Assembly: GCA_024276455.1 (NCBI GenBank)
Contig: JAJRXE010000091.1
Span: 1-34,448, forward strand
Source of the DNA: Calditrichota bacterium
GTDB taxonomy: Bacteria > Calditrichota > Calditrichia > RBG-13-44-9
Length of the DNA stretch: 34,448 nt
Direction of reading: 5' to 3'
Part shown: positions 1-34,448 of the stretch, in pieces
Layout of the letters: every line of letters begins with the position of its first letter
Numbering within the stretch: position 1 is the first letter of the stretch
Notes under the pieces: generated by a model
The model's database searches: none
What the model saw: the letters and a program-made list of their open reading frames with translations, nothing else
What the model was told of the DNA's origin: nothing
Translations under genes and position numbers: made by a program

Positions 1-3000
1 AAGACCAGTAATACAGGGGTCCCTCGGAGCGGTAGCCGTTGAAATTCCAGGCCACATCGAACCGCAGCAAGAATCCCAGAAAAATAATCCGGGCGCCCAC
101 ACCGTAACCACTGAGAATGTCGTCGAACTGCAATTGTCCCTGCGCATTGCGGGTAAATCCGCGGAAGTCCGAGAAATCCCACCAGTTTCCGCGGCTGTAC
201 CAGGCGCTTCCCACATCGTAAAACAGGGCACCGCGTACATTGAACAGAGAAATGGGCGGAAAACCGATTGTCAAATATTCAATCAGGGGGAAACGAAACT
301 CCATATTCATCAGGAAGAAGCGGTCGCCCACCCGATCGTAGTAGATCGCCCCCCGCAACGGGGTCACAAATTCCGAGAAGAACACGTCGTCAATCCGATC
401 CACCCGGATTCCGATCCGGTATTTGCGGTTGATCCAGTTGTCGATACCACCCAGGAAAAATTGTTGGGCATTTTTTCCGAAGCTGGCTCCGGCAGTTGCC
501 CGAAACGCGAAGCTGTACTGGGCACCCAGCTTGAAGTAACGCCGATAGTCAAACTTGATGGTCTGAAAATCGCGGCCGTCTTTGTTGTATTTGAAACTGG
601 AACGCAGGGTAATAATGTAGCGGGAACCGTCCACCGGCGCCAGAATGCCCCATCGGTAGCCCCACAGGACATTGTCGTGCACGTAATTGAGCTCCGGAAT
701 ACCGGTGCTGACTTTCTCAGTCGGCAAAGGCAGCTCCATATATTCCAGAAACACATTGTACCAAACCAGACTGAAATCCAACCGCTTAAAGCGGTTAAAC
801 GGATAGGAGGCATACCAGAAAGACCCAAAATTGCGGTAGCGGATCAGATCGTACCCGTTGCGCAGGAAGAAGTAAACCAGATGGTAACCGCCCACGCCAA
901 AATTAATGCGATGTTTCAAAAAGTAATAGGCGATGTTGAAGTCGCTGTTGCGTAGGTCAGCCACCAGGTTGGTGTTAATAATAATTTTATGATCGCCCAG
1001 CAAATCGCTGAACGCGAAATACGTATACCCCTGAAAACCGTAAAAGGTATTGTAACCGGCCACCCCGGTTACAAAATCGGGCGAGAACTTCAATTTGTAG
1101 CGGTGTCGCTTATAGTTGCCAAATTCGTCTTTCAACTTCTGCTCGGGCAGTTCCACGTTCCGGGCTGCTTTTTCCCTGGATCGCGGACGGTACTGCCCGA
1201 AAACGTAGTGACTGAAATCCGCCGGGGCTTCCCCTTTCATCTTTTTGGTGGTCTCCGTGGCGGTGGTATCCCCGGAGCTCTCTTCCCGCTGCGGTTCCCA
1301 GAACCGCGAATATACGGGAACCTCCGGACCACGGAGGTCCTGAACGTAACGGGTCGGACGCAACTCCACCGGTTCCACTTCCAGCGGATTGTTCATGAGG
1401 AAAATGTCGAATCCTCCTTTGTAGAAAGTGGAAAACACCATCTTATGAGCGCCACGGTCCCACCCAATCTGAAAAATTCCGGAAATAATATTGGTGACGG
1501 GGTAGTAATCTCCGGTTTCCAGATTCATCAGGTAAAGATTGAAGATGCCGTTTTCGTCGGAGGTGAAGGCAATTTTTTTGCCATCCGGAGAGAAAATGGG
1601 GGTGGCTTCTTCCCAGGGGGTATTGGTTCGGCGCTGCAACTGACCGGTTTGCAAATCCAGAATGTAAATATCGCGGTACTGGTAATCGAAATCGCTCATT
1701 TTAAAATCGGGGGGAATCTGAGAGGCGTCCAGATAGTCCTGGCGATCGGAAACAAAAGCCAGATAACGCCCGTCCGGCGACCAGGCGGGCTGATCGTCGG
1801 TGAAAATGTCGTTGGTCAGCTGCTCAATTTTTCCACTGTCGAGGTGGTAAAGGTAAATATCGCTCTGTCCGTCTTTGTTCCCCACAAAGGCAATTTTACT
1901 TCCGTCCGGCGACCAGGCGGTCGTAAAGGCGCCGTCCAGATTCTTCATGAGATGTTTTTCGATTTTCCCACTGCGAATGTCCACGATGTAAAGGGCATCC
2001 CAGGGACCGCTTTTAGCCGCCAGCACCAGCTTCCTCCCGTCGGGCGAGAAACTCATTCCGGGACGCAGAAAGTGCAGCTCTTCGAAACTCTCGGTCCGCT
2101 GTCCCCGGATTAACACCTTCAACTCCTTCCCATCGATGGCGGAAACCAGGTGAACCTCCTGATAACCGCTCTTGTCGGTGATGTAGGCAATCTTATCTCC
2201 CATGGGAGAAATGGCCGGGCTCACGTTCAGATAATTGCGCCATTTTTCGTGATTGGTAATCCGCTTGGCAATCTCGCGGGGCAACTTGCGGTCGGCGATT
2301 TCCGGGAGGTAAATTCGTTTCAAATAGGTGTGCCATTTCTCAGTAAAATCTTTGTAATCCAGCCCCAGGGTCGATCTCAACACCCGGTTAAAAGCTACTT
2401 TTCCGCGGGATTTGCTGAGAATCTCGCCAATTTTCTCCCGGCCGTACTTTTCGGCAATGAAGCGAAAGACCGAATTGCCTCCCTGATAAACCAGAAACCA
2501 TTCCAGGTACTGCAAAGGGGGAATGTAATTGTTCAACACCGCATCGCGCACAATCATGTCGGTCCGGATGTCCCAACCGACCGACTCGAATTCCGCCAAC
2601 CCCTCGGAAACCCACAGAGGAACCGGGGCCACTTCGCCCATAATCAGCGATTGCACCGATCCGCCGTAAAGCATGTCGTTCATCACGGCATGGACCAGTT
2701 CATGGTGAATAACGTGGCGAAACTGTTCGTACGAGCCCTCGAAAGGAACCACCACCCGGTTTTTGTACAACTCGGTGACCCCACCGATTCCCTCTTCCAG
2801 ATATTCAATCACCACATTGGTTTGCTGCCAGTCGTTGTGGGAATTGTACACAATAATCACCACCCGCTTGCTCAGCTTGTAATTAAAATCCCGACTGATC
2901 TGTTTATACGCTTTCTCGGCGGTCTCGGCAGTAAACTCGGCAATTTTTTCGCCTCCGGGATAATAGTAAATATCGAAGTGCTTGCTCTGAATGTAATACC

Positions 3001-3106
3001 ACTTGAAATTTTTATATTGAATTTTGTTCTTTCCGAACGACTGGGCCTGCACCGGGAGGAAGAAGAGGAAAACAAAGATGGGAAAGAGCAAAATTTTGAA
3101 TTTCAT
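1..3106 (-). CDS. Partial (C-terminus beyond window edge) exported protein: peptidase MA-like gluzincin domain + TolB/PD40 beta-propeller + Omp85/BamA-like C-terminal beta-barrel
   Basis: My translation of the minus strand from ATG at 3104-3106 (RBS aggagg upstream) is open to the window edge, so it is absent from the ORF track. Signal peptide MKFKILLFPIFVFLFFLPVQA; HHELVHAV...LWVSEGLAEFE (HExxH + downstream Glu); repeated SPDGxKIAF motifs (PD40); C-terminal aromatic-rich barrel strands with FFLGG..., YYDRVGDRFFLMNMEFRFPL, NVRGALFYDVGSAW typical of the Omp85 C-terminus. Confidence 0.85.
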   Translation of the reverse strand, partial: MKFKILLFPIFVFLFFLPVQAQSFGKNKIQYKNFKWYYIQSKHFDIYYYPGGEKIAEFTAETAEKAYKQISRDFNYKLSKRVVIIVYNSHNDWQQTNVVIEYLEEGIGGVTELYKNRVVVPFEGSYEQFRHVIHHELVHAVMNDMLYGGSVQSLIMGEVAPVPLWVSEGLAEFESVGWDIRTDMIVRDAVLNNYIPPLQYLEWFLVYQGGNSVFRFIAEKYGREKIGEILSKSRGKVAFNRVLRSTLGLDYKDFTEKWHTYLKRIYLPEIADRKLPREIAKRITNHEKWRNYLNVSPAISPMGDKIAYITDKSGYQEVHLVSAIDGKELKVLIRGQRTESFEELHFLRPGMSFSPDGRKLVLAAKSGPWDALYIVDIRSGKIEKHLMKNLDGAFTTAWSPDGSKIAFVGNKDGQSDIYLYHLDSGKIEQLTNDIFTDDQPAWSPDGRYLAFVSDRQDYLDASQIPPDFKMSDFDYQYRDIYILDLQTGQLQRRTNTPWEEATPIFSPDGKKIAFTSDENGIFNLYLMNLETGDYYPVTNIISGIFQIGWDRGAHKMVFSTFYKGGFDIFLMNNPLEVEPVELRPTRYVQDLRGPEVPVYSRFWEPQREESSGDTTATETTKKMKGEAPADFSHYVFGQYRPRSREKAARNVELPEQKLKDEFGNYKRHRYKLKFSPDFVTGVAGYNTFYGFQGYTYFAFSDLLGDHKIIINTNLVADLRNSDFNIAYYFLKHRINFGVGGYHLVYFFLRNGYDLIRYRNFGSFWYASYPFNRFKRLDFSLVWYNVFLEYMELPLPTEKVSTGIPELNYVHDNVLWGYRWGILAPVDGSRYIITLRSSFKYNKDGRDFQTIKFDYRRYFKLGAQYSFAFRATAGASFGKNAQQFFLGGIDNWINRKYRIGIRVDRIDDVFFSEFVTPLRGAIYYDRVGDRFFLMNMEFRFPLIEYLTIGFPPISLFNVRGALFYDVGSAWYSRGNWWDFSDFRGFTRNAQGQLQFDDILSGYGVGARIIFLGFLLRFDVAWNFNGYRSEGPLYYWS

Positions 3107-3293
3107 CGAACCTCCTAAAAACATTAAAACACCTTGTTTAAGTGTTTAAATCTAAATATTTTATTCCTCGACTACAATATTTTATGTTTTATTTTTTCAA
3201 ATAGATTACATATTTTTTCTTTCAAGTATGAAACCCTCAACAAGGATGCAGGGTTCCTGATTTTATCAGACAATTTTTACGGAGGATTCTTTC

Positions 3294-3686
3294 TTGAGTA
3301 TTGCCAAAATATTTTCGAATCCGTTTCCGAAAGTAGGAATCTTCCTTTTCCTGGCTGTGGGATTTCTTTCCTTTTTAAGTGGTTGCGAGAAGAAAACACC
3401 CGTTCCAGATCAGACACCCTGGCCGGCCATCGTGAAAGACCTCAAGGTCATTCAGGATTTGCGGGTCGCCGATTCCACCAAACGCAGGTACCTCGAACAG
3501 ACTTTGCACCGCTACGGAATAAGCACCCCGGAATATCAGCAATTCGTCAAAGAAATGAAGAAAAAATCCGCCGCCGAAGACATCCAGTTTTTGAAGTCTG
3601 TCGAGCGGCTCTTGCTGAAGGAAATGAAGGCGGAGGCCAAAAAGCAGGTGCCGAAGGTTCCGAAATCTCCGCCGCCGAAGCGGTAA
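3294..3686 (+). CDS. Small lipoprotein (130 aa), possibly DUF4296-like
   Basis: TTG start with ggagg RBS 5' of it; lipobox FLSFLSGC; short helical mature part. DUF4296 resemblance is weak and by eye only. Confidence 0.65.
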   Translation: MSIAKIFSNPFPKVGIFLFLAVGFLSFLSGCEKKTPVPDQTPWPAIVKDLKVIQDLRVADSTKRRYLEQTLHRYGISTPEYQQFVKEMKKKSAAEDIQFLKSVERLLLKEMKAEAKKQVPKVPKSPPPKR

Positions 3687-3758
3687 CGCTTTTCCCTCCC
3701 GCAGCGCATTAAAAATGCCCCCCCGGCCAATTTCCCCGGTACCGGGTCAATTAAAAAA

Positions 3759-3786
3759 GCCCGGCGGGGAGGTCCCCAACCGGGCT
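3759..3786 (-). terminator. Rho-independent terminator for the fumarase gene
   Basis: Minus-strand read AGCCCGGTTGGGGACCTCCCCGCCGGGCTTTTTT: GC-rich nested hairpin followed by a T tract, 20 nt past the fumarase stop. Confidence 0.85.
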
Positions 3787-3805
3787 GAGGCTCCGAAGTC
3801 CCTGT

Positions 3806-5329
3806 TTATTTTTCCAGAAGCGATTTCAGCTTCTCTTTGGCCAGTTTTTCCACCTTTTCATGGAGCGAATTGTTGTGGCTGTCCATGGTGACCACCACCG
3901 GGAAATTTTCCACCTCGAAGTGCCAGACGGCTTCGGGACTGCCGAACTCTTCCAGGTACACCCCTTTCACCTTTTTAATTGCTTTGGCGTAAATCTGGGC
4001 CGCTCCGCCGATGGCATGGAAATACACCGCTCCGTATTTATTGCAGGCTTCCAGGGTGTTCTTGCCCATGCCGCCCTTACCGATTACACCGCGCAGATTA
4101 AAGCGGCGAATCACTTCCGCCTGGTACGGTTCTTCCCGGATGGAGGTGGTCGGACCCGCCGCCATCACTTTCCACTCGTCGCCCTCTTTTACAATCACCG
4201 GGCCGCAGTGGTAAATAATGCCGCCCTTAATGACGTCCAGGTCGCCGCCGTCGTAGAGGTAGCGGTGCACGGCATCCCGACCGGTAAACATGTCGCCGTT
4301 CAGCAGCACCACATCCCCCACTTTCAGACTGCGAATATCCTCTTCGGAAATCGGCGTGTGGAGCACCTTTACGTTCGAGGCATCGAAGGTAATCTCTTCG
4401 GCCAGCTTGGAGTAATCCACCTCGAACTCGCCCGGTTTCTGGTACAACCATTCCTTCACATTGCCTTCCAGGTCCAGAATGAATCCCCGTCGGCGATAGG
4501 CCCAGCACATGTAAGCAATGCTAACAAAATACGAAGCCGGCAACCGATTCAGGTAGTCAATCTTGATGCCACCCAGGGTAAACTTACCGCCGAATCCCAT
4601 GGGCCCGATTTCCAGCTCGTTGGCTTCCTGCATGATTTCCTGCTCCAAACGGGCGAGCTCCTCGTACTCATTAATGTCGTCCAGTTTACGCAGCAGTTGT
4701 TTTTTGGCCTGGGAATACCCGGTGGCGCGATCGCCGCCAATGCACACGCCTAAAAAGCCCGGACTGCACCCTTTCCCCTGCGCCTGCACCAGGGCGTCCA
4801 GAATTACCGCTTTTACGCCTTCCAGGTCGCGCCCGAATTTTTTACCGTTAATGGTGGCTGGCAATTTGTACTGGGAACTCATATTCTCGCAGCCGCCGCC
4901 TTTCAGAATCAGCCGCACGTCCACATCGTCGCCGCGGGTTTGTTCAAAATAAAACACCGGGCTCCCTTTACCCAGGTTGTTACCCGTGTTTTTCCCTTTC
5001 AGGGTGTCCACGGAATTTTGCCGCAGATAGCCCCGCTCGGTGGCAATCACCACCGCTTCTTCGGCCGCTTTCTGGAACAGTAATTGATCGTATCCAACCG
5101 GACATTTCACGTAAAAGGTAATCGTTCCGGTGTCCTGGCAGATGGGCAAAGAGCGTTTCTTCGCCAACCCGACGTTTTGAATAATCATATCCATGGCCAT
5201 CTCCGCCATGGAGCTTTTCGCTTCCAGATTCTTCTTTAAATTCAATACCTCTTCAACGTCCGGGGGTAAATAAGCCGAGGTTCTGCGAATTAACTCCAGC
5301 AAATTGTCCCGTAAAGCTTCGTAGTTCAT
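3806..5329 (-). CDS. Class I (iron-sulfur) fumarate hydratase, fused alpha and beta parts
   Basis: 507 aa; PICQDTGTITFYVK, KGGGCENMSS, GVCIGGDRATGYSQAKK, beta part GDVVLLNGDMFTGRDAVHRYL, CGPVIV, AAGPTTSIREEPY, GKGGMGKNTL. RBS aggagga. Confidence 0.93.
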   Translation of the reverse strand: MNYEALRDNLLELIRRTSAYLPPDVEEVLNLKKNLEAKSSMAEMAMDMIIQNVGLAKKRSLPICQDTGTITFYVKCPVGYDQLLFQKAAEEAVVIATERGYLRQNSVDTLKGKNTGNNLGKGSPVFYFEQTRGDDVDVRLILKGGGCENMSSQYKLPATINGKKFGRDLEGVKAVILDALVQAQGKGCSPGFLGVCIGGDRATGYSQAKKQLLRKLDDINEYEELARLEQEIMQEANELEIGPMGFGGKFTLGGIKIDYLNRLPASYFVSIAYMCWAYRRRGFILDLEGNVKEWLYQKPGEFEVDYSKLAEEITFDASNVKVLHTPISEEDIRSLKVGDVVLLNGDMFTGRDAVHRYLYDGGDLDVIKGGIIYHCGPVIVKEGDEWKVMAAGPTTSIREEPYQAEVIRRFNLRGVIGKGGMGKNTLEACNKYGAVYFHAIGGAAQIYAKAIKKVKGVYLEEFGSPEAVWHFEVENFPVVVTMDSHNNSLHEKVEKLAKEKLKSLLEK

Positions 5330-5715
5330 GGTGTGATCCTCCTCGCGATTAAATTTTTTCTAAAATTAAATTAAGAAAAAATTCCTAAAATTCAAGAAAT
5401 GAAAACAATTTACGGGAAAGAAATTACCAGGCGCCCAGCGCCTGCCTTCTTTTCCCTCGAAGCAGCCGAACCGGTAGTCAACAAACCAGCAAGCCGGAAC
5501 AACCCGTTTTCCCATTTTGGCAAGTCCTTATTTTTAATAAAATTAAACCGTCTCATTTTTAAGGAACAAAATTCAATATTTCTTGACTCATTTTCCATCC
5601 TTTCATTAAAAAAACGATTCCGGCGCAAAGACGGGAAGGTTTCGCGTTTTTTGAAAAACATTTCACAGTGTGACGGGTATGTCGCCCGGGCCGTGAAAAC
5701 GACTGCGCCGGCCGC

Positions 5716-6621
5716 TTACAGATTAAACGCCACCGAAAAACGGTGCCCGTTGCCCAAATCATTGCTAAAGGGACTCAAACTGTAATCCAGACGGATGCCG
5801 GAACGAAAGAATCCCAAACCGAGGGTCCAGTTGCGGGAATCCATTCCGTTCAACCAACCGCCTCGCAGCGCCAGATGCCGAAACAGTAGCAATTCCATTC
5901 CCAGATGGGTTTGCAGGGTTTCTTCCAGCGGTTTCAGCAGATCGAGGGCCAGATTGGCGGTAAACGTCGGGGTCCGAAAGCGAACGGGCAGGAGGACTCC
6001 CAACCGCACCAGGGCGGGCAGGCGGGTCTCTTCGGCCAGAAGACGATTCATTTTGCCACCATTCTGGAACACCAGGGCCACCCGGGCATCGTTAAATGGC
6101 AAACGGTAGTTGGCACCCAGATCGATCGCAAAACCGTTGGCGTTTTCAATAAATATTTTCTCGTACAAGTACTTTACCGTTACTCCCAGCGAGAAATTCT
6201 CTTTTAGCAAACGGGAGTAACTAATTCCCAACGAGAGGTAATTGGCCGAGGTTTTTTCCAGCGGCTGCGGCGTGGGCGTGGAACGCACCGCAATGTCGCC
6301 AATGTTAAAGCTGTACACATGAAATCCCCACACGCCCGCACCCTGTTTTAAGGCCAGCGCGGCAAATTCTCCCCGAATTCCCTGTACCCACTCGGTGTGA
6401 TTAAAAATTACTTCCGAGGAAGACGTTTGGTTTAATCCGGCGGGATTCCAATACGTTGCCGCCGCCCCACTCGCCAGAGCGGTGTACGCTTCGCCCATTC
6501 CGGTTGAACGGGCATCGATGGGAATTTTCAAAAAAGAGAGCCCTGTGGAACCGGCATCGCCGGCCAGCAAGGCCTGGTTCAAAAGACCCAACAACCAAAA
6601 CAATGCAACTAACTTTCTCAT
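5716..6621 (-). CDS. PorV/PorQ-family outer membrane barrel protein (UPF0164-like)
   Basis: Signal peptide; N-terminal SFLKIPIDARSTGMGEAYTALASGAAATYWNPAGL motif characteristic of the family; beta-barrel periodicity. Confidence 0.82.
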   Translation of the reverse strand: MRKLVALFWLLGLLNQALLAGDAGSTGLSFLKIPIDARSTGMGEAYTALASGAAATYWNPAGLNQTSSSEVIFNHTEWVQGIRGEFAALALKQGAGVWGFHVYSFNIGDIAVRSTPTPQPLEKTSANYLSLGISYSRLLKENFSLGVTVKYLYEKIFIENANGFAIDLGANYRLPFNDARVALVFQNGGKMNRLLAEETRLPALVRLGVLLPVRFRTPTFTANLALDLLKPLEETLQTHLGMELLLFRHLALRGGWLNGMDSRNWTLGLGFFRSGIRLDYSLSPFSNDLGNGHRFSVAFNL

Positions 6622-6670
6622 ATATCCCTCAACATTTTCTACTGTGACCCGTCATTTTTCTTGCTAATCT

Positions 6671-7606
6671 TTAAAATAAAAACGTCCAGGTAAAAATGTG
6701 GCTGGCACCTTCGTCGATAATGGAACTGGTAAAACCGTAATCCAGCAGCGCATGAATCCCGAAGCCGGTTTTAATTTCCACCCCACCGCCAACGGTGAAA
6801 TGATCTTTATCGTACCCCACGCGCAGCGCCGCCATGGGCACCCGGGCTTCCAGACCAATGTGGTGAGCCTTCTCCCCTTTGTTGCTCCACTCAAAATCGT
6901 ACGCCAGCCGCAACCAGCGCCAGGGCGAAACGGCGTACAGTCCCAGGCGATTGGAAAGCGGGAAACGGTTGACGATGGTCATTCCCCGTTCGAAAATTTT
7001 GTCGGAATTGGATTCCAGTTTCCCGTTAATATCTTTGATCTGGTATCCCAGCGCCAACCAGGAAAACGCCTTGAAAAAAATACCCACATCGCCGCCCAAT
7101 CCCTTCCCGGTGTAGTCGAAACTGCCGTCCGGTCCGCTTAATTTTTCCAGCAAGTATTTGGCAGAAAGCCCAATGGAAAGGCGGTTTTTCAGAAATTCCA
7201 GTCCAAAGGAAAAATAGAAAGCGTGTAAACCGTGTGAGATTTCACCGGTACGCACTCCGGACGAATTGTAGGCGGAAATGTCCTTTACGCCGCTGTAAAT
7301 CCAGCCCAGAGCAATGCCGGCACTGGGCCGAATTGGGGTTGCGAACCCGATGTAATTGAATCGCCTATCCAACGACAGGAAGCTGTAGGAGAGGTTCACC
7401 TGCCGCTGGTTTAAAAAAGGCAAGCCGGCCGGATTGTAAAAAAAACCCAGACCATTGTCGGGCGAAGCAACCTGAGCGTTTCCCATGGAAATTCCCCGGG
7501 CACCCAGACCAATTCGTAAATAAGAACCGGCAAATCCGCCATTTCCTTCCGCCCAGAGGGAGGCACTATATACGATTATAATGAGCAAAACGGTTGTCCA
7601 TCTCAT
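6671..7606 (-). CDS. PorV/PorQ-family outer membrane barrel protein (UPF0164-like), second copy
   Basis: Signal peptide; SYLRIGLGARGISMGNAQVASPDNGLGFFYNPAGL motif; ends in barrel strand HIFTWTFLF. Confidence 0.82.
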   Translation of the reverse strand: MRWTTVLLIIIVYSASLWAEGNGGFAGSYLRIGLGARGISMGNAQVASPDNGLGFFYNPAGLPFLNQRQVNLSYSFLSLDRRFNYIGFATPIRPSAGIALGWIYSGVKDISAYNSSGVRTGEISHGLHAFYFSFGLEFLKNRLSIGLSAKYLLEKLSGPDGSFDYTGKGLGGDVGIFFKAFSWLALGYQIKDINGKLESNSDKIFERGMTIVNRFPLSNRLGLYAVSPWRWLRLAYDFEWSNKGEKAHHIGLEARVPMAALRVGYDKDHFTVGGGVEIKTGFGIHALLDYGFTSSIIDEGASHIFTWTFLF

Positions 7607-7619
7607 AAATTGTTTTCCT

Positions 7620-9122
7620 TTAATTAATGACTACAATTTTACCCCAGGTTACTTTATCCTGAATGTGGGCGCGAAAAAAGTACACCCCATTGTCCACCAG
7701 GCGTCCGTTACTATCTCTCCCGTCCCAGGCAAGGGAGCGGTCTGAACCGGGGGAAACGGGACCGGCCTCGGTTTTCGTCAGGGTAACGACTTTTTCCAGC
7801 GCAAAGTTAAAGATTTCGATTTCCACGGTGGTGGGAGCCGAAATATCGTACTGGAAACGGATGTAATTTCCCCGCGCCGGAGAGAACGGATTCGGATAGG
7901 CGTACACCGCCGGATCGGTTCGTTCGGTGGTGGAAACAAAACTGCGAAAGATGGTCCAGGTAAAGCCGTTGTCCGCCGTCATGGCCAGTCCGTCGCTGCT
8001 CCCCACCCAGAGCCGATGTTGAACGCCCTGCAGCGGCGAGGTGGCGACGGAATAGAAATAATTGGTCAACAACTGTTCGCCGGTTTGACTGTCCACGATG
8101 GCGGGAAACTGGTACCAGCTTTTACCGCCGTCCACCGATTTAAAGACGCCTTTTTCGGTGGCCACGTAGGTAACGGAATCGTAAAAAGCAATATTGCGAG
8201 GGAAAGCGCCGTCGCTGAGTTCCTCTTTCAGGCAGATTTCCCAGGTTTGTCCGCCATCCGGAGTTTTACTGATGGCAAAATATTCGTTGCCTCCGGTGGG
8301 CAGGGTTGCCGCCCACACGCTGCCGTCCCAGGGATTATAGGCCAGGGCAATACACCAATTCCCGGAAATCCCTCCCGGTTCCGGCTCGCCATTCTCCACC
8401 CGAAATCGGGTCCAGGTTTGCCCACCGTCGATGGATTTGCTAATTCCATCTGCGGTGCCCACCCAGATGTTCCCGTTTTCCGCCATGACGGCGAAGCCCC
8501 GATGGTTGAGGTAATCCAGCGCGCTGAAAGGTTTGCCGTCCGTGGTTACCACCTCCCAGGTCTGTCCTCCGTCCAGGGAACGCCGGATTCCCCCTCCAAA
8601 GCTGGCAATCCAGATCTGATTGTCCAGAAAGGCAATGTCGAAGGTTACGTTTTGCACTGCCGTGGTGGTGGGACGCTTTCCGTTCAGGGTGTCGTCGCGG
8701 GCATCCCGGGGCTGGGGAATGAAAACCCATTCACTGCTCCCGGGAGGCAGGTACCGTAACCCACCGCCAACCGCCAGGCTTTGTCCCTCTTCCACGGTGG
8801 TGTCGTAGGCGGTGGCAATCCAGATGGTGCCGTCCGCCGCGACGGCCAGCGCAGATATTCCGCCTTTGCCGCCGTATTCCGTGGGAGTAAAATTCTGCCA
8901 GCTGCTTCCAAGGTCCCGGGTAACGCTTAAACCGAAGCCGGTTGCCGCGTAAAGTACCCCGTCCTGCCAGACCAGATCAGTCACTCCATTACCCACCAAT
9001 CCGTTGCTATCCGGTTCCTCCTGGAACAGTTTAAAATTGGTCATTATTTGGGAAACGGCGGGACTGTGCACCCACAGCAGCACTCCCAGCGTCAAATAAA
9101 TCAGATTGCGAGTCGCTTTCAT
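7620..9122 (-). CDS. Secreted BNR/YCF48-type repeat protein with C-terminal FlgD-Ig / T9SS-type sorting domain
   Basis: Signal peptide ...HSPAVS; at least six D(G/L/N)GxxW motifs (DLGSSW, DGGQTW x3, DGGKSW, DNGFTW); C-terminal YPNPFSPARGNYIRFQYDISAPTTVEIEIFNFALEKV...WDGRDSNGRLVDNGVYFFRAHI...GKIVVIN. Confidence 0.88.
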   Translation of the reverse strand: MKATRNLIYLTLGVLLWVHSPAVSQIMTNFKLFQEEPDSNGLVGNGVTDLVWQDGVLYAATGFGLSVTRDLGSSWQNFTPTEYGGKGGISALAVAADGTIWIATAYDTTVEEGQSLAVGGGLRYLPPGSSEWVFIPQPRDARDDTLNGKRPTTTAVQNVTFDIAFLDNQIWIASFGGGIRRSLDGGQTWEVVTTDGKPFSALDYLNHRGFAVMAENGNIWVGTADGISKSIDGGQTWTRFRVENGEPEPGGISGNWCIALAYNPWDGSVWAATLPTGGNEYFAISKTPDGGQTWEICLKEELSDGAFPRNIAFYDSVTYVATEKGVFKSVDGGKSWYQFPAIVDSQTGEQLLTNYFYSVATSPLQGVQHRLWVGSSDGLAMTADNGFTWTIFRSFVSTTERTDPAVYAYPNPFSPARGNYIRFQYDISAPTTVEIEIFNFALEKVVTLTKTEAGPVSPGSDRSLAWDGRDSNGRLVDNGVYFFRAHIQDKVTWGKIVVIN

Positions 9123-9144
9123 ATTTTCCTCAAAAAGTTTTCAA

Positions 9145-10317
9145 TTACTGAATTAAGTGTAAAACCCTGACTGGTCCGGCCGTTCGATGCCCCACCCGAT
9201 CGACCGCCCAGAAGGCAAAACGGTAATCCCCTGGAGGGGTTCCGGCCGCCAGAAAAATGGTCAGGGTGTAAATACCATCGCCGGCGAGTTCGTCGCCGGC
9301 CGCCTGGGGATCGTTCACTTCATAGGGCAATCCGTTATCGAACATGAGAAAGGGATTTCCCTGCGAAGGTTGACCGTCTGGCAGATAGGAATTGAAAAAC
9401 ACCGAATCCACATCAGCCAGCCCCTGCGCATCGGTTACCTGAACGGTAATAACGATTTTCTGACTCCCGGAGGCGGGAATTTTTATGGTATCCGGTGCAA
9501 CGGCATTCCAGATTTCCGGCGGGGTGTTTTGCACCGCTATGGTTTGTTCGCGGGGCGGCGAATAATCTTCCACCCGGTCGAACGCCGAAAAGGTTAACTG
9601 ATAAGGTCCATTTTTTCCGGCACCGTAAGTGGAATCGATTACCTCGGAGAGCACTCCCTGAGGGTTGGGTGGTCCCCACACCGTGTCGCGAAACGCTATG
9701 GAGGCATCTCCTTCGCGCTGCCCAACGATTAACACGCCCTGCACATCCGCCACCCCGTCACTATCCTGGACGGCAAACTGAATGGTCGTCGGGGGCATGC
9801 CAGGAAGAATGCTGTCCGGGAATACCACCTCCAGCAATTGGGGGGGATGGTTCAGGAGGTACTCGGTCTGGAGGGTATCCACCCGCACCGATTCACCTTC
9901 GGTCGAAAAGGCTTCGACAATCACCCGGTACATTCCCGGAGAAAGCCGGTCTTTCAAATCCATCGCCGGGACAATGCGCCGGGAGTACACCTGGTCGAAG
10001 GCGATCACGTCGCCGGAGCGGGGATCGATCTGTCCTCCGTCGTCCCATAACCGCCACCCGACCACAGTCTCCTGCTGATTATTTTGCAGGGATAGTCGCA
10101 CGGAATCGATTCCTTCGTTTCCTCTGGGGTGAGTTACCCGGGCCGTCAGAAGGAGGGGCTGGCTGGAAAATCCATTCATCAGCGCCGGGACTTCAACGCG
10201 CTGAATGGCAAAAGGAATTTCCGCTTCCACCGGCCCTTTTTCTTCCGAACAGGAAAAAAGGATCGGAACGATTCCCATCAGAAATAATCCCACGATTTTT
10301 AAAGCAACCTGCGACAT
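9145..10317 (-). CDS. Lipoprotein with repeated Ig-like/choice-of-anchor-X-like modules
   Basis: Lipobox PILFSC; two modules of the form L(W/M)(D)DG...GD..A.D..Y...PG.YR....A. Confidence 0.75.
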   Translation of the reverse strand: MSQVALKIVGLFLMGIVPILFSCSEEKGPVEAEIPFAIQRVEVPALMNGFSSQPLLLTARVTHPRGNEGIDSVRLSLQNNQQETVVGWRLWDDGGQIDPRSGDVIAFDQVYSRRIVPAMDLKDRLSPGMYRVIVEAFSTEGESVRVDTLQTEYLLNHPPQLLEVVFPDSILPGMPPTTIQFAVQDSDGVADVQGVLIVGQREGDASIAFRDTVWGPPNPQGVLSEVIDSTYGAGKNGPYQLTFSAFDRVEDYSPPREQTIAVQNTPPEIWNAVAPDTIKIPASGSQKIVITVQVTDAQGLADVDSVFFNSYLPDGQPSQGNPFLMFDNGLPYEVNDPQAAGDELAGDGIYTLTIFLAAGTPPGDYRFAFWAVDRVGHRTAGPVRVLHLIQ

Positions 10318-10358
10318 TTTCGCTCCTTTTTTAGGGAGTTAAAGATTGTGTATTCAGG

Positions 10359-10378
10359 GAAGGTCCTTAAGGACCTTC
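10359..10378. repeat. 20-bp perfect palindrome GAAGGTCCTTAAGGACCTTC
   Basis: Read directly; located between prmA and the downstream lipoprotein gene. Confidence 0.95.
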
Positions 10379-10383
10379 GGGCA

Positions 10384-10403
10384 AAAGGCCGTTAACGGCC
10401 TTT
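10384..10403. repeat. 20-bp perfect palindrome AAAGGCCGTTAACGGCCTTT containing the prmA stop codon
   Basis: Read directly; TAA of prmA lies in its centre. Confidence 0.95.
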
Positions 10404-11228
10404 GCGCCACACCTGGGCAATCCATTCATTCTTTTGCAGCTGTTCCACCAATTCCAGACGTCCGGCCAGCGCTCGGTGCATTATTTCCCCTTCGGTCTCC
10501 AGCAAACCGGATAAAATCAGGCGCCCCCCGGGATTCAGTTTTGTCTCCAGGGCAAACAACATGTTTAAGAGAATCTCCCGGCTAATGTTGGCCAGAACCA
10601 AATCAAATCCTTTCTCCGGTACGCTATCTTCATTACCCACCCGAAAATCAATGGAATCCACCCGGTTTAATTGCCGGTTATGGTTGGCATTGGCAATGGC
10701 TTCCGGATCAATGTCAAAGGCAATCACCGGACCGGATCCCAACTTCCGGGCCAGAATGGCCAGAATCCCCGAACCGGTTCCGGCGTCCAGCACCGCATCC
10801 CCCTTCTTTAAATGCTTCACCAAAGCTAAAATCATCAGCTGAGTGGTTTCGTGAGTTCCGGTGCCGAAAGCCATTTGCGGATCAATAACGATGACCAGGG
10901 CCTCTTTCTCCCCCCGGGGCAAATCCCAGGGCGGCGCCACCCAGATATTTTCCGTTACCTTAACGGGTTTAAAATACTCCCGCCAGCGCTCCTGCCAGTT
11001 TTCTTCCGGCAACACGGCTACCGTAAGCTGCGTCTCCTTCAACCGTGGATTTATCTTCCGCAAAGCGGACAGTAACGCACCCAGCGAGAAATCCTCCGGG
11101 AAATAAACCGTCCACTGTGTGTCGCTGTTTTCTTCAATTCCCAGACATCCTTCCGAATACAGGACGGTGGCCAGAATATCCGGGTCGAAGCCGCTCAGCT
11201 CAAGTACAATTTTCCGGAACGTTTTCAT
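10392..11228 (-). CDS. prmA: Ribosomal protein L11 methyltransferase
   Basis: DPQMAFGTGTHETTQLM, DAGTGSGILAI, LVLANI motifs. Start at MKTFRK (11228) sits 1 nt after the upstream stop; the ORF track start is 11240. Confidence 0.93.
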   Translation of the reverse strand: MKTFRKIVLELSGFDPDILATVLYSEGCLGIEENSDTQWTVYFPEDFSLGALLSALRKINPRLKETQLTVAVLPEENWQERWREYFKPVKVTENIWVAPPWDLPRGEKEALVIVIDPQMAFGTGTHETTQLMILALVKHLKKGDAVLDAGTGSGILAILARKLGSGPVIAFDIDPEAIANANHNRQLNRVDSIDFRVGNEDSVPEKGFDLVLANISREILLNMLFALETKLNPGGRLILSGLLETEGEIMHRALAGRLELVEQLQKNEWIAQVWRKGR

Positions 11229-11229
11229 T

Positions 11230-12258
11230 CTACCGTTCAACCACGTAAATTAATTCCATAAGAACTTTTCCCACCGCCTTCAAGCTCCGGGGCGAGCATT
11301 TATCCGGGGTATCCTGAAGCGTGTGCCAGTAACGATTCGTCTGATCCGGATAGGCCAGATCAATAATATCCACCGTTTTAATTCCCCCTTCATTCAAAAT
11401 CACATGGTCGTCGCTAATGTAGCCATTGATTTCGGGAATAAACTGGTACACACCCAGCGCCTGGGCCAGATCCCAGATTTTTTGCACCACTTCCGGCGCG
11501 TACTGCTGAGAGTACCCTTCGATGGGGAGCTGCAAATAGGCGTCGCCCACCATATCCAGCAAAATCCCGTACATGGGAAAAAAACGGGTGTTGTTTTTAA
11601 CAAAATAGCGGGATCCAAGGAAATAATTCTGAAGGTCCCCCTGTTTACCGTAATCCTCTCCGTCGAAAAAGACAATATCGATCCCCACCGGTGGAGGATT
11701 TTGCGCGAACTGACGGGCCATTTCCAGCAGCATCGCTACCCCACTGGCACCGTCGTTCGCTCCCAGAATCGGTTTGTGGGCGTTTTCCGGAGAGTCCATG
11801 TCCGCCACCGGACGGGTGTCCCAGTGGGCACAGAGCAAAATTCGCCGGGTCAGTTCGGGGCGAAAGCGGGCGATCACATTAGTCATGGTCAGGGTAATCC
11901 CTCGGTCGGCATCGTAATGCATGAAGGGCTGGGTCTCCACGTGGGGGGTGTACTTGCGGAGCTGGGAAACCAGATACTGCAAACAGGCCCGATGCCCTTC
12001 CGAACCGGGATTTCGGGGGCCAAAATTTGTCTGCGCCACCAGAAAAGCAAACGCGCTGTCGGCGTTAAATTGCGGTTGGGCGGTCCCGGCCGCCGGAAAA
12101 GCGAGCCCCAACAACAATCCCAGTCCGCCCCAGAGCCAGATTCTCCTTCCCCCTCTTCCAAGAAAATGGACTTTCTCTTTCCAACACAAAAATAATTGTT
12201 TCAAATCTGTTACCCTCATTTTTAGTGGTAATTTTAACACCACATCGCCCCCAAACAC
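11230..12258 (-). CDS. M28-family metallopeptidase-fold enzyme resembling bacterial glutaminyl-peptide cyclotransferase
   Basis: LLCAHWDTRPVADMD, GANDGASGVAMLLEMARQ, IDIVFFDGEDYG, FLGSRYF, ISDDHVILNEGGIKTVDIIDLAYPDQTNRYWHTLQDTPDKCS; N-terminal hydrophobic segment and GTA|QPQ. Start may be the internal M (MRVTDLK). Confidence 0.82.
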   Translation of the reverse strand: MFGGDVVLKLPLKMRVTDLKQLFLCWKEKVHFLGRGGRRIWLWGGLGLLLGLAFPAAGTAQPQFNADSAFAFLVAQTNFGPRNPGSEGHRACLQYLVSQLRKYTPHVETQPFMHYDADRGITLTMTNVIARFRPELTRRILLCAHWDTRPVADMDSPENAHKPILGANDGASGVAMLLEMARQFAQNPPPVGIDIVFFDGEDYGKQGDLQNYFLGSRYFVKNNTRFFPMYGILLDMVGDAYLQLPIEGYSQQYAPEVVQKIWDLAQALGVYQFIPEINGYISDDHVILNEGGIKTVDIIDLAYPDQTNRYWHTLQDTPDKCSPRSLKAVGKVLMELIYVVER

Positions 12259-12266
12259 AACGGAAA

Positions 12267-15200
12267 TTACCGGATGGCAATATTCACATTAATTCCGAAT
12301 TCAAAATAAGAAGTGGTGCCGGTCAGTTTCGTTTCGGTCACCGCTTTCTCAATGAACATGGCTCCGTTCACCTTCTGACTAAACCGGTAGTTCACCGAGG
12401 GTTTAATTTTCCAGGACTTATTCTTGGCTTCTTCTTCAAAAGAATCCGACCCGGGACGTTTGGCCAGAATCAGGTCGCTGGACACATTAAACGCCAGCGT
12501 AAAGGTCATTTCGTTGCGCAGCTTTTTGCGCTTTAGAAATGGAATCGGTAATTTTAACCCTCCTCTTTTGGTGTAGGTAAAATTCATATCGAATCCCGAA
12601 CGGGTGCTTTTCTTGGCGGCTCCGGTGGCACTGTAATTGAAATTAATGCTTTTGGTGTAGCGAATCGTTCCGTTGACCCCCCATTTTGTATTGAGGTTAA
12701 TCCCCAGGAACGGCTGGTAATTCATGGTGTAACTCCAGGAATCGCGGGATTTAACATTGTCATCGTACCGGTTAAACTCATTAAACTTGCCGCTGCGGGA
12801 ATGATCGATGGTAATGGTCCGGGCAAATTTCCGAAACATGGGGAATTTTTCCAGCCCGCTCAGCCGAATCCGCCAATCCGGAATGAACATGCTCCAGCTG
12901 AATTTTTCCGGATCGTCCCCCAGAAAGAAATAGGAGCTAGTTACCGATTCCGTTTTTTGCTGATTATTCTGTGCCATATCTTTGCGAAAATTGTAAGAAA
13001 AAGAGGTGGTCAGGTTTTTCATGAAATCAAAATCCATACTGGCGGCAATATTCTTGGAATTTTTAATGGCCGGTAAACGAGGAATTTTATTAAACGTGGT
13101 GTCCACCCCTACTCCCGGATCGGTTGTAAAACCAAACATGTAATTCAGGGTCGGCATTCGGTCGATATTAAAATGCTGGTAATTGTCCGTAACCTGGTAA
13201 TCGAAATTAATGGTGCGCCAGGAGTCGAAAAAGTGCCAGACCAGCATCAACGGATTGGGAATTTTAATGGGCGGTACCCGGCTTTTTTTCTTCCCTCCGG
13301 TGCTGTCCTGGCCGGATTCGGTTTTACCGCCCCCGGACGCTGGTTGCCCACCTTTGATCTCCTTTTGGGGAACTCCCGGTATTCCGTGGCCCTGGCTCTG
13401 TCCGCTTTTTCCGGTCTGGGTCCTTCCCGGTCGACCCCGGTTTCGATTGGACACGCTCTTTCCTCGCTTTAACACCTTCTGCCTCAAGGGGTTGTAAATT
13501 TTGTTGACCAGCTCTTTCGGTCGAATATTCAGGCTAAGTTTCTTGTCAACCCGCAGGGAACTGGTCTTCTCGTTAGTTTTTACGTTGCGGAAATTGTAAG
13601 TAAAGTTGGAGTTGTAGGTAAATTTGGGAGACAGCCAGGAGGAAATTTTGGGGCCGTAATTTACCCCGAATCTCTGACTCATAAGCTTATCGACCCCGAA
13701 ATCAAAATTAGAGAAAATAGCATCAATCAGTTCTGGCGCCCGGTAGCCTTTTAACTGGGCATCGGACTGGTAATTTCGGGAGAAATTGATTCCCAGGCTG
13801 GGAAACATGGTGTAACTCATGCTCAATTTACGGGACGAGGTGGTGGTAATCCGGGTAGTGGGCTTTGCCTCCAGCCGGGCCTGCCGTTTGGACTCGTTGT
13901 CGTTAATAGAAATACCCGCCTGAATGGAATTGGGGGTGTAATAAAACTTCTGACTGGCCAACGCCCGGACAATCGGACCGTTCCCCAACCAACCAAAGGG
14001 ACGGAAAAAATTGTTTCGCCCAAAAGGCAGATTCAATTGCAACGAACCACTCAGCGCATTGACATCGTTTAACAAATTGCGTTCGTCGCTGGAATGACGC
14101 TGGCTCCAGTCCACATCCAGGCGCAGTAAGTCGATGGTGTATTTCAAGTACCAGGGTGCTTTGGGCGAGCTTCGGCGCTGAAAAGTGAACCCCAGCGATT
14201 TGCTCTGTGAAATCCGGGAATTCTTTTCCAATTCCGGATCCAGGGTGTTCAAACCGAAAAGCCGCTTGATTTTCTCTCCGAAACTTCCCCCGCTGTACTT
14301 GGTCAACTGATCGGTGTTGAAATAATATTTGGGGATTTGTTTATTGTACTGCAAGCCGCCGGAAACAGGAATTTGCAATCCCCAGCTTTCGGGGAAAAAC
14401 TTGTTTAATTTCAGGCTGAAACGGTAACTTTGCCGCTCATTGTTCATTCCCGAACCGTACTGATCTTCAATGCGGCGGAAATTCGCATCGGTGACTTCCC
14501 ACTGGGCGCGAAAGGACCCAACGTCCGCCAGAGTAAGATCGGCCCGTAAGCGCATGGCCGATCCCTTGTCCCGCTCCACATCGGTCACCCGAAGCTCGTC
14601 AATCCAGATTTCCATCCCCTCGATAGGAAAATCACCCACATTGCGCGCTCCCATAATCATAAAATTGATGTTCCGAAGGTTGGGTTTTCCCACCACCTTA
14701 AAATATTTCTCCGGGTGCTCCGGATCCTGGCGGTAATACACCGGTTGCCCGTTCAAAGAATCTACCAGAAACTCGTCCCGCTTGGTTTTCGCCAGTTCAT
14801 CCAATAACACATCGATATTGTTGCGTTCGTGCCAGTGGGCAAACACCGGTCCCCCGATTTCGTAATAAATCTCCTCGGTGGGCCCAAAACGAATGAAAAA
14901 TTGCAGGGGCGATTTAGCGTCCGGCAAATTACCGTCCGGCAACTGCCAATCTCCGTGCACGAACATTTTTAAGCGGGCGTAATTAATCAGATTCATTTTT
15001 TCCGGCAACTGTTTGTTCGCTTCTGCTATCGCCCCCGGTTCCAGATGGTTTAACCGGAGAACCAGAGACTGCTCTTTGCTTTTCGCCCGGGTAATCCGGT
15101 CCACAATTCCTGTAACGTTGGGCGGCGAATGGTACGGTTCGGGTCCGCCGGGAATGGCGACACTATTCTCTTCATCGTTGTAAACGTCCAGGGTGAACAA

Positions 15201-18200
15201 ACTGTCGGATTTCACAAAGGGCGAGTTCTCGTCCTGGGCCACTCCGGTTTCTTCCCACTCGTTTCCCACAAAATCAAAGGTGGCTATTTGAATAAGGTGG
15301 TACTTCCCATCGGGAGGCAAATTATTCACCCACAAACGAACGAAACGGATGTCTTGAAATGTTGTGTCCGGATTTCCCACCACCAGATTCGGATCGTACG
15401 CCCGGATGGGAATGCGGTACTGGCGCCAGCCTTTCTCGGTGGATCCGGTAATGTATGGATTTGACGGATCGCTGAGATCGAACTGATAGGAGAAGTAAGA
15501 ATTGGTCAGATTCAGCCCGCCGTCGCCGTCCAGGTCTTCGGTGTCCGGATATTTGGCTCCCATTCGTTCCCCATTTCCCTCGGTGCCGTTGATGTAGAGA
15601 AAGTTCGGGACCGTGGAGAGCGGATCTTTCCAGACATCCAACGGATCGGCATTCGGTTGTCCGTAGGGAATCCCATCCAGCCCGATGTCCTCCCCTTCAT
15701 CCAGTAATCCGTTTAAGTTGCGGTCTTCGGTGTTCAGATTTCGCAGCGAGGCCCGGCCCTGAATCGCAAAGGTGTTCTTGCGGATGTAAAAATCCTCGCT
15801 AATACGGCCAATATCGATATTCACCTGCCCAATGTCGCCCTTGATCCACAGCTCGATGTACTTGGTTTTCTTCTGATCGGGAAAACTCACCGTACTACGC
15901 ATAATTCCGCCCCAGGCCCGATCCTGCGGAATGCTGTCGTTCTTCCAGGCCAACACCAGCACGTTGGTCCCGTAACCGGTCTGGGCATTCACGTCCTTGT
16001 TCGGCCAGATATCTTTAATAGGCACCTGGTCGAAGGGATTGTACCAGAACATCCAAACGCGATTATCGTCCATCGCGTACATGAGCGAATCATTAGAGAT
16101 CGGAATGTCGAAATTGACTCCCAGCGAAGGAATCACAAATTTGGCCGGTACCGACGCCCGCGACCAGGTTAGATAGGGAATTCCCAGAGTGGTGGAACGC
16201 TTACTACCTTCGAAGTCGTCTATGTAGGCCACGCCGCCCTTCTCCCCCAACTTGTCTTCGTTGAACGTATTGGGATTGGGACTTACCTCGGCGTATTCCG
16301 CTTCGACGTGCAGCTTCGATTCGGCGGCGGTTTCCACCACGGGAAGCTTGTCCAGCGCCTTACTCAAAAAATTGGGGCGGAAATCCAGGGCGGTATTCAC
16401 ATCCCAGATGAAATTTCGCACCGGTTCCTGTCCCAGCCGCACCCGCTGATCCAGGGTGGAACGATTCAGATAGAGGGCCGTCATTCCAATGAATCCCCGC
16501 TCGCCCAGGGAATATTCCAGACGCCCACCCAACAGGGTCTTCTTGTCCAGCTGGAAGAGAGACCCCCGTTCGTATTCAATTTCCACATTGGCGTTGGGCC
16601 GGCGGGCTTCCTCGTCCAGAATCTGCAAGGTGCCACTGAAGTAATCGATGATGTAGTCCTTATCGCGAACCAGCTCGCGTCCGTTCAGACGCACCACCTC
16701 GGAGCCCTCCAGCACGTTGAAACCGAGATTGTAGGTCGAGGAACTGGTACTGGTGGTAATCTCGATGTCGAACTTGTGTTCCCGCTGCTCCAGGGTGTAG
16801 TCTTTGGCATTGTAAATTTTTACATACAGCGAGGAATCGATGGCAAAAGGACTTCCCCGGGGAGGTGCAAAAGGCGTCAACGACGGGAAGATCAAATAGC
16901 CGTTGGCGCGGTCAAAAATATTTCCGTTGTTCACGTCTATCTGCTTGTCACCGCCTTCAATGGGATTGCCCTGCTGATCGAGACGGTCTAACCCCATCAA
17001 ATAATTAAAGGACAACTGGGGCGGAACCGGCTGCACATCCACGTTTTCACCGGTCTTGGTGTACAGAATATTTACATCGAAACCTTCTTCCGGAATGCTG
17101 GAGGAACCCAGATTGTACACATTGCGCATCACCAATTTCCAGGTGGGGTATTCCGGTTTCAAAGCCTGCGGTTTAATCATTTTCAGAACAATGGTGGTGC
17201 TGTCGGCGATGTCTCCCACCAGCATTCCCCGGGTGGTTCCGTCTTCGGTTTGATAGGCAATAGCCAGGATATCCTGTTCCTGCAGGTTTTGGTTTAACCA
17301 GAAAAATCCCCGGTATTCGTCGTAGTTGTAATCTTCCGGGTACTTCAGCCGGACAAAGTAGGCAAATTTGACTTCCCCCTCCACATCAATCAACTTGTCG
17401 ATATTCTCTGGACCGACGGTGTCCGGATTGACCAGAGCCCAGCCGGGACGGGTCTCCTGATCGGTGGGACGGGAGCTGCGCCAGACGTCCAGCCGAACGA
17501 TCTTCTTCCCTTCGTCGAACAAGACCCACTGCATGGTCTCCGGGTCGTAGGCTTTTTCGAAATTCTCCTGGTAAATGTCGTCCACAAAGAAGAAGCGATT
17601 GCGCACATAATCGATGTCGCGCACCCGCACGGAATGTTTAGCGGCCTGACCGGTCTGGGTAATCTTCTGCTTCTCGCCCCGCTGCAAGCTGGCAATCCCG
17701 GTAAAGCTCAAATTTCCTAGTTGCATTTCGGTTTTTAAACCAAACAGCCCTTTATGCTTGGTGGTGGCCGAAACGTAATTGGTGCTGGGCAGGCTCAAGG
17801 ACACGTTTCCGGCTTCAATTTTTTGAATAATCTCATCCTCGTCGCCGGTGTAAGTCAGCCGCAGGGTGTTTTCCAGGTCAAAAGTGGCTTCGCTATTCTG
17901 ATCCACTTTTACACTCACCTTGTCGCCAACACGTCCCTCCACCTGAAACTGCTGGGTTTGCTTAAAGCGGGGACTGAAATTTCCTTTCTGTTCGAAACGG
18001 GAGACCGCCGAACCGGAACGTTTTTCGGCGCGCCCGGCCAATTCAAAAGAAATGTTACCGGTGACCCGCAACCCCACCCGGTCGCCACCAAAAATCCGTT
18101 TAAAGGCTTTACTCTTGATTTTTACCGGAATATTTAATTCGATTCCCGAAGAAGTGGAACGCTCGGTAACATTCAACCCTTTTAAAATGACTTTACGCAG

Positions 18201-18557
18201 ATTCTCCTGGTTATCGTGCTCCAACTTCTTGTGCACATAGTATTCCAGATCCATGGAAATGGGAAGCAGATAATCGCGATCGAAAAGCAATTCGCGAATT
18301 TGAATATGCAGAGTCGCGGTATCGAGTTCAACCACCCGTCGGGAATGCCGAAAAGTGGACTCGAAGAGAGTGGAATCGTGGAAGAAACGGGATAGTCCGG
18401 GGTAAGTTGGTTTAAACAGCGACACCACACCGGGAGGTTGTTCCGGTGGGCGCAAACCCAGATCACCGGCAAACGTGCCGGTTACCAGGAAGGTCAAGAC
18501 GATGAGCCAGAGGTGCGCCCGAATATTTTTCCTTTTCGGATACTGAATTCTTTTCAC
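12267..18557 (-). CDS. sprA: Cell surface protein SprA (T9SS outer membrane translocon)
   Basis: 2096 aa; signal peptide; SprA-type features: RLTYTGDEDEIIQKIEAGNVSLSLPSTNY, GLFGLKTEMQLGNL, AYIDDFEGSKRSTTLG, YPDTEDLDGDGGLN, NINFMIMGARN...IWIDELRVTDV; long barrel C-terminus. Confidence 0.93.
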   Translation of the reverse strand: MKRIQYPKRKNIRAHLWLIVLTFLVTGTFAGDLGLRPPEQPPGVVSLFKPTYPGLSRFFHDSTLFESTFRHSRRVVELDTATLHIQIRELLFDRDYLLPISMDLEYYVHKKLEHDNQENLRKVILKGLNVTERSTSSGIELNIPVKIKSKAFKRIFGGDRVGLRVTGNISFELAGRAEKRSGSAVSRFEQKGNFSPRFKQTQQFQVEGRVGDKVSVKVDQNSEATFDLENTLRLTYTGDEDEIIQKIEAGNVSLSLPSTNYVSATTKHKGLFGLKTEMQLGNLSFTGIASLQRGEKQKITQTGQAAKHSVRVRDIDYVRNRFFFVDDIYQENFEKAYDPETMQWVLFDEGKKIVRLDVWRSSRPTDQETRPGWALVNPDTVGPENIDKLIDVEGEVKFAYFVRLKYPEDYNYDEYRGFFWLNQNLQEQDILAIAYQTEDGTTRGMLVGDIADSTTIVLKMIKPQALKPEYPTWKLVMRNVYNLGSSSIPEEGFDVNILYTKTGENVDVQPVPPQLSFNYLMGLDRLDQQGNPIEGGDKQIDVNNGNIFDRANGYLIFPSLTPFAPPRGSPFAIDSSLYVKIYNAKDYTLEQREHKFDIEITTSTSSSTYNLGFNVLEGSEVVRLNGRELVRDKDYIIDYFSGTLQILDEEARRPNANVEIEYERGSLFQLDKKTLLGGRLEYSLGERGFIGMTALYLNRSTLDQRVRLGQEPVRNFIWDVNTALDFRPNFLSKALDKLPVVETAAESKLHVEAEYAEVSPNPNTFNEDKLGEKGGVAYIDDFEGSKRSTTLGIPYLTWSRASVPAKFVIPSLGVNFDIPISNDSLMYAMDDNRVWMFWYNPFDQVPIKDIWPNKDVNAQTGYGTNVLVLAWKNDSIPQDRAWGGIMRSTVSFPDQKKTKYIELWIKGDIGQVNIDIGRISEDFYIRKNTFAIQGRASLRNLNTEDRNLNGLLDEGEDIGLDGIPYGQPNADPLDVWKDPLSTVPNFLYINGTEGNGERMGAKYPDTEDLDGDGGLNLTNSYFSYQFDLSDPSNPYITGSTEKGWRQYRIPIRAYDPNLVVGNPDTTFQDIRFVRLWVNNLPPDGKYHLIQIATFDFVGNEWEETGVAQDENSPFVKSDSLFTLDVYNDEENSVAIPGGPEPYHSPPNVTGIVDRITRAKSKEQSLVLRLNHLEPGAIAEANKQLPEKMNLINYARLKMFVHGDWQLPDGNLPDAKSPLQFFIRFGPTEEIYYEIGGPVFAHWHERNNIDVLLDELAKTKRDEFLVDSLNGQPVYYRQDPEHPEKYFKVVGKPNLRNINFMIMGARNVGDFPIEGMEIWIDELRVTDVERDKGSAMRLRADLTLADVGSFRAQWEVTDANFRRIEDQYGSGMNNERQSYRFSLKLNKFFPESWGLQIPVSGGLQYNKQIPKYYFNTDQLTKYSGGSFGEKIKRLFGLNTLDPELEKNSRISQSKSLGFTFQRRSSPKAPWYLKYTIDLLRLDVDWSQRHSSDERNLLNDVNALSGSLQLNLPFGRNNFFRPFGWLGNGPIVRALASQKFYYTPNSIQAGISINDNESKRQARLEAKPTTRITTTSSRKLSMSYTMFPSLGINFSRNYQSDAQLKGYRAPELIDAIFSNFDFGVDKLMSQRFGVNYGPKISSWLSPKFTYNSNFTYNFRNVKTNEKTSSLRVDKKLSLNIRPKELVNKIYNPLRQKVLKRGKSVSNRNRGRPGRTQTGKSGQSQGHGIPGVPQKEIKGGQPASGGGKTESGQDSTGGKKKSRVPPIKIPNPLMLVWHFFDSWRTINFDYQVTDNYQHFNIDRMPTLNYMFGFTTDPGVGVDTTFNKIPRLPAIKNSKNIAASMDFDFMKNLTTSFSYNFRKDMAQNNQQKTESVTSSYFFLGDDPEKFSWSMFIPDWRIRLSGLEKFPMFRKFARTITIDHSRSGKFNEFNRYDDNVKSRDSWSYTMNYQPFLGINLNTKWGVNGTIRYTKSINFNYSATGAAKKSTRSGFDMNFTYTKRGGLKLPIPFLKRKKLRNEMTFTLAFNVSSDLILAKRPGSDSFEEEAKNKSWKIKPSVNYRFSQKVNGAMFIEKAVTETKLTGTTSYFEFGINVNIAIR

Positions 18558-18679
18558 GCTGTAATTCGAGTCTAATGTTCCTTAGCAGTATCGTCCCAAC
18601 GCACCTCCATTTTTTTTCTAATATATTTAATTATAAAATCTTAAGCAAGACAAATATCACGGAAACCGAGTCCCCTGTT

Positions 18680-19372
18680 TTAGGGGTCTATCCGTTCGCG
18701 GGCCCATTTTACGATTTGCTCCACCTGTTCTTCAATCGTTAGATGGGTGGTATCCAGTTCCAGGGCATCGGGCGCTTTTTTTAAGGGGCCGTGAGTCCGA
18801 TTCATGTCTTCCCAATCCCGCCGTCGAATTTCCTGCAAAATTTGTTCCAGCGGTACTTCAATGCCTTTTTGTGCCAACTCTTTTTGCCGGCGGCGAGCCC
18901 GTTCTTCCGCACTGGCTTGCATAAACACCTTTAATTCCGCCTGGGGAAACACTACTGTACCGATGTCGCGACCATCCATGACCACCCCGCCGTGCCGGCC
19001 CAGCTCTTGCTGTTTGCGCACTAAAATTTCCCGCACCTGCGGGTTGGCGGCCACCGGACTAATATTCCGATCGATGTCGGGGGTACGAATCTCCCGGGAG
19101 ACCTCTTCCCCGTTCAGATAAATCACCGTCTGTCCGGGAGCTCCGTCGCTGCGGAAACGGATGTCCGCTTCCCGGGCAATCCGGGCCACCGCGGCAGCGT
19201 CGTGCACATCGATCCCTTTTCGCAAGGCCAGCAGTGTCACCGCCCGATACATGGCGCCGCTGTCGATGTACAAATAACCCAATTTCTGCGCCACCCGGCG
19301 AGCGGTGGTACTTTTCCCACTCGCCGCCGGACCGTCAATAGCAATGGTAATTTTTTTAGTGCTGTTCTTCAC
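18680..19372 (-). CDS. cmk: Cytidylate kinase
   Basis: ITIAIDGPAASGKSTTARRVAQKLGYLYIDSGAMYRAVT; MDGRDIGTVVFPQAELK. Confidence 0.96.
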   Translation of the reverse strand: MKNSTKKITIAIDGPAASGKSTTARRVAQKLGYLYIDSGAMYRAVTLLALRKGIDVHDAAAVARIAREADIRFRSDGAPGQTVIYLNGEEVSREIRTPDIDRNISPVAANPQVREILVRKQQELGRHGGVVMDGRDIGTVVFPQAELKVFMQASAEERARRRQKELAQKGIEVPLEQILQEIRRRDWEDMNRTHGPLKKAPDALELDTTHLTIEEQVEQIVKWARERIDP

Positions 19373-20138
19373 CCAGAACCTCGTGCTTTCGCTCCTCCAC
19401 CATTCTCTTCAAACGCGCTACTTCTTCCTCGTTTAAAAGGCGCCACTCCCCTTCTTTTAAGTCGCTGACCCGCAAGCCGGCGAATTCGATGCGATGAAGC
19501 TCTTTAACCTGATATCCCAACACGTCAAACATTCTACGGATTTGACGATTCCGACCTTCATGAAGTTCCACTTCCAGGTAACTGCAGTTGTCAATAATCC
19601 GCAGCTCTTCCGCCCGGCAGGGTGCCGTTTTCCGTCCGTCCAACTCAATCCCCAGTCGGAAATAATGTAAATCAATGGGGCGAATCCGTTTATTTAACAG
19701 CACCCGGTAAATTTTGGAAACCTCAAATTTGGGATGCGCCAGAAAGTAGGCCAGTTCACCATCGTTCGTCAGCAGCAAGGCACCGGTCGTATTGTAGTCC
19801 AGGCGTCCCACCGGGAATATTCTCTCCGGAATGTTTACCACATCCACCACCGTTTTGCGATGTTTTTCGTCCTTTAAGGTGGTCACGGTTTTTAAAGGTT
19901 TGTTCAGCAAAATGTAAAGGAAATTTTTTTGTAAGCTTAACCGTTCTCCCTGATACTCCACCACATCCCGCTCCGGATCAATTCGAACTCCCATGCGGGT
20001 CACGACTTCTCCGTTCAACTTCACCTGTCCGCTGGCAATAATTTCATCGCACTTGCGGCGCGACCCCACCCCGCACATGGCCAGAAACCTATTCAGCCGA
20101 ATCCGATTTTTCTCCCTCTGCTCCATTTTGAGTACCAT
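19356..20138 (-). CDS. rluB: Pseudouridine synthase, RluB/RsuA family
   Basis: IRLNRFLAMCGVGSRRKCDEII (S4), PVGRLDYNTTGALLLTNDGELA, EGRNRQIRRMFDVLGYQVKELHRIEFAGL. True start may be internal (MEQREKN). Confidence 0.93.
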   Translation of the reverse strand: MVLKMEQREKNRIRLNRFLAMCGVGSRRKCDEIIASGQVKLNGEVVTRMGVRIDPERDVVEYQGERLSLQKNFLYILLNKPLKTVTTLKDEKHRKTVVDVVNIPERIFPVGRLDYNTTGALLLTNDGELAYFLAHPKFEVSKIYRVLLNKRIRPIDLHYFRLGIELDGRKTAPCRAEELRIIDNCSYLEVELHEGRNRQIRRMFDVLGYQVKELHRIEFAGLRVSDLKEGEWRLLNEEEVARLKRMVEERKHEVLGEEQH

Positions 20139-20805
20139 TGTTTTGTCCGTTCTCTTTCATTCCCAAAATATTCGGGTTAATCTGTTTTAATAATGCCTCA
20201 TGGTAAGGACTGGTTTCATCCTCCACATCGATGAGCTCTTCGATTTCTTTTAATTTGGGCAAATCGTCCAGAGAATTTAGTCCGAAATAATCCAGAAATT
20301 GCCGGGTGGTTTTGTACAGAAAAGGGCTCCCCGGTGCTTTCGCTCGTCCGGCAATGGTAATCAGGTTCCGGCTCAAAAGCCCTTTAATCACACCGTCCAC
20401 ATTCACACCCCGGATTTCCTCGATTTCGTGTTTGGTAATCGGTTGTTTGTAGGCAATAATCGCCAGCGTTTCCAGGGCTTTCTGGGTCAGGCGAGATTTT
20501 TGCCGGGATCGGTAAAGCTGCTCCACGTAAGCGGTGTACTCCGGCAGGGTAAACATCTGGAAGCCCCCGGCAATTTCCTTAATTTCAAACGAGCGATTGG
20601 TCTCGCGATACTGTTCATTTAATCGGGAAATAAACGCACGAATTTCCCGGGCCGTCAAATCGGGAAGAATCTCTTTTAAACGGGAAATACTGAGCGGTTG
20701 ATCCGAAGAAAAGAGCAAAGCTTCAATAACCGGCATTAAATAAGGGCGTTTCTCTTCCGGCGTTCCGTTTTCCCGGTTCTCTTCCGGTGTCCTGGTTTCT
20801 TCCAT
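20089..20805 (-). CDS. scpB: Segregation and condensation protein B
   Basis: IEALLFSSDQPLS..., LTQKALETLAIIAYKQPITKHEIEEIRGVNVDGVIKGLLSRNLI. Confidence 0.95.
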   Translation of the reverse strand: MEETRTPEENRENGTPEEKRPYLMPVIEALLFSSDQPLSISRLKEILPDLTAREIRAFISRLNEQYRETNRSFEIKEIAGGFQMFTLPEYTAYVEQLYRSRQKSRLTQKALETLAIIAYKQPITKHEIEEIRGVNVDGVIKGLLSRNLITIAGRAKAPGSPFLYKTTRQFLDYFGLNSLDDLPKLKEIEELIDVEDETSPYHEALLKQINPNILGMKENGQNNGTQNGAEGEKSDSAE

Positions 20806-20858
20806 GGTCCTCTAAATCGCGTTAAATGAAAAGAGTCTGCCTAAACCCATTAATCGGT

Positions 20859-21707
20859 TCAATGTTTGCCGTCGTGAATTTTTTTTACGGAAACATTAGA
20901 ATTTTCGGCATTCGCCTGTTGATTTTCCAGTTCCTTAGCGGAGAGAATATCTTGCTCGCGAACCCGTAAGTAACATTCGTAAGAACAGTCGCGCAAAGGC
21001 ACCAGGCGAATCTCTCCGAAGGCTTCCGACTGTTTGGCGGCCAGCAGTTGCAGCCGAATGAGATCCAGAATAGCCATGAAGGTTACCACCAATTCCATGC
21101 GCGATCGCAGCGGTTTCACCACTTCACTGAATAGAGCGTAAGGTTTCCCCTTCAACTGATCGATCAGAAAGGCCACCTGCTGGTCCAGGGTCACCTTGAT
21201 TACCTTGACCTGATGCACCGTTACTTTGGGCATATTGTCCAGCGCTGTTTTAAAAGCAGTAATCAGATCGAACAGGGTAACATCTTCCAACGGTTCTTCC
21301 TCTCCGGTCGTGGCGGATTTTTTCACCGTTTCCGGAACGGCCCGTGGAAAATACTGCCTTCGTTCGCGTTCTTTTTGAGCGAGCGGTTGAGTGGCTTCTT
21401 TGAATTGACGGTATTCCAGCAATTGCGCCACCAGAGCGGCCCGCGGATCCACCGGCTCTTCATCTTCCAGTGGTTCCGGTTGCGGCAACAACATCCGCAC
21501 CTTAATCAACATCAGGGTTGCCACCATTTCAATAAACTCCCCTGCCACGTCCAGATCCAGCATCTTCATCAGTTCCAGATATTCCAGATATTGGCGGGTA
21601 ATTTCCGCAATGGGAATGTCGTAAACATCCACCTCATTTTTCTTAATGAGGTACAACAACAAATCAAAAGGCCCCTCAAAAATGGGGAGTTTTATTTTGT
21701 AAGGCAT
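20859..21707 (-). CDS. scpA: Segregation and condensation protein A
   Basis: IFEGPFDLLLYLIKKNEVDVYDIPIAEITRQYLEYLE; EFIEMVATLMLIKVRMLLPQ. Confidence 0.96.
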   Translation of the reverse strand: MPYKIKLPIFEGPFDLLLYLIKKNEVDVYDIPIAEITRQYLEYLELMKMLDLDVAGEFIEMVATLMLIKVRMLLPQPEPLEDEEPVDPRAALVAQLLEYRQFKEATQPLAQKERERRQYFPRAVPETVKKSATTGEEEPLEDVTLFDLITAFKTALDNMPKVTVHQVKVIKVTLDQQVAFLIDQLKGKPYALFSEVVKPLRSRMELVVTFMAILDLIRLQLLAAKQSEAFGEIRLVPLRDCSYECYLRVREQDILSAKELENQQANAENSNVSVKKIHDGKH

Positions 21708-21833
21708 AATTGGGATTTGGTTAAATGTTAGAACCGTATTGCTTTCATGTGACGATCTTACACGGATCGGCTGTTTTTCTGAACCGCAACCAAACGCCGG
21801 TACCCCTCTATTCCGGGCCGCCGCTCCTCTTCA

Positions 21834-22832
21834 TCAGGCGTCCGGATTGAAACGTAAAATACCGCAATGGCTTCGTACCCGTTCCATGACTTCCCGGGCT
21901 TTTTCGCGGGCTTTTTTCGCTCCCTCTTTTAATACATCATGGACAATGTCCCGGTGCTGTAACAAATGCTCCCTTCTCTCCCGCGCTTCGGCAAAATAGT
22001 CCCAGATTTTCGCCAGCAATTCCTTTTTGGCATGCCCGTATCCGTAACCGCCTGCCAGGTACTTCTGCCGCATCGCTTCCGTTTCCTCCGGCGTGGCAAA
22101 CAGCTTATACAGAGCAAACACATTGGATTTGTCCGGATCCTTGGGCGCTTCCAGCGGGGTCGAATCGGTGACGATACTCATAACTTTCTGCTTTAGGGTT
22201 TTGTAATCGGCAAAGATTTCGATGGTGTTGCCGTAGCTCTTGCTCATTTTCTGCCCGTCGATGCCCGGTACCACCGCCACCTCCGGCATGATCAATTCTT
22301 CCGGTACCACAAACGTTTCACCAAACACATGATTGAATTTAATGGCGATGTCGCGGGTCATCTCCAGATGTTGCTTTTGATCCTTGCCCACCGGCACGAC
22401 CTCGGAATCGTAAATTAGAATATCCGCCGCCATGAGCACCGGGTAGGCAAACAAACCGTGATTGGGAGAAATCCCTTTGGCTATTTTATCTTTATATGAA
22501 TGAGCCCGTTCTAACAGGCCCATGGGAGTTACATTGGAAAGAATCCAGGCTAATTCGGTTACTTCCGGAACATCACTTTGAATAAACAGGGTGGCTTTCT
22601 GGGGGTCCAGGCCCAGCGCCAGGTAATCCAGCGCCACTTTAAAGGTGGCATCTTCTAACTTCTCCTTCTCCTGAATGCTGGTAAGCGCATGGTAATTAGC
22701 CACGAAGTAAAAACATTCGTTATCTTCCTGCAAGGCAATGTGTTGCCGAATTGCCCCGAAATAGTTTCCAATATGCAAATCGCCGGAAGGCTGAATTCCG
22801 CTTAATACCCGTTTCTTTTTGATGTTTAACAT
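21834..22832 (-). CDS. trpS: Tryptophanyl-tRNA synthetase
   Basis: VLSGIQPSGDLHIGNYFGAI; GQKMSKSYGNTI. Confidence 0.97.
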   Translation of the reverse strand: MLNIKKKRVLSGIQPSGDLHIGNYFGAIRQHIALQEDNECFYFVANYHALTSIQEKEKLEDATFKVALDYLALGLDPQKATLFIQSDVPEVTELAWILSNVTPMGLLERAHSYKDKIAKGISPNHGLFAYPVLMAADILIYDSEVVPVGKDQKQHLEMTRDIAIKFNHVFGETFVVPEELIMPEVAVVPGIDGQKMSKSYGNTIEIFADYKTLKQKVMSIVTDSTPLEAPKDPDKSNVFALYKLFATPEETEAMRQKYLAGGYGYGHAKKELLAKIWDYFAEARERREHLLQHRDIVHDVLKEGAKKAREKAREVMERVRSHCGILRFNPDA

Positions 22833-23030
22833 GGATATTCCCTTCCCTTAATCCTTCCATTTTTTTAACCTCAAATTATAATTAAAGAACCCGCTGTAAC
22901 CAACAAATATTTTTTAAAGCAGGGTCGAAGTTAACCCGCTTTTTAAGGGTGCTTCCTTCCCAAAAATCTCCTTGCCGGTAAGGAAAGCCCTTAGGGGATG
23001 AGATGCCTACAAAATGTCACCAAGGAAGCT

Positions 23031-23555
23031 TTAATCTTTGATGAATAAATAGGGTTTCCAGTGTTCGTCCCGTACCCCCACAATTTTCTGCAGGTAGAAG
23101 AAATAGTGGGGTTTCTTGGGTTGACGGATCAACTTCATACCAGCCTGCTCGGGAGTCCGGTTGGCTATGCGGTGGTTGCAGGCCTGGCAGGCTACCACCA
23201 GATTTTCCCAGACATCCTTGCCGCCGTAATGCTTCGGAATGACGTGATCGATGGTCAGTTCGCCGCCCTTTCGACCACAATACTGGCAGGTGTAATTGTC
23301 GCGAATCAACAGGTTCTTCCGGTTCAACAAAATCCGCCGGGGCGGAATGCGAATCCGGCGTAACAGGCGAATTACGCTGGGAATCGGATAGGTTCGATTA
23401 ATGGTGTGAATATAGCCGGAATTTTTCTCCACCATCTCGGCTTTTTCTAAAAAAAGCAGCACCATTGCCCGCTTAACGCTGCAAATGGAGACGGGTTCGT
23501 AATTTTGATTCAATAGTAAAACCGGCCGACTTAACATGGGAACCCCCAAAAACAA
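23031..23555 (-). CDS. HNH endonuclease
   Basis: RDNYTCQYCGRKGGELTIDHVIPKHYGGKDVWENLVVACQACNHRIANRTPEQ. True start likely MLSRPVLLLNQNYEPV. Confidence 0.9.
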   Translation of the reverse strand: MFLGVPMLSRPVLLLNQNYEPVSICSVKRAMVLLFLEKAEMVEKNSGYIHTINRTYPIPSVIRLLRRIRIPPRRILLNRKNLLIRDNYTCQYCGRKGGELTIDHVIPKHYGGKDVWENLVVACQACNHRIANRTPEQAGMKLIRQPKKPHYFFYLQKIVGVRDEHWKPYLFIKD

Positions 23556-23677
23556 GCGTTAATATAATTTGCGCTTCTTAAAGATGTCAAGTATTTTCAA
23601 ATATTGCTTTTTCTTGTTCACCTTTTTTTTGTTAATTTAAACCTGAATCTGAAAACCAATACGACGGAGGAATAAAA

Positions 23678-24637
23678 ATGGATCCCTTAAAAAACGCGGC
23701 GTTGATTGCAGTGCGGGACTGTCTGGCTGTTCAACCCCTGGAAACCGTTCTGGTGGTGACCGACCGGGAACGGCGGAAAATCGGTTACGCCCTTTTCGAG
23801 GCCGCCCTGGAATTGGGGCAGGAAGCGTTCCTGCTGGAGATGAAAGCCCGGGAGTTCAACGGACAGGAACCGCCCCCGGCGGTGGCGGAAATGATGAAAT
23901 TGGTGGACGTGGTGCTTTGCCCCACGACCAAATCGCTAACCCACACCGACGCCCGCCGGAAAGCCTGTGCCACCGGTACCCGGGTGGGTACCCTGCCCGG
24001 CATTACCGAAGATATGATGATCCGCACCATGAGCGCCGACTACCATCGCATTGCGGAATTGACCCACAAGGTGTCCGAAATTCTGAATAAGGGAAATGTA
24101 GCCCACCTGAGCACTGCCCGGGGTACGGACATCACCATTCCCATTGCAGGCATCACCGCTATCTCTTCCACCGGTCTAATTACCAAACCGGGAACATTCG
24201 GCAATCTGCCTTCCGGAGAGTCCTATCTGATGCCCCGGGAAGGCGAATCCGAAGGGGTGTTTGTCGTGGACGGTTCCCTGGCCGGGATTGGCAAAATCAC
24301 CGACCAACCGGTGCGAATTAAAGTTGAGAAGGGGTTTGCCACCGACATAACCGGTGGAAAGGAAGCCAAAAAACTGATTGAAATGGTGGAAGCCATAGGC
24401 GAGCAGGCGCGCAATCTGGCCGAACTGGGAGTGGGGACCAATTACATGGCCCAGGTGACCGGAGAAATTTTAGAGGACGAAAAAGTGCTGGGTACGGTGC
24501 ATCTGGCGCTGGGCAATAACGTTTCCATGGGCGGTTCGGTCAACGTTGGGTTTCATGTGGATGGAATCATCCTCAATCCCACGCTGAAAATCGATGACGA
24601 ATACCTGCTGAAAGACGGAAAATTGCTGGTAGATTAA
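23678..24637 (+). CDS. M29-family aminopeptidase-like protein
   Basis: GTDITIPI, NLPSGESYLMPREGESEGVFVVDGSL, ELGVGTNYMAQVTGEILEDEKVLGTVHLALGNN, VGFHVDGII; RBS gacggagg. Confidence 0.88.
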   Translation: MDPLKNAALIAVRDCLAVQPLETVLVVTDRERRKIGYALFEAALELGQEAFLLEMKAREFNGQEPPPAVAEMMKLVDVVLCPTTKSLTHTDARRKACATGTRVGTLPGITEDMMIRTMSADYHRIAELTHKVSEILNKGNVAHLSTARGTDITIPIAGITAISSTGLITKPGTFGNLPSGESYLMPREGESEGVFVVDGSLAGIGKITDQPVRIKVEKGFATDITGGKEAKKLIEMVEAIGEQARNLAELGVGTNYMAQVTGEILEDEKVLGTVHLALGNNVSMGGSVNVGFHVDGIILNPTLKIDDEYLLKDGKLLVD

Positions 24638-24690
24638 GTGCCCCGCTCCTCCAATCCCTGAAAAAATGGAATTAAAATTACCCTACCATT

Positions 24691-24720
24691 AAAAAAGCCC
24701 GGTACGTGCCGGGCTTTTTA
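24691..24720. terminator. Bidirectional rho-independent terminator
   Basis: aaaaaagcccggtacgtgccgggcttttta between convergent genes; GC stem with A tract on one side and T tract on the other. Confidence 0.9.
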
Positions 24721-24748
24721 AGTAAAAACGTTTGTTCTTTCAGCAAAA

Positions 24749-25429
24749 TCAAGTTTTCATTTTAATCATGTTTAAGAGAATCTCCGCCTTCCCTTTGTAA
24801 ATAGTACGCTCGTAGTCGTCCACTACCAACTGGGCCAGCGTTTGGGCTTTTTCGTTATTGCCGGCTTCGAAATAGGCCCGGGCGGCAGAATAAAAATAAG
24901 AAGCGGCCAGCGGATTATCTTTGTCCACGCGGGCGGCCCGTTCGTAATATTTGGCTGCCTCCGCCGTGTTTCCTTCCGAGAGCAGACAATCTCCGTATCC
25001 CGCCAGCGCGGCCGCCGTAAGCAACTTGTCGTCAGCATAATCGTCGATGTATTTCTGGAAATAGATTTTGGCGCTGTCGTACTGATCGCTCTGCCAATAA
25101 ATTTTGGCCAACAGGAAACACCCCTGCCCGGCGTACTTGGTTCCTGAGAATTCCTCCAGCAACTGCTTCAACATCTCTTTTGCTTTGGACTGATTCATGC
25201 GATTGTACTCAAATAATGCCTCGCCGTACAACTGATTGGCATGCTCCGCTGCACTGCGTCGGGAACTAATGTACATGGTTATTACCAGGATCAAGACCAG
25301 AATCCCGATTCCGACGTACATCAACGTCCGGGCATGCTCTTCGGCGTATTCCCGGGCTTTCAGCGTGTACAGGATAAACTTGTCCTGCTTGAGCTCTCTC
25401 TTGGTAATCTTCTTTTTCGGTTTTAACAT
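24749..25429 (-). CDS. Membrane-anchored tetratricopeptide repeat protein
   Basis: One N-terminal TM segment (LMYVGIGILVLILVITMYI) followed by TPR-type helices (GYGDCLLSEGNTAEAAKYYERAARVDKDN). Confidence 0.78.
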   Translation of the reverse strand: MLKPKKKITKRELKQDKFILYTLKAREYAEEHARTLMYVGIGILVLILVITMYISSRRSAAEHANQLYGEALFEYNRMNQSKAKEMLKQLLEEFSGTKYAGQGCFLLAKIYWQSDQYDSAKIYFQKYIDDYADDKLLTAAALAGYGDCLLSEGNTAEAAKYYERAARVDKDNPLAASYFYSAARAYFEAGNNEKAQTLAQLVVDDYERTIYKGKAEILLNMIKMKT

Positions 25430-25465
25430 TCCAATCTCCTCATGTACTTGGTTTACTTCGCGTTG

Positions 25466-25539
25466 TGCCCCAGACAGGATTCGAACCTGTGACCTCCGGA
25501 TTAGGAATCCGATGCTCTATCCGGCTGAGCTACTGGGGC
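25466..25539 (-). tRNA. tRNA-Arg (anticodon CCT), CCA not encoded
   Basis: Minus strand GCCCCAGTAGCTCAGCCGGATAGAGCATCGGATTCCTAATCCGGAGGTCACAGGTTCGAATCCTGTCTGGGGCA folds as a cloverleaf; anticodon loop TTCCTAA. Confidence 0.95.
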
Positions 25540-25671
25540 AAAGGCTCTCGTCTTTCTTTTGAAAGCGGCTCTCGACACCGGCCAATCTTTTCCAAGCCAC
25601 TTTCGGCGAGGCTAAATATAAAAATACAAATGCAGGCAATCAATACACAATATTTTTTAACGGGAACACTA

Positions 25672-27483
25672 TTAATTTTGCACTTTGGCCGCGTAGGTCC
25701 GCACCCAGCGGCGCATGAGAACAGCCCCCGAAACCACAGCGGTCGCCGTCAGAATAATGGCCGGAAGATAATTTTCGTACAGCCAGTAGCCGGTGGCAAA
25801 CAAGAAACTGTACACAAAGAGCACCCCGAGCAACACCAGCACCATTTCTCCCGGCACACTCCACTTCTCTTTTAAATACATTTCCACTTCTTCCCCGTTA
25901 CGGCGGGCCGCTTCCAATACAGGTTTCCAGCCCGGACCGCCCGGGTGCACTTTGCGGTAAAAGCTCCAGAGGGTCTCCTGGTCGGACGGTCGGGTTAAAA
26001 ACGTGACCCCAATCCACCCCACGGTGGTGATGAACACGCCAATGACCAAACTCTGCCATTCCACCAGAGGCGGAAGTCCAATCCGGGGATAAATGATCTC
26101 GAAAAACACCGCCACCAGGAAGGAAATAATCATGGCCGCCAGCTCGCTGATAGCATTAATACGCCACCAGAACCAGCGCAGTAAAAAAAGCAGCCCGGTG
26201 CCGGCACCAATTTGCAGGAGGATATGAAAAGCTTGCAGGGCGTTGCTCAGAAAGAGAGCCAGAATAGCCGCCAGAACCATCAGGAGAAAAATGGAGAGGC
26301 GTCCCACCAGCACCAATTCTTTTTGGGAGGCATCCTTTTTAATAAAGCGCTGGTAAAAATCGTTCACCAAATAGGAAGCCCCCCAGTTCAGGTGGGTGGA
26401 AATGGTGGACATAACCGCCGCAATGAGCGAAGCCACCACCACCCCCAGCAACCCGTTGGGCAAATAGGTCAACATGGCCGGGTAGGCCAGATCGTTTTTA
26501 ATGATTCCGGAAGCTACATTGGGAAAAGCATTCTGAAGAGATTGCAAGTCCGGGAAGACCACCAGCGAAGCCAATGCCACCAGAATCCAGGGCCAGGGCC
26601 GCAAAGCGTAATGGGCAATATTGAAAAACAGGGTCGCTCCGATGGCGTTTTTCTCGTCCCGGGCGGCCAGCATCCGCTGGGCAATGTACCCACCACCGCC
26701 CGGTTCCGCCCCGGGGTACCACACACTCCACCACTGCACCGCCAGGGGAATGACGAACACCGTAATCACCAGCGAGCTGTTGTGGAAATCCGGTAAAATG
26801 GAAATTTTCTCTCGCACCGCCGGGTGATTCAGCAGATTTCCCAGTCCCCCCACTTCCGGCAAATTGACGATGATGTAAGCGGCAAACACCGAACCGCCCA
26901 TGGCAATCAGAAACTGAATGAAATCGGTAATCAGCACACCGCGCAGACCACCCAGCATGGTGTAGATTACCACAATGAGGGAGGTAATCACCACCGTTTC
27001 CAGCGGAGAAATACCCAGCATGACACCCCCAATTTTAATGGAAGCCAGCAATACCACCGCCATGATCATCACGTTAAAAAACAATCCCAGATACACCGCC
27101 CGGAAACCTCGCAAGAACGCGGCGGACCTCCCACTGTAGCGCAGCTCGTAGAATTCGATGTCGGTCAGCACCTCGGAACGGCGCCAGAGTTTGGAGTAGA
27201 TGAACACCGTCACCATGCCGGTAAGCAGGAACGCCCACCAGAGCCAGTTGCCCGCCACCCCGTGCTGGCGCACCATGTCGGTCACCAGATTGGGGGTGTC
27301 TGCAGAGAAAGTGGTGGCCACCATGGAAACGCCCAACAACCACCAGGGCATACTGCGGCTGGAGGCAAAAAATTCCGTGGCGTCCGAGCCGGCCCGGCGG
27401 GCCACCAGCACGCCCACCAACAGTGAAACAACAAAGAACGCAACAATGGAAATCCAATCAATGAATTGCAGGGTCATAGACAT
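25672..27483 (-). CDS. Sodium:solute symporter (SSS) family transporter
   Basis: 603 aa polytopic membrane protein; DATEFFASSRSMPWWLLGVSMVATTFSADTPNLV; IYTMLGGLRGVLITDFIQF; HLNWGASYLVNDFYQRF. Confidence 0.92.
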   Translation of the reverse strand: MSMTLQFIDWISIVAFFVVSLLVGVLVARRAGSDATEFFASSRSMPWWLLGVSMVATTFSADTPNLVTDMVRQHGVAGNWLWWAFLLTGMVTVFIYSKLWRRSEVLTDIEFYELRYSGRSAAFLRGFRAVYLGLFFNVMIMAVVLLASIKIGGVMLGISPLETVVITSLIVVIYTMLGGLRGVLITDFIQFLIAMGGSVFAAYIIVNLPEVGGLGNLLNHPAVREKISILPDFHNSSLVITVFVIPLAVQWWSVWYPGAEPGGGGYIAQRMLAARDEKNAIGATLFFNIAHYALRPWPWILVALASLVVFPDLQSLQNAFPNVASGIIKNDLAYPAMLTYLPNGLLGVVVASLIAAVMSTISTHLNWGASYLVNDFYQRFIKKDASQKELVLVGRLSIFLLMVLAAILALFLSNALQAFHILLQIGAGTGLLFLLRWFWWRINAISELAAMIISFLVAVFFEIIYPRIGLPPLVEWQSLVIGVFITTVGWIGVTFLTRPSDQETLWSFYRKVHPGGPGWKPVLEAARRNGEEVEMYLKEKWSVPGEMVLVLLGVLFVYSFLFATGYWLYENYLPAIILTATAVVSGAVLMRRWVRTYAAKVQN

Positions 27484-27648
27484 TCCTCTCCAGATGAAAA
27501 CTGATCGAATTTTTTAACCACGCATTACACCAATTGACACGATTTAAAACGAAACCAAAATGAATCAGCAGTTTCTCAGAAATAAGGCGATTTTCTCTCC
27601 GGACCAGGCGAATTTTTCGCTACTTGCATTTTCACCAGCCATTCACGC

Positions 27649-30447
27649 TCAAAAATCCACCGGGAACTCTCCCAGCGAGAAGTTCTTTTTCAGCATTCCG
27701 GCATCCCAGGGGGAAGGGGGTTGAGGTTGGGGTGCCGGAAAGGCCGCTTCGAGTTCGAAATTTAAGCGCTGCGCCGCCGGCTTCAAATCCGCAATGAGCC
27801 AGAGGGACACCTGTCCTTTCCACCCTTTCTTCCCCTTTTGCTCAAGACGAATCGTTCCCTCGCTGCTTCCGGTGAGAAGATCGAAAACCGTCCAGCTCCA
27901 CTTACCATCTTGCTTTTCGACCCGGACCGGGAGGCTTTGCTTTCCGAATTTTGCCGTCACCAGCGGTAAATCCTGGCCGGAAAAATCACTCTGCGGTTCC
28001 AGCAACACAGCAAGCTGCAGGCGTTGCGCCTCAGCGGGCCGTTTCAAATGCACGGAAAACTTCAGGCGGTTCTTCTTCCGCCGCGGCTCTACCCGGGCTT
28101 GAATTTCCGGAAGTTCCCGCCCAACCAGACGGCGTTTCAGATCAAGAACCGGAACTGTTTGTCCGTCCACCGTGATCCGGCGAATTTTTTCCGGATTCAG
28201 CAGCCGGAGCGAAACATCGGTGGCCAGGACTTCCAGCGTTATTTCTCCAGAATCCCGGGAAGCCACACGATAAGTCGCCCCACCCAGCAGCGGGTGGGTG
28301 GCTTCTTCCAGCGGATAAAGCTCGTACACTGCGGTTTCGTACCCCTGCAGGGGAATTTCCAGCACAGCTCCGGCGGCGTAAAGTTGGGGGGCTACCCAAT
28401 GGGTCGGGTAAATGCGCTCTAATACCAGCGAAGCGGCCCTCTCGTCCACACCGGCAGCGGGATCCAGCTTCACCCGCAGCACCTGCGACCGGATGAAGGG
28501 GTTGCGAGCCGCCAGAATGATCCGCGTCCCGGCGGCGTGTAAATAGCCGTAAGGCTGCCGTTTGCCCGGATCGCCGCCAACCATTTCGGTGTGCTTTAGA
28601 ACCTCGAAGCGGTCTTTCGCCCAGCGAATGGAGCGGGCAATCGCCTGCCACTCGCCCTCCGTCAGCAAATCGGGCGAAATGTACAGCTCCCACATGGACA
28701 CGCCGCGAGCAACGTACAGCAGGGCGTTGTCGGTGAATTTGTCCAGCGGCTCCCGCTCGCCGCCCAATTTTTGCAAATGCCCTTTGATGATGCCGTGAGT
28801 CATTAAATTGGCAATGGGAAACCAGAAATCCTGCTTTACCAGGTCGTCGTACAGCACAAAGTCGCGGTAGGTGATGGCCGCGTCCCGCCGGCTGATGGAG
28901 GGTACGTCGGCGTAACCGTAGTCGTACCCCTGCATCCAGATCTGATTGGCGTACTTCAGCCACCAGGGACTCAACCAGGTTCCGGAGGTAATGTTTAAGA
29001 AAACCTCCGGATTGGCTTCTCGCACCGCCTGACACATGGCGATGGTGGAATCCATGACCGCCCGGCGGGAGTAAATTCCCACCGGATGCCCATGATCCGC
29101 CTCGCTACAGGAGAATTGAATCCCGTCCCATTTAAAATAAGCCACGGCTTGATTTTTGACCATGGCGGTGACCCGTTTTTTGAACAGCTGGCTGTAATTG
29201 CGCCCCGCCAGGCACAACTGGTCGCCCACCACTTCGTAACCGTGGGATTTCATCCAATTGATGCGCCAATCGCGGTGGGAATAACCGCCAATGGGACCAA
29301 ACCAGATGCCCAGCCGGGTGCCGTCCCGGGCCAATTCTTCCGCCAGTGGTTTCAACCCGTGGGGAAATTCTTTTTTCCGCAGCACCCAGTCGCTGCGATA
29401 CACATCCCAACCATCGTCCAGCACAAAGGCGTCTAAGCGAAGGTCGTACTTTTCCACCATGTTTTTGCGGAACAGCCCGATGATGCGGCGAATGTTGCTT
29501 TCATTCAGAATATTAAGCGAATCCTGCACCATTTCCGGTGCCCGCAGGTCGTACCAGGTGTTGTAAAGCAGGTAGGGACGCAGCGGCGCCACCCGCAGCG
29601 TCTCCAGGTAGCGAGCGAACCACTGCTTCAGGTAAGGATTGGGGGTAAGCCCCACCACCACCCATTCGGATTCCAGCCAGTCGGATTCGATTTTCTTTCC
29701 CACGAATCGGCTACAGCTCAGGCGGACGGTTTGTTCATCCAGGAACTGCAGATTGTTCTCCGCGGTGGGATATTCCATTCCTGCGAACGCTCCCCCGTCG
29801 CCAACGAGCAGGGCAACCGGTTGACCGTAGCCGCCTGTTTTTACCACCTGCGAAACGTTTTCGACCCTTCCCTCACGAGCGCCCATTTTTCGCAGAAAAT
29901 GGAGTCCCTGGACGGTATCCCGGATGCTGACCCGCCGTTTCAGAAAAAAAGCATCCCTTTCCAGACAGTAAGTCAATCGCAGATCGAACGGATTATTCGT
30001 CCCCCGGAAATACAGACGCAGGCAAATATTTCCGTCCCGATCTTTTTCCAGTTCCTTACGCAGGAAACGAAAATCGCGGGCAGTAAATATCACCGGATTC
30101 TCCGAGTTGTTCACTCTCCCGGGTGCCCGCCAGCCGGTCCACATGACGTTGAGAGCAAAATCGCCGTCCAGTTGCAGTTGCAGCGGGGCGGTGTGGTACC
30201 TGGCCGACCATTCCGGTCGGGTGGACAATTTTTCGGCCTGCAATTGCCCTCCGGAAATTTCCACGACACAGGCAATTTTTTCGTTGCCAAATTTGATGGT
30301 GGTATTCGCCGGCTGGGCCTTCGCCGCCCGGTAACCCACACCGACTGTGAGAAGTAAAAGGATACCGATTAAGAACCAGCGTTTTGCCGGGACAATGGTA
30401 TTCCTTCCTGAAGGCGAATTAAAAAGATTAAAGGGAGTTGTTTTCAT
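27649..30447 (-). CDS. Exported clan GH-D (GH36/alpha-galactosidase-like) glycoside hydrolase
   Basis: Signal peptide ...VGYRAAKA|QPANTT; LDAFVLDDGWD, RLGIWFGPIGGYS, AYFKWDGIQF (nucleophile-type KWD), QIWMQGYDYG. Confidence 0.8.
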   Translation of the reverse strand: MKTTPFNLFNSPSGRNTIVPAKRWFLIGILLLLTVGVGYRAAKAQPANTTIKFGNEKIACVVEISGGQLQAEKLSTRPEWSARYHTAPLQLQLDGDFALNVMWTGWRAPGRVNNSENPVIFTARDFRFLRKELEKDRDGNICLRLYFRGTNNPFDLRLTYCLERDAFFLKRRVSIRDTVQGLHFLRKMGAREGRVENVSQVVKTGGYGQPVALLVGDGGAFAGMEYPTAENNLQFLDEQTVRLSCSRFVGKKIESDWLESEWVVVGLTPNPYLKQWFARYLETLRVAPLRPYLLYNTWYDLRAPEMVQDSLNILNESNIRRIIGLFRKNMVEKYDLRLDAFVLDDGWDVYRSDWVLRKKEFPHGLKPLAEELARDGTRLGIWFGPIGGYSHRDWRINWMKSHGYEVVGDQLCLAGRNYSQLFKKRVTAMVKNQAVAYFKWDGIQFSCSEADHGHPVGIYSRRAVMDSTIAMCQAVREANPEVFLNITSGTWLSPWWLKYANQIWMQGYDYGYADVPSISRRDAAITYRDFVLYDDLVKQDFWFPIANLMTHGIIKGHLQKLGGEREPLDKFTDNALLYVARGVSMWELYISPDLLTEGEWQAIARSIRWAKDRFEVLKHTEMVGGDPGKRQPYGYLHAAGTRIILAARNPFIRSQVLRVKLDPAAGVDERAASLVLERIYPTHWVAPQLYAAGAVLEIPLQGYETAVYELYPLEEATHPLLGGATYRVASRDSGEITLEVLATDVSLRLLNPEKIRRITVDGQTVPVLDLKRRLVGRELPEIQARVEPRRKKNRLKFSVHLKRPAEAQRLQLAVLLEPQSDFSGQDLPLVTAKFGKQSLPVRVEKQDGKWSWTVFDLLTGSSEGTIRLEQKGKKGWKGQVSLWLIADLKPAAQRLNFELEAAFPAPQPQPPSPWDAGMLKKNFSLGEFPVDF

Positions 30448-30633
30448 GAGAGGCCTCCGGGATTTTTTAATTTTATAAAATATTGTTTACTTTCCAAATT
30501 TTTTATTTGGACAAAAATAGCAATTTTTCGTAAATTATCAAATAAATTTTTTTGAATTTCACCGCAGGCGGGAAGAAATGTGTCGAATTGTTGAAAGATG
30601 CCAAAAAAGGATGGTTATTTTACATTACCTGTC

Positions 30634-30694
30634 ACCCCTACGGGGTTTCGTCTTTTGGTGCCGTTCATTTACAAACAGGGCACTCCTAACGGAG
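30634..30694. repeat. Candidate REP/BIME-like double-hairpin intergenic repeat
   Basis: ACCCCTACGGGGT (30634-30646) and CTCCTAACGGAG (30683-30694) hairpins plus GTGCC...GGCAC pairing around tttacaaacag. Confidence 0.45.
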
Positions 30695-30820
30695 GGCAAA
30701 ATCGAACCAATCCGAACAATTGTCAATTTTATTTCCCAGAACCCGGTCGGGACGAAACGTCCTTAAGAATCCTTAATTCCCCCCCACAAATTCCATTCAT
30801 CCTGACCCAAAAAATTCCGC

Positions 30821-33184
30821 TTAAAACTGCAAGTGCTCGGTGCGACGAATGATTTCTTCCTGCAATTCCGGCGTCAGATCCACAAAATAATCGCTGTAAC
30901 CGGCCACCCGCACAATCAGATCGCGATAACTTTCCGGATCTTTCTGGGCTTTGCGCAGGGTCTCCGCCGTCACCACGTTAAACTGAATATGGTGTCCGTC
31001 CAGGTAGAAATAACTGCGAATCAGGTGCGCCAGCTTGCTAATACCCTCGTCATCTGCCAGCAGCTGGGGGGTAAATTTTTGGTTCAACAGAGTTCCGCCG
31101 GTACGCACGTGGTCAATTTTGGCGGCGGATTTAATCACGGCGGTCGGTCCCTGGCGGTCGGCTCCCTGCACCGGCGAGATGCCTTCCGAGAGCGGCGTGC
31201 GGGCTTTCCGTCCGTCCGGGGTGGCACCCACCTTGCTGCCAAAGTACACGTGCACCGTGGTGGGGAGCAAATTCACCCGGTAATGCCCACCTTTGGTGTT
31301 CGGCCTCCCGTCAATGGCCTGAAAATAGGATTCGAACACCCGCACCAGAATCGCGTCCGCGTAATCGTCGTCGTTGCCGTATTTAGGGGTGTCGTTCACC
31401 AGCAGGTGGCGAAATGATTCGAAGCCCTCAAAATTGCGCTGCAACGCCAGCAAATATTCCCCCATGGAGATGGTCTGACGGTCGAACACATGGAATTTCA
31501 GGGCGGTCAACGAATCGGTGACTGTGCCGGTACCCACTCCCTGAATGTAGGAACTGTTGTACCGTGCGCCGCCGTCGTGGTAATCTTTCCCTTTTGCAAT
31601 GCAATCGTCGATGAGCAGGGACAGGAACGGCGCTGGCATGTAGCGGGCGTAAATTCGCTCAATAATGCGGTTGCTCTTTATTTTTACATCGATGAAATAA
31701 TTCAATTGTCGTTCGAACGCCTCGTAAAGCTCTTCGAATGTTTTAAAAGCAGTCGGATCGCCGGTGGCAATCCCCACTTTTTTTCCGCTTAAAGGATCAA
31801 CCCCATTGTTCAGAGTAATTTCCAGCACTTTAACCAGGTTAAAATAGCCGGTGAGAATGTAGCTCTCTTTTCCGAACGCCCCGGCTTCCACACAGCCGCT
31901 GGCTCCGCCGGTGCGGGCATCCACCACCGATTTGCCCTGGCGAATTAGCTCCTGAATAATGGCATCCGTATTGAAAATGGAAGGTTGCCCGAAACCGGTA
32001 CGTACTATTTTAAGGGCCCGTTTCAAAAATCGATCGGGATTTTTTTTGCTAATCTGCACCATGGAACTGGGCTGCAGAAGGCGCATTTTTTCGATGACGT
32101 CCAGAATCAGGTAGGAGAGCTCGTTCACGGCATCCTCGCCGTTGGGCTTCACGCCTCCCACATTAATTAAAGCGAAATCGGTGTACGTATTGCTCTCCTG
32201 GGCGGTGACTCCCACCTTGGGCGGCGCGGGCTGATTGTTGAATTTCACCCAGAAGGCCTGCAACAATTCTTTGATCTGATCTCTGGTAAATGTGCCGTTT
32301 TCCAGGTCGCGCTGGTAAAAGGGATAAAGATGCTGGTCCAGCCGGCCGGGATTGAAGGCATCCCAGGTGTTCAACTCCGTAATCACACCCAGATGCACAA
32401 ACCAGTAGTATTGCAGGGCTTCCCAGAAATTCCGGGGCGGATGAGCCGGCACCTGCTCGCAAATTTCCGCCATGCGGCGCAGTTCTTCTTTGCGCTGGGT
32501 GTCTTCTTCCTCCCGGGCCATCTGGCGCAGTTTTTCGGCATGGCGGCGGGCAAACTGAATCAACGCCTCGGCGGCAATGGCCATGGCGCGCAGTTCTTCC
32601 CGCTTCTCAAACGCCTCCGGATCGTTAAAAAAGTCCAGCCGATCGATTCGTTCTTCAATTTCCCGAATGAAATCGAGCATTCCTTTGCGGTAAATCTTGT
32701 CGTCCAGCACGGTGTGCCCCGGCGCCCGCTGTTCCATGAATTCCGTGAACACCCCGGCCTGGTAGGCGGCTTTCCACTCCTCGTCCACCTCGTTAAAAAT
32801 GCGCTCCCGAATGGTACGTCCCTGCCAAAAGGGAATAATTTCTTCCCGGTAAATCCGCCGGGTTTCTTCATCCACCCGGTAAGGGATTTTAGGACGGGAA
32901 TTCAGGATTTCCAGATCGTCCAGCGAGTGCAGGCAAATTTCCGGGTAAGTGGGGGTGGCTTTAGGCGCCGGACCGCGCTCCCCCACGATCAACTCGCCCT
33001 CGTTAATACAAATTTCTTTGTTCTCCAGAATGTATTTAAATGCCAGCGCCCGAGCAACCGGAACGGACACCCGGTCCGCCTGACCGCTCCGGTAAAACTC
33101 GGTTAGCAATTTCGCCCGTTCTGGAGAGATGCTCGGCTGGGCTTTCAAACTTTGTTCCCGCAACTTTCTGATGCGTTCATTCAT
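30821..33184 (-). CDS. hypD: Glycyl radical enzyme, trans-4-hydroxy-L-proline dehydratase (HypD)-like
   Basis: 787 aa; active-site GGASGCVEAGAFGKESYILTGYFN; glycyl radical loop VRVAGYSDYF; N-terminal ELIVGERGPAPKATPTYPE. Active-site residue spacing fits HypD (see findings). Confidence 0.82.
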   Translation of the reverse strand: MNERIRKLREQSLKAQPSISPERAKLLTEFYRSGQADRVSVPVARALAFKYILENKEICINEGELIVGERGPAPKATPTYPEICLHSLDDLEILNSRPKIPYRVDEETRRIYREEIIPFWQGRTIRERIFNEVDEEWKAAYQAGVFTEFMEQRAPGHTVLDDKIYRKGMLDFIREIEERIDRLDFFNDPEAFEKREELRAMAIAAEALIQFARRHAEKLRQMAREEEDTQRKEELRRMAEICEQVPAHPPRNFWEALQYYWFVHLGVITELNTWDAFNPGRLDQHLYPFYQRDLENGTFTRDQIKELLQAFWVKFNNQPAPPKVGVTAQESNTYTDFALINVGGVKPNGEDAVNELSYLILDVIEKMRLLQPSSMVQISKKNPDRFLKRALKIVRTGFGQPSIFNTDAIIQELIRQGKSVVDARTGGASGCVEAGAFGKESYILTGYFNLVKVLEITLNNGVDPLSGKKVGIATGDPTAFKTFEELYEAFERQLNYFIDVKIKSNRIIERIYARYMPAPFLSLLIDDCIAKGKDYHDGGARYNSSYIQGVGTGTVTDSLTALKFHVFDRQTISMGEYLLALQRNFEGFESFRHLLVNDTPKYGNDDDYADAILVRVFESYFQAIDGRPNTKGGHYRVNLLPTTVHVYFGSKVGATPDGRKARTPLSEGISPVQGADRQGPTAVIKSAAKIDHVRTGGTLLNQKFTPQLLADDEGISKLAHLIRSYFYLDGHHIQFNVVTAETLRKAQKDPESYRDLIVRVAGYSDYFVDLTPELQEEIIRRTEHLQF

Positions 33185-33187
33185 GAT

Positions 33188-34006
33188 TTACCCTCCAATT
33201 CTTACCGCGAAACCCTCCTGCTCCACCAGTTGGCGCAAGGCTTCCAGCTGCTCCTCCGACTGCATTTTGTGCTTCCCCGCCCGCAATTCCATTCCAAATT
33301 TCGGGTATTTCGCCTCTCCAATGGGATTATATGGCAACAGATCAATTCGTCGAATCGCAGGAAATTTCTTCAAATATCGGGCAATTTGCAAGAGATTTTC
33401 TGGCGAATCGGTGAATCCGGGAATTAAAGCTACCCGGACAATAATTTTCGCTCCTGCTTGAACTAATTTTTCTAGATTCTGCAAAATCAAGCGGTTGGAA
33501 ACACCGGTGTACTTCCGGTGAAGTTTGCCGTCCAGCAACTTCAGATCGTAAAGGAACAGGTCGGTCAGGGGAACGATTCGCTCTAACGTTTCCCAGGAAG
33601 CGTAACCGGTGGTGTCCACGGTGGTGTGAAGGTCCCGTGTCTTGCATTCCTGCAGGAGAGCTTCCAGGAAATCGATCTGCAACAAGGGCTCCCCGCCGGA
33701 AAAGGTAACACCCCCACCGGAACGATCGTAAAAGATCACATCCTTTTCAATTTCCCGCAGCACTTCCGCCACCGTCACCTCCCAACCAATGGTTTCCTCC
33801 CCTTCCTGAAACGATCGTCCGTTGGCATCCTGCAGCACCGGTCGCCTTACCGTTTGAGGGTGCCGTTCCCGGCTTTCCGGATTGTGGCACCACCAGCAAT
33901 CCAGCGGACACCCTTTTAAAAACACGGTGGTGCGAATTCCCGGTCCGTCGTGCACGGCGTATTTTTTCAGATCGAAAATGATCCCTTTTACCTGTGTTAT
34001 TTCCAA
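33188..34006 (-). CDS. Glycyl radical enzyme activase (radical SAM)
   Basis: YAVHDGPGIRTTVFLKGCPLDCWWCHNPES (CxxxCxxC), GGGVTFSGGEPLLQ, LIPGFTDS; ends 3 nt before the GRE start. Confidence 0.93.
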   Translation of the reverse strand: MEITQVKGIIFDLKKYAVHDGPGIRTTVFLKGCPLDCWWCHNPESRERHPQTVRRPVLQDANGRSFQEGEETIGWEVTVAEVLREIEKDVIFYDRSGGGVTFSGGEPLLQIDFLEALLQECKTRDLHTTVDTTGYASWETLERIVPLTDLFLYDLKLLDGKLHRKYTGVSNRLILQNLEKLVQAGAKIIVRVALIPGFTDSPENLLQIARYLKKFPAIRRIDLLPYNPIGEAKYPKFGMELRAGKHKMQSEEQLEALRQLVEQEGFAVRIGG

Positions 34007-34148
34007 TCTACTACCCGCTGTAGAATTCGTTTCCTCTAATATCGGATGATTCGTCGCAAAAGGAAAGTTCTAAATAACTTAACCAGCTTCCACGCCAAGG
34101 ATCAAGATTCTAAAAAAGAGGGAATTTGATTTCATTCTTCACTATTTT

Positions 34149-34448
34149 TCAGGGAAGAAGGAATTTCAACCAATCGCTCGCCGTTTTGCTGGGAAATAAG
34201 TGAGCCAATCCCTTTTTCTCCCACACCTGCCGCAATCCAGCCGGATCGTACCGGCTCCCTACCAGCCACCCGGCAATCTGTTCCCATTCGGTTTTTGCGG
34301 TGGCGGCATGTCGCAAAAGCGCGCGGCGAATGATTCCGTCCCGTACGATGAGTTCCACTTGCAGAGTTTGTCTGCCCCAGCGGGCGGTTTTTCGCAGCAC
34401 AAAACGGGGCGATTCTCCAAAACACCATTTCCAGGTGCGGTACTTTCG
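34149..34448 (-). CDS. Lipoate-protein ligase, C-terminal domain (partial, N-terminus beyond window)
   Basis: Translation open to the edge: RKYRTWKWCFGESPRFVLRKTARWGRQTLQVELIVRDGIIRRALL...IAGWLVGSRYDPAGLRQVW resembles the W-x-W-x-x-G-x-SP-x-F C-terminal domain of LplA/LplJ. Confidence 0.65.
   Translation of the reverse strand, partial: RKYRTWKWCFGESPRFVLRKTARWGRQTLQVELIVRDGIIRRALLRHAATAKTEWEQIAGWLVGSRYDPAGLRQVWEKKGLAHLFPSKTASDWLKFLLP

What the first reader, a model, noticed from the sequence alone, without database searches (positions are those of the whole stretch)
5716..18557. Compact T9SS-associated locus: sprA, glutaminyl-cyclase-like M28, prmA, lipoprotein, CTD cargo and two PorV-like barrels in one run
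Seven same-strand genes with small gaps or overlaps. SprA is the T9SS translocon pore and PorV is its known shuttle partner in Bacteroidetes; here one run holds the pore, two PorV-family barrels, a protein with a sorting-type C-terminal domain and a candidate modifying enzyme. I see no PorK/L/M/N genes in the window. The order differs from the scattered Bacteroidetes arrangement as I know it. It could be a self-contained pore-shuttle-cargo module in a non-Bacteroidetes lineage.
Basis: partly seen in the sequence, partly recalled or inferred. Interest (0 to 1): 0.75.

Follow-up and report, generated by a model that had tools for sequence, protein, structure and literature searches.

The report
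Motorless type IX secretion gene cluster
The run is a conserved gene cluster for the outer-membrane half of the type IX protein-export machine (pore, carriers, a surface-capture protein and a finishing enzyme) in a bacterial phylum whose genomes lack every gene of the proton-driven motor thought to power that machine, so either the pore can work without the motor or something else drives it.

Summary
Observation confirmed: seven minus-strand genes at 5716-18557, gaps 8-74 nt, one 11-nt overlap. SprA scores 819 bits (cut-off 200). The M28 protein is a glutaminyl cyclase. One barrel is over the PorV/PorQ-family cut-off; the other's predicted fold matches PorV best. The "CTD cargo" is better read as PorZ-like (propeller plus CTD; best fold match is PorZ). 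The host phylum is Calditrichota. The cluster is conserved across sampled Calditrichota loci and in Neomarinimicrobiota; a SprA-cyclase stub persists in KSB1. Reading changed: it is not self-contained. PorU (catalytic His/Cys intact) and about 90 CTD genes lie elsewhere. The real surprise is missing machinery: GldL, GldM, GldN 0/40 Calditrichota genomes, GldK 0/29. GldK scored over cut-off in 7/7 motor-positive controls; GldL and GldM picked the same 19 of 80 genomes in a control phylum. On a SprA tree, motor-bearing lineages form one clade (support 99), so the motor looks like a later addition to an older motorless module. Energy source unknown. Verdict: a real, ancient, motorless variant of T9SS. 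T9SS-like genes in other FCB phyla, and restriction of GldLM to Bacteroidetes, were each already reported; I found no paper joining the two or describing this locus.

The parts
12267..18557 (-). sprA (sov): T9SS outer-membrane translocon, 2096 aa
   Evidence: TIGR04189 819 bits, cut-off 200; best PDB match 6h3i/8gl6 F. johnsoniae SprA, E 2e-76; 40/40 phylum genomes have it
11230..12258 (-). M28-family type II glutaminyl cyclase (N-terminal pyroglutamate former)
   Evidence: PF04389 123 bits; best PDB matches Bacteroidetes exopeptidase/glutamine cyclotransferases 3gux, 4fuu, 6qro, 6qql, E to 3e-66; D169, E201, W311, H312 invariant in 13 orthologues
10392..11240 (-). prmA, ribosomal protein L11 methyltransferase; probably a housekeeping passenger
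   Evidence: PF06325 214 bits, TIGR00406 over cut-off
9145..10317 (-). lipoprotein (lipobox Cys23) with repeated Ig-like/choice-of-anchor-X-like units; conserved part of the cluster, role unknown
   Evidence: sequence; family alignment with invariant C23 and D-rich repeats
7620..9122 (-). PorZ-like protein: signal peptide, one beta-propeller, C-terminal CTD-type beta-sandwich
   Evidence: AlphaFold2 pLDDT 84.8; Foldseek best PDB match PorZ 5m11, E 8e-15; profile matches PorZ 5m11 and the PorU CTD 6za2; only 18.2 bits to TIGR04183
6671..7606 (-). PorV/PorQ-family barrel 2
   Evidence: NF033709 77 bits, below cut-off 90; AlphaFold2 pLDDT 87.9; Foldseek best PDB matches PorV in the T9SS translocon 8gl6_F and 6h3i_F
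5716..6621 (-). PorV/PorQ-family barrel 1
   Evidence: NF033709 177 bits, cut-off 90; PF19572 PorV 36.6 bits, cut-off 27

Best explanation
The run is the outer-membrane module of a type IX-like secretion system that works without the GldKLMN/PorKLMN energy chain. Sec-exported proteins with a C-terminal domain enter the SprA barrel, their CTD is bound by a PorV-family barrel docked at the SprA side opening, and the barrel-cargo pair leaves sideways. A PorZ-like propeller protein, the second PorV/PorQ-like barrel and PorU (encoded elsewhere) then receive, cleave and fix the cargo at the surface. The neighbouring glutaminyl cyclase caps the N-terminal Gln that many exported proteins expose after signal-peptide cleavage. 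Shown by sequence or fold: the identity of the parts, the conserved order, PorU with its catalytic residues, about 90 CTD genes, absence of detectable GldK, L, M and N, and the enrichment of Gln at position +1. Inferred: that the parts export these cargos, and the whole sequence of steps. I commit to a carrier-release step that needs no dedicated motor (capture by PorU/PorZ pulls the reaction forward) at about 45%, against an unrelated energiser at about 35%.
For: Parts. Conserved order in Calditrichota and in 12 of 13 Neomarinimicrobiota-like loci with enough downstream sequence; cyclase next to SprA in 16/16 Neomarinimicrobiota-like and 16/20 KSB1-type loci, but directly after SprA in none of 20 SprA loci of the control phylum. 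PorU NF033707 over cut-off in 36/40 genomes; the own copy scores 813 bits; His864 and Cys899 invariant in 12. About 90 CTD genes. Motor genes: GldM 0/40 true, GldN 0/40, GldL 0/40, GldK 0/29 over cut-off and no match at all in the own genome. Controls: GldL and GldM over cut-off in the identical 19 of 80 genomes; GldK 526-599 bits in 7/7 motor-positive genomes and over cut-off in 0/10 motor-negative SprA-positive ones. SprA tree: motor bearers one clade, support 99, one change. Gln at +1: 15/38 and 12/44 against backgrounds of 0.074 and 0.057 (p 3e-8, 4e-6); 13/24 in a motor-positive control and 0/18 in a SprA-negative control. Loading of cargo onto SprA-PorV needs no energy in F. johnsoniae (PMC10994853).
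Against: In F. johnsoniae, loss of GldL traps cargo on the translocon and release is inferred to be the energy-requiring step (PMC10994853), so a motorless system needs a different solution that I have not identified. Absence rests on HMMs; a motor diverged beyond recognition is not excluded, and the GldN search had only one positive control. SprE/PorW, PorD, PorG and PorT were not tested. No expression or secretion data exist here. Barrel 2 is below the curated PorV-family cut-off, and the PorZ resemblance covers one propeller where PorZ has two.
Confidence: 0.78

Rival explanations
1. A canonical T9SS whose GldK, L, M and N proteins have diverged so far that profile searches miss them.
For: Calditrichota SprA itself scores only about 820 bits against 2000-2865 for motor-bearing lineages, so partner proteins could also be diverged; GldM periplasmic domains do occur in a lipoprotein of one member, G033.
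Against: All four components are missing together. GldK scores 526-599 bits in every motor-positive genome, yet Calditrichota show only generic FGE-domain hits of 118 bits or less. In the control phylum, lineages whose SprA scores 1500-2600 bits also lack GldK, L and M, so loss of detection by distance does not explain the pattern there.
Confidence: 0.13
2. The translocon is energised by another motor, for example an ExbBD/TolQR-type 5:2 complex acting through TonB or a TPR lipoprotein.
For: Release of carrier plus cargo is energy-dependent in F. johnsoniae (PMC10994853); other 5:2 motors exist in many bacteria (PMC9389320).
Against: No motor gene lies in the conserved cluster or was recognised next to porU.
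Confidence: 0.35
3. SprA and the barrels in this lineage no longer secrete CTD proteins but serve another outer-membrane function.
For: No experiment shows secretion in Calditrichota; a shorter SprA-related protein of about 1190 aa of unknown function is widespread.
Against: PorU with an intact catalytic pair in the phylum, about 90 CTD genes in the genome, and a PorZ-like partner in the same run.
Confidence: 0.05
4. An accidental run of housekeeping and envelope genes with no shared function.
For: prmA and the flanking cmk, pseudouridine synthase, scpB, scpA and tRNA-synthetase genes are housekeeping.
Against: Same order in Calditrichota and Neomarinimicrobiota while SprA identity falls to about 30%.
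Confidence: 0.02

Closest known systems
Type IX secretion system of Bacteroidota (F. johnsoniae, P. gingivalis)
   Same: SprA/Sov pore, PorV-family carriers, PorU sortase, TIGR04183 CTD cargo, PorZ-like surface propeller
   Different: No detectable GldK/PorK, GldL/PorL, GldM/PorM or GldN/PorN; pore, carriers and PorZ-like gene in one run; glutaminyl cyclase next to sprA
PorU-PorV-PorQ-PorZ attachment complex (P. gingivalis; composition from established knowledge)
   Same: Two PorV/PorQ-family barrels plus a propeller-CTD protein; PorU present in the genome
   Different: Single propeller; below the curated PorZ, PorV and PorQ equivalog cut-offs; porU unlinked; anionic-LPS attachment untested
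Bacteroidetes type II glutaminyl cyclases (PDB 3gux, 4fuu, 6qro, 6qql) and the Q-rule (PMC5837995)
   Same: M28 fold, conserved zinc-ligand positions, Gln enriched at +1 of exported proteins
   Different: Gene sits directly after sprA; +1 Gln 27-39% by my crude predictor, against 54% in the motor-positive control genome

Membership tests
Type IX secretion system | SprA/Sov translocon | tested here: met
   TIGR04189 819 bits; 40/40 genomes
Type IX secretion system | PorV-family carrier | tested here: met
   NF033709 177 bits over cut-off for barrel 1; barrel 2 fold match to PorV
Type IX secretion system | PorU sortase with C25 catalytic His and Cys | tested here: met
   NF033707 813 bits; invariant H864 and C899
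Type IX secretion system | CTD-bearing cargo | tested here: met
   about 90 TIGR04183 matches over cut-off in the own genome
Type IX secretion system | PorK/L/M/N (GldKLMN) motor and ring | tested here: not met
   GldM, GldN, GldL 0/40 and GldK 0/29 over cut-off, with positive controls
Type IX secretion system | SprE/PorW, PorD, PorG, PorT, Plug | not tested
Type IX secretion system | CTD-dependent export and cleavage | not testable with these tools
   needs proteomics
Glutaminyl cyclase type II (M28) | M28 fold with zinc ligands and the Trp-His motif | tested here: met
Glutaminyl cyclase type II (M28) | cyclisation activity rather than aminopeptidase activity | not testable with these tools
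   needs enzyme assay
PorZ | beta-propeller plus C-terminal CTD domain | tested here: met
PorZ | two propellers and NF052228 over its cut-off of 260 bits | tested here: not met
   one propeller; 17 bits
PorV/PorQ family | NF033709 cut-off of 90 bits | tested here: inconclusive
   barrel 1 met (177 bits), barrel 2 not (77 bits), but its fold matches PorV best

The most novel reading that the evidence does not exclude
T9SS began as a motor-independent outer-membrane export module (SprA, PorV-type carriers, PorZ-like protein, PorU) that still operates without any dedicated motor in Calditrichota, Neomarinimicrobiota, KSB1 and several lineages of the control phylum; the rotary GldKLMN chain was added once, later, in one clade.
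Probability: 0.45. Interest if true: 0.85.

Novelty: new variant of a known kind. Interest (0 to 1): 0.64.

Why it matters
T9SS is described as powered by a proton-driven motor, and current models place the energy use at release of the carrier with its cargo. A whole phylum with pore, carriers, sortase and about 90 cargo genes but no detectable motor gives a natural test of what the motor is for and what came first. It may also explain why a survey whose T9SS model included the Gld motor proteins reported T9SS only in Bacteroidetes (PMC4793230). The recurrent sprA-glutaminyl cyclase neighbourhood is a genetic lead on the noted but unexplained coincidence of T9SS and the Q-rule (PMC5837995).

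Tried and rejected
(1) The CTD protein as ordinary cargo: its CTD is among the weakest in the genome (18.2 bits), and its gene is conserved in place across phyla with PorZ as the best fold match, so it is read as a machine part. (2) The GldM hit in G033: a lipoprotein with only GldM domains 3 and 4 and no gldL or gldN found in that genome, so not a motor. (3) GldK hits in Calditrichota: FGE-domain paralogues, as in Bacillus and Caulobacter controls. (4) A T9SS island around porU: only an unannotated protein of about 600 aa recurs, in 7 of 12 loci. (5) The SprA-cyclase link as a general T9SS trait: not seen in 20 control-phylum loci. (7) First SprA tree attempt timed out; repeated with a faster alignment. 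(8) Promoter and terminator scan uninformative. (9) A first, cruder Q-rule count that let membrane proteins in was replaced; both show the same trend. (10) McBride and Zhu 2013 is not held, so whether it already noted motor-free lineages is unchecked.

Full report
What is there. The window is contig C8 of a 4.06-Mb, 537-contig assembly (G000). All seven genes of the finding exist at the stated coordinates on the minus strand, with gaps of 8, -11, 74, 22, 13 and 49 nt from SprA to the last barrel and 122 nt to the upstream cmk gene. Upstream lie a tRNA synthetase, scpA, scpB, a pseudouridine synthase and cmk; downstream is a fumarase. Named records most similar to this SprA are almost all Calditrichota; a few carry other labels, such as Deltaproteobacteria and Caldisericaceae, that I take to be misassigned. 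One same-class genome, G001, is a single contig of 4,978,541 bases, which fits Caldithrix abyssi from memory; this identification is inferred.

Identity of the parts. SprA: TIGR04189 819 bits, nearest solved structure F. johnsoniae SprA. M28 protein: closest to Bacteroidetes glutamine cyclotransferases, with the metal-ligand positions and the Trp-His motif invariant. The propeller-CTD protein gives a confident model (pLDDT 84.8) whose best match among 350,542 PDB chains is PorZ (E 8e-15); propellers resemble one another, so the E-value alone is not proof, but the shared CTD and the gene context point the same way, and its sequence profile also reaches PorZ and the PorU CTD. The barrels: barrel 1 is over the PorV/PorQ-family cut-off, barrel 2 below it, but barrel 2's model matches PorV from the T9SS translocon better than any other solved structure, ahead of the FadL family that shares the fold. 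PrmA looks like a passenger. The lipoprotein has no clear family.

Conservation. In 20 sampled Calditrichota loci the order SprA - (cyclase) - PrmA - lipoprotein - PorZ-like - barrel 2 - barrel 1 is kept as far as the contigs reach; one contig ends inside SprA, and the cyclase is missing beside SprA in 7. In Neomarinimicrobiota-type genomes the PorZ-like gene and both barrels follow in 12 of 13 with enough sequence, and the cyclase follows SprA in 16 of 16; in KSB1-type genomes the cyclase follows in 16 of 20 but the rest is usually elsewhere. In 20 SprA loci of the control phylum the run does not follow SprA; single PorV-like, propeller or M28-like genes turn up near a few of them.

A secretion system without its motor. 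SprA occurs in all 40 genomes of the phylum and PorU over cut-off in 36, with its catalytic histidine and cysteine invariant in 12 inspected copies. The own genome holds about 90 CTDs over cut-off. GldM has no true match in 40, GldN none in Calditrichota, GldL none in 40, GldK none over cut-off in 29 and none at all in the own genome; GldM is also absent from 31 further genomes, mostly KSB1 and Neomarinimicrobiota, though that call had no positive control of its own. Positive controls: in 80 genomes of the phylum of G132, GldM and GldL are over cut-off in exactly the same 19; GldK is over cut-off in 7 of 7 of these tested and in 0 of 10 SprA-positive genomes without GldLM. In that phylum 62 genomes have SprA, 18 with and 44 without GldLM.

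History. A SprA tree of 67 proteins puts all 18 motor-bearing lineages in one clade (support 99) with a single change of state. Rooted on Calditrichota, KSB1 and Neomarinimicrobiota, one gain explains the pattern against at least 3 losses within the control phylum, or 5 if the motor was present at the root. The tree is a FastTree result; one very long branch (L278) was left out of the count. The root is an assumption.

The cyclase. By a simple signal-peptide predictor, Gln at +1 is 39% and 27% in two Calditrichota genomes against 7% and 6% background, 54% in a motor-positive control and 0% in a SprA-negative control. This resembles the Bacteroidetes Q-rule, whose authors noted a coincidence with T9SS and argued that the link may not be mechanistic (PMC5837995). 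The predictor is crude and the samples small.

Mechanism. Cryo-EM work on F. johnsoniae showed that cargo loads onto SprA-PorV without energy and inferred that releasing the carrier with its cargo needs the motor (PMC10994853). In Calditrichota that step must be passive, pulled by capture and cleavage at the surface, or driven by something else. The evidence does not decide; I put about 45% on the first and 35% on the second, the rest on an undetected motor or other roles.

What was known. [quoted passage not shown] a 2022 paper says GldLM is exclusive to Bacteroidetes (PMC9389320). No held paper contains both 'Calditrich...' and 'type IX secretion'. McBride and Zhu 2013 is not held. The parts of the conclusion were therefore partly published; the joint statement, the tree and this locus I did not find, in a library that lacks most subscription journals.

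Noticed in passing
L258:3178-6726 (+); own truncated copy L259:2213-3766 (G000:C35): A widespread outer-membrane-type protein of about 1190 aa shares a short stretch with SprA (TIGR04189 positions about 604-670, 32 bits) and has no Pfam match; such hits recur in many genomes of both phyla searched.
   Followed up: partly
L253:2886-4679, L256:4993-6789, L249:10173-12044: An unannotated protein of about 600 aa sits directly before porU in 7 of 12 Calditrichota loci, in most of these near eno and a short conserved gene; no Pfam or NCBIfam match.
   Followed up: partly
L055:1345-2058: A lipoprotein made of GldM domains 3 and 4 only, without motor genes in the flanks held; similar lone hits occur in some motor-positive genomes.
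   Followed up: partly
G132 (whole genome handle): A genome listed as complete, with gldL, gldM and gldN but no SprA match; may be real or a masked stretch.
   Followed up: no
2-3124 (-): Large protein with a peptidase-MA domain, TolB-like propeller repeats and a C-terminal stretch weakly matching the TamL model.
   Followed up: no
L079, L083: Records titled Deltaproteobacteria and Caldisericaceae carry Calditrichota-type loci; probably mislabelled bins.
   Followed up: no
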